Position numbers and translations under genes: made by a program | In this document: positions 1 to 64,000 of the stretch, in pieces | Position numbering within the stretch: the first letter of the stretch is position 1 | Layout of the letters: every line of letters begins with the position of its first letter | The notes under the pieces: model-generated | What the model was told of the DNA's origin: nothing | What the model saw: only the letters and a program-made list of their open reading frames with translations | The model's database searches: none | Assembly (NCBI RefSeq): GCF_004375085.3 | Contig: NZ_SNAQ03000002.1 | Coordinates: 124,001 to 188,000 of the forward strand | Source of the DNA: Lewinella sp. W8 | GTDB lineage: Bacteria; Bacteroidota; Bacteroidia; Chitinophagales; Saprospiraceae | DNA length: 64,000 nucleotides | Direction of reading: 5' to 3'

Positions 1-137
1 GTGCGGTTACGGCCACCACTCTTCTTGAGGGGGGCCAGCAGGCTTTTTTCCGGCTTGTCGGTGGTCAGTTCGTCGAACTTGGTACCAACGTGAAAGCGGG
101 AACCTGGGGAAACCGGCTTAAACTTCTTAATTGGCAT
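1..137 (-). CDS. rplB: 50S ribosomal protein L2 (partial, N-terminus)
   Basis: The first 45 codons of L2, the 23S rRNA-binding protein near the peptidyl-transferase centre, are present; the rest lies beyond the left edge. The reverse strand reads [18 protein letters not shown] and continues through a Lys/Arg-rich stretch, typical of an L2 N-terminus. The ATG is at 137-135. It follows rplW by about 90 bp and closes the visible part of the S10 gene order C-D-W-B, so the call rests on both sequence and synteny. Confidence 0.93.
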
Positions 138-225
138 TATTGCACTGGTTGATCCGGAAGATATCGGAGCAAAAGCACGGCACTACGATCGACTGAAGTC
201 CGCGGCTCCCCACCTTCCGGTGTTT

Positions 226-522
226 TTATAATTCGTTGTACAAGTCGATGGTGTCACCTTCGATCAGGGTAACGACGGCCTTCTTGAAGGCGGGTACCCG
301 ACCGCGGATGATTCCGGACTTGGTCGATCTGTTCTTGGTTTTTCCGGGCATGACCATCGTGTTCACGCGGTCTACCGTCACGCCGTAACGAGCTTCCACT
401 GCGTTACGAACTTCAATCTTGTTGGCCGTCTTAGCCACCACGAAGGTGTACTGCTGGGCATCTTCAGAAAGCAATTCAGCTTTCTCGGATACGACGGGCT
501 TGATGATGATTTGCTTAGCCAT
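226..522 (-). CDS. rplW: 50S ribosomal protein L23
   Basis: L23 sits at the polypeptide exit tunnel, binds 23S rRNA and docks trigger factor and SRP. The 98-residue product begins MAKQIIIKPVVSEKAELL, carries the conserved KPVVSEKA entry and the T-A-N-K-I-E-V-R-N-A-V core, and has the usual length. It lies between rplD (11 bp upstream) and rplB in the canonical S10 order on the minus strand and is surely cotranscribed with them. Confidence 0.96.
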   Translation of the reverse strand: MAKQIIIKPVVSEKAELLSEDAQQYTFVVAKTANKIEVRNAVEARYGVTVDRVNTMVMPGKTKNRSTKSGIIRGRVPAFKKAVVTLIEGDTIDLYNEL

Positions 523-533
523 CTGAGTATACT

Positions 534-1160
534 TTAAGCGAATTGCTCTTTGAGTTTTTCAATTGCACCTTCGGCAACGATGACCGTGCTGGCCTTCATC
601 AGTTCGTAGGTGTTTACTTCGCCGGCGCTCATGACGTGGCTGTGGGGCAGGTTGCGGCTGCTCCGGTACACGTTAGGGGCGTTGTCAGCCGTGATCAGCA
701 GGACCTTTCCTTCGCTGGCGCCAACGGCGGTCAGGAAGTTCTGGTAGTCTTTGGTCTTGGGAGCTTCAAAGCTCAAGTCCTCTACGATCATGAGTTTACC
801 TTCACCAGCTTTGGTAGAAAGTGCGGAAGCCTTGGCGGCCTGACGTACTTTCTTGTTCAGCTTGATGTCGTAGTTGCGGGGGCGGGGACCGAAGATGCGG
901 CCACCACTACGGAACAGCGGGTTCTTGATGTCACCCTTACGGCTACCCCCCGTACCTTTCTGACGGTGAAGCTTTTTGGTGGAACCGGCGATTTCGCCAC
1001 GCTCCTTTGCCTTGTGGGTACCCTGGCGCTGAGCGGCCAGGTAAGCCTTAACGGCCAGGTACACGGCGTGCTCGTTGGGCTCTACGCCGAAAATGTTTTC
1101 GGGCAGTTCTACCTCACGGCCGGTGCTGCTACCCTGTGCGCTGTGAACTTGCAGTTTCAT
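534..1160 (-). CDS. rplD: 50S ribosomal protein L4
   Basis: L4 is an early assembly protein of the large subunit that lines the exit tunnel with its extended loop. The 208-residue product shows the family core: the basic loop with KLHRQKGTGGSRKGDIKNP (about residues 63-81), then GGRIFGPRPRNY, and a C-terminal Rossmann-like half. Length matches bacterial L4. It is 51 bp downstream of rplC and 11 bp upstream of rplW. In some bacteria L4 represses its own operon, but no matching leader is evident here. Confidence 0.96.
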   Translation of the reverse strand: MKLQVHSAQGSSTGREVELPENIFGVEPNEHAVYLAVKAYLAAQRQGTHKAKERGEIAGSTKKLHRQKGTGGSRKGDIKNPLFRSGGRIFGPRPRNYDIKLNKKVRQAAKASALSTKAGEGKLMIVEDLSFEAPKTKDYQNFLTAVGASEGKVLLITADNAPNVYRSSRNLPHSHVMSAGEVNTYELMKASTVIVAEGAIEKLKEQFA

Positions 1161-1211
1161 GTTTATCTATTTACGATCCTTACTTATACGTAGCGGGATC
1201 GGCGAATTAAA

Positions 1212-1832
1212 TTATTTGTGCAGGATTACGGTTCCACCTTTGGGGCCGGGTACGGCACCCTTAATGAGGATGAGGTTACGCTCGGGGAATACCTTGAGTA
1301 CACGCAGGTTCTTAACCGTTACACGGCCACCTCCGTCACGTCCGGCCATCCGCATGCCCTTGAATACCCGGGCAGGGTAGCTGGCCGCACCGATAGAACC
1401 GGGGGCACGCTGGCGGTTATGCTGACCGTGAGTAGCGTCGTTCACCCCCTTAAAGTTGTGGCGCTTTACTACACCCTGGAAGCCCTTACCCTTGGAAGTT
1501 CCTACGGCGGCGAGCAGGTCGCCCTCCACGAATACTTCGTCTACGGTTACGGTGTCTCCCAGTACTTTTTCCACGTCCATGTCGCGGAATTCCACCACCT
1601 CGGCCTTAGCCGTGGTACCGGCGGCCTTAAAGTGGCCGGCCATCTGCTGGCTGGTGTTCTTTTCCTTGCGTTCGCCGTAAGCGAGCTGGAGCGCGTTGTA
1701 GTTATCTGAGTCGTCGGTCTTAACCTGTGTAACCACACAAGGACCAGCCTCAATGACGGTACAAGCCACGTTGCGACCTGCGTCGTCGAAGATGGAAGTC
1801 ATTCCTACCTTCTTACCAATAATTCCGTTCAT
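1212..1832 (-). CDS. rplC: 50S ribosomal protein L3
   Basis: L3 is an early-assembly 23S rRNA-binding protein that reaches toward the peptidyl-transferase centre. I place the start at the ATG at 1832 ([15 protein letters not shown]), the standard L3 N-terminus; the reading frame stays open 22 codons further upstream but that stretch does not look like L3. The product is 206 residues with the conserved [14 protein letters not shown] and [14 protein letters not shown] loops around residues 110-145. It lies between rpsJ and rplD. A gap of about 160 bp to rpsJ is longer than the other gaps in the operon. Confidence 0.95.
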
Positions 1833-1991
1833 TGGTTTTGAATTTATTCTTCGCCATCCTGAAATAATACGGAGCGGGCGAGAAAAATTCCGTCCCACGG
1901 GTTCAACCGGGGAGGGAACAGTTAGCTAATATGGTTATCCCTACTTCTTCCGCAATGGAGAGAAGTAAAAACTAAAGTGATGCGCCAATGA

Positions 1992-2300
1992 TTAGGTAAG
2001 CTTCACCTGAATGTCTACACCACTGGGTAACTCGAGCTTGGAAAGCGCGTCTACCGTCTTTTGGTTAGGAGTGTAGATTTCGATCAGGCGCTTGTGCGTG
2101 CGCAACTGAAACTGCTCCCGGGATTTCTTATTCACGTGCGGCGAACGCAGCACTGTGTAAATGTCTTTCTCGGTGGGCAGCGGAATCGGACCGGTAACAA
2201 TGGCCCCACTGTTCTTTACGGTTTTGACGATCTTCTCGGTAGACTTGTCCACCAGGTTATGATCGTAAGACCGCAGTTTGATGCGAATTTTCTGATTCAT
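1992..2300 (-). CDS. rpsJ: 30S ribosomal protein S10
   Basis: S10 (NusE) is a head protein of the small subunit and also pairs with NusB in antitermination. The 102-residue product begins [18 protein letters not shown] and contains [19 protein letters not shown], both family hallmarks. It follows fusA by about 100 bp, in a gap holding a strong inverted repeat (2361-2392), and heads the S10 group proper. Confidence 0.97.
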
Positions 2301-2360
2301 GCCAGATTAAAATTTTCAAAAGAGTAGACCGAGCGGCTTTCCGAAGGTCATGATTGTGAA

Positions 2361-2392
2361 ATTCTCCCGGATCGTTGCCGATCCGGGAGAAT
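2361..2392 (-). terminator. 13-bp perfect hairpin between fusA and rpsJ
   Basis: Arms ATTCTCCCGGATC (2361-2373) and its exact complement (2380-2392) flank a 6-nt loop, starting about 10 bp after the fusA stop. On the minus strand the 3' side runs into TTTCAC, a weak T-run only, so it may be a partial terminator, attenuator or processing site separating the str genes from the S10 genes rather than a full stop. Confidence 0.55.
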
Positions 2393-2402
2393 GATTAATT
2401 AC

Positions 2403-4535
2403 TTATGCTTCGCCCTTGGCTTTCTCCATGATTTCCTTCGCGATACCCTGAGGAGCCTCAGTGTAGTGGCTGAAGGTCATGCTGGAGTTAGCGCGGCCAG
2501 AAGTGATCGTACGCAGGTCAGTTACGTAACCGAACATTTCGCTCAGGGGCACGTCAGCGGAAATCCGCACGGCACCACCAGATACGGGCTCCTGACCCCG
2601 GGGAAGACCACGGCGACGGTTGAGGTCACCGATTACGTTACCCGTGTACTCCTCGGGCGTAGTGATCACTACGTCCATGATGGGTTCGAGCAGCTTGGGG
2701 CTACACTTGGGAGCAGCGGCCTTGAAACCTTCCTTGGCACAAAGCTCGAAGGCAATCGGCTTGGAGTCAACGGAGTGCATACCACCGTCGAATACCCGCA
2801 CCTTCATGCTGTCGATGTTGTAACCGGCGAGGATACCGTTCTTCATCATGGAGGTGAAACCGTCCTTGATGGGCTTCTGGTAGTTCTTGTCGATGGCACC
2901 ACCTACGATGTCCCAAACGAACTGCAGGCGCTCCTTACCGCTCTTGAACTCGTCGCTGTCCAGGAACTCCTGGTCGGCGGGGCCGAGCGTGAAGCTCATG
3001 TCGGCAAACAGACCGGAACCACCGGACTGCTTCTTGAGGCGCTCGCGGTGTTCAACTTCCACGAACAGCGCTTCCTTGTAGTTTACCTGAGGGGCACCAA
3101 CGTTGGCCTCCACCTTAAACTCACGCTTCAGGCGGTCAACGATGATTTCCAGGTGAAGCTCACCCATACCGGAGATTACCGTCTGGTTGGTGTCTTCGTC
3201 GTACTTAACGGTGAAGGTGGGATCCTCTTCGGCCAGTTTGGCGAGGGCCATACCGAGCTTGTCGAGGTCTTTCTGCGTCTTGGGCTCAACGGCAACACCG
3301 ATTACGGGATCGGGGAATACCATGGATTCCAGTACGATGGGGTTGGCTTCGTCACAAAGCGTGTCACCCGTACGGATGTCCTTGAAACCTACGGCAGCGG
3401 CGATGTCACCAGCTTCTACCTTGTCAATCTGCTGCTGCTTGTTGGCGTGCATCTGGTAGAGACGGGAGATCCGCTCCTTGTTGCCGGAACGCGTATTCTT
3501 CACGTAAGAACCAGCCTCCAGTTTACCGGAGTAGACGCGCATGAAGGCCAGACGACCTACGAAGGGGTCGGTAGCAATCTTGAACGCCAGGGCGGCGAAG
3601 GGCTCGTCTACGCTGGCCTTACGCTCGAGGGTTTTCTCCTCGTCGTCGGGGTGGGTACCGGTTACGGGAGGAACGTCCAGCGGGCTGGGCAGGTAGGCAC
3701 AAACGGCGTCCAGTACGGCCTGTACGCCCTTGTTCTTGAAGGCAGAACCACACATCATGGGAACGAAAGCAGCGTCCATTACGGCGTCACGCACGGCGGC
3801 GCGAACTTCCTCCACGGTGATGCTGTCGGGATCGTCGAAGAACTTCTCCAGCAGCGACTCGTCGTATTCGGCCACGGCTTCGAGCAGTTTCTCGCGCCAC
3901 TCCATTACGGTGTCTTCCAGATCCTCGGGCATATCCACTACCTCGAAGGTCATTCCCATGTCGTCCTCGTTCCACACGATGGGCTGCATCGTGATGAGGT
4001 CAACGACTCCCTGAAAGCGCTCTTCGGCGCCGATGGGAACCTGCAGGGGAATTGACTTGGAACCGAGCTTTTCTTCCACGTCCTTAACGACGCTGAAGAA
4101 GTCAGCACCGGAACGGTCCATCTTGTTTACGAAGCCAATGCGGGGAACTTTGTAGTTGTCCGCCAGGCGCCAGTTGGTTTCCGACTGAGGCTCTACACCG
4201 GATACGGCACAGAACAGGAACACGAGACCGTCGAGAACCCGCAGAGAGCGGTTTACCTCTACGGTGAAGTCAACGTGACCCGGAGTGTCGATGATGTTGA
4301 AGGTGTAGTCCTGATCCTTCCACTTCCAGTTGGTGTGGGTAGCGGCGGAGGTAATGGTGATACCACGCTCCTGCTCCTGCTCCATCCAGTCCATGGTAGC
4401 GGCACCGTCGTGTACTTCGCCGATCTTGTGGCTAATACCGGTGTAGTAAAGAATACGTTCGGTAGTCGTGGTTTTTCCGGCATCAATGTGCGCGGCGATA
4501 CCGATGTTGCGGGTGAATTTGAGATCCGTAGCCAT
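2403..4535 (-). CDS. fusA: translation elongation factor G
   Basis: EF-G is the GTPase that drives ribosomal translocation and, with RRF, recycling. The 710-residue product has all G motifs near the N-terminus: [15 protein letters not shown] (about residues 15-29), DTPGHVDF, and [10 protein letters not shown], followed by domains II-V with the usual GMGELHLEI segment. The N-terminal [13 protein letters not shown] fixes the start at 4535. It lies 66 bp downstream of rpsG and upstream of rpsJ in the classical str order. A long antisense ORF across this gene is a codon-bias shadow. Confidence 0.98.
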
Positions 4536-4600
4536 GGTTGGAGCTAATTAGGATATGATTAGTTGGGGGAATGTGAGATAAGCAAGTAAGGAATTGATGC

Positions 4601-5077
4601 CTAGCGACCGTAGTGAGCAAAAGCCCGGTTAGACTCGGCCATCTTGTGGGTATCTTCCTTACGCTTCACGGCAAGGCCTTCGTTGCGGCTTGCGGCGAGG
4701 AGTTCGCTGGCCAGCTTCTCGGCCATGCCCTTACCGGAGCGCTGGCGGGCGAAGTTGATCAGCCATTTGATGCCGATGCTCATCTTACGCTTGGCGCGGA
4801 TTTCGGTAGGGATCTGGAAGGTAGCACCACCGATCCGGCGGCTACGTACTTCCACCTGAGGCATGGCGTTGTTCAGGGCACGCTTCCATACTTCGTACTC
4901 ATCGATTTCTTCACCGGAGACTTTCTCCTTGATGATGTCCATCGCATCGTAGAAGATGGTAAAGGCGGTACTCTTCTTACCGGCCAGCATCAGATTGTTG
5001 ACGAACTGAGTCACCATGGGATCACCGTAGCGGGGATCGGGAGCGATGACTCGTACTTTTGGTTTTCTTTTACGCAT
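4601..5077 (-). CDS. rpsG: 30S ribosomal protein S7
   Basis: S7 initiates assembly of the 30S head and contacts the E site. The 158-residue product starts MRKRKPKVRVIAPDPRYGD and holds the FVNNLMLAGKKSTA and GGATFQIPTEIRAKRK motifs; it ends SNRAFAHYGR as expected. It is 36 bp downstream of rpsL and precedes fusA. S7 is the str-operon autoregulator in E. coli; no comparable site was recognised here. Confidence 0.97.
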   Translation of the reverse strand: MRKRKPKVRVIAPDPRYGDPMVTQFVNNLMLAGKKSTAFTIFYDAMDIIKEKVSGEEIDEYEVWKRALNNAMPQVEVRSRRIGGATFQIPTEIRAKRKMSIGIKWLINFARQRSGKGMAEKLASELLAASRNEGLAVKRKEDTHKMAESNRAFAHYGR

Positions 5078-5113
5078 TTGTTCAGCGGTTTCTTAGATGA
5101 AACGTAAATCAGA

Positions 5114-5488
5114 TTATTTCTTAGGCTTCTTAGCACCGTACTTAGACCGGGCCTGACGACGGTCAGCAACACCGGCAGTATCCAAGGCACCACGAACAAT
5201 CGTGTACCGTACACCGGGAAGGTCCTTCACACGACCACCGCGGATCAGTACGATTGAGTGCTCCTGCAGGTTGTGGCCTTCACCGGGGATGTAGGCGATC
5301 ACCTCAATCCCGTTGGTAAGACGCACTTTGGCTACCTTACGCAGAGCAGAGTTAGGTTTCTTTGGAGTGGTAGTGTACACACGAGTACACACGCCGCGTT
5401 TTTGCGGACAAGCATCCAGGGCGCGTGACTTACTGGTCGTCACGATTTGCTTGCGCCCCTTACGCACTAATTGATTAATTGTAGGCAT
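5114..5488 (-). CDS. rpsL: 30S ribosomal protein S12
   Basis: S12 guards decoding accuracy at the A site. The start at 5488 gives [15 protein letters not shown], the invariant S12 N-terminus, and 124 residues; the frame is open 30 codons further but those overlap the promoter. The streptomycin-determining loop reads [18 protein letters not shown], with the key lysine (Lys43 equivalent) present, so no resistance allele is apparent there; PGVRYT and the KKPKK tail follow. First gene of the str-S10 transcript. Confidence 0.97.
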
Positions 5489-6377
5489 ACGTTTTCTTTG
5501 CTTTAATACGCTTTTTTTGTTCACCAGAGGCCTACCTCCTGAAAAAGCGAGCACAAAGGTAGTCTTTTCTTTTTGCATATCCTAACGACAGCGCCCAGAG
5601 AATTCATTTTTTTGGCACCCCACCAGGCACCAATCACTACTGGTATCCAAAACGTTGCGGTTTGGGCCGCCATTCCCGCTAATACGCCTCCCCGGAGACC
5701 TTATATATAAGGTTACAATTTTTTCAGACCAGGGTACCAGGAAATGAAGGGAAACAAGGTCCCCGCCAGGAGATTGATGCCAACTGACTACCTCACCGCT
5801 GGAAGCTAGCCCAACCACCACCAGACCAGAGATTATGGCCGGAGGCAGGTGCCGAGCGGTGAGCGAGGAGCAGTGTCGCTTCGCTCGGCCGGCCAGTCAG
5901 CTCGTGCCTCGCACTTGGGCGGACGAGCTCCCTCAACTCCTTTGCCTTAGACACCTGCTCCATGAGGTTACCAATTCTTCCTCCTTCATTCTTCCTCCTT
6001 CATTCTTTCTTCTTCCTTCTTCTAATCACCTTCACTGTTTAGGCTTCCTTCTCTTAAGTCTTACGACCGGCTTGCGGAGCAACCTGTTCCGGAGGTTTCG
6101 GCTACGGGAATTATCATGCACACGAAAGAAGACTCCAACAGTGAGAGCGGCTCGACGTGCAACGTCTCAATCAATTGCTGGCTTCCTCCCGGTTCCTTCT
6201 CCGAGCGGTCAACGCTATTCAGGGAAGGGCACCCCCTAAATCCTCAAGCCTAAAACCTGAATCCTCCTCTCCCCTCCCCCCTAAAAGAGCATAACCCCAC
6301 CGAACAGGATTGTCCGGCAGGGTCGCGCTACTCTCTAAATCTTCATTCGGGCCGCAGATCCGGCCCCGGAGGAACCC
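5489..6377. other. 889-bp gene-free region with palindrome, repeats and simple sequence
   Basis: No convincing gene lies between rpsL and the surface-protein gene. It holds the rpsL promoter, a perfect 16-bp palindrome (5698-5713, ACCTTATATATAAGGT), a GC-rich patch near 5840-5935 sharing the string GGCAGGTGCCG with 39308-39320, pyrimidine-rich TCCTTCATTC tandem sequence (about 5980-6025), and a copy (6063-6095) of a repeat also seen at 27048-27081. Short frames here lack start context or family features. Confidence 0.6.
5554..5561 (-). promoter_or_regulatory. Bacteroidota -7 box of the str operon
   Basis: On the minus strand TACCTTTG matches the Bacteroidota -7 consensus TAnnTTTG exactly; TTAG about 20 bp further upstream may serve as the -33 element. 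The predicted start point leaves a leader of roughly 60 nt before the rpsL ATG at 5488. Confidence 0.65.
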
Positions 6378-9300
6378 CTAGCGGGATACCACCGTCATGC
6401 GTTTGGTCTGGCGTTCTGCTCCCACCGTAAGGGTGTAGGTCAGTACGCCGGTCGTATTTTTCAGGTCGTCGGAGATGGACAATTGCACCTGGTTTTCTCC
6501 CCGATGGCCATCCAGTTGGCGGGCCATGACGAGGCGTCCGGTTACGTCCCGGATTTCCAGGCCCACGGGGCCTGCCTTCATTAGGTCGAATGCAATTGTG
6601 GTTTGAGCGGCAGCCGGGTTGGGGAAGTTCTGGTGGAGGACAATGCCCTCACCGCCCGTCTGCTGGCGAAAATTCAGACTCAGTTGAGCCGCAGCTCCGT
6701 CCGTAGTGTAGGCCTCGGAGAAGGTCACCAGGTCGGAGGCGCTAAGGTAATCACTAATTCTGAGATCCTCGGTAGCCCGGAGGTTCAATTCGAGTACCAC
6801 CGTTTCCTTCATTTCTTCCCGGCCGTCGTAGCTGACCATGAGCAGACCTTCACTCATGCGCAGGTCGTTGACGTTACCGGCACCCATCAGGTCGGAGTTC
6901 CATCCTTCGAGTACCAGTCCGGGTGACATTTCCAGCGTCGTCTGGAAGCCCTGGACCCCATCAGCGGTAAGGGGAAGGCTGATGCGATCACCGGCCCGCA
7001 TGACTAAGTCCTCGGCGGTCAGTTCCGCGGCCTCGCGGCCACCACCGTCCAGGAATACGTCCCCGATTTCGATGGCGACGAAGTCCGCTTCCCGGTTGTG
7101 GCCGTCCAGGGGACTCACCTCGAAGGTCGTCGGGAAGATGGAAGGGTCCCAGCCTTCGGCGAGGCCGTCCAGGTTAAAGTCGCGGCGGATGAAGCGCCAG
7201 GAGGGGCTGCTCGGGAAGCCATTATCGATCCCGAGAATCACCCGGCGAATGGCCACCATATCGGCTACGTTGATGAATCCGTCACCCGTGGCGTCCGCCG
7301 CCAGCATCAGGTACGGGTTATTCAGCGTCTGAGTCCCCAGGATGTGGCTCATGATCTTGATCACGTCACTCGTCTTTACCCGGCTCAGGTCAACGCTGTT
7401 GTGGGTTGCGGGACGAACCATGTACTGGCCACCCACCTCCAGTCCGGCGAAGAGGAAGCTACCGTTGGCGTCGGTGTACTGCATGTCGTCCATGCTGCCG
7501 TAGTCGGAGATGTGTACTTCCATGTCCGGAAGCAGTTCGTCCTGTGGCGTGGTGATGAAGCCCGCCAGGGAGCCCAGCCCGCCGCCGTCGCAGATGTCCT
7601 CGTTGAAGGCTTCGATTACGGCGGTGGTGGAACAGTAGTCGCCCTGTCCGTTCGGACCGAACACGTACACCCGCACGTCCAGTTCACCCAGGTCATCGCA
7701 GGTTACGGGGAAGCTCAGCCGGCCCGGCTGGGGAACGAATCCCGGCACGCCCGCTTCACCTTCTTCCCGGTACACGGAAAGCTGAATCTCCTGGTTATTG
7801 CAGTTGCCGTTCACGCCAACGATGTAGTCGTCGGCTTCCACCATGGCCATTCCGCCACCGTTGCCGTCGTTCATCAGTACGAAGGTCAGTCGCTCGATAC
7901 AGATCGGTGCTATGGTCGAGTTGTCTTCGATGTCGAAGGGAATTACCCGACCGTTGGTGTTGCCGCAGCCGTCAAACCCACGGACCCGGATGGCGTGCTG
8001 CCCGATCGGGAGGTCCTCCAGAATCACGTTGAAGGTGCCGTCTCCGTTGCTGATCAGTTCCGCGTCCGTCAGGCCACGGACGGCGTTGAAGCCACTACTG
8101 ACGTCGTAGTCAATGTCCAGGGTGGCTACTGCGGTTACGTTATCGGGGGAACACTCGTCAAAGACCGTGAAGTCGATCTGGATGCCGCCTCCCTCACAGT
8201 CCTCGCTCTCGGCGATGTCCGAAGAGATGTTGGTGATCTGTGGCGCAATGTTGTCGTATACCTTGATGTACTGAACATAGCGGAAGGCACCCCGGCTTTC
8301 GGAGTTGGCGTAGCCGGTGTCGCCGTCGTTGTCCGTATCCTCATTCATGGTGTTGCTCGCGGCATCGTCCGGATCGAGGAAGCGAATGCTGTTGTTGTTC
8401 GTCCGGTCCGCATCGCGGTCCAGGATGGCCACGTCATCATCGGCGTCCATGTTGTCTCCGGGTACGATATGCAGGTAAGTGGCCTCGTTGAAGTTGCCGT
8501 CGAAGTCAGCATCCCGGGGAATATTGTAGAAGTCACCGAAGCTGTTGTACTCACACCAGTTCAGGATTTCGATCGTCCGCCGCAGCTTGAAGCACTCTTC
8601 GGCGTTGGAGAAGAAGGTGTCGACGGAGATGTTGGCAACGATGTTGTCGCAGGCCAGCTCATTGATGATGACGTCATTGTAGGTGGGCACGTTGCCACAG
8701 GTTGTCTGGGCATCCGCGGGGAAAGCCACCGTGTAGCTGCGGATACCACCGATGCTGATGATCTGCTGGCAACCGGGCGCGGAGACAAATCCGCGGGCAT
8801 CGGTTACGGTAAAGGTTCTCGTTACGGTTCCCGTTCCACAGTCGTTGATGTCGGAGAAGATGTCCTGAGCGGTAATTTCATTCCCGCAGTTGTCCAGGCT
8901 GGTGGGCGCACCGAAGAGGTTGTTGAACAGGTTCACCACCCCTTCGGGGTCATCTTGAAAGAGACCGTTCACGTCTTCGGGCAGGATGTCGTCGGCTTCA
9001 TTACAGTTCAGGGTGATGGGGCCGGGAGCCACACAGATGGGAGCCGAGTTATCCACTACGTTCAGGATGGCCATCCGGGTATTGGAGTTGCCGTTGGCGT
9101 CGGTGGCGCGCAGGATGACGGGTACCGCCCCCACGTCAATACAGGTTAGTGTGATGGAGGGGCCAAAGGCACCAATGGGCAGCAGTGAGCTGGGGTTAGC
9201 GAACGCAATTTCCAGCAAAACCTCCGAACAGTCATCGTAGGAACCGCGGTCCACTTCCGTAGCCAGCACGACGGCAAAGCCACTGTTGCTCAGGCTTACG

Positions 9301-10736
9301 TTAAGGGCATTTTCGGCGATCACGACCGGACCGGAACGGTCGACAATTTCAAAGTCCACTTCCTCTACACTTTCGTTGCCACAATCGTCGATGGCTACGT
9401 ACCGCAGGGTATGCAGGCCGAGGGGGATGAAGGGCGTCAGGCGATCAACCGGGTTGGGCGCCAGTACGTTGATGGGCCCCAGCTGATTTTCGGGGTCCTG
9501 CTCCAGCAGAACGTAAGCCGTAAAGGAAGAAATCGTGGAGCAACCGTCCGTTACCTGCAGGCCACCGGTATTGGTGTTGATGAAGGCACCACAGCCCGGG
9601 GCGTTGGTCGAAAACAGCAAAGGACCATCATCAGCCTCGCCGTCCAGGTCATTATCCTGTACGGGCACGGTGATGATGGGACCATCCGTATCTCCCACCT
9701 TCACCAGCTGGGAAAAGGTTTGTACGTTGTCCGGGTTACACCAGTCGATGACCGTATAGGTACGGACGAATTTATAGGTCTCATTACAGGTCACGATGGG
9801 CTCGCTGTCACTGTAGGAAGCGCCCACGTTACCAAAGTTTACGTTCAGGTAAATCGTATCGTCGTCGGCCGTTACGATGAAGGGGTAATCTTCGGGCTCG
9901 GGGAGCGGGTACACTCCCTCTACTAAGTCCGGGTCGTCACACGATACGCCCACTACGTCCAGGGGCTCCTGAACGTCGCCACCGTCGGGGCGGAAGAGCA
10001 CAATATCGTAGGATACTTCCACCACGACGGGCTCAAAATCCAGTCCCGAGCAGGTGCTGGCCTCATCGGAAGCCAGGAAAGTACGGGTGATGATGATGTC
10101 TTCACAGGGGCCTTCGTTGGTGATCACGTCCCGGACGGTCACGTCGATATCGGAGCAGGCGTCCAGGAAGCGAGGAATGTCTCCGCCAGCAATCAGGCGC
10201 GTCATCAGCGCCGGGTCCAGGGTTCCCATGATGGGGAAGCCCGTTGAGCCGTTCACGCGAAAAGAGCGGGAAACGCTGGTGGGTAAGGTATTGATGGTCA
10301 GATCCGCTAATTCGGTCGAGAAAAATGGACCGTAGGAGGCGGCGGTAAGGAACTGTACGGGCGGCGTTACGTCGCGCGAAGTAATGGTTCCGCTGCCAAA
10401 CGTAAACCCAACCACGGTACTGTCGGGGTTGGGGATGATCTCATAATCAAATTCCCCACATCCGTCCAGAATGGGACCGTTGGAGGGGTTATCATCATCG
10501 ATAGAAATAATAAAGGCTCCTGCCGGAGGGATGCGGCCGTCCCCGTCAACGTCTCCATTGCCGGAGAGTAAATTACTGGGGAGGATCGGGCGCGAACAAT
10601 CGTCGCCGAGTTCCACATTAACAAAGGTGATACTTGCATAATTCACCTCGTATGTAGTACCTTGTGCTCGTAGAGTAGAGATTGCGAATGTTAGCGTGCA
10701 CAGTGCTAACAAAAGTAAATGCTTTACTTTTGACAT
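6378..10736 (-). CDS. large T9SS-exported surface protein with dockerin-like module
   Basis: I start at 10736 (MSKVKHLLLLALCTLTF), giving a signal peptide ending near LRAQ and a 1452-residue exported protein. Repeated cysteine-containing beta-type modules recur, with phrases such as RTYTVIDWCN and RTIEILNWCEY, a style common in Saprospiria surface proteins. Around residues 1110-1230 there is a dockerin-like pair of Ca-binding loops (DATGDGFINVADMVAIRR and DFNLDGLAEG), and the last ~85 residues (HQNFPNPAAAQTTIAFDL, then VTGRLV) form a type-A T9SS sorting domain. Aspartate- and asparagine-rich loops suggest calcium binding. Substrate or ligand is unknown; adhesion or a scaffold role is inference. 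It stands alone, about 250 bp from ftsY. Confidence 0.85.
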   Translation of the reverse strand: MSKVKHLLLLALCTLTFAISTLRAQGTTYEVNYASITFVNVELGDDCSRPILPSNLLSGNGDVDGDGRIPPAGAFIISIDDDNPSNGPILDGCGEFDYEIIPNPDSTVVGFTFGSGTITSRDVTPPVQFLTAASYGPFFSTELADLTINTLPTSVSRSFRVNGSTGFPIMGTLDPALMTRLIAGGDIPRFLDACSDIDVTVRDVITNEGPCEDIIITRTFLASDEASTCSGLDFEPVVVEVSYDIVLFRPDGGDVQEPLDVVGVSCDDPDLVEGVYPLPEPEDYPFIVTADDDTIYLNVNFGNVGASYSDSEPIVTCNETYKFVRTYTVIDWCNPDNVQTFSQLVKVGDTDGPIITVPVQDNDLDGEADDGPLLFSTNAPGCGAFINTNTGGLQVTDGCSTISSFTAYVLLEQDPENQLGPINVLAPNPVDRLTPFIPLGLHTLRYVAIDDCGNESVEEVDFEIVDRSGPVVIAENALNVSLSNSGFAVVLATEVDRGSYDDCSEVLLEIAFANPSSLLPIGAFGPSITLTCIDVGAVPVILRATDANGNSNTRMAILNVVDNSAPICVAPGPITLNCNEADDILPEDVNGLFQDDPEGVVNLFNNLFGAPTSLDNCGNEITAQDIFSDINDCGTGTVTRTFTVTDARGFVSAPGCQQIISIGGIRSYTVAFPADAQTTCGNVPTYNDVIINELACDNIVANISVDTFFSNAEECFKLRRTIEILNWCEYNSFGDFYNIPRDADFDGNFNEATYLHIVPGDNMDADDDVAILDRDADRTNNNSIRFLDPDDAASNTMNEDTDNDGDTGYANSESRGAFRYVQYIKVYDNIAPQITNISSDIAESEDCEGGGIQIDFTVFDECSPDNVTAVATLDIDYDVSSGFNAVRGLTDAELISNGDGTFNVILEDLPIGQHAIRVRGFDGCGNTNGRVIPFDIEDNSTIAPICIERLTFVLMNDGNGGGMAMVEADDYIVGVNGNCNNQEIQLSVYREEGEAGVPGFVPQPGRLSFPVTCDDLGELDVRVYVFGPNGQGDYCSTTAVIEAFNEDICDGGGLGSLAGFITTPQDELLPDMEVHISDYGSMDDMQYTDANGSFLFAGLEVGGQYMVRPATHNSVDLSRVKTSDVIKIMSHILGTQTLNNPYLMLAADATGDGFINVADMVAIRRVILGIDNGFPSSPSWRFIRRDFNLDGLAEGWDPSIFPTTFEVSPLDGHNREADFVAIEIGDVFLDGGGREAAELTAEDLVMRAGDRISLPLTADGVQGFQTTLEMSPGLVLEGWNSDLMGAGNVNDLRMSEGLLMVSYDGREEMKETVVLELNLRATEDLRISDYLSASDLVTFSEAYTTDGAAAQLSLNFRQQTGGEGIVLHQNFPNPAAAQTTIAFDLMKAGPVGLEIRDVTGRLVMARQLDGHRGENQVQLSISDDLKNTTGVLTYTLTVGAERQTKRMTVVSR

Positions 10737-10878
10737 ATCGTGTAAATTGTGATGTCGCAGCAACCCTGACCCGTTCACTGATTAGGGTAGCTGAATTAGA
10801 GAGAGAAATCGATCACTTTTTCAATCCTCGCTGTTGCCGCAGCAGAACCGAAAAAGCAGAATCATCACAAGAAAAATT

Positions 10879-10916
10879 AAGCCGAATGCGTCTTGCCGGA
10901 TGCCTTCGGCTTTTTT
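10879..10916 (-). terminator. Intrinsic terminator downstream of ftsY (possibly bidirectional)
   Basis: Arms AAGCCGAA (10879-10886) and TTCGGCTT (10905-10912) enclose an 18-nt loop. T-runs are present on both sides (TTTTTT on plus, TTAATTTTTC on minus), so it can end ftsY transcription on minus. Confidence 0.6.
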
Positions 10917-10983
10917 CGTTGGTCAGATTCGTTGGCTAAAACTCATTCTTTCACGATATGTGCACAGTTGGACCAATTTTTTT

Positions 10984-11961
10984 TCAAGAAATTTTCATTT
11001 GGTCCCCGAATAAGCTGTCTACGAAGGCCCTTTTGTTGAATATCTGCAGCTGTTCGATCCCCTCTCCTACCCCGATGTAGCGGATGGGCACCTTGAACTG
11101 ATCCGTAATACCAATCGCGACCCCACCCTTGGCCGTGCCGTCCAGTTTGGTGAGCGCCAGTGCCGTCACGTCCGTAGCTTCCGTAAAGGCCTTGGCCTGC
11201 TCGATGGCATTCTGTCCCGTCGTGGCATCCAGCACCAGCAGCACCTGATGGGGCGCCGAGGGCAGTGCCTTAGTGATGGAGCGCTTGATCTTGGACAGCT
11301 CCTTCATCAAATTAAATTTAGTGTGCAGCCGGCCGGCAGTATCGATGATGGCCACGTCGCACTTATGGTCAATGGCGTACTTCACCGTCTCGTAGGCCAC
11401 GGCAGCGGGGTCGGTGTTCATTCCTTTAGAATAGAAATCACAGCCCACCCGGTCCGCCCAGATGTTCAACTGATCAACTGCGGCAGCCCGGAAAGTATCC
11501 GCCGCCCCCAGCACGACCTTATGGCCTCTTTGCTTGTACTGGTGAGCAATTTTTCCAATTGTGGTAGTCTTACCCACACCGTTAACCCCGACGACGAGAA
11601 TAATCGCCGGCACGCCTTCTTCGGATTCCGGCAGTACGTAATCTTCGTAATCAATGTCGTTTTGCTCGGCCAGTACCTGAACGATTTCGTCCCGGAGTAA
11701 TTCATTGAGCTCTGCCGCATTAAGGTAATTGTCCCGCTTCACCCGGTCCTCAAAGCGATCAATGATCTTTACCGTGGTTTCAATGCCCACATCACTGGAC
11801 ACCAAAATCATCTCCAACTCGTCCAGAAATTCAATGCCTACTTTATCCTTTCCGGCAACGGCGCGGGTGATTTTATCAAAGAAGCCGGCCTTAGTCTTTT
11901 CTAAGCCTTTGTCAAGGTCTTCCTTTTTCTCCTGGTTAAAAAACTTCTTAAAGAAACTCAT
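10984..11961 (-). CDS. ftsY: signal recognition particle receptor FtsY
   Basis: FtsY docks SRP-ribosome complexes at the membrane through a twinned GTPase. The start at 11961 (MSFFKKFFNQEKKEDLDK) gives 325 residues with a short acidic/amphipathic A region, the N helix bundle, and the G domain: GVNGVGKTTTIGK (P-loop), DTFRAAAVDQL, DTAGRLHTK and TKLDGTAKGG. The frame remains open to 12135, but the extra residues are unlike FtsY and overlap a repeat. The predicted promoter at 12113-12120 leaves a leader of about 145 nt. Confidence 0.95.
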   Translation of the reverse strand: MSFFKKFFNQEKKEDLDKGLEKTKAGFFDKITRAVAGKDKVGIEFLDELEMILVSSDVGIETTVKIIDRFEDRVKRDNYLNAAELNELLRDEIVQVLAEQNDIDYEDYVLPESEEGVPAIILVVGVNGVGKTTTIGKIAHQYKQRGHKVVLGAADTFRAAAVDQLNIWADRVGCDFYSKGMNTDPAAVAYETVKYAIDHKCDVAIIDTAGRLHTKFNLMKELSKIKRSITKALPSAPHQVLLVLDATTGQNAIEQAKAFTEATDVTALALTKLDGTAKGGVAIGITDQFKVPIRYIGVGEGIEQLQIFNKRAFVDSLFGDQMKIS

Positions 11962-12112
11962 ATCGATGATAAACTTATCGGTTGAAGGACGAGGAAGCAC
12001 AACCCAGGGTTCCTCCGGATTCCGTCTGCAGACACTTTGCAAAATGCTCGTGTACGTGTGGGCGCATGCGCGCAGGTGCAGCGACCACCGGTGAGGTGCG
12101 GTGTACTTCCGG

Positions 12113-12120
12113 CAAAGGTA
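12113..12120 (-). promoter_or_regulatory. Bacteroidota -7 box upstream of ftsY
   Basis: TACCTTTG on the minus strand, an exact TAnnTTTG match, about 150 bp upstream of the chosen ftsY ATG. No well-spaced -33 TTG was found. The intervening leader includes one copy of the GCACCTGCG repeat (12071-12079). Confidence 0.5.
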
Positions 12121-12157
12121 ACAAGACACCGCCAAGAATAGATGCGATCAGGAAGGC

Positions 12158-12748
12158 TTACTGCCCCATAAAGGGGATCGGAAGCATCAGTCGGGGGATT
12201 CCGCCGTGGCCCGGGCGTTTGTTATCCAGGTCCGGAAGGTTGGCCAGCAGATAATTGGGTAACTGCACCGGGTGGTCCAGCAGGTCCCGATGGGGCTCCC
12301 CGGATAGGGCCTGGTAAGAGCGGCTGCCACTCGTGACTCCCAGGTTAAAGAATACCCCGGTAGTGCGCCCGAGTCTCAACAGGGAGGGCGTATCCGCCAC
12401 CAGGACTACGCAGCGTGGAGACGTAATTCCCGCCAGGTCCATCGCGCGCTGAATGGGATTCGTCTGGTTCTCATAGTCGGTGATCACCAGTTGTACCAAC
12501 CGGTCTTCTTCCACCTGCCAGTTGAGGCGATTCAACAGCACCCCGGTAGTCTCCCGGTCATAGTCACTGAGCAGGCAAACCTTTACCCCGCGGCGGCGCA
12601 ACCACCGGAAGGTAGCCTCAATTTCTGCCGCTTTCTCCAGGGCGGCCGTTCGCATGAAAGATTCCATCCCTTCCTGCACGCGCACACAGACGTCTTCCAG
12701 CCGAAAAATGGCCAACTGAAGAAACTGTTCATGGTTGGGGAAAGACAT
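12158..12748 (-). CDS. HAD-fold, phosphonatase-like protein with degenerate active site
   Basis: The 196-residue product follows the phosphonatase branch of the HAD superfamily: motif II LLSDYDRET (Ser61), a helix RAMDLAGI, then VLVADTPSLLRLGR and NLGVTSGSRSYQAL, ending in an EPHRDLLDHPVQLP segment. Motif I, where active members read D-x-D, reads IFRLEDV (residues 14-20), so the nucleophilic Asp is Arg16 and the second Asp is Glu18; in motif IV the usual second acidic residue is also missing. It is probably not a phosphatase; a binding or regulatory role is inference. It is upstream of ftsY on the same strand with about 40 bp to the ftsY promoter. Confidence 0.7.
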   Translation of the reverse strand: MSFPNHEQFLQLAIFRLEDVCVRVQEGMESFMRTAALEKAAEIEATFRWLRRRGVKVCLLSDYDRETTGVLLNRLNWQVEEDRLVQLVITDYENQTNPIQRAMDLAGITSPRCVVLVADTPSLLRLGRTTGVFFNLGVTSGSRSYQALSGEPHRDLLDHPVQLPNYLLANLPDLDNKRPGHGGIPRLMLPIPFMGQ

Positions 12749-13053
12749 TATCTGAGATACGATTGAGACAAGTAACTATACGGTTCACCAAGGAGATCAA
12801 CCAGTTGACCGCATTAGTGAAACATGAATGCGTCACTAATAATTGCAAAAATCCTGATAAAGAATACTCCTGACAACCATCTCCCTTCAATATAATGGAT
12901 TAATGACGTGCGCTTAATGTTCATTTAATATTGGCCCCCGGTCCTCATCACTAGCCAACAAAAGGCTTAACTTGCACCCTCACTACCTGAGGTCAACCCA
13001 TCGCCTCCTGACTTTAGCCCAAATTTTCACCCCACCCCATCAACCCCTGGATT
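12749..13053. other. 305-bp divergent intergenic region
   Basis: Separates the minus-strand HAD gene from the plus-strand hydrolase. It contains an inverted repeat ATTAGTGA/TCACTAAT (12813-12820, 12833-12840; 12-nt spacer) and a direct-repeat element CTTAATGT-TCA-TTTAATAT (12913-12931) resembling the PHO-box-like element at 17200. No RNA gene was recognised. Confidence 0.5.
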
Positions 13054-13848
13054 TTGCCCGATATCCTCTACCATAAAATTCATCATCAAGACGATGATTT
13101 CGACTGGATGGTGTTCATTCATGGCGCCGGTGGCAGTTCCGTTACCTGGAAACATCAGGTCAAAGCCTTTAAACCCTTCTTTAACCTTCTCCTCATCGAC
13201 ATGCGGGACCACGGTTATTCGAAGGACCTGGAGCCCCATTATTCCAGCTATGATTTCGACATCGTGACGGACGACATCCTGCGGACCATCGATCACGTCG
13301 GGGTGAAAAAAGCCCATTTCCTGGCCCTTTCCCTGGGCAGCATCATTCTGCAACGCCTCGATGATCGCCGCCCAGAAATGATCCAGTCCATGATCATGGC
13401 CGGTGGGGTTTTCAAGGCCGACTGGCGTATTCGCCTGTTCGCCCATTCAGGAAAATTCCTGAGTTACTTCATTCCCTTCCGCTGGATTTATGACAGTTTC
13501 ATCATCATCGTGCTGCCCCGGGAAAACCACGCTCCCAGCCGACGCCTCTACCGACTTCAGTCAAAAAAACTGACCCCCGCTGAATTCCTGAAGTGGCTGG
13601 GCCTTTATCGGGATTTCTTTCAGGTGGTGCGTCGCTTTTACCGCAGAAAACTCCGGACCAACAGCCTCATCGTCATGGGCGGGCAGGATCACGTTTTTCT
13701 GGATGCCGCCAAGCGCTTCACCAAAAACCAGGCGCACCTCGCCGAACTGGTGATTCTGGAGGGGTGCGGGCACCTGTGTAATCTGGAGGAAGTACAGCGT
13801 TTCAATGACGCCGTCCTCAAATGGCTGGGTAAGCCCGTCAGTGAATGA
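13054..13848 (+). CDS. alpha/beta-fold hydrolase
   Basis: A 264-residue alpha/beta hydrolase. Visible parts: oxyanion loop HGAGGSS (residues 23-29), nucleophile elbow ALSLGS with Ser93, an acid loop GGQDHVF and the catalytic His in EGCGHLCNLEE near the C-terminus, so the triad is complete. No signal peptide: cytosolic. Substrate cannot be told from sequence. No ATG is available upstream of the fold; I use TTG at 13054, which places four residues before the first strand region. It converges on the glucosaminidase gene. Confidence 0.85.
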   Translation: MPDILYHKIHHQDDDFDWMVFIHGAGGSSVTWKHQVKAFKPFFNLLLIDMRDHGYSKDLEPHYSSYDFDIVTDDILRTIDHVGVKKAHFLALSLGSIILQRLDDRRPEMIQSMIMAGGVFKADWRIRLFAHSGKFLSYFIPFRWIYDSFIIIVLPRENHAPSRRLYRLQSKKLTPAEFLKWLGLYRDFFQVVRRFYRRKLRTNSLIVMGGQDHVFLDAAKRFTKNQAHLAELVILEGCGHLCNLEEVQRFNDAVLKWLGKPVSE

Positions 13849-13893
13849 GTCTGATGCCCTCCCGCTAAATCGCGAATACGTCCCGGGGCGGTA

Positions 13894-14787
13894 TCATAGC
13901 GCTACCTGCTTGTCGTACTGGGTTAGCTCGAGGTTCTCAATGATCGTAATCAGCTTTTTCCCGTAGTTGGGGTCGGTTGCGTAGCCGCACTTCTTCAGTC
14001 CGTGCGCCCATTTTTTGTAGTCCGTTCCGTGCGCCTTGAGTTTGGCGTACCGGGAGATGCTCAGGAGTTCACTGTGCTCCCGGAAGCTCTCCGCGGCGGA
14101 GTCGAAGACGCGAAACATATCGTACCGACTGTCGTCAGAGTAGTTTCTACAGGTGCAGCCCAGGCACTTCTTTTTGCACTTGATCCCGAAGTGGTTGTTA
14201 CTTTTCACGGCCAGCTTACTGTCTCCGGCATTGCTTTCCAGCAGCCCCTGCGCCAGGGTGATACTGGCGGGGATTCCGTATTGCTCCATCTCCCGTTGGG
14301 CAATTTTGGCGTAGCGCTTGAGGTAATTCTTTACCCGATCCTTTTTGGCCTCAATAATTTCCGGCGAGAGGCCCTTCCGTTCACCGTAGTCCGGACTCAA
14401 GACCAGGGTCAAATTACTGATGTGGGGGGCGGGGTCATCGGTGACGGCCACGTCATTAAAATCATCGTGGCCCTTCGTCAACTGAGCGGGGGGCGGAGTT
14501 GCCGGAGATGATTTAGTTGGACTGGTTTGCTGCCAGGCGGTAGCCAGGGCCATCACCCGGTCCCCCAGGCCCGAAAGCCAGGGACTTAAATTTGCCTCAG
14601 AAATCATGGCCGTTCCCTCTTCCAGTGGTTCATACACGTCTACCCGAACACTGAGGCCACGGCTGACACAGAGGTAAATAATCAGGGCGATCAAAAAGAT
14701 TTCCACGGCGTAGTGCACCGTATAATCCAGGGTTTTGGCCAGGTAACGGCCGAGCAGGGTAGCTCTGGGGCTATTCGTTGAAGACAT
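13894..14787 (-). CDS. membrane-anchored glucosaminidase-family peptidoglycan hydrolase
   Basis: The start at 14787 (MSSTNSPRATLLGRYL) gives 297 residues: one N-terminal membrane span (about 27-45, IFLIALIIYLCV), a linker, and a C-terminal glucosaminidase domain (about 150-290) with ITLAQGLLESNAGDS, NNHFGIKCKK, a cysteine pair region CLGCTCRNY, FRVFDSAAESFREHS and a KKCGYATDPNYGKKL ending. The catalytic Glu is expected in LLESNAG. The domain cleaves N-acetylglucosaminyl bonds in peptidoglycan. It is divergent from the GlcNAc-kinase-like gene at 15043, which suggests linked handling of released amino sugar (inference). Confidence 0.85.
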   Translation of the reverse strand: MSSTNSPRATLLGRYLAKTLDYTVHYAVEIFLIALIIYLCVSRGLSVRVDVYEPLEEGTAMISEANLSPWLSGLGDRVMALATAWQQTSPTKSSPATPPPAQLTKGHDDFNDVAVTDDPAPHISNLTLVLSPDYGERKGLSPEIIEAKKDRVKNYLKRYAKIAQREMEQYGIPASITLAQGLLESNAGDSKLAVKSNNHFGIKCKKKCLGCTCRNYSDDSRYDMFRVFDSAAESFREHSELLSISRYAKLKAHGTDYKKWAHGLKKCGYATDPNYGKKLITIIENLELTQYDKQVAL

Positions 14788-14998
14788 ATCTGATGTTTTT
14801 ACAACCTGAAAAGTGTGGTGTCCTGCTGTCGCAACAAAAATAAACAAAATATTTTATTTTAAAACAATTCGCTAAATTTTAAAACATTTTTTGTTTTTAC
14901 GACCCCGCTCATCCAGTATTTCCATCCTATTAAATGGTTGCTTATCTTCCGGTCCTGCGCCCAAAATTTTCTTTTCCGGGGATGAAAAAGAAAGTACT

Positions 14999-15017
14999 TA
15001 GTGTAAAATTTACACTA
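14999..15017. promoter_or_regulatory. perfect 19-nt palindrome, operator-like
   Basis: Arms TAGTGTAAA and TTTACACTA around a single central A, ending 25 bp before the ATG at 15043. It overlaps the spacer and the near-consensus -7 box TACCTTCA (15016-15023), the usual position for a repressor site. The binding protein is unknown. Confidence 0.6.
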
Positions 15018-15042
15018 CCTTCACCCCCCTAATCATTCCGCT

Positions 15043-15888
15043 ATGTTGCTGATTGCCGACTCTGGGTCTACTAAAACCGACTGGGCCTGGCTTGCCCAGG
15101 ATGGAGCCAATTCATTTGTCAACACTAAGGGCTTTAATCCGGTCGTCCATCCTCAGGACCTGCTCTACGGAGAGGTACGCCGGGTAACCGAAGATTTGCT
15201 GCCGGACCTCCGGCCCCGGGAAGTCCACTACTACGGCGCGGGATGTTGGGATTACCGCCGCAAAAAGGTGATCATTGACTGCCTCAAGAACGCCTGGCCC
15301 GAAGCGGAGGTCCACGTCATGCACGACCTGCTCGGGGCCGCACGGGCTACCTGCGGGCACGAGCCGGGCATCGCCTGTATCCTCGGGACGGGTAGCAACA
15401 CCTGCCTCTACGACGGGGAGGACGTTACGGATAACGTGACCAATCTTGGGTTCATGCTGGGTGATGAGGGCAGTGGAAGCCACATCGGCAAGGCCTTCCT
15501 GCGGGCTTACTTTTACCGGGAACTGGACGACGAACTCAACGATGCCTTCGAAAGTTACACCACGATTGACAAATCCACCATCCTCGATAAGGTATACGAG
15601 TCCGACACGCCCAACACCTATCTGGCCAGCTTCACCCGTTTTATGGGGGAGCACGCCGAGCATCCGCTGATCCAGAAAATCGTTTTCCAGAGTTTTGGGG
15701 AATTCCTCGACCGGCACGTGCGCAAGTACCGGGGGCACCTTCAGGTTCCGGTGAATTTTATCGGCTCCATTGCCTTCCACTTCAAGCCCATTCTACTGGC
15801 CGCATTGCACGAGCGAGACATGCAGGCCGGCCGCTTCGTGCACAAGCCCATCGAGGCGCTCGCGGATTTCCACCGTCGTATTATGTGA
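15043..15888 (+). CDS. N-acetylglucosamine kinase-like ATPase (BadF/BadG/BcrA/BcrD family)
   Basis: The 281-residue protein has the ASKHA kinase layout: phosphate-1 loop IADSGSTKTDWAW (residues 4-16), phosphate-2 loop ILGTGSNTCLYDG (about 110-122), and GDEGSGSHIGKAFLRAY (about 142-158), matching the eukaryote-type GlcNAc kinase/BadF group. Likely reaction: ATP-dependent phosphorylation of N-acetylglucosamine or a related amino sugar in the cytosol. Divergent from a glucosaminidase, upstream of pfkA by 81 bp. The alternative, an acyl-CoA dehydratase activator, is unlikely because the Fe-S cysteine motif is absent. Confidence 0.85.
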   Translation: MLLIADSGSTKTDWAWLAQDGANSFVNTKGFNPVVHPQDLLYGEVRRVTEDLLPDLRPREVHYYGAGCWDYRRKKVIIDCLKNAWPEAEVHVMHDLLGAARATCGHEPGIACILGTGSNTCLYDGEDVTDNVTNLGFMLGDEGSGSHIGKAFLRAYFYRELDDELNDAFESYTTIDKSTILDKVYESDTPNTYLASFTRFMGEHAEHPLIQKIVFQSFGEFLDRHVRKYRGHLQVPVNFIGSIAFHFKPILLAALHERDMQAGRFVHKPIEALADFHRRIM

Positions 15889-15935
15889 TGCCCCGAATTC
15901 CGGGACCCAACCATCAGTAACCCGCTTGTACTAAT

Positions 15936-15943
15936 TATTTTTG
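15936..15943 (+). promoter_or_regulatory. -7 box upstream of pfkA
   Basis: TATTTTTG fits TAnnTTTG exactly and lies 26 bp before the pfkA ATG. No well-placed -33 TTG is visible, so pfkA may be read both from here and through from the kinase gene. Confidence 0.45.
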
Positions 15944-15969
15944 CTCTTCACTTCTACTCCTAGTATCGC

Positions 15970-16956
15970 ATGGACAGAAAAGATATTCGCCGCATCGCCG
16001 TTTTCACTTCCGGAGGAGATGCCCCTGGCATGAATGCGGCCATTCGCGCCGTGGTAAGAACCGCCGCCTGGAACAAGTTACACGTTTACGGTATCGAGCG
16101 GGGCTACGACGGCATGATTGACGGACACTTCAAACGGATGGAACGCCGGGACGTGGCCAACATCATCCAGCGTGGAGGCACCATCCTCAGAACCGCCCGT
16201 TCTGAGCGCTTCCGCACCAAAGAAGGCCGCGCCCAGGCGGCCGAAAACCTCCGCGCCTACGATATCGACGCCTGCATCGCCATCGGGGGCGACGGCACCT
16301 TCACCGGGGCCCAGGTATTCAGCGAAGAGTACAACATCCCCTTCATCGGGCTGCCGGGCACCATCGATAACGACTTGTTCGGAACGGACTACACCATCGG
16401 CTTCGATACGGCCGTCAACACGGCCATCGATGCCGTGGACAAAATCCGCGATACCGCCGACAGCCACAACCGCCTCTTTTTCGTGGAGGTGATGGGCCGC
16501 AACTCCGGCTACATCGCCCTCCATACGGCCATCGGCTCTGGCGCCAGTGCCGTACTCATTCCCGAGGCAGAAACCAGCATGGATGACCTGAAGGTCGTGC
16601 TGCGCAAGAATAAGGCCCGGGGTAAGCTGTTCAGCATCATCATCGTCGCCGAGGGCCACCCCATGGGTGGAGCCGCCGGCATCGCCGCCACCCTAAAGGA
16701 TGAGGTCGCCATGATGGAACCCAAAGTAACCGTCATCGGTCACCTGCAGCGGGGAGGCTCCCCCACCGCTTTTGACCGCATGCTCGCCAGCCGCCTCGGA
16801 CACAATGCCGTGGAAGAACTCCTCAACGGTAAGGAAAACGTTGCCCTCGGGGTCGTCAACGACCTGCCGACCTGCTACCCCTTCCACGAGTCCATCGGCC
16901 GGGAAAAAATCCCGCGGGAGGAGCTCATTAAAATGGCGAGTATCCTGGCGATCTAG
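15970..16956 (+). CDS. pfkA: ATP-dependent 6-phosphofructokinase
   Basis: PFK commits fructose 6-phosphate to glycolysis. The 328-residue product has the full PfkA signature set: FTSGGDAPGMNAA (residues 9-21), TARSERFRTKEG, IGGDGTFTGA, GLPGTIDNDLFGTD with the catalytic Asp, FFVEVMGRNSGYIAL, and GHLQRGGSPTAFDR. GGDG and PGTIDND (Gly rather than Lys at the diagnostic places) indicate ATP rather than pyrophosphate as donor. Length is normal. It follows the sugar-kinase gene on the same strand. Confidence 0.96.
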   Translation: MDRKDIRRIAVFTSGGDAPGMNAAIRAVVRTAAWNKLHVYGIERGYDGMIDGHFKRMERRDVANIIQRGGTILRTARSERFRTKEGRAQAAENLRAYDIDACIAIGGDGTFTGAQVFSEEYNIPFIGLPGTIDNDLFGTDYTIGFDTAVNTAIDAVDKIRDTADSHNRLFFVEVMGRNSGYIALHTAIGSGASAVLIPEAETSMDDLKVVLRKNKARGKLFSIIIVAEGHPMGGAAGIAATLKDEVAMMEPKVTVIGHLQRGGSPTAFDRMLASRLGHNAVEELLNGKENVALGVVNDLPTCYPFHESIGREKIPREELIKMASILAI

Positions 16957-17009
16957 GCTTCCGGCTCCACTGCTTCCGGAAGTTGTGCTTGATCGTAAAT
17001 AATTTCTTT

Positions 17010-17051
17010 GGCGTAAACTCCGGCAGAGCACGAGGGCGCGGACGCAGGTGC
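17010..17051 (-). repeat. dispersed GCACCTGCG repeat, long copy
   Basis: Reverse complement reads GCACCTGCGTCCGCGCCCTC and onward, aligning over its whole length with 39969-40012. Its first 17 bases are identical to 57859-57875. Confidence 0.8.
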
Positions 17052-17199
17052 AATCCTTCCTTCAGAAGGCCGTGCCCTTTCGTATTCGCCCGGCATTACC
17101 CACCCACCCGGCACCCGCGCGTGCCCCGGCCATTGGCCGGGTGGACACCAGTCGCCCAACTTCCGCACCCCTCCCCGGGCAAAACAATTCGCATAGTGG

Positions 17200-17234
17200 C
17201 TTAACATTCAGTTAATGTCTCCAACCGACTTTTG
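17200..17234 (+). promoter_or_regulatory. PHO-box-like direct repeat plus -7 box
   Basis: CTTAACAT (17200-17207) and GTTAATGT (17211-17218) form 8-nt direct repeats with a 3-nt spacer, the 11-nt periodicity known for PhoB-type boxes. Eight nucleotides later GACTTTTG (17227-17234) matches the Bacteroidota -7 box at all fixed positions but one. The site fits activation of the PiT-like gene under phosphate limitation (inference). Confidence 0.5.
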
Positions 17235-17278
17235 CGCGCTGATGGATTAATCTTCTCCATTTCACTCAACTTCCCCCC

Positions 17279-18373
17279 ATGGACGCCACTTTTATCGTAA
17301 TGTGGACCGGCTTCATCCTGGCCGGTTATGCCGTTGTTGGTAACGATTCTATCCAGACGCTGGGTACTTATCTGACCTCCAACGAGCACCGCCCCTGGTG
17401 GGTCCTGTGGATTTTTGCCGGCTCCATCCTCACCGCTACCCTGGTGTACGGCTGGTACCACTACGGCGGAGACGTCAGCTACGCCCGCCTCATTGGTGAT
17501 CCTCCGGAGTACAGCCTGGACAACCCCAAATACCGCAACCCCATCGACAAGCCGGACTTCGGCTGGGCCTATCTACTGCCCCCACTGGTGCTTATGCTCC
17601 TGACCCGTACGGGGATTCCGGTATCCACTTCCTTTCTCATCCTGACCTTCTTCAAACCCAAGGGACTGGAGGCCATGATGATCAAGTCCGTCTCCGGTTA
17701 CTTCGTGGCCTTTTTCGTGGCCATTGCCCTGTACTTCCTGATCACCCGGACGATCGAAAAGAAGTTCATCACCCAACGGATGAACCCGGGTAATGAACGC
17801 CTCTGGACCGTCCTGCAGTGGGCCAGTACCGGCTTCCTCTGGAGTCAGTGGCTCATTCAGGATTTCGCCAACATCTACGTCTACCTCCCCCGTTCCATCA
17901 GTGGACTGGAACTCGTGGTTTCCCTCGCCATCCTACTGGGTATGCTGGCAGTGATTTTCTATCAGCGGGGCGGAGCCATCCAACAAATCGTCCGGGTAAA
18001 AACCAATACCGACGACGTGCGCTCGGCGACCATCATCGACGCCACCTTCGGTGTCCTGCTCTTCATCTTCAAGGACCTGAGCAACGTTCCGATGTCTACG
18101 ACCTGGGTCTTCCTGGGCCTGCTGGCCGGGCGGGAGATCGCCATTCGCTGGCGGCTGCAGGGCGTCCCCAACGTCGTCCCCTACGAAACGACGAGCGTGG
18201 GCGTAGTTACGGATGCCGACGAGCGGGAACGTCCACTGGGCCTGAACCGCGACGTATTCAAAATGGTGGGCATGGACCTGGCCAAGGTAACCTTCGGCCT
18301 GGTCATCAGCATTGCGCTGGTCTTCATCATGCGCTACCTGCTCAACGGTTCCTTCAGCGCCCCCATGGGGTAA
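17279..18373 (+). CDS. divergent PiT-family (inorganic phosphate transporter-like) membrane protein
   Basis: A 364-residue polytopic protein with about 8-9 hydrophobic segments. Both PiT half-repeats can be traced: first GYAVVGNDSIQTLGTYL (about 16-32), resembling the G-x-N-D-x-x-N-x-x-G-T element, with RTGIPVSTSF (about 113-122); second QWLIQDFANIYVYLP (about 194-208) with SNVPMSTTWVFLG (about 270-282), resembling the P-V-S-T-T elements. The two conserved aspartates are kept. Likely function is ion-coupled phosphate uptake, supported by the PHO-box-like site directly upstream. It is more diverged than ordinary PitA, so a different oxyanion remains possible. Confidence 0.65.
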   Translation: MDATFIVMWTGFILAGYAVVGNDSIQTLGTYLTSNEHRPWWVLWIFAGSILTATLVYGWYHYGGDVSYARLIGDPPEYSLDNPKYRNPIDKPDFGWAYLLPPLVLMLLTRTGIPVSTSFLILTFFKPKGLEAMMIKSVSGYFVAFFVAIALYFLITRTIEKKFITQRMNPGNERLWTVLQWASTGFLWSQWLIQDFANIYVYLPRSISGLELVVSLAILLGMLAVIFYQRGGAIQQIVRVKTNTDDVRSATIIDATFGVLLFIFKDLSNVPMSTTWVFLGLLAGREIAIRWRLQGVPNVVPYETTSVGVVTDADERERPLGLNRDVFKMVGMDLAKVTFGLVISIALVFIMRYLLNGSFSAPMG

Positions 18374-18415
18374 GTAAATCTGCCGTCCTTTTTCTCGCGA
18401 GAAGGGAATCAGGGA

Positions 18416-21187
18416 TCAACGCACCAGGCCAATCAGGCTCCGGTAATCGTCAAAGCGGGCGTCCTCCTGTTCCATTTCCAGTAGGTCGTCGTGGGGCACC
18501 TCCAGATACAGATCCTCCAGGAAGCCAAGGGTTTCCCGGCACCGGATTTCTACCTTCCCTTCGGCCAGTTGTTCCCAGCGCCAGTTGAAGGTATTGCGAA
18601 TCCTGGTCAGGGTTTGCTGTTGTACGACGGTAAAGTCGTCGGCGGCCGGTACCGTCTCAATCTGCGTAAAGGCCAGTTCATTTCTGGCCATCAGCAGAGC
18701 ATCGCGGATGATGTAATAGGCCGTATGTACGCAGTCCGTATCGCCCGTTCGCAAAAAGTCCGCGTAGAGGCAGAGTTGGAGATCCTTAGCGTTACGAATC
18801 AGGTTTCTGAACACGGACTTACCCCGCCACTTCAGGTCAACGACGGCAAATTCCTGCTTGCCGTCCTTGCTCCGCTCGAGCACCAGGTCCGCACGCCCGG
18901 TAATTTGTTGCCCCCCCATGGGAGCTAGTTCTCCCTCCAGCTTCATTTCCGAGCCGTGGACCTTCCAACCGTTGCGCTGAATGTAATCCACCAGCGACCA
19001 GGCCGCGTAGTGTATGGTCCGGATAAATTTAATCCGCTCGGGCTCCTGACCGTATTCGAGCAATACGGCCCCCTCGGTCGCCAGCAACCGCTCCGCATGC
19101 TGATTGATCCACGCCCCGACGTCCTCGCGGGAATAACTGCGATCATCCGCTTTGATCTGTCGTAGCAGACGTTCGATGAATAGGTGGCTGAGGTTACCCC
19201 GCAGCCGGTTCTCTGAAGCAATGGATAGTATCGGCGCTCCCTTCAGGGCCAACCGGTGTCGAAACACCCACTTGTAGGGATAATACAGCAGGTCTTCTAC
19301 GGCGGTGGGGGTCTCCATCTCCCGGGGAACGATGGGCTGATCGTCTCCGAGTTGCAGCACGGGTACGGGGGTAGCCAGCAGGTCCAAAGGCACGGGGGCG
19401 AAGGACGGTAATCGCAAACCAAACCGGTCCGAGGTGGCCTGCCCTCCCGCATCTACGTTGATGGTGATTTTTTCCAGTGCTCCGTCCGGGAAGGCCGCTT
19501 CCAGGTCTCCCCACAGCGGATGCGGCTCCATGGGGCTGCCGTCCACCCGATCCGGCACGCACAGCACCAGCTGTCGCTGCGCTACGGCCAGGGGCCGGAG
19601 GCTTTGCCAGATGGACAACTCATTGCTTTCTCCGGGACCGTTCAGGGAAATCCCCCGTTCGTTCAGGTAGGATAATTCTTCGGGATAGTGGCGACTAAAA
19701 AAGTAGTCGGATTCCGTTTCCACAAAGTCCCACCAGATCAGACCCTCGGTTGGTTCATAACCGGGAATACTGGCCGCGGAGGCGGGAGAGTAAATGACGG
19801 ACAGGGAGCCCTGTTCCTTGACCTCGAACTGGAGGGGGGCGGGCTCGTAAACCGTTCGTACCAGCCGTTCCACGCCGAGATAGTTCAGGCCCTCTTCCGG
19901 CAGGACGTCCAGCAATTCAATCGCACGTTGACACTGGGCGGCCAGGACCAGCAGGCCCGAATGGGGCTGCTGATCGTCGTAATTTTCCCGAGCCCAGTTC
20001 CCCAGGGTCAGGAACAACTTCCGAATCTCCGTTTTGGGCACCCGCTCTTCCCGCGGGTACTGGCTACGCCGAAACCAGGTTTCGTACTGCTGTCGTACGT
20101 CGCTGATCCGACCATCGGACCATCCGCGCACCTCCTTCATTTCGGTAAAAAAGCCTTCGAGCATGGCCACCCACCGCCGGCCGAACAAGCCCGGAGTATC
20201 CGCCAGGAAATAGGCGATCCGCTGCCCCAGCCGACGGTCGAGGGGTTTGGTCACCAGGCTCACGAATTCCATGATTCGCTCCACTTCGATGGGTTCCCAG
20301 AGGAAGGCGGTGATCAGCTTGAGTACCTGCAGGGTCGGGCGGGCCAGGGAGGTGGTGGGCACCCCCATACTCGGTAGTCCCTCGGCCAGCAGGGCATTGT
20401 CCAGGGTTTGGTTCCGGCGGGGCATGAGTACTCCGGGCCTCCAGTCGTTGTTGTCCCGCAAGGTCCGGGCCAGGTAAGCCGCCAGGTGGGTTTCGCGCTG
20501 GGCCCGGAGGATGATCAGGCTCCCGTCTCCCGTCAGCGGACCGGGAGCATCCTTCCCCAGCATCAGCGACCGCCAACGGCCGAGATCCGAATCCGTCGCC
20601 CCGGTAACGGGTTCGGGTAGGGGTTGCACGGAAGTTCCGGCATCCGCCAGGGCACCCAGTAACCGCCGCGTTCCGGGGGGCAGCAGATGCCGGGGTTCGT
20701 GATGGAACAGCTCGAAAGCGGGGTGCCTGGCTTCCGGGAGTACGGACAGCAGCATATTCAGGCGGTCCGCCGGACCGGCCATCAGGTTCAGGGCCAGACG
20801 GTCGTCCAGCAGCAGGGCTTCCACCTCGTGGAGCACGCGAATCCTGGTGGGAGTTTCCGCTTCCGGAGCAACGCCCAGGAGGTATCCGGCGCTGAGCAAT
20901 TCGTCTCGCCGGCTCAGTAGTTCTTCGGCGGTGGCGAAGGGGTCCGCCCGAAAGGAGTGGGCGTAGAAGGGTACGGCATCCGCCCGGGAGAGGTGTTCCT
21001 GTAGCAGCTGCCGGTACTGCTCCACGCGCAGCGCCCGCCTGTTCACCCGTGGGGTACCCAGCGCGTAGAATTGTTCCAGCCAGGCCAGCAGGCCATCGGG
21101 ATCCATTAAATGTTGGTCCATGCTCGCCGCCGGAGGGCTGCCGAGCTGATGTTGGTCCGCAAAAGAAAGACCCAGAAAAATTGTCAT
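18416..21187 (-). CDS. AddB/RexB-like PD-(D/E)XK nuclease family protein
   Basis: A 923-residue protein. The C-terminal third carries a RecB-type nuclease core: GRADLVLERSKDG (about residue 760) and VVDLKWRGK (about 780) provide the acidic residues and lysine of the PD-(D/E)XK motif, preceded by the LSHLFIERLL helix. The N-terminal part (for example DGLLAWLEQFYAL, FYAHSFRADPFATAEELLSRRDEL) follows the helicase-like half of AddB proteins, but no Walker A motif is visible. Expected role: recombination or repair nuclease subunit; no AddA partner is in the window. I use the ATG at 21187 (MTIFLGLSFADQH), which matches the short beta-strand start of such proteins. Confidence 0.75.
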   Translation of the reverse strand: MTIFLGLSFADQHQLGSPPAASMDQHLMDPDGLLAWLEQFYALGTPRVNRRALRVEQYRQLLQEHLSRADAVPFYAHSFRADPFATAEELLSRRDELLSAGYLLGVAPEAETPTRIRVLHEVEALLLDDRLALNLMAGPADRLNMLLSVLPEARHPAFELFHHEPRHLLPPGTRRLLGALADAGTSVQPLPEPVTGATDSDLGRWRSLMLGKDAPGPLTGDGSLIILRAQRETHLAAYLARTLRDNNDWRPGVLMPRRNQTLDNALLAEGLPSMGVPTTSLARPTLQVLKLITAFLWEPIEVERIMEFVSLVTKPLDRRLGQRIAYFLADTPGLFGRRWVAMLEGFFTEMKEVRGWSDGRISDVRQQYETWFRRSQYPREERVPKTEIRKLFLTLGNWARENYDDQQPHSGLLVLAAQCQRAIELLDVLPEEGLNYLGVERLVRTVYEPAPLQFEVKEQGSLSVIYSPASAASIPGYEPTEGLIWWDFVETESDYFFSRHYPEELSYLNERGISLNGPGESNELSIWQSLRPLAVAQRQLVLCVPDRVDGSPMEPHPLWGDLEAAFPDGALEKITINVDAGGQATSDRFGLRLPSFAPVPLDLLATPVPVLQLGDDQPIVPREMETPTAVEDLLYYPYKWVFRHRLALKGAPILSIASENRLRGNLSHLFIERLLRQIKADDRSYSREDVGAWINQHAERLLATEGAVLLEYGQEPERIKFIRTIHYAAWSLVDYIQRNGWKVHGSEMKLEGELAPMGGQQITGRADLVLERSKDGKQEFAVVDLKWRGKSVFRNLIRNAKDLQLCLYADFLRTGDTDCVHTAYYIIRDALLMARNELAFTQIETVPAADDFTVVQQQTLTRIRNTFNWRWEQLAEGKVEIRCRETLGFLEDLYLEVPHDDLLEMEQEDARFDDYRSLIGLVR

Positions 21188-21214
21188 AGGGAAGAAAGGT
21201 GTACCGGAGTGAAA

Positions 21215-21595
21215 TTACCCTCCCATGGCGGCTTTCATCCTTCCGAGCTGCTTTTCCCAGAGGGCACGCTGGTCATCGACTTCATCGTCGTCGGCAAAGT
21301 CCGTGACGTGAACGATGGTTTCCCCCGTAACCGGGCTCTTTCCAATGCTGAACTCCAGGTATTCATCCTCGTCATCGGCATCCTCCCACGCAAAACGTAC
21401 CATTTCGGGTTCCTTGTCTTCAATCAGCTCGGCAATCTCGGCGGCACCGTTCCAGACGAAGGTATAGGTCTGGTCATTGATGTCCACTTCATCACAAAAC
21501 CAACGGGTAAGGCAGGCCGGATCCGTAAGGAACTGGTAGATAATGCTGGGCGAAGCCCGGAAGATGAACTCGGATGTAAACTTAACGCGTTCCAT
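21215..21595 (-). CDS. START-like (SRPBCC) domain protein
   Basis: Starting at 21595 (MERVKFTSEFIFRASPSI), the 126-residue protein has the helix-grip pattern of START/SRPBCC proteins: an opening strand, SPSIIYQFLTDPACLTRWFCDEV, then successive strands and a long C-terminal helix DDQRALWEKQLGRMKAAMGG. It is notably acidic. The same short form is frequent in Bacteroidota next to housekeeping genes. Ligand and role are unknown. It lies 27 bp upstream of the AddB-like gene on the same strand and is divergent from rpoD. Confidence 0.8.
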   Translation of the reverse strand: MERVKFTSEFIFRASPSIIYQFLTDPACLTRWFCDEVDINDQTYTFVWNGAAEIAELIEDKEPEMVRFAWEDADDEDEYLEFSIGKSPVTGETIVHVTDFADDDEVDDQRALWEKQLGRMKAAMGG

Positions 21596-21730
21596 ATCAG
21601 TGCATTGGGGGGAGATGTGGGCGGCCAATTAAGGTAAATATGTTGAGACTACCAAAAAACATTTCTTCGCAAACCTATTGTTGCGTTATAGTGTTCCATA
21701 AACTACAATGGCGATTCTCCCCTTAAACTC

Positions 21731-21761
21731 TTGATTCCTAAGGGAAATAACCTTAATTTTG
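21731..21761 (+). promoter_or_regulatory. consensus Bacteroidota promoter of rpoD
   Basis: TTG (21731-21733), 20-bp spacer, TAATTTTG (21754-21761): both elements and spacing match the -33/-7 consensus. Predicted leader is about 20-25 nt before the ATG at 21790. Confidence 0.7.
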
Positions 21762-21789
21762 CGCCCGCTTTTCAAAACGTTCCTCCTGT

Positions 21790-22659
21790 ATGAGACAACT
21801 TAAGATTACCAAGTCGATAACCAACCGTGAGAGTCAATCGCTCGAGAAATACCTGCAAGAAATCGGCAAGGTCGATCTGTTGACTCCGGAGGAGGAAGTT
21901 GATCTGGCCAAGCGCATCAAACAGGGAGACCAGATCGCCCTGGAAAAACTGACCAAAGCCAACCTGCGCTTCGTTGTTTCCGTGGCCAAGCAGTACCAGA
22001 ACCAGGGCCTCAGTCTGTCCGATTTGATCAACGAGGGTAACCTCGGTCTCATCAAGGCCGCCCAGCGTTTTGACGAGACGCGGGGCTTCAAATTCATCTC
22101 CTACGCCGTATGGTGGATTCGCCAGTCCATCCTCCAGGCATTGGCCGAGCAATCCCGGATCGTTCGCCTTCCCCTGAACAAGGTGGGCTCCCTCAATAAA
22201 ATCAACAAGGCCTTCTCCATGCTGGAGCAGACCTTCGAACGCGAACCCAGCAGTGAGGAACTCGCCGAGCAGCTGGACATCGCCGCCGAAGAAGTGGAAA
22301 CCACCCTCGGCGTGGCGGCCCGCCACGTGAGCATGGACGCTCCCTTCGTGGAAGGGGAAGACAACAGTCTGCTCGACGTGCTCGCCAACACGGCCACGCC
22401 CGGCACCGACTCCGCCCTGGAGTACAAAGAATCCCTCCGCCGCGAGATTGACCGCAGCCTCGGCACCCTCACCGAGCGGCAGTGCGACGTCATCAAGCTC
22501 TACTACGGCATCGGCGTGGAACACCCCATGAGCCTGGAAGACATCGGGGAAAAGTTCGGCCTGACGCGGGAGCGCGTACGTCAGATCAAGGACAAGGCCA
22601 TCAACAAACTCCGCAGCGCCAACCGTTCCAAACTGCTGAAGAACTACCTCGGTAGCTAA
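21790..22659 (+). CDS. rpoD: primary RNA polymerase sigma factor (RpoD/SigA)
   Basis: The Bacteroidota housekeeping sigma factor, which recognises the -33/-7 promoters seen in this window. The 289-residue product begins [18 protein letters not shown], typical of the phylum's short RpoD without the large region 1.1. Region 1.2/2 ([48 protein letters not shown]), region 3 and region 4 ([36 protein letters not shown]) are intact. It has its own consensus promoter. Confidence 0.96.
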
Positions 22660-22754
22660 CCAAAATATTTTTCCCTCCGGACGCCTTCCCGTCCGGGCCC
22701 ACAGCGCTCTTCGACCCCGGTTGGAGGGCGCTGTTGAATTTTACCCCCAAGCGC

Positions 22755-23291
22755 ATGCCCTACCGCAAGAAAACCATGGTGGAACTGAACCGCCTCAGTC
22801 CCCGGGAGTACGCCCAGACGGAAAAGATTCCCGTGGCGCTCCTGCTCAACGACATCCGTTCGGCCAACAACGTGGGCAGCATCTTCCGGACGGCCGACTG
22901 CTTTGCGCTCCGGCATCTCTACCTGTGTGGCATCACGGCCACCCCACCCCACCGGGACATCCTGAAGACCGCACTGGGGGCCAGCAGTACCGTCTCGTGG
23001 TCCCATCACGACGACGCCGTCGCCCTGGTGCAGGAGTTGCGGGGCGACGGCGCGCAGGTGCATTGCCTGGAACAAACGGAGCAAAGTATCCGGTTACGGG
23101 ATTTCGCGCCCGCGGGCGCGCAGCCACTCGTCATCGTCGTCGGTAACGAGGTCAACGGCGTCCAGCAGGCCATCCTTGACGCCGCCGACGGCGCCATCGA
23201 GATAGAACAGTTCGGCACCAAGCACAGCCTCAACGTGGCGGTCGCCACGGGACTGCTGGTGTACGAGCTCAGTCGGAAATTAAGGATGTAG
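22755..23291 (+). CDS. TrmH/SpoU-family RNA 2'-O-methyltransferase
   Basis: A SPOUT-class enzyme that moves a methyl group from S-adenosylmethionine to a ribose in tRNA or rRNA. From the ATG at 22755 the 178-residue protein carries motif 1 NDIRSANNVGSIFRTAD, motif 2 VIVVGNEVNGVQ and motif 3 HSLNVAVATGLLVYE, all intact. A TTG seven codons upstream could also start. The exact target nucleotide cannot be told. One dispersed-repeat core (23053-23061) falls in the stretch coding GDGAQVHC. About 95 bp downstream of rpoD. Confidence 0.88.
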   Translation: MPYRKKTMVELNRLSPREYAQTEKIPVALLLNDIRSANNVGSIFRTADCFALRHLYLCGITATPPHRDILKTALGASSTVSWSHHDDAVALVQELRGDGAQVHCLEQTEQSIRLRDFAPAGAQPLVIVVGNEVNGVQQAILDAADGAIEIEQFGTKHSLNVAVATGLLVYELSRKLRM

Positions 23292-23468
23292 TCGGGCTAG
23301 TTTCCGCAGCCGGTTCTCTGAGCAGTATTAACGTGAGGTTTCATCGGCGATTCCTGCGGAATCGCGACAAATCAGTAATGCAAACCATAGCGGCAGGAAA
23401 TTTCCTACCGCTACAAGATTGCCAAATGATTCATTCACGGAACAGCCAGCGACTGGTGGCCCAGGGCA

Positions 23469-24041
23469 TCAGCTTCCCGAAGCGGGAACAATCAGTACCT
23501 GCAGGTCGATGCCGCTGGTCAGGTCCACGTTGTTGTTGGCGGACCCGAGCAGGGAATAGCCGCCTTCGGTCAGGCTCTGTCCGGGAGAATTGCAGAAGCT
23601 ACTACCGTCGATAAGGAATACGGGGTAGTTGGCTTCCGCCGTACCGCATTCCGTTTCCGCCTGCCCGTAGAAGATCTTGTTGCCGGGCACGATGCCACTG
23701 AAGGCAAAGGCCTGATTGCCCTGCTGACAGGTGTAGCCGAAGCCCCCCTCAATGTCCATCCACTTGATCCCGCTCTGGTTATCGGTGCCGATCAGCTCCA
23801 GTTCCACCGTTTCGTTGGTGGCCATGGAGATCGTTTGTCCGGGCGTGGTGATGAGGGAAATGGAACTGGCGATGCCCCCCGGCGTCACGCTGGTCGTGGT
23901 GACCTGCCAGTAGACTTCCGGGAAGGAAGTGTCGGAGAAATCAATCTCCACCACACCGGGGTCGTCGCAGGGGTCGCAGGCCATGGAGAGGAAGACCAGA
24001 AAGGCACCAAGGAGGGAGAATACTTTTGTGTTCGTGTTCAT
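23469..24041 (-). CDS. lipoprotein of unknown function
   Basis: From the ATG at 24041 (MNTNTKVFSLLGAFLVFL) the 190-residue product has a lipoprotein signal with lipobox FLSMAC and the mature N-terminus CDPCDDPGVVEIDF. The rest is a soluble beta-rich region with four further cysteines (including FGYTCQQG, QAETECGTAE, SFCNSPGQ), suggesting disulfides in the envelope. No family was recognised. The neighbouring gene at 24201 is also a lipoprotein on the same strand but has its own terminator. Confidence 0.65.
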   Translation of the reverse strand: MNTNTKVFSLLGAFLVFLSMACDPCDDPGVVEIDFSDTSFPEVYWQVTTTSVTPGGIASSISLITTPGQTISMATNETVELELIGTDNQSGIKWMDIEGGFGYTCQQGNQAFAFSGIVPGNKIFYGQAETECGTAEANYPVFLIDGSSFCNSPGQSLTEGGYSLLGSANNNVDLTSGIDLQVLIVPASGS

Positions 24042-24136
24042 GGGATAAGGGTTTTGCGCGGCATTACCGCTATTTGCTCCTTTATCCACTGAATCCGGGC
24101 CTTGTTACAACGCAAGACAGCCTTACTTAAAAAGAT

Positions 24137-24171
24137 GCTGTCGTTTTTGGGCTAAGCCCGAAAACGACAGC
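24137..24171 (-). terminator. strong intrinsic terminator after the 24201 lipoprotein
   Basis: Arms GCTGTCGTTTTTGGGC (24137-24152) and its near-complement (24156-24171, one mismatch) around a 3-nt loop; on the minus strand followed by ATCTTTTT. It ends the transcript of the 24201-24773 gene. Confidence 0.75.
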
Positions 24172-24200
24172 GATCAAAAAATTATGTTACCTGACTGAAT

Positions 24201-24773
24201 CTACCGGATGCTTACCTGACCAGCCGTGAGTGGCAGGACAGCAAACTGGGCGTTGGCGTAGACATCACAACTTCCAGGTACTGAGTAGGTGAAGCTAATG
24301 GCGTCCGGATCATCATTAGCCGAAGTACCGTTGTCCCAAACCGAAGTAACCACTCGCGTGCCAACCTGATAAGGTCCCTCAGCGGGACCCTTTTTGATCA
24401 CTCCGCCAATGATGGCACGGTTACCGTCAACGATCAGGCAGTCTACGTCAACGTGGACTCCTCCATTACCACTGGAGAACTGGTCATGGTACTGCCCCTT
24501 CACCGTTCCGTCAGCGTGCATGAGGGCGATCAGGGAGAAGTTGGCATCGCAACCTTGCGGTTGACCCAGTGCCTCACAGGCATCCGGACTGCCAACGGAT
24601 ACCCGGTGAATGATCCTACCGCTCTTCTCCAAAGAGTTGAGCTCGGTGACTTCATCATGAGTACCGACGGGAATGAGGGCCTCTTTCTCGCAACTGGTCA
24701 TGGCGGCCCCGAGACATAGGGTGGCAAGGACGGGAAGGCAGAGGGATAAAAACTGTTTCAAAGAAGAATTCAT
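24201..24773 (-). CDS. lipoprotein of unknown function
   Basis: The 190-residue product starts MNSSLKQFLSLCLPVLATL and has a lipobox ending AMTSC, then CEKEALIPVG. The mature part includes SVGSPDACEALGQPQGC, GQYHDQFSSGNGGVHVDVD and ends in beta-strands with VPGSCDVYANAQ; four cysteines could pair. No domain was recognised; an envelope or surface-exposed role is inferred only from the signal. A strong terminator follows. Confidence 0.65.
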   Translation of the reverse strand: MNSSLKQFLSLCLPVLATLCLGAAMTSCEKEALIPVGTHDEVTELNSLEKSGRIIHRVSVGSPDACEALGQPQGCDANFSLIALMHADGTVKGQYHDQFSSGNGGVHVDVDCLIVDGNRAIIGGVIKKGPAEGPYQVGTRVVTSVWDNGTSANDDPDAISFTYSVPGSCDVYANAQFAVLPLTAGQVSIR

Positions 24774-25000
24774 AGCAATACTAGTTTAGAAAATCCAATC
24801 CCCTCCTACCCTGGAAACACCACCAGATAGGAATCAAACAGCCTTGTTGGAGCATCTTAAGAGTATGTAGAGGGATGTATCGAGAAGAAGTTAGTGCCCC
24901 CATCAAACACTGGCCAAGGAAATTTTCGGAAAACCCGTAGTTCCCGCATAAAATCAGGTAATTTCACCTACAAGCTACTCACAATCAGAGACCTAAAACA

Positions 25001-25420
25001 CTACCCTCCTGTTTCTTCTACCTTATCGCTAAAGAAAAAATTCTGTCCTTTCCACCGATCATTCGGCTTGTAAAGCACAAAGACGAACCGAAAAGGTTGG
25101 CGTTCAAATCTTACGAGGCAGGTTATTTTTCGGTAGTGCTTCCCTAGTTCGTCAGTCCTGATCATTTCGTATCCGAAGTACTGCCCAGAGTACCCTTCTG
25201 AGAAATAATTCTCGCAATTAGCCTTGAGTTTTTCCAGGTCCTCCCCGATACTTTGGGTCCATCGGTTATCCGGAAAATAGAAATCAATGGCGCTGGAAAT
25301 ATTTTGGTCCTCATAGACCTTAAAAAATCTTTCCACGATACTCTGAGGAGTGTCCTGGGCACTCAGCGAAGTTCCAAAAATCAATAGCACCGGGATTATT
25401 ACATTGCGATAAAACTGCAT
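25001..25420 (-). CDS. small secreted protein, NTF2-like/DUF3887-type
   Basis: A 139-residue protein with a signal peptide (MQFYRNVIIPVLLIFGTSLSAQ) and a mature domain beginning TPQSIVERFFKVYEDQNISSAIDFYF, the helix-pair opening common in NTF2-like/DUF3887-type proteins, followed by alternating strands (YFGYEMIRTDELGKHY, KITCLVRFERQPFRFVFVLY). The fold call is inference from pattern. Periplasmic location is likely; function is unknown. It lies between the lipoprotein 24201 and the PP2C gene, all on minus. Confidence 0.6.
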   Translation of the reverse strand: MQFYRNVIIPVLLIFGTSLSAQDTPQSIVERFFKVYEDQNISSAIDFYFPDNRWTQSIGEDLEKLKANCENYFSEGYSGQYFGYEMIRTDELGKHYRKITCLVRFERQPFRFVFVLYKPNDRWKGQNFFFSDKVEETGG

Positions 25421-25456
25421 ATTCTTGGTTCTTTAATGATCAAGTCGTGGATTAAA

Positions 25457-26200
25457 TTAATCCCCCAGCAACAACCGCACAATCGTCAGATCATCCGTGG
25501 GCTTAAGCCCGTGGGTTTCTTCCAGCATCAGCAGCTTTCGGCGCAGCATGAAGGCATCCACCTCTTCCTCCCGGTCTTCGAGCAGGTAGCGGATGATCTC
25601 CTCCTCCCCGATGGGCGGAAAGGATTCCGGACTGGTCAGGCGAAAGGTGTGCAGGCCATCGGTGGCCAGACTGAAATCGGTGATGTCTTCGGCGGAGAAA
25701 TACTGTTGCTGCCGGGGCCACCACTCCTCGAAGGGCTCGTCGAGGTGATAGCCGAGGTAATCCGGTTGGTTATCCTGATCGACCTCGGTGATCTCGCCGT
25801 TGACGGCGACGAGGCCGTCGCCCACCACGATGATCTCCCCCGTCCGTTGTTTGACGTCCACGACGGCCAGGACCAGGGTAGTCAGTAATTCGTACCGCCC
25901 AATGTCCAGCAAAGCCTTCTGGTCCCGCAGCGTGGTAAATAACTGCCGCACCGTATCCTTCAGCAGTTCCTGCACGCCCGGCGTGCGGCGCTCAGCGAAG
26001 GTGCGCAGATTGGTTTGCCGGGCAATCTTGCGCAGTATTTTGGTGATCAGGCCGGCGGCAAAATGACTTTCCTGCCCCGATGAGCATCCGTCCATGACGG
26101 CCAGTAAGTAATGTTCCGGCGTAAGTTCTTCGGCCACCAGGGCGTCTTCGTTATGGTCGGTGTGGTGGGTCCCGATCTGGGAGTGGGTGATTAATTGCAC
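25457..26200 (-). CDS. PP2C-family protein serine/threonine phosphatase
   Basis: A PPM-type phosphatase removing phosphate from Ser/Thr through two metal ions. Motifs in order: HNEDA, LLAVMDGCSSG (metal-binding Asp-Gly), VVGDGLVAV, SLATDGLHTF and PTDDLTIVRL, so the metal ligands are intact. I choose a GTG at 26200, which gives VQLITHSQIGTHH as N-terminus like related proteins; the frame is open to an ATG at 26305, but that extension is not domain-like and carries a GCACCTGCG repeat (26250-26258). No kinase partner is nearby. Confidence 0.8.
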   Translation of the reverse strand: MQLITHSQIGTHHTDHNEDALVAEELTPEHYLLAVMDGCSSGQESHFAAGLITKILRKIARQTNLRTFAERRTPGVQELLKDTVRQLFTTLRDQKALLDIGRYELLTTLVLAVVDVKQRTGEIIVVGDGLVAVNGEITEVDQDNQPDYLGYHLDEPFEEWWPRQQQYFSAEDITDFSLATDGLHTFRLTSPESFPPIGEEEIIRYLLEDREEEVDAFMLRRKLLMLEETHGLKPTDDLTIVRLLLGD

Positions 26201-26392
26201 GGAACAAAAATAGTCCGTAGCGGATATTATGGCCACACCGATATCCCCGGCACCTGCGTCAGCCAATATTCTTATTCCGCCTGGTGACATCTTCCATTGT
26301 CTCACGCCCTCGAAGTCACCGAAATATGTCCCGTGCGGGAGGACGATTTAGCGAATCAGCGAGTACCTTTATCAGCCTAAAACAATCTAGCG

Positions 26393-26821
26393 ATGATTCA
26401 ACCTTTTCACCTGGCCGTTCCGGTCGATGACCTCGAAAAAGCCCGTCACTTTTACGGTACCGTTTTGGGTTGCCCCGAAGGCCGGGAAGACACCGAATGG
26501 ATTGACTTTGACCTCTTCGGCCACCAGCTGGTCGCCCACCTTGCCCCAAAAAAAGAGGAGGAGGATCACCGCAACGAGGTGGACGGCAAGCACGTGCCGG
26601 TGCCGCACTTTGGCGTAGTCCTCGAGTGGAATCAGTTTGAAGCCTTCGCCGAACGGCTGCGGAGCCACGGCGTCCAGTTTGAAATCGAACCATACGTGCG
26701 CTTCACCGGCCTCCCCGGAGAGCAAAACACTATGTTTTTCTACGATCCGGCCGGCAACGCCCTGGAATTCAAGGCCTTCAAGGATATTTCGCGCCTGTTC
26801 GCCAAGCAGCTGAATGGGTAG
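26393..26821 (+). CDS. VOC-family (glyoxalase/dioxygenase-fold) protein
   Basis: The 142-residue protein shows two beta-alpha-beta-beta-beta modules with candidate metal ligands: FHLAVPVDDLEKARHFYGTV at the N-terminus (His5), PHFGVVLEW (His), and NALEFKAFK (Glu) near the C-terminus, plus the FFYDPAGNALEF hallmark. Enzymes of this fold include glyoxalase I, extradiol dioxygenases and resistance proteins; substrate cannot be assigned. A TACCTTTA box (26364-26371) lies about 20 bp before the ATG. It converges on the amidohydrolase gene. Confidence 0.85.
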   Translation: MIQPFHLAVPVDDLEKARHFYGTVLGCPEGREDTEWIDFDLFGHQLVAHLAPKKEEEDHRNEVDGKHVPVPHFGVVLEWNQFEAFAERLRSHGVQFEIEPYVRFTGLPGEQNTMFFYDPAGNALEFKAFKDISRLFAKQLNG

Positions 26822-27111
26822 ACGGCGCGGGGCGCCGAGGTTGGTTGCTGGTTGCTGGTTGTAACACCGGTTAGGAGGTGGACATCATATCAGCAGAGTC
26901 AAAAACGCGATGGCCAAGCCATCGCGGTCGGAATGGTTGACGCCCGGTGGGCGCGCAAAGTATTGCGCGCCTACTCCGATGCCCTGATGAGCGTTACGCT
27001 ACTTTTCTCAGTGCTTATCCTTAGCCTTCACCTTAGCCTCAACACCCACGACCAGCTTGCGGAGCAAACCGGTTCCGGAGTTCATTTCCGAACCTTAGCC
27101 TGGGCCTCAGC
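26822..27111. repeat. convergent intergenic region with REP-like tandem palindromes
   Basis: Begins with (GGTTGCT)n-like sequence right after the VOC stop. Two perfect 9-bp hairpins follow: CGCGATGGC/GCCATCGCG (26906-26926, 3-nt loop) and GGCGCGCAA/TTGCGCGCC (26950-26971, 4-nt loop), with GCCC/GGGC between them. A copy of the repeat shared with 6063-6095 sits at 27048-27081. No gene recognised. Confidence 0.65.
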
Positions 27112-28461
27112 CTACTTCACCCGCTTGCCGTGCTTCATGACCATATCCACGTCCTGGAGGAGGGCGATGTGGCGCAGGACGTCGCCCTTAACGGCAATGA
27201 TGTCGGCAAATTTGCCGGCGGAGATGGTGCCGTAGTCCCGGTCAACGCCCATCATTTTGGCGGGCCAGTAGGTGGCGGCCTTGATGGTGTACATGCTGGC
27301 GAAATCAAATTCGTTGGTCCAGACGTCCAGCTCATTCCAGGTACTCTGGCAGTGGAACTTCATCGGAATACCCGAGTCCGTACCGATCATCAGTACCACC
27401 CCGGCCTCCTTGAGCTGGGTGACCTTTCGCTGCAGGGTGGGCCGACGGATGGGGGTAAGCTGGAAGTAGGGTAACTGACCGGGCCGGTGGATGCTGGCGC
27501 GGATATCGTCAATGATGCTTTGCGGCAGGCCCTCGTGCCAGCAGTCGTTGTCGAGCGCTTCGGGGTTGTCCCGGGTGTACTCGTAGTTGTACAATCCCTC
27601 TACGGTGGGCGTCCAGTACAGGGGCCCCAGATTCATCTGCGCGGTGCGCTCCTTGATCATGTCCATCACGTCCGCCGGGTACTCCGGAGCGGAAGAGAGA
27701 CCAGTATGCTCGAAGCAGTCCACCCCGGCCTTCAGGCCGCGGCGGATTTCTTCGGGTCGGTGGCTGTGCGCCACTACGGTCAGGTTATGTCGGTGGGCTT
27801 CGTCCACTAGCGCCATGAAGGCGTCCATGGGAATGTGATCCTGATCCACCACTTTGATGCAATCCACGCCGGCCTCGGCCAGCTGCCGGACTTTACTTCT
27901 CGCCTCGGCCACCGACTGCACGCCCCAGCGGAAGGCCTCCGTCCCGGGATAGGGTTTGGCCTGGAGGAAAGGGCCGCTGACGTACAGCGTTGGGCCGGGC
28001 AATTCCCCGCTATTTACGCGGTCACGAACGGCCAGGGATTCCTTGAGGGGGCCGCCGAGGTCGCGGGCACTGGTGACGCCGGCCATCAATAGTTGCTTAG
28101 CCGAAGCGGGCATGATGATTTCCTCCAGGTAGGGCGGCATGACGGTATCCCAGTAGGCATAATCACTGTGGCCGTTGATCATCAGGTGCACGTGCATGTC
28201 CCACAGGCCGGGCAGCACGCTCATCCCCTCGGTGGAAATGATTTCCGCTCCGGCGGGGATCTCGACTTCCGCCCGGGTCCCCACTTCGGTGATCCGGTCA
28301 CCTTCGACGAGGACCACGCTGTTGCGCACGGGCGTGCCGCCGAAACCGTCAATCAGGGTTCCCCCGACGAGGGCCTTTACTCGTTGGGCGGATAGCGTGG
28401 ATGTGGGCGACAACGCGCAGGTGCAAAGTAGAGCGGAGAGGAGCAGAAGGCGGAGGAGCAT
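27112..28461 (-). CDS. exported amidohydrolase family protein
   Basis: A 449-residue metal-dependent hydrolase with an N-terminal signal peptide (MLLRLLLLSALLCTCALSP; LSAQ end). The imidazolonepropionase/prolidase-like amidohydrolase fold is evident: GGTLIDGFGGTPV, VLPGLWDMHVHLMI with the first metal His pair (about residue 90), GVTSARDLGG, VVAHSHRPEEI with the bridging region, CFEHTGL and IGTDSGIPMKFH with the late Asp. Likely hydrolyses C-N bonds of peptides or cyclic amides in the periplasm. Cysteines at the signal end allow a lipoprotein alternative. A repeat core (28416-28424) lies inside the signal-peptide coding part. Confidence 0.87.
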   Translation of the reverse strand: MLLRLLLLSALLCTCALSPTSTLSAQRVKALVGGTLIDGFGGTPVRNSVVLVEGDRITEVGTRAEVEIPAGAEIISTEGMSVLPGLWDMHVHLMINGHSDYAYWDTVMPPYLEEIIMPASAKQLLMAGVTSARDLGGPLKESLAVRDRVNSGELPGPTLYVSGPFLQAKPYPGTEAFRWGVQSVAEARSKVRQLAEAGVDCIKVVDQDHIPMDAFMALVDEAHRHNLTVVAHSHRPEEIRRGLKAGVDCFEHTGLSSAPEYPADVMDMIKERTAQMNLGPLYWTPTVEGLYNYEYTRDNPEALDNDCWHEGLPQSIIDDIRASIHRPGQLPYFQLTPIRRPTLQRKVTQLKEAGVVLMIGTDSGIPMKFHCQSTWNELDVWTNEFDFASMYTIKAATYWPAKMMGVDRDYGTISAGKFADIIAVKGDVLRHIALLQDVDMVMKHGKRVK

Positions 28462-28523
28462 GGTAGTGGAGGTAGTGGGTGGAGGAGGAAGTGGGGAGCG
28501 GGTAGCAGGTAGGGGGTAGTGGG
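28462..28523. repeat. degenerate purine-rich GGTAGTG simple sequence
   Basis: G/A-rich plus strand (GTAGTGG, GGAGGAGGAAG, GGTAGG units) fills the whole gap between the amidohydrolase start and the next minus-strand stop codon. It resembles slippage-derived sequence; no promoter box is obvious in it. Confidence 0.5.
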
Positions 28524-28805
28524 TTATTTGCTGCGGTAGAATTCCAGGAGGCGGCGGGAATTCCGGTGAGCGTAGAAGCGGGGTTCAACCCCGAAATCGT
28601 TGAGGTGAATGGAGGGGCGGGGGGAATCGTCCACGTACTTGGCCAGGAGTCCCGGGTCCACGTCCGGTGGTAACTGGGCGAGGAGTTTGGGCTTCACTTC
28701 ATCCCAGACTTCCCCGAGGTGGGGGCGGATGAGCCGGATGAAGTAAAGGTCGCTTCCCGGAGTCACCGGATCGTCCTGCGGAGAGGATTTTTTGTGGTTT
28801 GGCAT
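28524..28805 (-). CDS. small protein of unknown function
   Basis: From the ATG at 28805 (MPNHKKSSPQDDPVTPGS) the product is 93 residues with no signal peptide or membrane segment. A central part LYFIRLIRPHLGEVWDEV and a tail FYAHRNSRRLLEFYRSK are predicted helical. No family recognised. It is directly upstream of the amidohydrolase on the same strand and divergent from the DUF6435 gene, with 111 bp between the starts. Confidence 0.55.
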   Translation of the reverse strand: MPNHKKSSPQDDPVTPGSDLYFIRLIRPHLGEVWDEVKPKLLAQLPPDVDPGLLAKYVDDSPRPSIHLNDFGVEPRFYAHRNSRRLLEFYRSK

Positions 28806-28916
28806 GATCAATAGTTGGCGGGCAAAAAGGTGGTCCAAAGTAGTAAAATCCGTCGGAATACGGAGCACGCAAAACCTTCCTTCCCAAACACCGTTACCCA
28901 TTAAAATCAGTGCATC

Positions 28917-29102
28917 ATGTTTGGACTATTCAAAAAAGATCCCGTCAAGCAACTCGAAAAGGAACACAAACGCCTGCTGGAAGAAGCCATGCAGCTGCAG
29001 CGCGGTGGTGACATCAAGGGCTATGCGGCAAAATCCGCCGAGGCCGAGAAGGTGATGGATAAGATTGTGGAATTACAGGAGAAGAAGAAGAAGAAGAAGT
29101 AG
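28917..29102 (+). CDS. DUF6435 family small protein
   Basis: A 61-residue charged helical protein beginning MFGLFKKDPVKQLEKEH and containing RGGDIKGYAAKSAEAEKVM, which matches the small DUF6435 proteins found widely in marine bacteria. The tail is a run of six lysines encoded by AAG repeats. Function is unknown. The stop codon is followed immediately by a ten-unit tandem repeat. Confidence 0.75.
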   Translation: MFGLFKKDPVKQLEKEHKRLLEEAMQLQRGGDIKGYAAKSAEAEKVMDKIVELQEKKKKKK

Positions 29103-29182
29103 TCTGTTGGTCTGTTGGTCTGTTAGTCTGTTAGTCTGTTGGTCTGTTGGTCTGTTAGTCTGTTGGTCTGTTGGTCTGTTAG
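29103..29182 (+). repeat. ten tandem copies of TCTGTTRG
   Basis: Uninterrupted 8-bp units TCTGTTGG or TCTGTTAG from the base after the DUF6435 stop to 29182. The same unit forms an eight-copy array at 48719-48782. Confidence 0.9.
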
Positions 29183-29264
29183 ATAAGCGGTCAGCGGTTA
29201 ACTTAATCCTGGAACCTTGGTCCTAAATCCTTGATCCTGCAACCTTAATCCTCCCTCCTACCCC

Positions 29265-29411
29265 ATGGCGCATAAGAAACCTCATTTGCCGGAGAAAATT
29301 TGTCCCGTGTGTGGGCGGCCGTTTTCCTGGCGGAAAAAATGGGCGAAGGTTTGGGACGAGGTTAAGTATTGTTCCGAACGGTGTCGCCGTAACCGCAAGC
29401 AAGAAGCTTAG
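29265..29411 (+). CDS. DUF2256-like zinc-ribbon micro-protein
   Basis: A 48-residue ORF with ATG at 29265: it begins [20 protein letters not shown], followed by [20 protein letters not shown]. Two CxxC-type pairs (CPVC, CSERC) and the WRKKW core are characteristic of DUF2256 proteins. Presumably binds one zinc ion; role unknown. It lies 29 bp upstream of the oxidase subunit gene and could be cotranscribed. Confidence 0.8.
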
Positions 29412-29440
29412 TATTCTTTCTCCCCCGTAAACAACCGTTG

Positions 29441-30085
29441 ATGTACAATCGTCCGCACGAAATTCCCAAAGTGGTTGATGAAACCGAAGACAACTTCGCG
29501 TTTCACCCGAAGAACGTTTACCTGACCCTGCTGCTATTTAGCCTTACGATGCTCTTTCTGGCCATGACGGCCGCCTTTGTGTACACCAGGATTCAGAGTG
29601 ACCTGCCGCCCATCAAGCTGCCTATCCTCTTCGTCCTGAATACCCTGATTCTGTTAGGGAGCAGTTACACCATGATCCAGGCCAAAAAAGCCTACCTGGC
29701 CGACAATACGGAGGCCTACCAGAAGATGCTTTGGTGGACGATGGGGCTTTCTTTCCTCTTCATGGGAATGCAGACCGTGGCCTGGTACCAGCTCTTTTCC
29801 GAGCAGATTTACATTACCACGGACAACTCCGCGGGCTACCTCTACGTCATCTCCGCCCTGCACTTCGCTCACGTCATCGGCGGACTACCCTTCCTGGGGC
29901 TGTTCATTTACCGGGCCCGCAAATACATGAAGGAGCCCGTTTCCGTGTTGGTGTATTTCTCCGACCCCGACAAGCGGCTCAACCTCCGGCTGCTGACCAT
30001 CTACTGGCACTTCCTGGACGGACTTTGGATTTACCTGATCCTCTTCTTCCTGGTCAACCAACTGATCTGGCAAATCTGGCCGTAG
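29441..30085 (+). CDS. heme-copper oxidase subunit III (cytochrome c oxidase type)
   Basis: The 214-residue product from the ATG at 29441 (MYNRPHEIPKVVDETEDN) has five to six membrane helices: LTLLLFSLTMLFLAMTAAF, LPILFVLNTLILLGSSY, TMGLSFLFMGMQTVAWYQL, LYVISALHFAHVIGGLPFL and the final HFLDGLWIYLILFFLV. The HFAHV and YWHFLDGLW motifs are typical of CoxC/CyoC. It assists the oxidase core and stabilises O2/proton delivery. No subunits I/II are nearby, so it is an orphan or second copy, or split from the main operon. Confidence 0.87.
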   Translation: MYNRPHEIPKVVDETEDNFAFHPKNVYLTLLLFSLTMLFLAMTAAFVYTRIQSDLPPIKLPILFVLNTLILLGSSYTMIQAKKAYLADNTEAYQKMLWWTMGLSFLFMGMQTVAWYQLFSEQIYITTDNSAGYLYVISALHFAHVIGGLPFLGLFIYRARKYMKEPVSVLVYFSDPDKRLNLRLLTIYWHFLDGLWIYLILFFLVNQLIWQIWP

Positions 30086-30109
30086 GCCAGGCCAGTCAGG
30101 AGTAGCCCG

Positions 30110-30151
30110 GCACCCGTACCGGCTGAGCCGAGTATTCCGCTACGCTCCACG
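30110..30151 (+). repeat. 42-bp dispersed repeat, copy 1
   Basis: Begins GCACCCGTACCGGCTGAGCC and matches 51148-51189 at 39 of 42 positions by eye. Its first bases resemble the GCACCTG core of the commoner repeat family. Confidence 0.8.
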
Positions 30152-30364
30152 CTTCGGCGCCCCGTTTAAAAAACCATTCTCCCGGAGAATCCTCCCCCGA
30201 ACGGTCGGGGCCATCTCCCGTCATTTTCGTGATTTTCCTCCCCGTGGGCATACCCTAGCGGCCGGACATTTCTCTCCATCATCGTTCCTTCGATTCCCGA
30301 AAACTTAAAACTCCCTTAAAAGGTAGGCCTTCCGGCCCGTGCGGGGTAACCCCATGCCGGTTTG

Positions 30365-30398
30365 TTGCGTTAGATACTACGGAATCGAAGTATCTTCG
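30365..30398 (+). promoter_or_regulatory. probable tamB promoter
   Basis: TTG (30365-30367), 23-bp spacer, TATCTTCG (30391-30398), one mismatch from TAnnTTTG. Leader would be only a few nucleotides before the ATG at 30409. Confidence 0.45.
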
Positions 30399-30408
30399 CC
30401 CCCTCGTA

Positions 30409-33400
30409 ATGAGTCAAGACAAGCAGGTTGACAAGGCGGTTAAAAAACAGCGGCTGAAGCGGCGATGGAGCCGGGGTCGCAAGGCCTTTGTCTGGCTCAT
30501 CACCATACTGGCCATTTTGGTGGGAGCGAGTCAGCTCCCCATCGTGCAACGGATGCTGGCGGACTACGTCACCCACCGGCTCTCGAACACCCTGGAAACC
30601 ACCGTCAAGGTTGATGAGGTATACATTTCCTGGCTCAACGAGTTGTCCCTGGACGGGCTGTTCATTGAAGACAAGTACGGAGATACGCTGCTTTACAGTC
30701 AGCACCTCGAGGCCGACTTCAGTTTTTGGGGTGGGTTGCAAATCAACGGCATCCTCATTTCCGGCACGCAGTTCAAAATTCGTCGGGACCTGGGGGATCC
30801 GGAAACGAACCTGAAGTCCGCCCTAGATCGTTTGTTTCCCCCGAAGGAGGAGAAGAGCAATCCGCTCAACCTCAAGCTGAACCGCCTTGATCTACGGGAC
30901 ATTTCCTTTGTTCAGTCCGATAGTGTCCGGGGGCAACGGTTTGACGTCACCCTGGAGTCGGGCGTCATCCGACTGGATGACCTCGACCTGCCCAACGGAT
31001 TGATTGCCATCGGGAAGGCCGAATTGCGGCGCCCCATTGTCCGACAAACCAGCATATCACCTAATCCGCTGGACAGTCTGCTCCTGGTCATTGATTCTAC
31101 CCTCGTCTCGCAGGCGGAGGATACCGCCTCCCTGCGATTTCAGGCCGAATCGTTTGAGATCATCGACGGCAGTTACATTCTGGACAACTTCCGCAAGGAC
31201 CCCATCGCCGCGGCGGACATTACCGCCGTGGACTTCGCCCGACTCGGAACCGAGAACGTTGACCTGGAACTGATTGACGCCTCCTTTGAGGATTACGAAC
31301 TCCGGGCGGCCCTGAAGCACCTGAGCCTGGAAGAAAAGTCCGGCTTCGTACTGGACCGGCTGAGCGTGGAGGACCTCAAAATCACCCCCACGGAATTACA
31401 GCTCTATGACCTGAAGCTGGTGACCGCCGAAAGCTCTCTTTCGGACAGCCTTCACTTCCGCTTCCGGAACGGATGGGACAGTTGGTCGGACTTCAACGAC
31501 GAAGTTCGGATGGACATCAAGGTCCAGGAAAGTGAAGTTGCCGTCCGGGACATCCTCTACTTCGCCCGTAACCTGAGATTTAACCAGTTTTTCCGCGATA
31601 ACCGTAACCGGACCATTCGGCTGGGGGGTAACATCCGCGGGCGGGTCAACAACCTGAGTGCCCGTGACGTGACCCTGGCCCTGGACGAACAGACCTACCT
31701 GGCCGGTGAGTTTTCGTCGCGTAATCTGGCCAAGAAAGGTTCCGAGGCCCTGAACCTCAAGCTGGACTACCTCAACACGGATATGTTCACCCTGCGGCGA
31801 CTGCTTACGGGCTTCGCTCCGCCACCGAACTTTGATCGCCTGGGGCGCTTGCGCTTCAGTGGCCGTTTTGATGGCTTCTTCACCGATTTTGCCGCGAAGG
31901 GTAACCTGGTCACGGACATCGGCGCCGCCGCGCTGGACATGAGCATGGACATCGGGAATGGTTCCGCCAATGCCGATTATCGGGGGGCGCTACAGCTCTC
32001 CAATTTCGACCTTGGTGCCTGGACCCAGAACCCCGATTTCGGGATCGTCAACTTCAACGGCGCCATCCGCAACGGCTCGGGGCTGGTGGCCGCTACGGCC
32101 ACCGCCGACCTGGAGGCCGTGATTCAGGATTTTACCTTCCGGGACTATACCTACCAAAACGCCCGCATCGATGGCCGGCTGGAAAACCGGTTTTTCAACG
32201 GAAGTTTTGACATCGAGGACGAGAACATTGACTTCAACTTCCTCGGAGAGCTCGACTTCCAGGACAGCATTCCGGTTTTTGACTTCGACGCTACCGTAGG
32301 CGAACTTGACCTTCAGGCCCTCAATCTGAGTAATCGCCCGATCACCCTATCGGGAAAAGTTGATCTGAACGTCATCAACACCGTCTTCAGTGAAATGGAG
32401 GGTCGGGTTGACCTCGACAGCTTCCGGGTATTGCTGGACACCGTGGCGATCGACATCGATAGCCTGTTGGCGTACTCCGTATTCGACGAGGAGGGGCAGA
32501 AAATCGTGAAACTGGAAAGTGACATTGCGCGTGGGGAGGTGGTCGGTAGTTTTGATTTGGATGACCTGACGACGAGCGTTACCCGCTACCTGCGGACCTA
32601 TTACCCGGGCTGGGCCCGGCGCCTGAACCTGAAGGCTCCGCGCAACATTCCTCCCCCCAACCGCTTCAGCTTTGACCTGACCATCATTGACTCCAAGGGA
32701 CTGAACCGGCTCCTGGCGCCCAAGCTCGGCCCGCTGGTGGACGTTCAGCTGATTGGTAGCTACGATGGATTTACGGATCAGTTACGGGCGGAACTGCTGG
32801 CGCCCAGCTTTTCCTTCGACAACTTTGAGTTTCGGGATTTAATCCTCCGCACCAAGGGAGAACGGGAAGAGGGCGAACTCGATATTCTCATTGATTCTAC
32901 CCTCGTCAACGGACGCCCCCTGCTGAATCAACTTACGCTCCTGAGCCTGATTACGCAGGATACGGTGCAGTTTGGCCTGACCTACGGTGGAGAGGAGGAC
33001 AATATCCTCCTGAGTAAGGTGAACCTGAACGGTAATTTATTCCTTCCGGACTCCACCAACTTTGAGTTGAGCTTTGATGAGTCCCTACTCGTGCTCTTTC
33101 AGGAACAGTGGGAAATCCGGCCGGACAATTACATCACCTTCGGTCCGCAGTTCATCGACACCCGAAACTTCGCCCTGAGCAGTGGCAACCGTAGGATTCG
33201 GCTCAACAAGCGGGGCCGGAATGGCCTCAACCTGGACTTCATCAACATGAACCTGGGGCTCATCGACTCCGTATGGAATTACCAGCCGTTGGATTTCAGC
33301 GGCGAGGTAGACGTCTACGCTTCGGTGGACGACGTCTTCCTGCTGGAGGGACTGAACGCGGAGGTCCGTTCGGACACTTTCCTCATGAACGGCGAAGATT

Positions 33401-35244
33401 ACGGGTACCTCCGGATGGACCTTCGCACCCCCAACCCACGGGGGCAGCTGACGGCCTTCATGAACCTCAACCGGGATACGGCCCAGCTCATCGCGGAGGC
33501 CACCTTTAACCTGGCCGATCTCGTCCCCAATGACCCCCTACCCCGCCAGCGTAAGAACTACCTTGACATGAGCATCAACATCAACGGCTATCCGTTGGAG
33601 TTGGCCAAATACTGGGTAGGAGGCTCCGTATCCGACATTGCGGGAGAGTTCAGTGCACGGATGAACGTGGTCGGGCCAACGAAAAAACTGGACGTTGACG
33701 GATACATCGACGCCACGGCGGGAGCCTTTACCATTGATTACCTGCAAACCCGGTATCGCTTCTACCAGAGCCGGGTAAACATTGACAACAAACTCTTTGA
33801 CCTGACGGGCACCACGCTCATTGACCGCCTCGGCAACCAGGCGTCCCTGAGCGGTGGCGTGACCCATGACCGACTGAAAAATCTCGGGCTCAACGCCCGC
33901 ATCGATACCGACCGATTCCTGGCGCTGGAACTGGCTCCCGGAGAGAATCCGAACTTCTACGGCCGGGCCGTCGGCAACGGCAGCGTCTTCTTCACCGGAG
34001 ATTTCCGGCAGCCGGACATCTACGTCCGTGCCACTGTCGGACGCGACAGTCGCCTCTCCATCCCGGTTGATTACGGTAGTGAGGCCGGACCGATCGATAA
34101 TGTTCGCTTCGTAAACCGGAGTATTTACACCGAAGAAGAGCCCAATACGGTTGCGGAAGAGCCCACCGGCGTCAGCCTGGAGTTGGAGCTGGAGGTGACC
34201 GAAGAAGCGGTGGGTGAGATCATTTTTGACGAAGAAGTCGGTGACATTTTGCGGGGCCAGGGCAACGGTGACCTGACCCTGCGGATTCCCCGAGACGGAG
34301 ACCTCCAAATGTTTGGCACCTACACCATCACGGAGGGAGACTACCTCTTTACTTTCTACCGGGTAGTGAACAAGGAATTCACCGTACGCCCGGGCGGAAC
34401 GGTGACCTGGGAGGGCAACCCCTTTGAGGCCCGCATTGACATCCGGGCGGATTACGAAAACCTGAGTACGCCAATCCTGAATTTCATTCAGGAATACCTC
34501 ATCACGGACGCAAATTCCAACCTCACCACCCTCGCCAGTCAGCCCACTGAGGTGGATTTGATCCTGGAGTTATCGGGCATTCTGACCCAACCAAACATCA
34601 GCTTCGACATTTCTTTCCCGGAGCTCGACGGCCAGCTGGAAAGCTACGCCAACAACAAGCGGCGCTTACTGCTGCTCGACCAGAACGAATTGAACCGCCA
34701 GGTCTTCGGACTCATCGTCGTCGGGCAATTTCTCCCGTCCGACCTGTCCTTTAACGGATCGGACGTTGCCGTCAATACTGTCAGCGAATGGCTGTCCAAC
34801 TACCTGAGCCTCCTGTTCAATGACCTGCTCAAGGATGCCTTCGGGGAAGACGCCTTCATCTCCTCCTTCGAATTTGACTTTGCCTACAACAGTTACCGCA
34901 ATACCGGGCTGGACGAGAACACCGACGGTCGTAGCCAGGCCGTAGAATTTTCTTTCCGGCGCGACTTTAACAACCGCTGGACCCTGCGCGGAGACGTGAA
35001 CTGGCTGGACAATAATCTGACCCCCGAGGGGGCTTCCGGAGCCTTCGTGGGGAATGACCTCATCATTGAATACGTCCTCAATGATGCCCGTTCTCTCAAG
35101 CTGCGGTTTTACCAGCGTTTCAAGCCGGACGTAGCCAGTAGTGCCCGCCTGGAAATTGGCACGGGCTTGTCCTGGCGGAGGGAATTTGACTCCCTGAAAG
35201 AACTGTTCCGGGGGCTGAAGGAGGACGTTAACGAAAATAATTAA
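30409..35244 (+). CDS. tamB: TamB-family translocation and assembly module protein
   Basis: A 1611-residue AsmA/TamB-type envelope protein, thought to bridge the two membranes and to move lipids or assist outer-membrane protein assembly. It has a basic N-terminus, one membrane span (about 27-46, AFVWLITILAILVGA), a very long run of repeated beta-strand segments, and the C-terminal DUF490 region with YTITEGDYLFTFYRVVNKEF and GGTVTWEGNPFEARIDIRA (about 1300-1340). The Bacteroidota form is longer than E. coli TamB. No BamA-like TamA partner lies nearby. Its stop overlaps by 4 bp the convergent stop of the next gene. Confidence 0.9.
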   Translation: MSQDKQVDKAVKKQRLKRRWSRGRKAFVWLITILAILVGASQLPIVQRMLADYVTHRLSNTLETTVKVDEVYISWLNELSLDGLFIEDKYGDTLLYSQHLEADFSFWGGLQINGILISGTQFKIRRDLGDPETNLKSALDRLFPPKEEKSNPLNLKLNRLDLRDISFVQSDSVRGQRFDVTLESGVIRLDDLDLPNGLIAIGKAELRRPIVRQTSISPNPLDSLLLVIDSTLVSQAEDTASLRFQAESFEIIDGSYILDNFRKDPIAAADITAVDFARLGTENVDLELIDASFEDYELRAALKHLSLEEKSGFVLDRLSVEDLKITPTELQLYDLKLVTAESSLSDSLHFRFRNGWDSWSDFNDEVRMDIKVQESEVAVRDILYFARNLRFNQFFRDNRNRTIRLGGNIRGRVNNLSARDVTLALDEQTYLAGEFSSRNLAKKGSEALNLKLDYLNTDMFTLRRLLTGFAPPPNFDRLGRLRFSGRFDGFFTDFAAKGNLVTDIGAAALDMSMDIGNGSANADYRGALQLSNFDLGAWTQNPDFGIVNFNGAIRNGSGLVAATATADLEAVIQDFTFRDYTYQNARIDGRLENRFFNGSFDIEDENIDFNFLGELDFQDSIPVFDFDATVGELDLQALNLSNRPITLSGKVDLNVINTVFSEMEGRVDLDSFRVLLDTVAIDIDSLLAYSVFDEEGQKIVKLESDIARGEVVGSFDLDDLTTSVTRYLRTYYPGWARRLNLKAPRNIPPPNRFSFDLTIIDSKGLNRLLAPKLGPLVDVQLIGSYDGFTDQLRAELLAPSFSFDNFEFRDLILRTKGEREEGELDILIDSTLVNGRPLLNQLTLLSLITQDTVQFGLTYGGEEDNILLSKVNLNGNLFLPDSTNFELSFDESLLVLFQEQWEIRPDNYITFGPQFIDTRNFALSSGNRRIRLNKRGRNGLNLDFINMNLGLIDSVWNYQPLDFSGEVDVYASVDDVFLLEGLNAEVRSDTFLMNGEDYGYLRMDLRTPNPRGQLTAFMNLNRDTAQLIAEATFNLADLVPNDPLPRQRKNYLDMSININGYPLELAKYWVGGSVSDIAGEFSARMNVVGPTKKLDVDGYIDATAGAFTIDYLQTRYRFYQSRVNIDNKLFDLTGTTLIDRLGNQASLSGGVTHDRLKNLGLNARIDTDRFLALELAPGENPNFYGRAVGNGSVFFTGDFRQPDIYVRATVGRDSRLSIPVDYGSEAGPIDNVRFVNRSIYTEEEPNTVAEEPTGVSLELELEVTEEAVGEIIFDEEVGDILRGQGNGDLTLRIPRDGDLQMFGTYTITEGDYLFTFYRVVNKEFTVRPGGTVTWEGNPFEARIDIRADYENLSTPILNFIQEYLITDANSNLTTLASQPTEVDLILELSGILTQPNISFDISFPELDGQLESYANNKRRLLLLDQNELNRQVFGLIVVGQFLPSDLSFNGSDVAVNTVSEWLSNYLSLLFNDLLKDAFGEDAFISSFEFDFAYNSYRNTGLDENTDGRSQAVEFSFRRDFNNRWTLRGDVNWLDNNLTPEGASGAFVGNDLIIEYVLNDARSLKLRFYQRFKPDVASSARLEIGTGLSWRREFDSLKELFRGLKEDVNENN

Positions 35245-37604
35245 TTGGTCTCCGTTATCCCATCGTCCAAAGCCCGTAAGTGCTCGACGAGCCGATCAAT
35301 CTCCGCTACTTTATCGCGCCACAGGCTTAATGCATCGATGGTGATCAGGTCGAACCCCAGGGTACGCAGCTCCCGTTGCCGCCAGGCTTCGGCCATCGGG
35401 TCGGCCCGCCCCGGAAGCCAGCCGTCCGGAAGTAGAATGGCCTTTTTGCCGTTAGGCGAAGTAACTTCCAGGGGAAGAAAGGTGTCCCGCCAGGGACGAT
35501 GACGGCTGAAGAAGTGGTTGGGTAGTCGCTGCTTCAGGACGGGAAGCAGGTATTCGGTCATCGGGTGGGGTTCCAGGGCCGGCAAACCACATCGACGGCG
35601 AACCTCCCGGCCGATGGCCAGTAGGGTCCCCTGATCGAAGGGTTCTCCCCCGGCCGCCTCGGCGGCCCGGATGAGGGCCGCCGCCAGAAAGCGGGCGTTC
35701 AGCCCGTCACTGATCAGCGCCTGCGTCAGGGCGTTGGCGTCCCAGTCGTGAAAGAGCGTCACCCGGTCACCCAACAGGAGAATGGAATCCCAGTATCGTC
35801 TGATCCAGGTCTCATCCTCCTCCGAAAGGCTAGTGGGAACGTACAGGCAAAGGTCCTTGATGTCCCGTCCTTTCCAATGGTCAAAATGCTGCCAGTCTCC
35901 CGTATCTTTTTCCGCAAAGGCCAGGCGGCCATCACTGCCCGCGGGCGGCTGGTCTACCCCGACGGCGCGCCATTCCGGGGCCGTCAGCACGGCAAATTCT
36001 TGATGAAACAACAGTCCTGGTCGGCGCCACCCCGCCGTACGCAGGGGCACGGCAGATGGCTCATCGAGGTGTTTCCAGTGGTACCGAAACGCGAAAGCAG
36101 CGTCCCCGTCCCGATCCTCTCGGGTAAGGTCAATCAATACTTCCCGATCATTCAGGGGAGACGGCCATTCGCTGTCCTCACGGACAACGACCCGTAGTCC
36201 GGAAGTTCCGGCGGGGGTCCGGCGAACCTGGAGGGCGTGCTTTTCCAACTGTTCCGCAACGATCTTCAGGTCAACGGGTTCCCGTTGCCCTTCCCGGCCG
36301 ATGGCCTCTCGATCCAGGCAACGCTCAAAATACCAACCATCGAAGGCCTTACGCCAATCCGCCCGGGGGGCATCCAGTAGCGGAGCCAGTAACCTTCTCA
36401 GTTTTGCCGGTTGAGCGTACCAGAAATGCCGACGGTGATAAAAGGCTTCCAGCTGCCCCAGTTGTTGTTCGGTATTCCGTAATTGTTGCACCAGCTCCCG
36501 AACCGCCAGTAATTGTCGGTGGCTGGTGGCCGCCTCTCCCCTGCCCACCGGCAATTGATAGAGCCCCGCCTCATTGATGGTTCTCAACAGGGCCCGTAGT
36601 CGCTGCTCCACTTCCTGAAAAGCTTCGGGCTTACCCAACTGGGGGTTTACCGTCAGGGGACTCAATCCCAGTCCATCGGCCCTCACCTGCCGATTGGTCG
36701 CCGTCATCTTTTCCTCAATGGCCGTTTCTTCTGCCGCCAGCCAATTACGTATCGCTTCTGCGGACGATAGCTGATCCGCCGTCGGGGAGTCGGTTTCCCA
36801 GGCATCCGCGTACCGGGCCAGGTCCGGCAGGAGTTGGCCAATTAATTTCTTCTCCTTGCGCCCCTTCGCGGGGAGCTTATCCATTACCAAATCCCGGAGG
36901 GCACGCAACTCCCGAAGGCGCTGCCCCAGGCTGCGCTGGGCCCGGAAGAGGGACTGGCGGGAATAATCGTTGAGCAGCAGGGAATACTGTCGTTGCAAAT
37001 CTTCCGCCTCCCCCAGGAAATAGTGGATCTGTTCCTCAATAGTTTGCTTGCATTCCGCCAGGCTCTGGTGTCGGAAAAAGCCGGTATTCAACGATTCCAG
37101 TGCCGCGGGAACGGGGCCCAGTTTTTCGTACCTCCGACGGGTTTGCTCCAATCGCTCGGACAAGTCCAGGTATTCTTCCGGAGTAAACTCAAAATCTTCC
37201 GTAGAGATGAAGGGACTAAGTAACAGCGCATCATCTTCTTCCGCTGCCGGAAGCCAGAATCCGACCGTTTGTGAAAAGTCATGCGGTCCGAAAATGGTCC
37301 GCTCCGTCGGTGTGAAAACCTTTGGCAGAACGGCTTTCGGCGGAGCGTCACCGGAAGTGCCGTCCAACAAGAAGCCAATTTCCGCCAGATACTTCCGGTA
37401 CCGATCCAATTCCTCCCGGGTATTCACCAGGAGGCAGACCGGGGTTCCACCGGAGAGAAAAGCTGCCGTAAGCTGGAGTCCATAAAAAAGGCCGCCGATT
37501 CCCCGGGTTTGGACTGATTTTTGGTTAAAAAAATCACGAATAAGGGGATAAAGCCCGTAAACAACGGGTAACCCTCGCCAACTTTCTAGGTGAATTTTAT
37601 TCAC
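35241..37604 (-). CDS. large protein resembling a decayed SF1 helicase with a nuclease-like C-terminus
   Basis: A 787-residue protein without signal or membrane segments. By pattern it follows large DNA2/Upf1-type SF1 helicases of the phylum: GIGGLFYGLQ (35-44) then SGGTPVCLLVNTREELDRY fits the P-loop helix and following strand but lacks the G-K-[ST]; a long helical insert has ALESLNTGFFRHQS, SPLTVNPQLG and DWRKAFDGWYFERCL; the C-terminus, TFLPLEVTSPNGKKAILLPDG then MAEAWRQRELRTLGFDLI, resembles a Vsr/DUF559-like endonuclease with its acidic residues mostly gone. Expected members are over 1000 residues. Probably non-catalytic; family assignment is inference, and it may be a novel domain protein. 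Confidence 0.5.
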   Translation of the reverse strand: MNKIHLESWRGLPVVYGLYPLIRDFFNQKSVQTRGIGGLFYGLQLTAAFLSGGTPVCLLVNTREELDRYRKYLAEIGFLLDGTSGDAPPKAVLPKVFTPTERTIFGPHDFSQTVGFWLPAAEEDDALLLSPFISTEDFEFTPEEYLDLSERLEQTRRRYEKLGPVPAALESLNTGFFRHQSLAECKQTIEEQIHYFLGEAEDLQRQYSLLLNDYSRQSLFRAQRSLGQRLRELRALRDLVMDKLPAKGRKEKKLIGQLLPDLARYADAWETDSPTADQLSSAEAIRNWLAAEETAIEEKMTATNRQVRADGLGLSPLTVNPQLGKPEAFQEVEQRLRALLRTINEAGLYQLPVGRGEAATSHRQLLAVRELVQQLRNTEQQLGQLEAFYHRRHFWYAQPAKLRRLLAPLLDAPRADWRKAFDGWYFERCLDREAIGREGQREPVDLKIVAEQLEKHALQVRRTPAGTSGLRVVVREDSEWPSPLNDREVLIDLTREDRDGDAAFAFRYHWKHLDEPSAVPLRTAGWRRPGLLFHQEFAVLTAPEWRAVGVDQPPAGSDGRLAFAEKDTGDWQHFDHWKGRDIKDLCLYVPTSLSEEDETWIRRYWDSILLLGDRVTLFHDWDANALTQALISDGLNARFLAAALIRAAEAAGGEPFDQGTLLAIGREVRRRCGLPALEPHPMTEYLLPVLKQRLPNHFFSRHRPWRDTFLPLEVTSPNGKKAILLPDGWLPGRADPMAEAWRQRELRTLGFDLITIDALSLWRDKVAEIDRLVEHLRALDDGITETN

Positions 37605-37868
37605 ACGGCAATACTTTTATGCAACTATTCATACTCTTAAACCGTATTTCAGGAGGGTTTTCTCCGCACAAACATAATACGGAAGCAAGCGAGCGAAAAG
37701 TTTTAGCAATTTTGGCGCTTTTTTTGGTGCTTTACCGGATTTTATCCCAAGTGGGAGTACGGATTCCCGCTTACGGTCACCTATCTTTAAAGAGGGCAAA
37801 GGGCCGAAACAAGCTACGCCTCTTTTCATACTCACCGTTTAGCCTTATTGACCCAAAACCACCGAATT

Positions 37869-38630
37869 ATGTACGAAATAGCCGTTATCCTCACCGATTC
37901 TAACCGGAAAATCCTTTGGGTTAATCGTGATTTTGAATGCATCACGGGATACGATCTGGGAGACGTGATTGGTAAAACTCCGGGCAGTGTCCTTCAGGGC
38001 CCGAGAACGGAACCCGATGCGGTTGCCCGAATTCGGGAGGGCCTGGCCCGGGAAGAACCCTTTAAGGAAACCCTGATCAACTACCGGAAAAATGGTGAGG
38101 CTTACGAATGTCGGCTGGTCATTCATCCCATCCATAATTCCAAAAAGGAACTGGTCAACTACCTGGCCTTTGAAGTGGACGGCAGTAAGGTCAAAAATGA
38201 AAACCGTCTTTCCCTGCTCAACCTGAAAAATCGCTACCGGACCAGTAGCCTGCGGGGCATTGACGAAGTACATCTTTTTGACCGCATCAAACGGACCATG
38301 GTGGAAGATAAAATCTTCCTGGATCCGGACCTCACGCTCCGGAAACTGTCCATCCGGCTGGACACGAATACCAAATACCTCAGCCAGGTCATAAACCACC
38401 ACGGTGGGTGCAACTTTCTTTCCTTCATCAACAGCTACCGCATCGAGGAGGTCAAAAAGCGCCTCATGGCCGGTGAGTTTTACCAGCAGACGTTCTTCGG
38501 CATCGCCCAACATTGTGGCTTTAAAAACAAGAGCACCTTCTACAAAGTGTTCCGGGACGGAACCGGATTGACCCCCAAGGCCTATGCCGACCAGCTGATG
38601 GCCGAATCAAAAGTCCGGCGGGAAGAATAG
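37869..38630 (+). CDS. PAS-domain AraC-type transcriptional regulator
   Basis: From the ATG at 37869 (MYEIAVILTDSNRKILWV) the 253-residue protein has an N-terminal PAS domain (about 3-105) with VNRDFECITGYDLGDVIGK and the QGPRTEPDAVARIREGL region typical of PAS/LOV-like sensors, and a C-terminal AraC HTH (about 145-245) with LTLRKLSIRLDTNTKYLSQV and FFGIAQHCGFKNKSTFYKVF. The LOV photoreactive cysteine (GxNCRFLQ) is absent: the equivalent reads GKTPGSVLQGP. Likely senses a small ligand or redox state. No adjacent target stands out. Confidence 0.85.
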   Translation: MYEIAVILTDSNRKILWVNRDFECITGYDLGDVIGKTPGSVLQGPRTEPDAVARIREGLAREEPFKETLINYRKNGEAYECRLVIHPIHNSKKELVNYLAFEVDGSKVKNENRLSLLNLKNRYRTSSLRGIDEVHLFDRIKRTMVEDKIFLDPDLTLRKLSIRLDTNTKYLSQVINHHGGCNFLSFINSYRIEEVKKRLMAGEFYQQTFFGIAQHCGFKNKSTFYKVFRDGTGLTPKAYADQLMAESKVRREE

Positions 38631-38636
38631 GGCTCG

Positions 38637-39227
38637 CTATTCCTTGATGCCACCGGAGACGCGCTCACCGTTTTCGTACAGATACTCCAGGGTAACTTCC
38701 CCCGCGTCGTTAAAGTATCGTAAGGGGCCGTGCTGCACGCCCATTTTGTAGTGTACCTCCTGCTTAATTTTTCCGTTGCGGAAATCAAACTCGGCGAAAA
38801 CACCGTCCAGTTTTCCGTCTACGTAGGTGGCCGTTTGCTCGGCGCGCCCAATCCGGTATTTGGCGAAGGGACCGTGATATTCGTTGGCCCGGTAGTTCGC
38901 CATCAGGTTTACCCGACCTTGGGGGTCAAATTCCAGGTAGGGACCATTGAGGACCCCGTCGACGTAACTGGTGATGGATTCCGGCAGGTAGGACTCCGTA
39001 GTGTAGGTCGTCCAGGCGCCCTGTTTCAGGCCATTGTGGATGTAGCCCTCTTCAATGATTTTACCGAGCGGATCCCGCTTGACGGCGTGTTTGGATTCCG
39101 TACCCGGAACTTCGGTGAGTTCATATTCCGTACCGTCCACCGTGGCCTTCACCGGTGCGGGAGCCGTTGGCTGGTCACAGCTCATGATCATCAGTGAAAG
39201 GCATAACCCAAAGATGTAGCGCATCAT
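38637..39227 (-). CDS. MORN-repeat (YwqK-like) lipoprotein
   Basis: A 196-residue lipoprotein: signal MMRYIFGLCLSLMIMSC with lipobox IMSC, then repeated MORN-type units of the form G-x-x-x-G-x-W/F (EGYIHNGLKQGAWTTY, VDGVLNGPYLEFD, EYHGPFAKY, VDGKLDGVFAEFD, MGVQHGPLRYF). Such proteins are often auto-labelled YwqK antitoxin, but no toxin is here and the lipobox argues for an envelope role. A TACCTTCG box (39242-39249, minus) sits just upstream. Converges on the PAS-AraC gene with 6 bp between stops. Confidence 0.8.
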   Translation of the reverse strand: MMRYIFGLCLSLMIMSCDQPTAPAPVKATVDGTEYELTEVPGTESKHAVKRDPLGKIIEEGYIHNGLKQGAWTTYTTESYLPESITSYVDGVLNGPYLEFDPQGRVNLMANYRANEYHGPFAKYRIGRAEQTATYVDGKLDGVFAEFDFRNGKIKQEVHYKMGVQHGPLRYFNDAGEVTLEYLYENGERVSGGIKE

Positions 39228-39544
39228 ACTGAAATTTTGCCCGAAGGTAGGACATGTTCAAATTTTGGCGTTCTCTGAGTCGGTCAGAGGTTGTGCGACG
39301 ATACCCTTGGGCCCGGAGGGCAGGTGCCGTGAATTGCCCGGGGGCAAGCCGACCTGGGGAGTGACTTTTTGCCCGACCGCCGTCAAAAGGGTGGACTTCG
39401 GTGCACCGGAGGCCCTAAAATTCTATTTAACTTTTCTTTATTTCTGGCAAGGATCCGCCCGGAAATCCGGGCTCGGTGGAGAGAAAAATCTTCCCTCACG
39501 TCGAAAATGTTAAAATAATTAAACTCGGCCCCAAAAGGCCAAAA

Positions 39545-39620
39545 CCCTCGTTTTGCTACCAGTTCCCTTCCGGAACTAGCCCAGTCTCTCTCATCGGACC
39601 CAAACGAGGGCCATTTTTTA
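39545..39620 (+). ncRNA. candidate structured RNA with nested hairpins and T-run
   Basis: Outer arms CCCTCGTTT (39545-39553) and AAACGAGGG (39602-39610) enclose an inner hairpin AGTTCC/GGAACT (39561-39566, 39572-39577) and are followed by CCATTTTTT, giving a plus-strand intrinsic-terminator-like 3' end. No coding gene precedes it on this strand. No known RNA family was recognised. Confidence 0.35.
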
Positions 39621-39900
39621 ACAGTTTTTAGCACATCCCGGCCAGGTTGGACGATCCGGCCACCTCCTGGAATCTCCGGAGCCACGGCGGTTGCGCGCAA
39701 GGCAATCCGCCCCTAGATTTGTCATTGTCACCGGCGGGATAGCACCCTTTCCCATCTGCGTGACCCGGAATAAACACCAAACCCTGTCATCCCTATTTTC
39801 ACTTTTCCCTTCAAGAATACCCTAAAAACCTACTTAACGGAAATAAGCATCCTGCCCTATTTTTTTACCCTCTTTACATTTATTGCTCTTCTTTGCAGGA

Positions 39901-39938
39901 CCCCGCACGTAAAAACGTAGCGGGGTTTTCTTTTTTTT
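39901..39938 (+). terminator. orphan intrinsic terminator
   Basis: Stem CCCCGC-ACGT pairing with ACGT-a-GCGGGG across an AAAA loop, followed by TTTTCTTTTTTTT. There is no plus-strand gene in the 670 bp upstream except the convergent-facing region, so it may end an unannotated small RNA. Confidence 0.65.
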
Positions 39939-39968
39939 GCCCATCACACGGCAGGCCGCCATCACCCG

Positions 39969-40012
39969 GCACCTGCGCACTCGCGCCCTCGTGCTCTGTC
40001 GGCGGTCACGCC
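39969..40012 (+). repeat. dispersed GCACCTGCG repeat, long copy
   Basis: About 45 bp; shares GCACCTGCG, then CGCGCCCTCGTGCTCTG and a CGG...ACGCC tail with the reverse complement of 17010-17051, with only a few substitutions and one indel. Confidence 0.8.
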
Positions 40013-40178
40013 CCATCCATCACCACCCACCTCCCGTATTCCAAGCCTTTAGCGGGAAAAATGCCCAAATTGTCGATCCGCTGGCCGAAAAGTAGGCCTC
40101 CGGGCAAACGAATACCCCCGACTACGGTTTTCTTTGCGAATTGACACTACCCTTGATTTACCATTAAACGAATTGCAC

Positions 40179-41510
40179 ATGCTATTAAGGAGATGTTGCG
40201 CTCTGCTAATTATGGCCCTCTGGGCGGCTGGCGTAAGCGCACAAACCAACATTGAGTTCACGAAATACACCCTGGACAACGGACTTAAAGTCATCCTGCA
40301 TCAGGACAACAGCACCCCGATCGTGGCGGTGTCCATCATGTACGAGGTGGGAGGAAAAGACTCCTTCGAAGGACGGACGGGCTTTGCCCATTTCTTCGAG
40401 CATCTGCTCTTTGAGGGCAGCAAGCACATCGGCCGGGGTGAATTCACCAAATACGTCGAAGAGGCCGGTGGTGTCCTGAACGCCAATACGAGCCAGGACC
40501 GCACCTACTACTACGAAATCCTGCCCAGCAACCAACTGGAGCTGGGCCTGTGGCTGGAAAGTGAACGCCTGCTTCACGCCGTCGTCAATCAGGAAGGCGT
40601 GGAGACCCAGCGGGAAGTAGTAAAGGAGGAGCGTCGTCAGAGTTACGACAACCGCCCCTACGGTCAGCTGCTGTACGAACTCTTCAAGCACGGCTTCCGG
40701 GAGCACCCCTACAAAGACCCCAACATCGGCTACATGGAGGACCTGAACAGTGCCCAGGAAGAGGACTACAAGCGTTTCTACGAAACCTACTACGTGCCCA
40801 ACAATGCCATCCTCTCGATTGCGGGTGACCTCGACATCGAGCAGACCAGGGCCCTCATCGAAAAGTACTTCGCCGACATTCCCGCCGGAGCCGAACCGCC
40901 CCGGGTCACGACGGTGGAGCCGCCGCTGGGCGGGGAAGTCCGCGACAGCATCTGGGACGCCAAGGCTCCCCTGCCGGCCCTCGTGATGGGTTACCGTACG
41001 CCCGAGCGCAATCACCCCGACTACTACGCCATAAGCATGATGAACCAGGTGCTCAGTCAGGGACAAAGTTCCCGCCTGAATAAAGTGTTGGTGGACGAAA
41101 AACAGCTGGCGGTCCAGGCGGGTTCCTTCCCGAGTTTCACCCAGGGCCCCGGCCTGGCCATTGCGTTTGCCTTTGGCAAACCCGGCAGTGACCTCAAGCC
41201 CATTGAGGAAGTCTTCAACCAGGAGGTGGAGAAAATGCAGACCGAGCTCATCACGGAGCGGGAATTCCAGAAACTGCGCAACCAGATTGAAGCCAACGCC
41301 ATTTCCGGCTACGGCACCATGTCGGGCATCGCCGAGGGACTGGCTAACTACGAGATGTATCAGGGAGACGCCAACCTGATCAATACGGAAACCGAACGCT
41401 ACATGCGGGTGACCCGGGAAGATATCCGCCGGGTAGCCAAAAAATACTACACCAAAGACAATCGCGTGACCCTTTACTGGGTGCCGGGAAGTAAGGAAGA
41501 CTCCAAGTAA
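40179..41510 (+). CDS. M16-family zinc peptidase, catalytic
   Basis: A 443-residue exported insulinase-type metalloprotease. Start at 40179 (MLLRRCCALLIMALWAAG) gives a signal peptide ending VSAQ. The inverted zinc motif H-x-x-E-H is intact in GFAHFFEHLLFEGS (about residues 68-81), with the distal Glu expected in the following helix (VVKEERRQSYDNRPYG region). Likely degrades peptides in the periplasm. It is followed after 41 bp by a second M16 protein lacking the zinc motif, the usual two-chain pairing of this family. Confidence 0.9.
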   Translation: MLLRRCCALLIMALWAAGVSAQTNIEFTKYTLDNGLKVILHQDNSTPIVAVSIMYEVGGKDSFEGRTGFAHFFEHLLFEGSKHIGRGEFTKYVEEAGGVLNANTSQDRTYYYEILPSNQLELGLWLESERLLHAVVNQEGVETQREVVKEERRQSYDNRPYGQLLYELFKHGFREHPYKDPNIGYMEDLNSAQEEDYKRFYETYYVPNNAILSIAGDLDIEQTRALIEKYFADIPAGAEPPRVTTVEPPLGGEVRDSIWDAKAPLPALVMGYRTPERNHPDYYAISMMNQVLSQGQSSRLNKVLVDEKQLAVQAGSFPSFTQGPGLAIAFAFGKPGSDLKPIEEVFNQEVEKMQTELITEREFQKLRNQIEANAISGYGTMSGIAEGLANYEMYQGDANLINTETERYMRVTREDIRRVAKKYYTKDNRVTLYWVPGSKEDSK

Positions 41511-41551
41511 TTCCTCCCTTACCCCTCCCCTTCACCCGAAAAGAAAAAAAC

Positions 41552-43660
41552 ATGCAACGTATCTTTTTTGGCCTTCTGGCCCTATTACTAATAGCTGCTT
41601 GCTCTACCCCACAGCAAAGCACCACCAATACTTCCACTACGCCCACCATGGAGAAGGACTTCCGGGCGGAACCGCCCGCTCCCGGGCCGGCACCCGAGAT
41701 CCAGTTGGGGGACTTTCAGGACTTTAAGTTGGACAACGGCCTTCAGGTCGTTCTCGTGGAAAACCACAAACTTCCGCGGGTCAGCTACCAGCTCTTCGTT
41801 GACGTCCCTCCCCACCTGGAGGGCGAATATGCGGGTGCCGGTGACATGATGGGCAGTATGCTCCGCCGAGCCACCTCCACCAAAACGAAGGAGGAAATTG
41901 ACGAGGCCGTTGACTTCATTGGCGCCTCCCTTTCCACCAGCAGTTCGGGGGCCTTTGCCGCCACCATCAGCAAGTACAAAGAAGACTTGTTGGAGATGAT
42001 GTCCGAAGTAGTACTGGACGCCCAATTCCCCGAAGCGGAATTTGCCAAAGTAAAGTCGGAGGCGGAGGCCGGACTGGCACAGGCCCTGACCGACCCCGGT
42101 GCCATCTCGCAGCGGGTTCGTCGGGTAATGTACTACGGAGCCGACCACCCCTACGGTGAATTGACGACCGAGGAAAGCCTGGCCAACGTCACCCTCGACG
42201 TAGTCAAAGACTACTACGAAACCTATTTCGTGCCAAACCGTAGCTACCTGGTCATGGTCGGAGATCTCACCCGGGAGGAAGCCGAGCGGCTGGCCAAGTC
42301 CGCCTTCAGCGACTGGAAGCCCGGGCGGGTTCCCGTCCCCAGCTACGCTACTCCCAAGCGGCCGGAGGGCGTGAAGGTCTCCTTTGTCCCCCGTTCCGGA
42401 GCGGTACAATCCAACATCACCATCGGTCATCCGGTAGAACTGGAGCCCGGTAACACGAGAGCCATCCACGCCAACATCATGAATCAGATTCTGGGGGGCG
42501 GTGGCTTCAGCAGCCGCTTGTTCCAAAACATCCGGGAAGACAAGGGATACACCTATGGTGCTAATTCAAGCCTTTCCAATGATGAGCTGGTGGGGAACCT
42601 GCGGGCCTTCGCCAACGTACGCAACGAGGTGACGGATTCGGCCATCGTCGAATTCCTCTATGAACTGAATAAAATCAGCACCGAGCCCGTCATGGCCAGT
42701 GAGCTGGAGCGCACCAAGAAGCAGATTACGGGAAGTTTTGGTCGGGCCCTGGAAAGTCCCCAGCGGATTGCCAGCTACGCCCTGAACACCATCCGCTACG
42801 GCCTGGACCGTGACTTCTACCCCACCTACCTCCAGCGCGTGGAAGCCACCAAAACGAGTGACCTACTGAAGGTAGCCCAGGAACTGGTGTCTCCGAAAAG
42901 TACCCACATCATCGTAGTGGGAGACAAAGCCGTGGCGGATAAACTCGCCCGCTTTGCGACCTCCGGGAAGGTGGACTTCTATGACGCCAGTGGTAACCCG
43001 ATTGACATGGCCGCCATGGAAGCCCCCACGGATCTCGATCCCGAAACCGTAGTTGCCTCCTACCTCGACGCCATTGGTGGAAAAGATCAACTGATGAAGG
43101 TGGAGAACATCGCCATGACCATGGAAGCCTCCATCCAGGGGCAGACCATCCAGCAGACGATGTTCAAGTCCGGTGGAGATAAGTTCAGCAGTCAGACGAA
43201 AATGATGGGACAGGTCATGGCCGATCAGCGGTTCAACGCCGGTAAGGCTTCCATCACCCAGATGGGCAACAAGACTCCTTTGGCCGAGGAACAAATTGCC
43301 GCGTTGAAGAGCCAGTCCGCCCTGTTCCCGGAGATCGCCTGGATGGACAGTCCCGAAAACCTTTCAATTGAGGGTACGGAAATGGTGGACGGAAAGCCCG
43401 CCATCATTCTGGCCGTCGCCGAAGGAGAAAATACGGTTCGCTATTTCTTTGATCAGGAGACGGGGATGAAAGTACGGTCCGTCACCCAGCAGGGCCCCAC
43501 GACCATCACCACTACCTTTTCCGATTATCAGGAAGTAGGTGGTGTGAAGTTCCCCCACGTCCTGAAGGTAGAAGGTGCCATGCCCTTCCCGCTGGAAATG
43601 AAGGTGATTGAACTCAACGTGAATACGGAAATTGACCCGGCGCTCTTTAAAGTAGAGTAA
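41552..43660 (+). CDS. M16-family non-catalytic lipoprotein subunit with LolA-like C-terminal domain
   Basis: A 702-residue lipoprotein (signal MQRIFFGLLALLLIAACS, lipobox IAAC). Residues 50-480 form an M16 fold, but where the zinc motif belongs the sequence reads EYAGAGDMMGSMLRR, so it cannot bind zinc there; GGGFSSRLFQNIREDKGYTYG is the conserved R/Y pair of non-catalytic partners. From about 500 onward (ASYLDAIGGKDQLMKVENIA) a separate domain of antiparallel strands resembles LolA/LppX-type lipoprotein or lipid carriers. Operon partner of the upstream catalytic subunit. The fusion suggests the protease works at the outer membrane on a lipid-linked or surface partner (inference). Confidence 0.85.
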   Translation: MQRIFFGLLALLLIAACSTPQQSTTNTSTTPTMEKDFRAEPPAPGPAPEIQLGDFQDFKLDNGLQVVLVENHKLPRVSYQLFVDVPPHLEGEYAGAGDMMGSMLRRATSTKTKEEIDEAVDFIGASLSTSSSGAFAATISKYKEDLLEMMSEVVLDAQFPEAEFAKVKSEAEAGLAQALTDPGAISQRVRRVMYYGADHPYGELTTEESLANVTLDVVKDYYETYFVPNRSYLVMVGDLTREEAERLAKSAFSDWKPGRVPVPSYATPKRPEGVKVSFVPRSGAVQSNITIGHPVELEPGNTRAIHANIMNQILGGGGFSSRLFQNIREDKGYTYGANSSLSNDELVGNLRAFANVRNEVTDSAIVEFLYELNKISTEPVMASELERTKKQITGSFGRALESPQRIASYALNTIRYGLDRDFYPTYLQRVEATKTSDLLKVAQELVSPKSTHIIVVGDKAVADKLARFATSGKVDFYDASGNPIDMAAMEAPTDLDPETVVASYLDAIGGKDQLMKVENIAMTMEASIQGQTIQQTMFKSGGDKFSSQTKMMGQVMADQRFNAGKASITQMGNKTPLAEEQIAALKSQSALFPEIAWMDSPENLSIEGTEMVDGKPAIILAVAEGENTVRYFFDQETGMKVRSVTQQGPTTITTTFSDYQEVGGVKFPHVLKVEGAMPFPLEMKVIELNVNTEIDPALFKVE

Positions 43661-43681
43661 GGTCAGTAGAGTTTAATCAGG

Positions 43682-43715
43682 AAGCGCGCTGCCAGTTTTG
43701 GCGGCGCGCTTTTCT
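43682..43715. terminator. bidirectional intrinsic terminator between convergent genes
   Basis: Arms AAGCGCGC (43682-43689) and GCGCGCTT (43704-43711) with inner GCCA/TGGC pairing; followed by TTTT on plus. It separates the M16 operon from the GT2 gene. Confidence 0.7.
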
Positions 43716-43725
43716 ATTTCTTCCC

Positions 43726-44448
43726 TTAGCGGGAAAAGACGCCGTACTTGACGATGCAGTAGATGGCCCTGACGCCATCCCGCCAGCCGATCTTCTTGCC
43801 TTCCTCGTAAGTTCGGCCGTAGTAACTGATGCCTACTTCATAAATCCGGACTTTGGGAATCCGGCTGACCTTGGCCGTCACTTCCGGCTCGAACCCGAAG
43901 CGTTTTTCTTGCAGCTCCAGGGATTGGATCATGTCGGTCCGGAAGAGCTTGTAACAAGTCTCCATATCCGTCAGATTCAGGTTCGTGAACATATTGGACA
44001 GGAAGGTGAGAAACTTGTTGCCAATGGTATGCCAGAAGAACAATATCCGGTGGGGTTTACTCCCCTGAAAACGGCTGCCGTAAACCACGTCGGCGAAACC
44101 CGTCACGACGGGCTTCAGCAGGTCGTTATATTCTTCCGGGTCATACTCCAGGTCAGCGTCCTGAATGATCAGGTATTCGCCGGAGGCGCGGCTAATTCCC
44201 GTGTGCAGGGCCGCTCCCTTGCCCATATTGACCTCGTGCTTAAAGTATTGGATATTGAGTTCGGGGTTGGCGGCACGATAGCGCTCAATGGCACCCTCCG
44301 TATCATCGGCGGAGCAGTCGTTTACGATAATCAGTTCCTTCTCGATGCCACCGATGAGTTTAACGTCTCGGACCTTATCCAGAATCAGGTGGATGGTACG
44401 CTCCTCATTATAGGCGGGGATGACGATGGAGAGCTTAGAAATTTTCAT
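43726..44448 (-). CDS. glycosyltransferase family 2 protein
   Basis: From the ATG at 44448 ([18 protein letters not shown]) the 240-residue protein has the GT-A core: [13 protein letters not shown] (7-19), [15 protein letters not shown] (about 39-53), [14 protein letters not shown] and the metal-binding [14 protein letters not shown] (about 92-105), then YGSRFQG. It resembles dolichol/polyprenyl-phosphate sugar transferases of the DPM1 type and lacks C-terminal membrane spans. Sugar and acceptor are unknown. TACCTTCG (44454-44461, minus) lies a few bases upstream. The longer frame (to 44595) adds a non-homologous N-terminus. Confidence 0.88.
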
Positions 44449-44569
44449 GGCCACGAAGGTATTACTGGTAAAAGAGTTTTCGGTCCGAAAAGACCATGAT
44501 TTAACGATAAAAACCCGTTCGGGGAACTGAGGCGTCGGCCGGCCCCGGCAAAGCACTTCGGGAGTTGGC

Positions 44570-44602
44570 AAAAAAAGTCCCCGATGATTGCTCATCGGGG
44601 AC
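44570..44602 (-). terminator. strong intrinsic terminator of the DUF4382 gene
   Basis: Arms GTCCCCGATGA (44577-44587) and TCATCGGGGAC (44592-44602), 4-nt loop, perfect 11-bp stem, followed on minus by TTTTTT. It lies 36 bp after the DUF4382 stop. Confidence 0.85.
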
Positions 44603-44637
44603 CAAAAATTCCGAAGTCAAATGTTCACAGAAATATC

Positions 44638-45591
44638 CTATGGAAGCAGACCCGTGAGGATAAAGGACAGCGAAGTTTCTGAATTCGCCGTCACTGCAAT
44701 ACCTCCGAGATCGAGGCCCGTCATCGTCGTGATGGAAAACTGGCCCTTTACCTCCAGCTCACCGTCATTATCTTCATCCGCATAATTGACGGCAATCAGT
44801 TCATAGGATCCCGCCGGGAGAAAAGAAATTTGGTAATCACCACTGCTGTTCACCCGGGCGCTGGCCACGGCGTTCAGGTACTGGCCATCATCCGTGTCTG
44901 CGGTCGCTTCTGATTCAGAATAAGTTCCGTTTTCGTAGGCGTAGATAACGATTTCTCCGGACTGGCCGGAAGTGTTATTCACGGTACCCGTGAGGGTTCC
45001 GGTTTCGGCCTTGGAAACCAGGCGCAGGCTGGATTCCAGGCGGTTCTCCGCCGCAAAGGCGTAGGGTTCGGTTTCGTCTTGGGTACGGACCAGGGCTTTA
45101 CGTAGGTCAAAGTCAATGACCAGCGCGGTCGTTGCTCCCTGGACAACTTCAAAGCCCGTACTCTGGGCGGTCAGGGCACCGTCGCCGGCGACCTCCAGGG
45201 CAAGCTTGGCGTTGTCCTCGGTAAGCAAGTAGCATCCGGGGCCTCCGTCGGTAGCGGCATCGGCAGCGTCATCCAGTACGATTTCGAGGGTACTGTAGGA
45301 TGCTGCCGCCACGTCGGTATTGATCAGGGTTTCGGTTACGCCGTTCTGCAGGGCAGAAAGCTCAACGGTCGTGCGTTGGAAGCCCGAAAGGCTTTGTCCG
45401 TCGACCTTAACGTCGGCGACCGTTACAAAAACGGCGCTGACGGCGGGGTCATCAATGGGCGCATCGGTAATTTCTACCGTGAGGCGTCCGTCGTTACCGG
45501 TGGTTACCTCCGTGTCTTCATCACAGGAAGCAAAGAGGGCGAGGAAAAGAAATGCGACAAAAAAGCGTGAAGCCAGATTATTGGTTGTCAT
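44638..45591 (-). CDS. DUF4382 domain lipoprotein
   Basis: A 317-residue lipoprotein: signal MTTNNLASRFFVAFLFLAL with lipobox LFASC, acidic CDEDTEVTTGNDG linker, then a DUF4382 domain (about 35-175) opening GRLTVEITDAPIDDPAVSAV and VFVTVADVKVDG. The C-terminal third (about 195-300: GTLTGTVNNTSGQSGEIVIY, SSGDYQISFLPAGSYELIAV) is a carboxypeptidase-regulatory-like beta-sandwich. Such proteins sit on the outer membrane or cell surface; a binding role is inferred. Own terminator downstream. Confidence 0.85.
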   Translation of the reverse strand: MTTNNLASRFFVAFLFLALFASCDEDTEVTTGNDGRLTVEITDAPIDDPAVSAVFVTVADVKVDGQSLSGFQRTTVELSALQNGVTETLINTDVAAASYSTLEIVLDDAADAATDGGPGCYLLTEDNAKLALEVAGDGALTAQSTGFEVVQGATTALVIDFDLRKALVRTQDETEPYAFAAENRLESSLRLVSKAETGTLTGTVNNTSGQSGEIVIYAYENGTYSESEATADTDDGQYLNAVASARVNSSGDYQISFLPAGSYELIAVNYADEDNDGELEVKGQFSITTMTGLDLGGIAVTANSETSLSFILTGLLP

Positions 45592-46023
45592 AATTCGTGG
45601 GATTAAAAATGATAGTGGTTGGTTGCGAAGGGAGTCCGTGCAAGGACTCCAGAACGAACATTTGACAAAGAATTACTTGAGTATGTTTCTGGCAATAGCT
45701 ACGAGGTTTTCTGGGTGATCGGATTCAGCAAAAACAGTTTTTTTAAATAAATTTTGGTCGTCATCAGGATGACCAGACACCACGGATAGGACACAGGAAT
45801 TGCTGCCCTCCAGGGAGGCAATCTGCCTCCTTGATCGAAGTGGAAAGACAAACGCATCGAAATCTTCAAGATTGCATCCCGGTCAAAAAAAGCCGTCTAA
45901 AAAGGGGAATAGAAATCCTGAAATTGACCCCAAACCACGCTTTTTCCAAGAAAACTAAATTGGGAAAAATGCGCTTGATTTCTTTCCGATACGACTCCCT
46001 GGAAAGTACTTTACCTTTGCGCC
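45592..46023. other. 432-bp divergent intergenic region
   Basis: Holds two small hairpins, GGAGTCC/GGACTCC (45632-45651) and GGAGGCA/TGCCTCC (45814-45830), without T-runs, AT-rich sequence around 45740, and the promoter box at 46012. No gene or known RNA recognised. Confidence 0.5.
46012..46019 (+). promoter_or_regulatory. -7 box abutting the start codon at 46024
   Basis: TACCTTTG is an exact TAnnTTTG match ending 4 bp before the ATG. If used, transcription would begin at or next to the start codon, giving a leaderless message. A -33 TTG at normal spacing is not evident. Confidence 0.5.
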
Positions 46024-47727
46024 ATGACGAATACCAACCTTCCCCGCACCCGGGCCCAGGAAAGTCGTGCTGCCGTTCAACGGCTCTACATCGCCATGCG
46101 TCACTTACTGATCCGCGGGAGCTATAAGCCCGGCGGTATGAGTGGTAAGACCCTCATGGATAACCTGATGATCTTGCGGCCGGAGATTTACGGCACCATC
46201 ACTGACGCCGAGCGGGTGGAGCTGGATGGGCTCCACTACGTGATGACCCGCTTGCCAAAGGGTATCGAGGAGTGCCGCTACCTGAAGCTCATTACGCGGG
46301 AAGGATACGAGAACAGTCACTTTGAGCCCATTGTGGCCCCGAATCGGCGCCGGAATGCCTACCGCATCGACGACGAGGAGATGTACATCGAGATGACGCG
46401 GGGGCGTAGTGACATCTACGATATTCTCACCCACCTGACTTTCCTCTACGCGGAGGCCAATAAGATATACGCCAACAGCCTGGACAGTAAGAGCCGCCCC
46501 AAACGGGAATGGCAGCAACTGGAAGAAATTGTGCTCCTGGAAGCTACGGGCCAGGAGTTTAAGCTGGAAACGGCCTATACCTATCTGAGTACTCTGCTGG
46601 GAAGAACCTACGACGAGGTCGTCGTCGCCTGCCAGCGGTTTCATAATGAAGACCAGGTAAATTCTCTGTTTCAAATCACCTACTGGCTCGGAAAGCTGGC
46701 CCGGGAAGAGGCAGAACAGGACCATGACCGGGAGATTACCTTCTCCAGCACCCTGCGGGAAAAAACCGGCCACCATTACTTCGGCGAACTCTGGGCCCGG
46801 GCCATTAAGGCCGTCCTGATGGAGCATAAACTGATCGAGCGGCCCTTGCACATCATCAGTGCCAACCTTCACAGTGTAACCAACAGCCTTTTTGCCCCGG
46901 CGGCACTAGGCCGGAAACTAAAAAAGCACCACTCGATCCTTGACTTTGCCAAGGCGCTGAGCCAGACCGAGTACAAACCCCTGCGGCCGGAAGTATTTAA
47001 ACTCGCCCGCGAAAATGGCATGATCGAAGTGGAGGACACCAGCGGGACAAACCTCGGGGTCCAGATCTTCGACACCGCAGAATTCGACCCCAAACTCATT
47101 CCCGCGGAGCTGAATTTCTCCCCGGCCAAAATGCCGGATCAGGCCCCCGTCATCCTGGTCATGGACTACGCGTTCGGGGAGCAGGCCTACGAAAGTATGG
47201 ACGAACTGCTGCGCCCCTACCACCTGCCCGGCAGCCCCGCCGTTTACGACATGCCCGTAGAGAGCATCAACATCATGGGCAAAGCCGGTATTCTGGAGGG
47301 TGTAAAGGGGGATTTGATGGTCCCTAATGCCCACGTGTTCGAGGGTACGGCGGATAACTACCCCTTCGAGAATGACTTCAAAAAGGAAGACTTCACCGGC
47401 AACGGCCTATCCGTTTACGGCGGCCCCATGGTGACCGTCCTTGGCACCAGTCTTCAAAACCGGCAGATTCTCAAGTACTTCCTGACCAGTAGTTGGCGGG
47501 CGGCGGGACTGGAAATGGAGGGCGCCCACTACCAGAAAGCCATTCAGGCCGCTACGCACATCCGTAAAAACGTCAATCCCGACGTCAAACTCCGCTACGC
47601 CTACTACGCCAGCGATAACCCCCTGGTAACCGGTCATACCCTGGCCAGCGGAAGCCTGGGCGTGGATGGGGTAAAGCCCACCTACCTAATTACTATCCGG
47701 ATGCTGCAGCGGATTCTGGGGGAATAG
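46024..47727 (+). CDS. DUF6909-like protein with nucleoside-phosphorylase-like C-terminus
   Basis: A 567-residue cytosolic protein resembling the Bacteroidota DUF6909 group (recognised from memory, not certain). The N-terminal ~330 residues are helical. From about residue 375 the sequence follows the nucleoside phosphorylase/AMP nucleosidase fold: APVILVMDYAFGEQAYESM, INIMGKAGILEGVKGDLMVP, YGGPMVTVLGTS, GLEMEGAHYQKA (compare the M-E-[GA]-A nucleoside loop) and YYASDNPLVTGH (compare the catalytic S-D). This suggests nucleoside or nucleotide binding or cleavage. It is monocistronic with a TACCTTTG box at the ATG. Confidence 0.7.
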   Translation: MTNTNLPRTRAQESRAAVQRLYIAMRHLLIRGSYKPGGMSGKTLMDNLMILRPEIYGTITDAERVELDGLHYVMTRLPKGIEECRYLKLITREGYENSHFEPIVAPNRRRNAYRIDDEEMYIEMTRGRSDIYDILTHLTFLYAEANKIYANSLDSKSRPKREWQQLEEIVLLEATGQEFKLETAYTYLSTLLGRTYDEVVVACQRFHNEDQVNSLFQITYWLGKLAREEAEQDHDREITFSSTLREKTGHHYFGELWARAIKAVLMEHKLIERPLHIISANLHSVTNSLFAPAALGRKLKKHHSILDFAKALSQTEYKPLRPEVFKLARENGMIEVEDTSGTNLGVQIFDTAEFDPKLIPAELNFSPAKMPDQAPVILVMDYAFGEQAYESMDELLRPYHLPGSPAVYDMPVESINIMGKAGILEGVKGDLMVPNAHVFEGTADNYPFENDFKKEDFTGNGLSVYGGPMVTVLGTSLQNRQILKYFLTSSWRAAGLEMEGAHYQKAIQAATHIRKNVNPDVKLRYAYYASDNPLVTGHTLASGSLGVDGVKPTYLITIRMLQRILGE

Positions 47728-47772
47728 GGGGAGCTGGTTGCTGGTTGCTCGTTGCTCGTGGCTGAAGGGGGC

Positions 47773-48624
47773 TTACTTCCGTTTCCGGCGGCGGTACCAC
47801 CAGACACCGAGACCTCCGATGATCAGCAGGGGCCAGATCGTGATGACCATCAGCACCAGTTCCTTAACGATGCGCCAGCCATCGGACAGGGCGGCTAGCA
47901 CCTGGCTGCCAAAGCTGCGGCGGTAGGTGTCCCCCGTTTCCCGGTATTCCTGCGTTTCGTACAGCTCCAGGATAAAGGTGGACATGGACACCTGGTCGCG
48001 CAGGTACCGCAAGCGGCCCTCCTTGGCCTCGATTTCCTCGGTAATTACCCGGATTTTTTCCTCGGCATTCAGAATATCCTCCACCTTCTGCGCCCGGTTA
48101 CGGAGTATCTCAATGTACCGGTCCCGAACGTCGCGTTTGGTTTGCAGTCGACTCTCCAGATCCAGCCACTCTTCGGTGACGTCGCGGCTGTCCAGGTTCT
48201 GGAAGTCAATCTGTACACTGATGGACGGAAGGAATTCCAGGGTAGCCCCCAGCGCCTCCGCCGGCAGACGAATTTGCATCTCCGCCGTATGCTCGTAATT
48301 GTTGTTCCGGCGGTGTTGGCTGGCAATGTAGCCCCCGGACTTATTCACCAGATCGGCCACCTTCACCAGGGCCGTATCCAGGTTCTCCACCCGGGCACGG
48401 GCACCGGCGGTATAGATGATTTTGGCCTCCCGCTGGGGCATCGCCTCCGGCGATGGCATGGGATCTTCCGCCGCCTGGGGAGCAGCCATATCGTAATCAT
48501 CGGCCATTTTCATGTCGGCCTCACCGTAGCTGCTCGGCATGCTTTCCGCGGATTCCATACTGCTTCCTCCGCAGGCAAACAGCACAAAAACCAGTAAAGA
48601 AGTAATCAGGGTGCGTATCATCAT
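47773..48624 (-). CDS. DUF4349 domain lipoprotein with C-terminal membrane anchor
   Basis: A 283-residue protein: lipoprotein signal MMIRTLITSLLVFVLFAC, an acidic/Met-rich linker, the DUF4349 domain (about 65-215) with YTAGARARVENLDTALVKV, NKSGGYIASQ, MQIRLPAEALGATLEFL and a coiled-coil EEWLDLESRLQTKRDVRDRY, and a C-terminal membrane helix ELVLMVITIWPLLIIGGLGVWW followed by RRRKRK. DUF4349 proteins are envelope-associated with unknown function. It converges on the DUF6909-like gene, with (GGTTGCT)-type simple sequence in the gap. Confidence 0.87.
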   Translation of the reverse strand: MMIRTLITSLLVFVLFACGGSSMESAESMPSSYGEADMKMADDYDMAAPQAAEDPMPSPEAMPQREAKIIYTAGARARVENLDTALVKVADLVNKSGGYIASQHRRNNNYEHTAEMQIRLPAEALGATLEFLPSISVQIDFQNLDSRDVTEEWLDLESRLQTKRDVRDRYIEILRNRAQKVEDILNAEEKIRVITEEIEAKEGRLRYLRDQVSMSTFILELYETQEYRETGDTYRRSFGSQVLAALSDGWRIVKELVLMVITIWPLLIIGGLGVWWYRRRKRK

Positions 48625-48718
48625 GGTCTTGTTTTAGCGATAGATGACGAATACACTTCTAGTACACAGTCCCCAGCCCGCGTTGACAACTTATTCACAA
48701 ATTGAGGGAGGGAGGTAG

Positions 48719-48873
48719 TCTGTTGGTCTGTTGGTCTGTTAGTCTGTTGGTCTGTTAGTCTGTTAGTCTGTTAGTCTGTTGGTAATTTAGGGCCTCATGG
48801 ACTAAACTACCACCGAACCAACAGACTAATGAACTAACAGACTAACGAACTAAATTACCAACGAACTAACAGA
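48719..48873. repeat. eight tandem TCTGTTRG units plus inverted copies
   Basis: Eight uninterrupted TCTGTTGG/TCTGTTAG units (48719-48782), then about 35 bp later three reverse-complement units (CYAACAGA at 48818, 48834 and 48866). The arms can fold into an imperfect hairpin. Same unit as 29103-29182. Confidence 0.85.
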
Positions 48874-48894
48874 CTAAATTACCAAAAAACCAAC

Positions 48895-49656
48895 CTACTC
48901 CAATCGCTTAATTTTCACGTTGCGGAAACGCACGAGGTGGCCGTGGTCCTGCAGACCGATGTGGCCTTCGTCGACCGAAGCGTAGGTGGGATAGTCGCTG
49001 AATTTGCTGGCCTGGTAGCGCTGCTCCCAGTCGTTGTCGTGGAGATCGTATTCAATGACCAGGTTGCCGTTGAGCCAGTGTTCGACGTGGGGTCCGCGCT
49101 TGATGATCTTGGCCGTATTCCACTCCCCGATCGGATTGCTGTAGTTCTCGGTTTGTGCGTGCATATCGTAATTCGCCCCGGTCATCTGCTTGTCGGTCAG
49201 TTCGGGATAGGTCACTTTGTAGGTTTCATCATCCAGCAGCTGGTATTCCGGGGCACTGTGCCAGATGGGGGTGTCTTCCACTTCCCGCACCAGGTACAAA
49301 ATTCCGGAGTTGGCGGTGTCGGTCAGGTTAAATTCCAGTTCCAGTTCAAAGTCTTTAAACTTCTCGCGGGTAATGATGTCCCCGCCAAAGCCGGCTTCCT
49401 CGGTGCCGGAGTGCTCTACCATCAGTTCTCCGTTTTCGACCCGCCAGCCCAGGTTCGGAAAGGCATCCCGGTTGTAGCCGCGCCATTTATCCACGTCATC
49501 GCCGTCAAACAGCATTTCCCAGCCGTCGTCGGCGGTTTCGGTCATCTCCGTCGTGGCTTCTTCCGTGCTGGCTTCACCGTCGGGCGACGGTGCGCAGGTG
49601 CAGAGAATCAGGGTCAGGGAGCAAAGCAATAGGTAGCGCATAAAGTAGGTACTCAA
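48895..49656 (-). CDS. DUF1080 (3-keto-disaccharide hydrolase-type) lipoprotein
   Basis: A 253-residue lipoprotein (signal to CTCAPSPDGEA) with an acidic linker and a DUF1080 beta-sandwich (about 45-253): GWEMLFDGDDVDKWRGYN, LGWRVENGELMVEH, GGDIITREKFKDFELELEF, ANSGILYLVRE, AKIIKRGPHVEHWLNGN, and the C-terminal GHIGLQDHGHLVRFRNVKIKRL. Members include hydrolases of 3-keto sugars made by Gfo/Idh/MocA dehydrogenases; one such Tat-exported enzyme is the gene directly upstream (34 bp). The pairing supports a 3-keto sugar pathway in the envelope. A repeat core (49593-49601) lies in the lipobox region. Confidence 0.87.
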   Translation of the reverse strand: MSTYFMRYLLLCSLTLILCTCAPSPDGEASTEEATTEMTETADDGWEMLFDGDDVDKWRGYNRDAFPNLGWRVENGELMVEHSGTEEAGFGGDIITREKFKDFELELEFNLTDTANSGILYLVREVEDTPIWHSAPEYQLLDDETYKVTYPELTDKQMTGANYDMHAQTENYSNPIGEWNTAKIIKRGPHVEHWLNGNLVIEYDLHDNDWEQRYQASKFSDYPTYASVDEGHIGLQDHGHLVRFRNVKIKRLE

Positions 49657-49690
49657 GTGAATGAATTAAATAACGGGTGAGGAGGGTCCC

Positions 49691-51034
49691 TTAGACCACC
49701 TTCATGTTTACGGGATCCCAGTTGACGATCTTCTTCTCGAAGTAGCTGTCGTTGCACAGCAGGGCGGGTGCCGCGGCCCGGTAGCCGAACACGGCATCCT
49801 CCATCACGGCCTTGCCGTGGCGTACGCCATTGAAGAAGTTGTTGAAGTGGTCGTAGTGGGCGCCCTTGTAGCCCTGCTGCACCGTGTAGTGCATCTCCTT
49901 CGGAGGGAGCATCATTTTGCGTGGTTCTCCCCCCACGACGCCCTCGCTGCTCTTGTTCTGCAGGAAGGGATCCAGGGGATCGGAAACGAGGTTCTTACGC
50001 AGGTAAACGTCCGTCCAGGTGATGTCCATAGCGCCTTCGGAGCCGACCAGGCGGAGGTAGGTTGAGCCCGATACTCCGTCGACAAAATTGCAACGGAGGC
50101 TAAGGTTAAAGGCCGGGTGGCCCGCCTGCTCCCCGTAGTCAAACATCCCCAACTGGACGTCGGGTACTTCCCGTCCGTCCTTCCAGTAACGGAGCCCTCC
50201 GGTACTGATGACCTGGCGGGGGCCGATGCTGCTGGTGACGAAGTGGAGGCTGCTGAAGAGGTGGACGTAGAGGTCGCCGCTCATGCCCGTTCCGTAGTCG
50301 CGATAGTTGCGCCAGCGGAAAAACCGGAGGGGATCAAAGTCTCTTTTGGTGGTGTTGGCGATGTACCGGTCCCAGTCCACCGTTTTCGGGCTGGCATCCT
50401 GGGGGATGGTGTACTGCCAGGCTCCCGTGGGGGAGTTCCGGGCCCAGAACCCCTCGGCGTACACCAGCTGACCGATGGCGCCCTGCTGAAAGAGTTCCCG
50501 GGCCTTTTCGTTACCGAGAGAACTCATACCCTGGCTGCCCACCTGGAAGGTTTTTCCCGTGGATTGTTGTGCAGCCACGACCGCTTCTCCCTCCCCAATG
50601 GAGTGCACCATTGGTTTTTCACAGTACACGCCCTTGCCGGCCTCCAGGGCGGCCACGGAGATCTCTTTGTGCCAGTGATCGGGGGTCCCGATGATGACCG
50701 CATCCACGTCGGGGCGAGCCAGTACCTCCCGGTAGTCGCGGGTAGTCATGATGTCCTTACCCCAGCGGTCCTTTGCCGCCGCCAGGCGGCCGTCGTAGAG
50801 GTCACAGGCGGCCACCATCCGTACGCCCGGGATTCGCAGGGCCGTCTGGCTGTCTACTACCCCCATACCACCGGCACCGATCACGGCCAGATTGACCTGA
50901 TCGTTGGCCGAAAAGGAGGGAGCCGCCCGGTGCATCGTTTCGGTGTGAGCGGAAAGGAGGGCCGGGGCGCCAACGAGGGCTCCCGATGCAGCGGCAGCGC
51001 GCTTGAGAAAATTTCTTCTGGTGTTCTTTGCCAT
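49691..51034 (-). CDS. Tat-exported Gfo/Idh/MocA family oxidoreductase
   Basis: A 447-residue NAD(P)-dependent oxidoreductase with a twin-arginine signal (NTRRNFLKRAAAASGALVG, residues 4-22). The Rossmann domain shows NLAVIGAGGMGVVDSQ (about 48-63) and VDAVIIGTPDHWHKEI; the conserved YCEKPMVHSIGEG (about 137-149) carries the EKP signature; the C-terminal sheet domain follows (KTVDWDRYI, FRWRNYRDYGTGMSGD). Likely oxidises sugars in the periplasm with a bound cofactor. Cotranscribed with the DUF1080 gene. Confidence 0.9.
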   Translation of the reverse strand: MAKNTRRNFLKRAAAASGALVGAPALLSAHTETMHRAAPSFSANDQVNLAVIGAGGMGVVDSQTALRIPGVRMVAACDLYDGRLAAAKDRWGKDIMTTRDYREVLARPDVDAVIIGTPDHWHKEISVAALEAGKGVYCEKPMVHSIGEGEAVVAAQQSTGKTFQVGSQGMSSLGNEKARELFQQGAIGQLVYAEGFWARNSPTGAWQYTIPQDASPKTVDWDRYIANTTKRDFDPLRFFRWRNYRDYGTGMSGDLYVHLFSSLHFVTSSIGPRQVISTGGLRYWKDGREVPDVQLGMFDYGEQAGHPAFNLSLRCNFVDGVSGSTYLRLVGSEGAMDITWTDVYLRKNLVSDPLDPFLQNKSSEGVVGGEPRKMMLPPKEMHYTVQQGYKGAHYDHFNNFFNGVRHGKAVMEDAVFGYRAAAPALLCNDSYFEKKIVNWDPVNMKVV

Positions 51035-51147
51035 GAATGTTCGACTTAAGTGGGATTAAGGTAAAAAAAATTGCCGTGCTTTCGCGCCTACCCGGCCACA
51101 CCCACCATGGATGGCATCCCGGCTGGGCCGGGGGATTCCATTTCATT

Positions 51148-51189
51148 GCACCTGTACCGGCTGAGCCGAGTATTCCGCTTCGCTTCACG
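51148..51189 (+). repeat. 42-bp dispersed repeat, copy 2
   Basis: Partner of 30110-30151 with 3 differences by eye; lies in the divergent gap between the Gfo/Idh/MocA and NagB-PIG-L genes (51035-51385), which otherwise holds GC-rich sequence and no recognised gene. Confidence 0.8.
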
Positions 51190-51385
51190 GTCCCTCGCCC
51201 CAATTCGTTCTGTTCCTTTCGCACAGAGGCCGGCAGCAGCAGCCCTCCCCTACTACCCTTTAGGCAGTGGACATTTTCTGGCGGAAGCACCAAAGCATTC
51301 TCTCTGGATGGATAGGTTATTCCGTCGCTGTGCTTTAGTTTTGAAATTCTTTTTTGTCTGCCCGTTTTTTTAACCACCTCGTATC

Positions 51386-53341
51386 ATGCTCGATCTTCTT
51401 CCCATCCACGAAACCGCCCAGGCGGACATATCCTACCGCCATGTCGGCCGCACGGACGTCACCCGTTACGAAAAAATGCACGTGGAGGTATTCAGTGATT
51501 CCGGCAATGCCTCCGTGGCCGTTGCGCGGGAAATTGCCGACCTGATCCGGGCCCGGGCTTACCAAAGAAAGAAGTGCGTGCTGGGGCTTGCCACCGGCTC
51601 TTCTCCCATCCGGGTCTACGAGGAGCTCGTCCGCCTGCACAAGGAAGAAGGCCTCAGTTTTGCCAACGTGGTCACCTTCAACCTCGACGAATACTACCCC
51701 ATGGAGCGGCAGAACACCCGCTCCTACTGGTACTTCATGCACAACCACCTGTTCAACCACGTCGACATCGACCCCCAGAACATCCACATCCCCGATGGCC
51801 GCATTCCGCTGGAAGAAGTCTACCAGCACTGCATGGAATACGAAGAAGCCATTCAGGATCACGGGGGACTCGATTTCCAGCTCCTCGGCATCGGCCGGAC
51901 GGGGCACGTGGGCTTCAACGAGCCCGGGTCCAACCCCCGCAGCCTGACGCGCCTCATCACCCTGGACCACCTGACCCGCGTCGACGCCGCCGGTGATTTC
52001 CAGGGAATGAACAACGTCCCCACCCGGGCCATCACCATGGGCATTGATACCATCCGCAAGGCCAAGCGGGTGGTACTCCTGGCCTGGGGCCACAAAAAGG
52101 CCGACATCGTCCAGGAAGCGGTCGAAGGAGTACGGACCAATACGGTCCCGGCCTCCTTCCTGCAGGAACACGATAACCTGACGGTGCTGCTGGACCGGGA
52201 AGCCTGCTCCGAACTGCGCCGATTCAAGACCCCCTGGTTGGTCGGTCCCTGCAAATGGGACGACACCCTGACCCGCAAGGCCATCGTCTGGCTGAGCCAG
52301 ACGGTAAGCAAACCGATCCTGAAGCTGACCGAAAGGGACTACAATAACCACGGCATGTCCGACCTGCTGGCCCTCGACGGCTCCGCCTATGAGCTGAACA
52401 TCCGGATGTACAACATCCTGCAGCACACCATCACCGGATGGCCAGGGGGCAAGGAGGGCACCGAGGGGCAAAACCGTCCGGAACGGGCCGCCCCGAAGCA
52501 CAAGCGGGCGATCATTTTCAGTCCGCACCCCGACGACGACGTCATCTCCATGGGTGGTACGTTCCTGCGCCTCGTGGACCAGGGCCACGAAGTCCACGTA
52601 GCCTATCAGTGCAGCGGCAATATTGCCGTATCCGACGAGGATGCGCTGCGGTTTGCCGAGTTCAGCCACGAGATGAACCAGCGGGCCGGGGTGGACAATG
52701 AAGTCCTGGAAAAGGCCATCAAGGCCCTCCGCAACCCCGACGACACGGCCGAGGTGGACCCCCTGGAAGTTCGGGACATCAAAGGATTGATCCGTAAGGG
52801 GGAAGCCATTGCCGGAGCGCGTTTCTGCGGGTTACCGGACAAACAAATCCACTTCCTCAACATGCCCTTCTACGAAACCGGACGTCGTAAAAAAGCACCC
52901 CTGAGCCAGGCAGACATTGACCTGATCGTGGACCTCATCAAGGAAGTGCGGCCCCACCAGATTTACGCCGCCGGTGACCTGGCGGACCCCCACGGCACCC
53001 ATAAGGTGTGCCTCGACGCCATCTTCGCGGCCCTGGAGCAACTCAAGGGAGATAAGTCCATCAAGGACACCTGGCTGTGGCTCTACCGGGGTGCCTGGCA
53101 GGAATGGCCCGTGCACGAAATCGAAATGGCCGTTCCCCTCAGCCCCCAGGAAGTGGAGAAGAAACGCCACGCCATTTTCTTCCACCAAAGTCAGAAGGAC
53201 GGCGTGATGTTCCAGGGGGAAGATCACCGGGAATTTTGGCAGCGGGCCGAGCAGCGGAACCGGGAAACCGCCAACATCTACAACCAGCTGGGACTCACCG
53301 AGTACGAGGCCATGGAAGCCTTCGTCCGCTGGCGGTTTTAG
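51386..53341 (+). CDS. nagB: glucosamine-6-phosphate deaminase fused to a PIG-L/LmbE deacetylase domain
   Basis: A 651-residue two-domain enzyme. Residues 30-330 form the NagB isomerase-deaminase: LGLATGSSPIRVYEEL, VVTFNLDEYYPM (catalytic Asp, about residue 99), LLGIGRTGHVGFNEPGS (about 166-182). Residues 375-640 form a PIG-L/LmbE zinc deacetylase: IIFSPHPDDDVISMGGT (about 375-391) and AGDLADPHGTHKVC with the later His. Together they could remove acetate and ammonia from GlcNAc-6-P to give fructose-6-P, entering glycolysis at pfkA. This fusion is known in Bacteroidota. The usual NagB sequence is GIGxDG; here it is GIGRTG. Confidence 0.88.
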   Translation: MLDLLPIHETAQADISYRHVGRTDVTRYEKMHVEVFSDSGNASVAVAREIADLIRARAYQRKKCVLGLATGSSPIRVYEELVRLHKEEGLSFANVVTFNLDEYYPMERQNTRSYWYFMHNHLFNHVDIDPQNIHIPDGRIPLEEVYQHCMEYEEAIQDHGGLDFQLLGIGRTGHVGFNEPGSNPRSLTRLITLDHLTRVDAAGDFQGMNNVPTRAITMGIDTIRKAKRVVLLAWGHKKADIVQEAVEGVRTNTVPASFLQEHDNLTVLLDREACSELRRFKTPWLVGPCKWDDTLTRKAIVWLSQTVSKPILKLTERDYNNHGMSDLLALDGSAYELNIRMYNILQHTITGWPGGKEGTEGQNRPERAAPKHKRAIIFSPHPDDDVISMGGTFLRLVDQGHEVHVAYQCSGNIAVSDEDALRFAEFSHEMNQRAGVDNEVLEKAIKALRNPDDTAEVDPLEVRDIKGLIRKGEAIAGARFCGLPDKQIHFLNMPFYETGRRKKAPLSQADIDLIVDLIKEVRPHQIYAAGDLADPHGTHKVCLDAIFAALEQLKGDKSIKDTWLWLYRGAWQEWPVHEIEMAVPLSPQEVEKKRHAIFFHQSQKDGVMFQGEDHREFWQRAEQRNRETANIYNQLGLTEYEAMEAFVRWRF

Positions 53342-53399
53342 CGGGAAGAAATGACGATATCGGCCGGGCTTTAGGTGGTTTTAACCTTCAGCTCGCTCC

Positions 53400-54830
53400 T
53401 TACGTTTCCCCGAAATCGAAATAGTCCCGGGCGTTACCGTAGCAGATATTTTCGACCAGTTTTCCGAGAAAGGGGACGTCGGCCGGTATCCTGCCGGCGG
53501 CGACGTCCTGCCCGAGCAGGTTGCAGAGCAGGCGCCGGAAGTATTCGTGCCGGGGGTAACTGAGGAAACTCCGGGAATCGGTCAGCATCCCCACGAAGGT
53601 GGACAGCAACCCCATGTTCGACAGCGTATTGAGCTGGTCACACATCCCGTCCCACTGATCGAGGAACCACCAGGCGGAGCCCCACTGCACTTTGCCCCGT
53701 ACGCCGCCGCCGGCAAAATTTCCGATCATCGTGGCGAAAACCGCGTTGTCTGCCGGATTGAGATTATACAGGATCGTTTTGGGCAGCTCATCCGTGTTGT
53801 CCAGGGTGTTGAGCAGGCGGCTTAGTCCCCGGGCCTGGGGGAAATTGCCGATGGAATCGAATCCGGTGTCGGGTCCCAGTTCCCGCAGCCCACGGTCGTT
53901 GTTGTTGCGCAGGGCGCCCAGGTGCAGCTGCATTACCCATCCACGACCGGCGTACATCCGTCCCAGGTCGAGGAGCAGGGTGAGGAGAAAGGTTTGGGCG
54001 CTGCGCGCAGGTGCCGGAGCCTCGGGTCGGGCCATGCGATCCCGGAACGTTTCGGCCGTGAGGGTCCGATCGTAGGGGACGTCAGGGATGTACTCCAGGC
54101 CGTGGTCGGCCACCGACCCTCCGAGGGCGGCGAAGAAGTCCATGCGTTTCTCGAGGGCCGCGAGCAGATCCTCGTAAGTGTTGATGGGGGTACCACTCAC
54201 TTCCGCCAGGGTCCGTACGTAGGTCAACCATCCGGGGGCGTTGATCTGCAGCGCCCGATCCGGGCGCCACCCGGGGAACATCTTTACCGGGCAATCTTTC
54301 TGCCCCAGCACCCGGTGGTGCTCCAGGTTATCAATGGGGTCATCGGTGGTACACACCACGCGGACGTTTTTACCCGCCAGGAGCCCCCACGTTCCCCCAT
54401 CGGGGCCCAACAGTATTTCTCCGGCCAGGTCATAGATGCGATCGGCATTGTCTTCGGTGAGGTATTCGTCGACGCCAAAGTATCGCTTCAGCTCCAGTTG
54501 GCTCCAGTGAAACAGTGGATTCCGCAGGGTATGGGGTAAGGTTCTGGCGTAGGCACGGAACTTTTCCCGCGGATCGGCATCACCGGTGATCAGGCTTTCG
54601 TCCACCCCGAACATCCGCATTGCCCGCCACTTGTAGTGGTCGCCAGCCAGCCAGGCGGCGTGGAGATTCGGGAAGTGGTGATCCTCCGCCAATTGACGGG
54701 GAATCAGGTGATTGTGGTAATCAATAATGGGCTGATCGACAGCATATTCATGGTAAAGTCTGCGGGCAACCTCCGTTTCGAGCAGCCAATCATCATGAAT
54801 CAAAGTGGAGTAATCAGAGACAGAAGCCAT
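53400..54830 (-). CDS. uxaC: glucuronate isomerase
   Basis: UxaC converts D-glucuronate to fructuronate (and galacturonate to tagaturonate), the first step of uronate breakdown. The 476-residue product has the metal site IDYHNHLIPRQLAEDHHF near residue 36, KWRAMRMFGVDE, GLEYIPDVPYD and GNFAGGGVRGKVQWGSAWW with MLTDSRSFLSYPRHEYFR near the C-terminus, as in characterised UxaC proteins. The stretch coding PAPARSAQ carries a GCACCTGCG repeat (54006-54014), suggesting a loop extension. No other uronate genes are in the window. A near-consensus TACCTTGG (54865-54872, minus) may be its -7 box. Confidence 0.95.
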   Translation of the reverse strand: MASVSDYSTLIHDDWLLETEVARRLYHEYAVDQPIIDYHNHLIPRQLAEDHHFPNLHAAWLAGDHYKWRAMRMFGVDESLITGDADPREKFRAYARTLPHTLRNPLFHWSQLELKRYFGVDEYLTEDNADRIYDLAGEILLGPDGGTWGLLAGKNVRVVCTTDDPIDNLEHHRVLGQKDCPVKMFPGWRPDRALQINAPGWLTYVRTLAEVSGTPINTYEDLLAALEKRMDFFAALGGSVADHGLEYIPDVPYDRTLTAETFRDRMARPEAPAPARSAQTFLLTLLLDLGRMYAGRGWVMQLHLGALRNNNDRGLRELGPDTGFDSIGNFPQARGLSRLLNTLDNTDELPKTILYNLNPADNAVFATMIGNFAGGGVRGKVQWGSAWWFLDQWDGMCDQLNTLSNMGLLSTFVGMLTDSRSFLSYPRHEYFRRLLCNLLGQDVAAGRIPADVPFLGKLVENICYGNARDYFDFGET

Positions 54831-54960
54831 TAAAACGGGTCAAAAAGTTAGTCGTAAGACGGACCCAAGGTAAACTCCCCCTGATTAATGTGGGGCATAT
54901 GCCCAAGACAGCAACTACCTTTAGTAGCCCACCCTCCGGAACTACCCAAACACCCTCCCG

Positions 54961-57771
54961 ATGAATTTTCGGTCCATCCTAATCAGTGGATTTTTGTTCT
55001 TGTTGTCTCTGAGCCTGACGGCACAGGAGGTTTGTGACAACGGCCTTGACGACGACGGAGACGGGCTGGTGGACCTCAATGACGCCGAAGACTGCGCCTG
55101 TGCGCTGCTCTCCCAGGTACCTTCCCTGCTCCCGAATCCGTCTTTCGAAGAGTTTGACGGAGACGCGGAGGGGTGCTTTTCCCAGCAATCCGATGGCTAT
55201 CCGGATCGGGTGGCCCAGGCGAACTGCCTGGCCGGCTGGCGGCAGGCCTCCAACGGCACCACCGATGCCTGGAACGCCTTCACTTTTTCCGGCTCTCCTC
55301 CCGTCTTTCCCGCCACCCTCCCCCAGCCCCTCCCCAGCGGGAGCAGTTGCGCCGGCATCTGGGTCGGCGTGAGTGAGACCAGTGGGCAGACGAACCCCGA
55401 CGGCAGCCCCATCGAATTCTATCGGGAATTCCTGGGGGCCTGCCTGGAAGATGACCAGCGAACGCAGGGGGGTGAAAACTACGTAGCGGAGTTTTTCGTC
55501 GGCTTCGTCGACGATGACGCACAGCCCACCCCGGAAGTCCGCTCTCCCACTCCGGTCGAACTGGCTCTCTACGGTATCCGAAACTGCGACCAGCTCTTTT
55601 TCCCCTCCGCCGACTGCCCCGAAAACGCCGGCGCCGAGGGTTGGGAGCTCCTGACCACCGTAACGGTCAACGGCGGCAGCGGCCGCTGGACGAAGGCCCG
55701 GATGACCTTTCAGTCCAACGGAGAATTTGCGGCCGTTGCCCTGGGCGGAAAGTGTGGTCAGGATCCCGGCGACCGGCCCGCCCGCTGGCGGAATTACTAC
55801 TTCATCGACGAGTTTCGCCTGAATACCGCCACGGCCTTCACCCAGGAGGTGGCCGGTCCGGTAGCCGTACGCGGGGTGACCGTTTGTGACGAGGACTTTG
55901 CCCTCATCGGGCCCAACCAGCTCAATGCCTCCTTTCAGTGGTACTTTGACGGGATCGCCATCCCCGGAGCAACCGACCGGATTTACCGCCCCGCACCCGC
56001 CGACCGCCAGGACGGCGACTATCGGTTAAGGACCACCACCGAAAACGGATGCGTGATCTCGGATCCGGTGCGGGTACAGCGCCCCATTCTGCCGGACTTC
56101 TTTGCGGATTCCGTGGCCATCTGCAACGATTCCGTGACCATCTTTCCGGACTTCAACGTCCTCAACGCCGAATTTCTCTGGGACGACGGAAGCACCGAGC
56201 CCCGCAGGGACGTCTTCTCGCCCGGGGAATATGCCGTTACCATCACGGCCGCCTGTCTTATCCGCGAAGAACGCTTCGTGGTGGTGGACTCTCTATCCTC
56301 CACCTTTCGGGTGAACCTGGACCGCGAGCCCGTCTGCCCCGGCGATACGGTAAACATCGACGTCAGCTCCAACTGGGACATCAGTTTTGCCCTGATCACA
56401 AACGAAAGGGGCTTCTCCTACCCCTACGACGCCGAAACCAATTCCTACGCCGTTCCCATTGACACGGCACGGACCGTATACATCACCTACCGGGATGGCT
56501 GCGGGGACGTCATTCAACCCTATCCCCTGCCGTTCGGAAGCGAGCTTAACCTTGACGCCACCCTGGTGCAGCCCAACTGCCAACGCCCACTGGGCAGCAT
56601 CTCCCTGGATATTCAGCCACAACTACCCGGTCTGGCCATTACCTGGACCGACGAGAACGGGCAGGTCATCGGCACCCAGCAAACGCAGATTAACGACCTA
56701 CTGCCGGGCACCTACACCGTCAACCTTTCGGACGGAATCAACTGCGACCTCAACCAGAGCTTCCTCCTGGCGTTCGAAGGAGATTTTTCGGCGGCGGTGA
56801 ATCTGCAGCCGGAAAACTGCACCCTTACCTCCACTGCGGTCGCCGACCTGACCAACGGCACCCCACCTTTCACCTATCGGTGGCAAGACGCCGACGGTAC
56901 GCCCCTCGGAGGGAACGAGGCCCGGTTGAGCAACCTCCTTCCGGGAGATTATTCCCTGACGGTAGAAGACGGAGCCGGTTGCCGGCTTCCGGTTGCCTTC
57001 AGCGTTCCCGGTCGCTCCTTACTTGCGGCGGGGACGCCAACGGTCGTGGTGGACTGTACGGTAGGTGGTGGCAACCTGACGGCCACCGCGGCGGCGGGGG
57101 CGCCCCCCTATCAGTTCTCCCTGGATGGCGAGCGTTTTCAGGACAGTAACGTCTTCAACGCCCTGCCGACCGGCAGCTACCGGGTATGGGTGAGGGACGC
57201 GAACGGTTGCCTGGCCCGGAGTGAGGCCGTGGAACTGGGGTTACCCGTGGAGTTGTCGCTGGCTCTCCCGGTCAGCTACGCCACGTCACTGGGGGACTCC
57301 GTGAGGCTGCGGTCACAAGTCAGTCCGACGACGGCCAGCACGGTATTCTCCTGGTCACCGGCGTCCGGATTATCCTGTACGGACTGCCCCTCTCCCACCT
57401 CAAGGCCCACCGCCACTACGGAGTATACCCTGACGGTTTCCTCCCCGGAGGCATGCCCCACCAGCATTACCACTACCGTGGAGGTTGATCGCCGATCGAA
57501 GGTGTACTTTCCCACCGCCTTTTCTCCTAATGGGGACGGCATTAACGATCGTTTTTGGTTGTTTCCGGACAACAGCGTCGCGGGGGTAGCGCAAATTCAG
57601 GTCTACGATCGCTGGGGCAAACTGGTGTGGGAAGCCGCCGCCAACGAGGGCTGGGACGGTACGGCCAACGGCGAGCCGGTTGGGGCCGGGACCTACGTGT
57701 ACGCCGGCACACTACTGCTCGTAGACGGCCGCTCGGTGCGTTTTGCCGGCACCCTGGTGCTGCTCCGGTGA
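54961..57771 (+). CDS. T9SS type-B sorted surface adhesin with SprB-like repeats
   Basis: A 936-residue exported protein: signal MNFRSILISGFLFLLSLSL, ending LTAQ, then a calcium-loop motif CDNGLDDDGDGLVDLNDAED. The middle has a carbohydrate-binding/lectin-like region (LPNPSFEEFDG, CAGIWVGVSE, EFYREFLG) followed by Ig-like modules and three SprB-type units (LLPGTYTVNLSDGINC, LLPGDYSLTVEDGAGC, LPTGSYRVWVRDANGC; about 600-760). The C-terminus VYFPTAFSPNGDGINDRFWL through VYDRWGKLVWE is the gliding-motility-associated type-B T9SS sorting domain. Likely surface adhesion. It converges on the DUF2892 operon. Confidence 0.9.
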   Translation: MNFRSILISGFLFLLSLSLTAQEVCDNGLDDDGDGLVDLNDAEDCACALLSQVPSLLPNPSFEEFDGDAEGCFSQQSDGYPDRVAQANCLAGWRQASNGTTDAWNAFTFSGSPPVFPATLPQPLPSGSSCAGIWVGVSETSGQTNPDGSPIEFYREFLGACLEDDQRTQGGENYVAEFFVGFVDDDAQPTPEVRSPTPVELALYGIRNCDQLFFPSADCPENAGAEGWELLTTVTVNGGSGRWTKARMTFQSNGEFAAVALGGKCGQDPGDRPARWRNYYFIDEFRLNTATAFTQEVAGPVAVRGVTVCDEDFALIGPNQLNASFQWYFDGIAIPGATDRIYRPAPADRQDGDYRLRTTTENGCVISDPVRVQRPILPDFFADSVAICNDSVTIFPDFNVLNAEFLWDDGSTEPRRDVFSPGEYAVTITAACLIREERFVVVDSLSSTFRVNLDREPVCPGDTVNIDVSSNWDISFALITNERGFSYPYDAETNSYAVPIDTARTVYITYRDGCGDVIQPYPLPFGSELNLDATLVQPNCQRPLGSISLDIQPQLPGLAITWTDENGQVIGTQQTQINDLLPGTYTVNLSDGINCDLNQSFLLAFEGDFSAAVNLQPENCTLTSTAVADLTNGTPPFTYRWQDADGTPLGGNEARLSNLLPGDYSLTVEDGAGCRLPVAFSVPGRSLLAAGTPTVVVDCTVGGGNLTATAAAGAPPYQFSLDGERFQDSNVFNALPTGSYRVWVRDANGCLARSEAVELGLPVELSLALPVSYATSLGDSVRLRSQVSPTTASTVFSWSPASGLSCTDCPSPTSRPTATTEYTLTVSSPEACPTSITTTVEVDRRSKVYFPTAFSPNGDGINDRFWLFPDNSVAGVAQIQVYDRWGKLVWEAAANEGWDGTANGEPVGAGTYVYAGTLLLVDGRSVRFAGTLVLLR

Positions 57772-58001
57772 GTGGCATCAGGTGCACTCTCCACCCCGCG
57801 CAGCATCGTTGCGCTGGCTGGCGCGCCGGGGTTCCCCCGGCCGGTTTCCCGGTACGTGGCACCTGCGTCCGCGCCAAAAAGTAAGCGCTTGCTTGCCAGA
57901 AAAGTGACCCCGTTCTTCGCGCTTCCTCCCAGAATCTCCCAAAAGAAAGCCCGGAATGATGGTTGGTCACTCCGGGCTAATGTCCTTGAAGGTTACTGTT
58001 T
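57772..58001. repeat. repeat-bearing convergent intergenic region
   Basis: Holds a hairpin CCGGGG/CCCCGG (57826-57840), a plus-strand repeat copy (57859-57875, identical over 17 bp to the 17010-17051 copy), and the terminator at 57941-57978. No gene recognised. Confidence 0.65.
57941..57978 (-). terminator. intrinsic terminator of the DUF2892 operon
   Basis: Arms AGCCCGGA (57948-57955) and TCCGGGCT (57971-57978), 15-nt loop, followed on minus by TTCTTTT. It lies 23 bp after the DUF2892 stop. Confidence 0.7.
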
Positions 58002-58220
58002 TTATTCCTTGTCCGCCGGTTTCACCTTACAGGTGTTCACGCCCAGCAGGCTGTACAGTGGGCAGGTGCCCATCAAGCTGGTCAGGAGGAAGATGCCGGC
58101 AACAACCAGCAGGAAAATTCCTAACGTACCGGTTACGGTGCCCGTGAAGTACAGGGCCAAAAATGCTACCGCGAGCAGCGGCCGAATCAGGCGGTCTGCC
58201 TTTCCCATATTAGTGGTCAT
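58002..58220 (-). CDS. DUF2892 (YgaP-type) inner membrane protein
   Basis: A 72-residue protein with two membrane helices (LIRPLLAVAFLALYFTGTV and LGIFLLVVAGIFLLTSLMG) and the family ending GTCPLYSLLGVNTCK, including two cysteines. DUF2892 domains often accompany rhodanese or sulfur/redox genes. Its ATG overlaps the stop of the upstream small gene in an ATGA arrangement, so the two are translationally coupled; the pair faces away from a Crp/Fnr regulator across a palindrome. Confidence 0.87.
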   Translation of the reverse strand: MTTNMGKADRLIRPLLAVAFLALYFTGTVTGTLGIFLLVVAGIFLLTSLMGTCPLYSLLGVNTCKVKPADKE

Positions 58221-58339
58221 GATCCAATGGTTTTGGTAAAGAATTCAATAACGAGGGCGATCCAATAAGCGATTCCGAAACAGGCGGCGCAGCCCAGCAA
58301 CAACTTTTGCCAGGTTGGCCAATCTTCTAGGTATTTCAT
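58217..58339 (-). CDS. 40-residue single-span membrane protein
   Basis: From the ATG at 58339 the product begins MKYLEDWPTWQKLLLG and contains one hydrophobic helix CAACFGIAYWIALVIEFF, then TKTIGS. A purine-rich GAGAGA lies before the ATG. Overlaps the DUF2892 start by 4 bp. No family recognised; a partner of the DUF2892 protein is the natural inference. The frame is open further upstream, but that would cross the palindrome. Confidence 0.6.
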   Translation of the reverse strand: MKYLEDWPTWQKLLLGCAACFGIAYWIALVIEFFTKTIGS

Positions 58340-58394
58340 CGGACTCTCTCGATTAATAACGGGATAAAGTTGACGTTCCGGGCAATCATGCTGC

Positions 58395-58408
58395 GTAACA
58401 TCAGTTAC
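58395..58408. promoter_or_regulatory. 14-bp palindrome, candidate Crp/Fnr-family operator
   Basis: GTAAC-ATCA-GTTAC, perfect 5-bp arms with 4-nt spacer, 8 bp before the regulator ATG (58417) and about 55 bp before the divergent small-membrane-protein ATG. Position and symmetry fit autoregulation plus control of the DUF2892 pair. Confidence 0.5.
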
Positions 58409-58416
58409 ATTAGTCA

Positions 58417-59052
58417 ATGAATTTATCGCACGCCTACTTACAACGGTTCTTTCCCCGGCTAACCGATGGTGCCGTTCGGGAAGATATTTTGCGAGTAGGG
58501 TTCCTCCAGCAAGTGGAAGCAGGTGCGGTCATTTTGCGGGAAGAGCAGCACATTGATTTCGTTCCCCTCATTGCCCGGGGAGGCGTCAAGGTGTCGATGC
58601 AGACCCGAAACGGAAAGCACCTCTTTCTGTACTTCATCCGGCCGGGAGAAACCTGCACCATGACTTTGTCGTCCTGTATCCGGCGCGAAATCAGCCGCGT
58701 AGTGGCTACTTCCATCACCGATACCGACGTCGTGCTGATACCCGCGCAGCGAATATACGACTATACCCGCCATTACCCGGGTTGGAACGATTACGTACTG
58801 GAGGCCTACCGTGAAAAATTCGATTCCATTCTTGATGGATTTGAACAGCTCGCCTCCACGCCTTTCGACCAACGGGTGATGAATTACCTGGAGCACATGG
58901 CCGCCATGCTGGAGAGCAGGGAGCTACTGGTCTCCCACGCCACGCTGGCCGAGGACCTGGGGGCTTCCCGGGTGGGAATATCCCGGGTACTCAAGGGGCT
59001 GGAGCGGGCCGGCAAACTTCGCCTTGGCCGCGAGCGGATCAGCCTGCGTTGA
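58417..59052 (+). CDS. Crp/Fnr family transcriptional regulator
   Basis: A 211-residue regulator: N-terminal effector barrel (about 15-120, VEAGAVILREEQHIDFVPLI, FLYFIRPGETCTMTLSSCI), dimer helix, and a C-terminal winged HTH with SHATLAEDLGASRVGISRVLKGLERAG. The barrel lacks the canonical cAMP-binding R-S/T pair; cysteines sit at CTMTLSSC (about 87-94), in a place reminiscent of redox- or sulfide-sensing members of the family, though this is inference. Divergent from the DUF2892 pair. Its end overlaps the convergent Gfo/Idh/MocA gene by 14 bp. Confidence 0.88.
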   Translation: MNLSHAYLQRFFPRLTDGAVREDILRVGFLQQVEAGAVILREEQHIDFVPLIARGGVKVSMQTRNGKHLFLYFIRPGETCTMTLSSCIRREISRVVATSITDTDVVLIPAQRIYDYTRHYPGWNDYVLEAYREKFDSILDGFEQLASTPFDQRVMNYLEHMAAMLESRELLVSHATLAEDLGASRVGISRVLKGLERAGKLRLGRERISLR

Positions 59053-60187
59053 TGGCCACGCGTTGACCGGTTTCCGCACTTTCGATGATGGCCCGAATGA
59101 TGGCCACGTCCGTTTTCCCCATGGCCCCGGTAGCCCGGACCGGCGTACCGTTCAAAATGGCCAGGGCATCGGCGTCCATCTGCAGCGACTGCTGGTTGGG
59201 GACGGGTGGGCCCAAAACTTTTCCGTCACTCGTTTTTCCCTGGACGCCAGTATAGGTTTGCATCGGGCTGACCTCATACCACCCCCGCTCCGCTTCGATG
59301 CGCAACAGGTTCACGTTTTCCACCGTACTGGTTTTACCCTCGGCGATCAGGCCGCCGGGGAATTCGAGCGTATAGGTGGTGGTCAGGTCTACGCCATTGG
59401 GGCCATCCATCCGGTCCTGGCTGGCCTGCAGCACGGCCACGGGGTCCATCTGGGTGCCGTAGCGTAGGCCATTGACGGTGTAGACCCCCATATCGTAGAG
59501 GGCGCCGCCGCCCATATCACGCTGGCCGCGCCAGTAGTCCCGGGGCGGCGGATTACCTCCGTACCCGGCGTAGGCCGTAGCGGCGGTCAGTTCTCCGTAG
59601 GCCCGCTCTTTGGTAAAATTGATCAGCTGCCGGGTGTTGGGTTCGTGCAGCATCCGGTAGCCAATGGCCAGCATCACACCGGCTTCCTCGCAGGCGTCGA
59701 TGATGTCCTGGCACTCCGCGGGGTTCATGGCCATCGGCTTTTCGCACCAGACGTGCTTCCCGGTCCGGGCGGCCCGGACGGAGAAATCACGGTGGGTGGC
59801 CGTGGGGGTAATGACGTAGATAACGTCGATATCGTCGTTATCGGCGATCTCCTCCATAGTGTCGTAGGTATAGACATTTTCGTCCCTGATCCCGTACTGC
59901 TCCTGCCACTGGGGGAGTTTCTCCGGACTACCGGTGATGAGTCCCCGCAGTTCACAGTGCTCGGTGAGTTGGAGGGCGGGGGCGATTTGGCCGCGGGCGT
60001 AGCCACCGAGCCCGAGGATGGCCACGCCTACCTTCCGGTTCTTGTCGGAGGTGGGCGCGGTCGCAGGTGCCGCGTTGGGGTTGGTGTTGCGCTGGCCGCA
60101 GGCCAGCATGGCCGGGGTGAGGATCAGCCCCGCCGCCGCGGCGGCGGACTGGCGGAGGAAGCGCCGCCTTTCGTTTTGGTTTTTCAT
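59039..60187 (-). CDS. Tat-exported Gfo/Idh/MocA oxidoreductase (glucose-fructose oxidoreductase-like)
   Basis: A 382-residue protein with a twin-arginine signal (NERRRFLRQSAAAAAGLIL) and a cysteine after LTPAMLAC, allowing lipidation. A linker rich in Ala/Pro/Thr follows, partly encoded by a GCACCTGCG repeat (60062-60070). The Rossmann domain has VGVAILGLGGYARGQIAPAL and VIYVITPTATHRDFSV; the active-site signature is VWCEKPMAMNP; MLAIGYRMLHEPNTRQ and YRGQRDMGGGALYDMGVY-like segments complete the glucose-fructose oxidoreductase-type fold. A second periplasmic sugar dehydrogenase beside 49691-51034. Confidence 0.88.
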   Translation of the reverse strand: MKNQNERRRFLRQSAAAAAGLILTPAMLACGQRNTNPNAAPATAPTSDKNRKVGVAILGLGGYARGQIAPALQLTEHCELRGLITGSPEKLPQWQEQYGIRDENVYTYDTMEEIADNDDIDVIYVITPTATHRDFSVRAARTGKHVWCEKPMAMNPAECQDIIDACEEAGVMLAIGYRMLHEPNTRQLINFTKERAYGELTAATAYAGYGGNPPPRDYWRGQRDMGGGALYDMGVYTVNGLRYGTQMDPVAVLQASQDRMDGPNGVDLTTTYTLEFPGGLIAEGKTSTVENVNLLRIEAERGWYEVSPMQTYTGVQGKTSDGKVLGPPVPNQQSLQMDADALAILNGTPVRATGAMGKTDVAIIRAIIESAETGQRVAINAG

Positions 60188-60281
60188 GTTGGTTGCTTGA
60201 GCGTTGACGGAGAAGGTTACGGTAAGGTAGTGAACCCAAGTAAACTAAGTGGAGGTAGCAAGTACTTGTTCACCGGGCAGC

Positions 60282-61184
60282 CTATAAGTTCCTTACGATT
60301 TCCAGCAGGGCCCGGCGCAGCAGGTTCTCTTCTTTCCGGAAGTCTGCGTCGGAGATCACCCCGTCGGCGCTGTCCCGGACCAGGGCATTCCAGCGCCCCC
60401 GCCAGCCGCTCAAGTCTTCGCCGGTCTTTGCCAGCAGTTCAAAGGCTTTGCCGAAATCATTGTGCACCAGGGCGTCCTGCGCATCCTCCTTGAGTCGTTG
60501 CAGGTCTTCGCGTACCGGCGTCACCACGGTCGGCGCCCGTCCTACCGCGCCGGCCGATACGGGGGGCGCTTGCTTCCGATCCTGAACCTTCCAGTAATTG
60601 AGTACCGCTCGTGTCCCCCGGTCGGCAACGGTCAGGGGAGGATCCTCCAGGGGACAACCCTTGACCATGACCACCGAACCGTAGAAAGCCACCCAAAACG
60701 ATCCCTTCGTTTTCAGGGTAATGTCGCGCTCCAGCACGTGTTGCAGCGGTCGCAGGGTGGTAATCAGGTTGTTCGAAATATCCACGTACTTCAAGTACTT
60801 GCACTCCCTGAGCATACCAATATCTCCGATATGGTTATCCCGGACATCGAGGGATTCCAGCCCCTTCATGTTTCCCACGACGCTGATATCCTTGATCCGG
60901 CAGTGGTTGATCGAAAGGTACTTGAGGTTGACCAACTGCGCCAAAGGAGTAGTATCCCGAATGGGGTTACTGCCACAGGTCAGGCTACGCAAACCGGTCA
61001 TGCCGGCGATCGGGTTGAGGTCCTTGATCCCCGTATCGTGCAGTTCGAGCTTTTCCAACTTCTTCAGGCGGGTGATCTCCGGGGGGATTTCGCCGATCTT
61101 TTCGAAGGACAGGGTCAGCACGGTGGTCTCCGCTACCTTACTATTCAGAATTTTTTGGCGGGCCTTTTCGTAGGCTTCGTTCAT
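60282..61184 (-). CDS. leucine-rich repeat protein with ROCO-like linker and C-terminal EAD-like domain
   Basis: A 300-residue cytosolic protein. Residues 20-150 hold about six bacterial LRRs (IPPEITRLKKLEKLELHDTG, LTCGSNPIRDTTPLAQL, LESLDVRDNHIGDI). Residues 165-205 (VVMVKGCPLEDPPLTVADRG, then TRAVLNYWKV) match the linker that joins LRRs to the Roc GTPase in ROCO proteins, but no GTPase follows. Residues 226-300 instead form a short helical domain ending DGVISDADFRKEENLLRRAL, LEIVRNL, which resembles effector-associated domains (EAD11-like) of bacterial conflict systems. A sensor/adaptor role is inferred. Last gene of a minus-strand run after three small membrane proteins. Confidence 0.65.
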   Translation of the reverse strand: MNEAYEKARQKILNSKVAETTVLTLSFEKIGEIPPEITRLKKLEKLELHDTGIKDLNPIAGMTGLRSLTCGSNPIRDTTPLAQLVNLKYLSINHCRIKDISVVGNMKGLESLDVRDNHIGDIGMLRECKYLKYVDISNNLITTLRPLQHVLERDITLKTKGSFWVAFYGSVVMVKGCPLEDPPLTVADRGTRAVLNYWKVQDRKQAPPVSAGAVGRAPTVVTPVREDLQRLKEDAQDALVHNDFGKAFELLAKTGEDLSGWRGRWNALVRDSADGVISDADFRKEENLLRRALLEIVRNL

Positions 61185-61245
61185 GGTGTGCGCTGGTCGG
61201 TTATTCGGTGTATCGGGGTAACGACCAGGGGAAGATAGCTATTTC

Positions 61246-61431
61246 CTACTTCACCCGATTACGCAGCAACAGGGCCAGTCCGAGACAGAGCACGATGAGT
61301 CCGAGATTATACAACCAGGGAAGTTCGCCCCCCATCACGCCGTACTTCAGCCCGAAGTACGCTCCGAAGTAGACCAGCGTCATGATGATGAAAAGTCCCG
61401 CTGATGGTTTATCCTTCTGGATGGGTTCCAT
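61246..61431 (-). CDS. small two-span membrane protein
   Basis: A 61-residue protein with two helices (AGLFIIMTLVYFGAYFGLKYG and LYNLGLIVLCLGLALLL). The stretch YFGLKYGVMGGE parallels YFVVKYAIVGSE in the upstream neighbour, so the two look like diverged duplicates. Its start overlaps the upstream gene's end by 23 bp. Function unknown. Confidence 0.65.
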   Translation of the reverse strand: MEPIQKDKPSAGLFIIMTLVYFGAYFGLKYGVMGGELPWLYNLGLIVLCLGLALLLRNRVK

Positions 61432-61645
61432 TATTGTCTTCGTTTTTACGTGGTCGGAATTGCTTACGGTACTGCCAAAGGGCGACTTCCGCCAGGATCA
61501 CCGCCCCGAGTAACATGAGGTTCTGCCGTCCGGTCATGGCCTCCGACCCGACAATGGCGTACTTCACCACGAAGTAGGCCACGATGGGTAGCCAACCTAC
61601 GATGCCCAGCCAGGGCGGTGCTTGTTTTGGGGAATGATTGTCCAT
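61409..61645 (-). CDS. small two-span membrane protein, paralogue of neighbour
   Basis: From the ATG at 61645 (MDNHSPKQAPPWLGIVGW) the 78-residue product has two membrane helices (IVGWLPIVAYFVVKYAIV and LMLLGAVILAEVALWQY) and a basic, then acidic tail FRPRKNEDNNGTHPEG. The VKYAIVGSEA segment resembles that of 61246-61431. Overlap with the downstream gene suggests coupled translation. The frame extends upstream but without homology. Confidence 0.65.
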   Translation of the reverse strand: MDNHSPKQAPPWLGIVGWLPIVAYFVVKYAIVGSEAMTGRQNLMLLGAVILAEVALWQYRKQFRPRKNEDNNGTHPEG

Positions 61646-61689
61646 ACGGCTAAGGTACGGCAGCCCGCCGAGAGTATTCGGGGATGCAC

Positions 61690-61992
61690 TCAGGCGTTCG
61701 TTTGAGCCTGCCGCCTGGCCTCCGGTGCAAAGATTTTGTGATCCGCAACGAAGGTTCCTCCCGGCACGATGGACGCCAGAAGGGACCACAAGGTGTTCCC
61801 AAGCGACCAACGGTAGCGGTAGGCCACGATGGCAACCGCTGCGATGTAGGCCATAAACAGGGCGCCGTGAGCGGCTCCCACAACGTAGTTGGGTTCGGGT
61901 AGATCGTAATAATACTTCAGCGGCATCGTGATGGCGAAGAGCAAATAACTGATCCCCTCACCGATGGCTAGTATCCGAAGCGTTCGAAGCAT
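61690..61992 (-). CDS. DUF3817 family membrane protein
   Basis: A 100-residue protein beginning MLRTLRILAIGEGISYLLF with three hydrophobic segments and the family motifs GEGISYLLFAITMPLKYYYD and VGAAHGALFMAYIAAV. DUF3817 domains occur alone or fused to transporters; function unknown. First gene of the minus-strand run leading through the two small membrane proteins to the LRR gene. Confidence 0.88.
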   Translation of the reverse strand: MLRTLRILAIGEGISYLLFAITMPLKYYYDLPEPNYVVGAAHGALFMAYIAAVAIVAYRYRWSLGNTLWSLLASIVPGGTFVADHKIFAPEARRQAQTNA

Positions 61993-62080
61993 AGTCGGTA
62001 GCTGATTGATGTGTTTGCCGCAAGTAACAACTACCCCCTGCTTTACGGTGCAGCGGGGAAGTCAGATTTACGTAATACCG

Positions 62081-62116
62081 AAAAATGAAAAGGCCCGGGC
62101 GCAAATGCCCGGGCCT
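62081..62116 (-). terminator. strong intrinsic terminator of the HTH-protein transcript
   Basis: Arms AGGCCCGGGC (62091-62100) and GCCCGGGCCT (62107-62116), 6-nt loop, perfect 10-bp stem, followed on minus by TTTCATTTTT. Located about 175 bp after the stop at 62290. Confidence 0.8.
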
Positions 62117-62172
62117 CGTTATACGACTGTGCTGTCCACAGCGTCTCTCATGAAAAATAAACCTAATCTTCA

Positions 62173-62208
62173 TCAATTGGAATGCAAAATTGTTGCACTT
62201 TTCCAATT
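62173..62208. other. 36-bp imperfect palindrome in the 3' region of the HTH gene
   Basis: Arms CAATTGGAA-TGCAA and TTGCA-ctt-TTCCAATTG around AATTG; 9 + 5 paired bases with a 3-nt bulge. It lies between the stop at 62290 and the terminator, so it would be in the transcript; it could be an RNA hairpin or a DNA-binding site. Confidence 0.5.
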
Positions 62209-62289
62209 GTGTACTGCAAATATATGGAGTTCTGTCGATATGTGCTAATGCAGATTTCGCAACAGGAACACATAATTTTTTATTGAATG

Positions 62290-63309
62290 TCAATAAAAAA
62301 CCTTTTGTTTACCCTTCATCGCCGCGATTCGCAACTTCGCCTCCCCGATATTGTCACTCAGTCTTTTAAAATAAGTCTGGGTATGTTTATTTCCTGATTT
62401 ACCGAGTGCGTCAGCACTTTCCACCAGGTTATTGAACCAGACCTTCGTCTGACGACAAACCTCCTGATCCATATTGACCAGGTAATTGGGATTCATGAAG
62501 GTAGTAAATACGACGGACAGATCTGGCATGTTTACCAGAATAACGTTGTTGGTGTTCGCTAGTTCATTGTGGAATACGTTGAAATCCGGAGCCTCTTCGC
62601 CGGCCGTTCCGCCCCGGGGGAAGCGTTTACCGACTCTGGCCATGTGTTCGAGATGCTCCACTACGTCCTCCAGCTCCCGGAACATTTGCCGGATCAGATC
62701 ATCATCGTTCAGCATGCCGATCTGCACATTGTGTTCGATTTGTCGGAGGGTTACGTCCAGAATGCCGATCGACCATAATTCCTGGCCACCAAACTTGTAG
62801 GAGCTGTCGACAATTCTGCTGGCAATGTCCATCACCCTTTGGTCGATCAGATCGGGATGAAACGGTTGATTACGCCACTTTTCAAAGTTCCAGGTCGTGA
62901 TGCCGTAAACGTAAGTTTTAAATTTCAGCAAAGTCGGCATCATAAACTCGTAGAACAGTGGCAACTCCGGAGTCGCGTAGTCGATGCTTACGTTCGGAAC
63001 ATTAACGAACATTTTTATCTGCTCCTCGAGAGTTTCGTAATATTCCAGCTCAGTCCTGATCGGTACAAAATTGTGACTGTGCACAAAAGTGGGCGAGTTA
63101 TCCACCCTTCCCTGGTCGAGTGGAAGGTTGAACTTTTCGGCCAGCAGAATTAGCTCATTGGCCGTCAGGGCCGTATCCCCCCGTAACCGGCGGTAAATCG
63201 CGTCCTTGCTTAGTCGTAGTACCCTTTCCAATTCGGTTACCAGGGTCCCCTTCTTTTCAAAGCGGTCCAGTAAGCGATCAAAAAACACCTTCTGAAAATC
63301 CTTGTGCAT
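62290..63309 (-). CDS. HTH (XRE-like) regulator with large unknown C-terminal domain
   Basis: A 339-residue protein. The N-terminal ~65 residues carry an XRE-like helix-turn-helix (LVTELERVLRLSKDAIYRRL followed by LTANELILLAEKFNL). The remaining ~270 residues are a helical, soluble domain with EYYETLEEQIKMFVNVPNV, YGITTWNFEKWRNQPFHP and DLSVVFTTFMNPNYLVNM; no family recognised. The architecture, a short XRE domain plus a long conserved C-terminus, recurs in Bacteroidota regulators. Target unknown. Long AT-rich upstream region separates it from dnaE. Confidence 0.7.
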   Translation of the reverse strand: MHKDFQKVFFDRLLDRFEKKGTLVTELERVLRLSKDAIYRRLRGDTALTANELILLAEKFNLPLDQGRVDNSPTFVHSHNFVPIRTELEYYETLEEQIKMFVNVPNVSIDYATPELPLFYEFMMPTLLKFKTYVYGITTWNFEKWRNQPFHPDLIDQRVMDIASRIVDSSYKFGGQELWSIGILDVTLRQIEHNVQIGMLNDDDLIRQMFRELEDVVEHLEHMARVGKRFPRGGTAGEEAPDFNVFHNELANTNNVILVNMPDLSVVFTTFMNPNYLVNMDQEVCRQTKVWFNNLVESADALGKSGNKHTQTYFKRLSDNIGEAKLRIAAMKGKQKVFY

Positions 63310-63891
63310 CGTTTAGAGAAATTGGGATGATATGCGTCTTGCGGGGATTTAGCAGCACAGACAAAAAATGTTATAACAAGAAATAAGACGAGGGACGTCG
63401 CTCGAGGAGTAATAAAATTTCCTTAAAGCGCATCCAGGTTTACTTTTCTTGAGACGATGCGGATACCCAATACATAGCTCATCAATTAAAACTGAGGGAT
63501 TGTTGTATGAGCTTATTCAAAGCCCGGTTAAGATAGATTAGTGGTCAAAAACAAAAAACATATTTTTATTCAAAAAACAAAAATTTGTTTTAAAAATAAA
63601 AGCCACATTACTTTGCATTTAGATATTTAAGGGTGCGCGTGATCACCCCCTACGTATGACAAACTTGCGGATTGTGAACCAGCTTTCTGACTAAACAACT
63701 GTCCCTCAAATATTTGCGGACTCTCCTTCTTTCTTTCAGGTTTTTGAGGTCAAATCACCCGGTGCTCTTTTAACCACCAGACAAATTTTGCTACACATGT
63801 ATCTATCGTTAAAAGTTTCTGACCATTTCTTGTCCGCCACCGGCCTCTCCCTTGTTTTCCGGGACCGCTTTCACGTTTAAAGGCCAGCACT
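63310..63891. other. 582-bp divergent intergenic region, AT-rich core
   Basis: The stretch 63540-63610 is markedly A/T-rich with repeated CAAAAAACA-type words. GGGTG...CACCC (63631-63649) forms a small inverted repeat. No gene recognised before the dnaE start; promoter elements for dnaE were not clear. Confidence 0.5.
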
Positions 63892-64000
63892 TTGCATCTA
63901 AACTGCCATACCTGCTTTAGTGTTCGCTACGGTGTGCTGACGCCAGCAGCCCTCGTCGAAAAAGCTTCGGCCTGGGGGGTAAGTACCCTGGCCTTAACGG
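63892..64000 (+). CDS. dnaE: DNA polymerase III alpha subunit, N-terminal fragment
   Basis: The window's last 109 bases encode an open frame reading, from the TTG at 63892, LHLNCHTCFSVRYGVLTP then AALVEKASAWGVSTLALT, which is the start of the PHP domain of DnaE: the HxNCHT/S metal site and the YG-x-L-x-P-x-x-L-V-x-x-A pattern. No ATG exists in this frame between the stop at 63820-63822 and 63892, so TTG (or a start not visible) must be used. It could also be an error-prone DnaE paralogue; the fragment is too short to decide. Confidence 0.75.
   Translation, partial: MHLNCHTCFSVRYGVLTPAALVEKASAWGVSTLALT

What the first reader, a model, noticed from the sequence alone, without database searches (positions are those of the whole stretch)
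35241..37604. Candidate pseudo-helicase-nuclease: SF1-like scaffold without P-loop and with an eroded endonuclease domain
Seen: GIGGLFYGLQ in the position of a Walker A loop, followed by SGGTPVCLLVNTREELDRY as in SF1 helicases; helical insert motifs (SLN, SPLTVNPQLG, AFDGWYF); C-terminal segment like Vsr/DUF559 endonucleases but with PLE for the metal acid and LLPDG for the E-x-D. Family knowledge from memory. Inference: a catalytically dead regulator or decoy derived from a DNA2-like helicase, conserved as a full-length ORF.
Basis: partly seen in the sequence, partly recalled or inferred. Interest (0 to 1): 0.65.

Follow-up and report, generated by a model that had tools for sequence, protein, structure and literature searches.

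The report
Conserved dead helicase-nuclease protein
This bacterial gene makes a protein descended from a DNA-unwinding and DNA-cutting enzyme that has lost its motor and its cutting residues, yet evolution keeps it intact, so it probably works by binding rather than by catalysis.

Summary
Window 35241-37604 (-) encodes a 787-aa protein whose GIGGLFYGLQ sits at the Walker A position of ~1250-aa UPF1/DNA2-type SF1 helicases with a C-terminal Vsr-like nuclease domain. Both conserved acids of that domain are lost (FLPL for FRID, LLPDG for IECDG). The P-loop is only part of the loss: about 320 residues with motifs II-V are replaced by a spacer that matches nothing. The helical arm and the Vsr fold remain. 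This is not recent local decay: all 12 orthologues found in 21 genus genomes lack GK[ST]. One close P-loop-less pair has dN/dS 0.12 overall, 0.04 in the dead nuclease domain and 0.63 in the motor remnant. Shared neighbours show positional orthology across the family. At this locus P-loop state changes 10 times on the tree (bootstrap 9-11, at least 6 forced), and none of 100 sampled proteins keeps both nuclease acids. A PAS-AraC regulator is divergent beside it in 12 of 12 genus loci, with a candidate operator pair. Most likely it is a RecC-like pseudo-helicase-nuclease acting by binding; its partner is unknown.

The parts
35241..37604 (-). pseudo-helicase-nuclease gene, 787 aa, GTG start
37371..37523 (-). 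remnant of the first RecA domain (aa 28-78), P-loop to motif Ia
   Evidence: E 5e-5; relaxed constraint, dN/dS 0.63 for aa 1-95, in the pair G116/G385
37488..37511 (-). vestigial Walker A, QTRGIGGL (aa 32-39) where relatives have GxxxxGK[ST]; [RK]GxG is kept in 12 of 12 genus members, the lysine in 4 of 12, the S/T in 0 of 12
36303..37319 (-). helical arm (aa 96-434), the SF1 insert; mostly confident in the model
   Evidence: dN/dS 0.062
35835..36302 (-). variable spacer (aa 435-590) in place of motifs II-V of the long relatives; low model confidence
35565..35834 (-). tail of the second RecA domain and following helix (aa 591-680)
   Evidence: E 4e-4; dN/dS 0.089
35244..35564 (-). pseudo-nuclease domain of Vsr/DUF559/MTES_1575 type (aa 681-787), the most constrained part
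   Evidence: 3hrl Z 9.3, 3r3p Z 9.0; dN/dS 0.039
35469..35471 (-). L712 at the first nuclease acid (FRID in the active-looking relative, FLPL here)
35421..35435 (-). LLPDG (aa 724-728) at IECDG of the active-looking relative; E replaced by L725
37848..38630 (+). divergently transcribed PAS-AraC (PAS_9 + HTH_18) regulator
38637..39227 (-). MORN_2-repeat protein (26.4 bits, below the Pfam cut-off of 29.6) with a lipoprotein-like signal read by eye; conserved neighbour
37626..37635 (+). candidate operator copy 1, TATTCATACT
37823..37832 (+). candidate operator copy 2, TTTTCATACT, 197 bp from copy 1
30409..35244 (+). tamB, convergent neighbour in 8 of 12 genus loci; not thought to be a functional partner

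Best explanation
It is a pseudoenzyme: the vertically inherited, shortened and catalytically dead descendant of a UPF1/DNA2-like SF1B helicase with a C-terminal Vsr-type PD-(D/E)XK nuclease domain. Shown by comparison: descent, loss of ATPase and nuclease residues, absence of the segments with motifs II-V, purifying selection in close relatives, repeated loss of the P-loop at the same locus in other genera. Inferred: the working parts are the helical arm and the dead nuclease domain, which bind a partner (protein or nucleic acid) without cutting or moving, much as RecC uses dead helicase and nuclease domains; the ancestor had already gained this binding role, so the motor became dispensable. 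Also inferred: expression is tuned by the divergent PAS-AraC regulator. Which ligand is bound is not known.
For: Homology segment by segment; Vsr-like fold of the C-terminus (Z 9.3 and 9.0) and UPF1/IGHMBP2/Dna2 fold of a long relative (Z 19-20). P-loop absent in 12 of 12 genus orthologues, each an open frame of 714-890 aa. dN/dS of P-loop-less pairs with finite dS: G116/G385 0.12, G290/G213 0.157, G020/JAGFJD 0.152, G137/G327 0.062; of P-loop-bearing pairs 0.061, 0.076, 0.119, 0.072 (the last an outgroup pair) and 0.142 for a near-identical pair (dS 0.02). By segment in G116/G385: 0.039 nuclease, 0.062 arm, 0.63 motor remnant. 10 changes of P-loop state on a 90-row tree, bootstrap 9-11, at least 6 forced. 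None of 100 proteins keeps both nuclease acids. Positional orthology: 37 of 43 loci (33 of 39 without four repeat records) have at least one of PAS-AraC, MORN or the beta-lactamase-domain gene nearby. No second family member in the genome.
Against: No biochemistry. Only the N-terminus is clearly basic; the arm, spacer, tail and nuclease domain are near neutral or acidic in most members, so nucleic-acid binding is not favoured by composition. Nine of 21 genus genomes lack the gene, one clade and thus one loss, so it is dispensable. The segment-wise dN/dS for short forms rests on one pair (dS about 0.9); pairs that include the window protein itself are saturated and give 0.25 and 0.35. The model is unreliable over aa 436-676 and the N-terminus. 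Some long relatives look like near-complete ATPases, so ATP use may still matter in part of the family.
Confidence: 0.6

Rival explanations
1. Decaying pseudogene: an enzyme gene on its way out, its ORF intact by chance.
For: The motor remnant evolves under relaxed constraint (dN/dS 0.63); 9 of 21 genus genomes lack the gene; genus relatives are only 31-44% identical to it over the matched parts.
Against: 12 of 12 genus orthologues are open over 714-890 aa (the one TAA reported for G377 lies at the end of its 843-aa frame). dN/dS 0.12 overall and 0.04-0.09 in arm, RecA2 tail and nuclease domain of one pair. Nearly invariant new motifs such as WRDxFLPL in the dead nuclease domain.
Confidence: 0.05
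2. A domesticated or still working defence protein: relative of the Hhe/PDC-S37 helicase-nuclease candidates, sensing phage or damaged DNA without its own catalysis and signalling through the neighbouring genes.
For: Long relatives match PADLOC PDC-S37 (E 9e-33 to 8e-17 in 5 of 8 scanned) and Hhe (E 2e-15 to 1e-4 in 6 of 8), each over parts of the models; sequence turnover is fast; presence is patchy in the genus.
Against: The window protein itself matches no PADLOC model up to E 1. The locus is inherited among tamB, beta-lactamase-domain, amidase and MORN genes, which does not look like a mobile island; a McrBC component does lie near one of three long loci whose neighbours were scanned.
Confidence: 0.2
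3. Co-regulator of the PAS-AraC protein: the pair forms one sensory switch, perhaps for cell-envelope genes nearby.
For: Divergent adjacency in 12 of 12 genus loci and in 12 distinct long-form records; same 12 of 21 genus genomes; direct-repeat operator candidates near both starts in half of the genus loci; envelope-type neighbours.
Against: Absence in the other 9 is a single loss event, so the co-occurrence counts once. PAS-AraC is in only 75 of 398 family genomes at E 1e-40, while 247 of 398 match the helicase profile at E 1e-6 (some of them other helicases). Adjacency may reflect regulation only.
Confidence: 0.15
4. A cryptic enzyme that still binds ATP or cuts nucleic acid with other residues.
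For: [RK]GxG is kept in 12 of 12 at the old P-loop and the lysine in 4 of 12; the D of LPDG is kept in 11 of 12 genus members and 93 of 100 proteins.
Against: The segments with motifs II-V are absent; both conserved nuclease acids are gone in 12 of 12.
Confidence: 0.05

Closest known systems
RecC of RecBCD (dead SF1 helicase plus dead PD-(D/E)XK domain; PMC1185551, passages read)
   Same: Both helicase and nuclease parts are inactive while the protein is kept for non-catalytic work.
   Different: RecC is a subunit beside active RecB and RecD (its UvrD-like class is recalled). This protein is UPF1/DNA2-like with a Vsr-like domain, has lost most of the motor, and has no known partner.
Ssd1/Dis3L2 pseudonucleases of fungi (PMC8097288, abstract and outline read)
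   Same: Active site lost repeatedly (at least four times there) while another function is kept.
   Different: Unrelated enzyme (RNase II), eukaryotic, with a known RNA-binding role.
Deinococcus radiodurans PriA pseudohelicase (PMC4504706, abstract and outline read)
   Same: Bacterial helicase orthologue with lost motifs and a retained role, shown biochemically.
   Different: SF2 (recalled), no nuclease domain mentioned, known pathway.
SF1 helicase plus MTES_1575-type Vsr-like REase proteins (family named in PMC3710099, passages read; active-looking relatives L209-L211)
   Same: Common ancestor and domain order.
   Different: L209 keeps GPPGTGKS, DEASQ, QGDERD, TRAK and FRID...IECDG; none of these is left here.
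YprA helicases with inactivated Vsr domains in Druantia I/II (PMC12458937, a bioRxiv preprint held in PMC, passages read)
   Same: An inactivated Vsr-type C-terminal domain on a helicase.
   Different: Another helicase superfamily (SF2, recalled), defence systems.
PADLOC PDC-S37 and Hhe
   Same: Long relatives match parts of these models.
   Different: The window protein matches neither; the genomic setting differs.

Membership tests
SF1B (UPF1/DNA2-like) helicase | Walker A GxxxxGK[ST] | tested here: not met
   QTRGIGGL in the window protein; 0 of 12 genus members keep it
SF1B (UPF1/DNA2-like) helicase | motifs II, III, V and VI | tested here: not met
   aa 435-590 match nothing in the long relatives; motif III Q, V glutamate and VI arginine 0 of 12 genus members, by alignment column
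SF1B (UPF1/DNA2-like) helicase | descent from a protein with this fold | tested here: met
   profile matches; long relative Z 20.1 to IGHMBP2, 19.2 to Upf1, 19.0 to Dna2
Vsr-like / MTES_1575 PD-(D/E)XK nuclease | fold | tested here: met
   aa 678-781, Z 9.3 over 93 residues to 3hrl and 9.0 to 3r3p; Foldseek alone gave 3hrl E 0.47, probability 0.99; element order
Vsr-like / MTES_1575 PD-(D/E)XK nuclease | catalytic acids D and E-x-D | tested here: not met
   L712 and L725; 0 of 12 genus members keep the D or the E
Vsr-like / MTES_1575 PD-(D/E)XK nuclease | Pfam PF18741 gathering score | tested here: not met
   14.6 against 38.2 bits
Hhe or PDC-S37 defence candidates | match to the PADLOC model | tested here: not met
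   no family up to E 1; long relatives match in part
Hhe or PDC-S37 defence candidates | protection from phage | not testable with these tools
   needs an experiment
pseudogene | loss of purifying selection and broken frames in relatives | tested here: not met
   12 of 12 frames open; dN/dS 0.12 in the one unsaturated genus pair
RecC/AddB-type pseudo-helicase | UvrD-like descent and subunit of a helicase-nuclease complex | tested here: inconclusive
   the long relative's best folds are UPF1/DNA2-like; no complex tested
pseudoenzyme (as a way of working) | no catalytic activity but a retained function | not testable with these tools
   predicted from sequence and selection only

The most novel reading that the evidence does not exclude
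An ancestral helicase-nuclease at one fixed locus of this bacterial family acquired a second, non-catalytic job early. After that the ATPase was discarded independently some six to ten times and most of the motor at least once (this genus and the other short forms, by one shared or two separate truncations), leaving a binding protein made of the arm and the dead Vsr domain. In this genus it works as the partner of a PAS-AraC sensor that loops the ~195-bp region between the two genes. This would be a bacterial parallel of Ssd1 and of RecC, evolved from a different helicase class.
Probability: 0.3. Interest if true: 0.75.

Novelty: new variant of a known kind. Interest (0 to 1): 0.62.

Why it matters
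Dead helicases are known mostly one at a time (RecC, D. radiodurans PriA). Here a single orthologous locus in one bacterial family shows a series of stages, from near-complete helicase motifs, through single P-loop substitutions such as GLEGTGRT, to loss of most of the motor, with selection still acting on the remainder. That makes it a natural series for asking what a helicase-nuclease does besides hydrolysing ATP and cutting DNA, and it warns that a helicase label does not imply activity.

Tried and rejected
Single-sequence searches (Pfam, NCBIfam, PADLOC, PDB) gave nothing usable; the PDB match to a MarR regulator (E 0.005, aa 280-369) lies in a helical stretch and was dropped. Foldseek with the whole model gave no match at E <= 0.001; matches of the arm to SMC/JetABC, PI3K linkers and others are of the kind the tool warns about for long helices and were not used. 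Mitoribosomal chains also match the C-terminal domain (Z 8.0 and 7.7), so that fold match is clear but modest. No match of the RecA remnant appeared, which is not evidence of absence.

Co-occurrence with PAS-AraC (12 of 12 against 0 of 9 at E 1e-30) and MORN (9 of 12 against 0 of 9 at E 1e-15) looked like a strong functional link until the tamB tree showed the nine lacking genomes to be one clade (rooted on G377); it is one event. In the family, by my own comparison of the lists, 68 of 75 PAS-bearing genomes also match profile A1 at E <= 1e-6, against 179 of 323 others; that threshold also admits other SF1 helicases.

Motif counts: of 109 aligned proteins 47 lack the P-loop pattern. For one search I dropped seven cut or partial rows (L085, L183, L097, L195, L198, L204, L205) and two outgroup-like rows (L196, L197), leaving 100, of which 41 lack it. 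For the quick tree six cut rows were dropped (103 rows, 9 changes); for the careful tree 13 more, seven short forms and six with long branches (90 rows, 10 changes); both trees keep outgroup-like rows. Strict column counts for motif III (1 of 81 long) were misleading; a relaxed pattern finds 16 of 81, so I do not claim that the whole family is a dead helicase. Proteins were chosen for diversity, with short forms fetched on purpose, so fractions are not prevalences. Saturated dS pairs were not used as evidence.

I first wrote that the motor was lost at least twice. On the quick tree rooted on outgroup-like rows, the seven other short forms and the 12 genus forms make one clade (support 97, long branches meet there). 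Against that, all seven score higher with the long-form profile than with the genus profile, and several keep more of the first RecA domain than the genus does. One shared truncation or two is open.

The operator motif was noticed by eye in the same sequences in which it was then counted, and the 185-205 bp range was set after seeing the spacings, so its statistics are optimistic. Three of 12 genus regions (G116, G385, G335) have no copy with at most one mismatch, nor do 10 of 12 long-form regions. In L117 and L121 the first copy overlaps an in-frame ATG of the gene (read by eye), so part of its conservation may be a translation start.

Literature searches: 'pseudohelicase' (3 papers), PDC-S37/Hhe/DUF4011 (4), MTES_1575 with helicase (2), inactive-helicase terms (5), Saprospiraceae/helicase/pseudoenzyme (27, 10 listed), pseudonuclease (7), PADLOC candidates (4), Lewinella/helicase/nuclease/Vsr (150, 8 listed). 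No listed title or abstract start described this family; beyond the five papers opened only listings were seen.
Full report
WHAT IS THERE. The ORF at 35241-37604 (minus strand, GTG, 787 aa) exists as described and all quoted strings are in it. It is single-copy in its genome: searched with the protein, the only other match up to E 10 has E 0.06; searched with the long-form profile, the only other match at E <= 0.01 is a 674-aa frame with E 0.0017. That frame has intact helicase motifs (GPPGTGKT, IIDEAAQ, GDPYQLPP, GFQGRERD, ALTRAK) and looks like an ordinary IGHMBP2-type helicase (label by eye). So no active member of this family was found for a decoy to act on.

WHAT IT DESCENDS FROM. In 120 genomes of the same family, 52 hold a match to the protein; most matching frames are 1200-1300 aa. 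Long forms match, mostly weakly, Pfam AAA_11/AAA_12 and MTES_1575; one of the 16 relatives scanned (L051) reaches the MTES_1575 cut-off. The AlphaFold2 model of one long form (L061, pLDDT 84) is closest in fold to IGHMBP2 (Z 20.1), Upf1 (19.2) and Dna2 (19.0). Profile comparison in segments gives the anatomy of the window protein: aa ~28-78 match the P-loop/Ia region, aa 96-434 the helical insert, aa 435-590 nothing, part of aa 591-680 the segment after motif VI, aa 681-785 the nuclease domain. In the model of the window protein (mean pLDDT 60) most of the arm and aa 681-778 are confident, the latter with the order helix, three strands, helix, strand, helices, and match the Vsr/DUF559-type structures 3hrl (Z 9.3) and 3r3p (Z 9.0) (the family label of 3hrl is recalled). 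aa 436-676 and the N-terminus are not confident.

WHAT IS LOST. Against an active-looking relative from another family of the class (L209: GPPGTGKS, DEASQ, QGDERD, TRAK, FRIDLIV, IECDG) the window protein has QTRGIGGL at the P-loop, no segment for motifs II-V, L712 at the first nuclease acid and L725 at the second. In the genus, [RK]GxG is what 12 of 12 share of the P-loop; 4 of 12 keep the lysine, none the S/T.

NOT A LOCAL ACCIDENT. Of 21 genomes of the genus, 12 hold an orthologue. All 12 are open (714-890 aa) and lack GK[ST]. The nine that lack the gene form one clade on a tamB tree, so it was lost once there. The closest pair, G116/G385 (82% identical, dS 0.92), has dN/dS 0.12. By segment it is 0.63 for the motor remnant, 0.062 for the arm, 0.15 for the spacer, 0.089 for the RecA2 tail and 0.039 for the dead nuclease domain. 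The dead nuclease domain is thus the most constrained part, with WRDxFLPL nearly invariant in the 12. This rests on one pair and counting estimates; pairs with the window protein itself are saturated (0.25 and 0.35).

ONE LOCUS, REPEATED LOSS. The same neighbours lie beside long and short forms: a MORN-repeat lipoprotein-like gene, a divergent PAS-AraC gene and, in long forms, a beta-lactamase-domain gene (called GH3BL; the GH3 part of that label is recalled), followed in some by an amidase. 37 of 43 examined records (33 of 39 without four repeat records) have at least one of MORN, PAS-AraC or the beta-lactamase-domain gene within about 1.8 kb; the six without include short contigs. In eight of the 12 genus members tamB lies on the other side, convergent; for G379 the contig ends too soon to tell. 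These are positional orthologues. Among 100 uncut proteins (81 long, 19 short) 22 long and all 19 short lack the P-loop motif. By alignment column the nuclease D is kept in 10, the E in 2, both in none; the motif VI arginine in 24; motif II D and E in 39 and 43. Six forms of 1014-1050 aa keep the P-loop but are largely gapped over motifs IV-VI (L051, L187, L193, L199, L201, L202), so parts of the motor go in different orders. On a careful 90-row tree of the arm, P-loop state changes 10 times (bootstrap 9-11; at least 6 forced by well-supported branches). Since a P-loop is unlikely to re-evolve, these read as losses (inference). Some long forms (for example L080, L081, L094) look nearly complete as ATPases, so the family is graded and not uniformly dead. 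P-loop-less long forms are constrained too: G290/G213, GTAGTGKK and GSAGTGKK, dN/dS 0.157 at dS 0.33. Whether the short forms of this genus and the seven other short forms share one truncation is open: they form one clade on the outgroup-rooted quick tree, but the seven resemble long forms more than the genus forms.

REGULATION. In 12 of 12 genus loci the PAS-AraC gene is divergent and next to the pseudo-helicase gene (window). The intergenic regions carry TTTTCATACC-like sites: 16 with at most one mismatch in 24 regions (12 genus, 12 long-form), all in one orientation, 0.6 expected from the rest of the loci; 9 of 12 genus and 2 of 12 long-form regions have one. In 6 of 12 genus regions two copies with at most two mismatches lie 193-202 bp apart; of 300 shuffles none had more than one such region. 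In the window TWTTCATACY occurs twice in 64 kb, at 37626 and 37823 (0.25 expected, 2 of 100 shuffles as many). The motif was chosen from the same data, and copy 1 can overlap a start codon, so this is a lead.

HOW IT MOST LIKELY WORKS. Selection on a dead nuclease domain and a helical arm, with the motor discarded, points to binding without catalysis. RecC is the best working model: its helicase and nuclease domains are both inactive and serve recognition and DNA threading (PMC1185551, passages). Ssd1 in fungi shows the evolutionary pattern proposed here: a second function first, then repeated loss of the active site (PMC8097288, abstract). D. radiodurans PriA shows a helicase orthologue thought to keep its role without ATPase (PMC4504706, abstract). 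The ligand is open; domain charges are near neutral or acidic in most members except at the N-terminus, which leaves a protein partner as likely as DNA.

KNOWN OR NEW. The domain class is known: the MTES_1575 REase was described as a Vsr-type domain in a protein with an SF1 helicase (PMC3710099, passages). Inactivated Vsr domains on other helicases are known (PMC12458937, passages). I found no description of this family in the listings. I rate it a new variant of a known kind: a pseudo-helicase-nuclease of UPF1/DNA2 descent, with serial inactivation at one locus.

CONFIDENCE. Descent and loss of catalytic residues: about 0.95. Functional protein and not a pseudogene: about 0.9. Repeated loss in the family: about 0.85. 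Binding role of arm plus dead nuclease domain: about 0.6. Any named ligand or pathway: 0.2 or less each.

Noticed in passing
window 37605-37847: Two direct copies of TWTTCATACY, 197 bp apart, the only two in the 64-kb window; similar pairs (193-202 bp) recur in 6 of 12 genus loci, this one included, between the same two genes.
   Followed up: partly
window 38637-39227 and L044-L048: A MORN-repeat, lipoprotein-like gene lies directly upstream, same strand, of very divergent short P-loop-less family members (gaps of 32-121 bp); whether these were shortened together with this genus or apart is open.
   Followed up: partly
window 18416-21187: 923-aa protein with a PDDEXK_1 nuclease domain (PF12705), possibly AddB/RecB-like; whether its helicase part is intact was not checked.
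   Followed up: no
window 40134-43660: Two adjacent M16 peptidase genes, found in the same order beyond the PAS-AraC gene in six of the 11 other genus loci as fetched.
   Followed up: no
L188-L190 (G290, G048, G213): Long forms with GTAGTGKK or GSAGTGKK: a near-perfect P-loop with K in place of S/T, shared by three related genomes; the pair G290/G213 is under purifying selection.
   Followed up: partly
L051, L187, L193, L199, L201, L202: Family members of 1014-1050 aa that keep the P-loop but align with gaps over motifs IV-VI, as if the second RecA domain had gone first.
   Followed up: no
L069 5367-6590: A McrBC component gene (PF10117) lies near a long form, the only restriction-type protein among the neighbours scanned at three long loci.
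   Followed up: no
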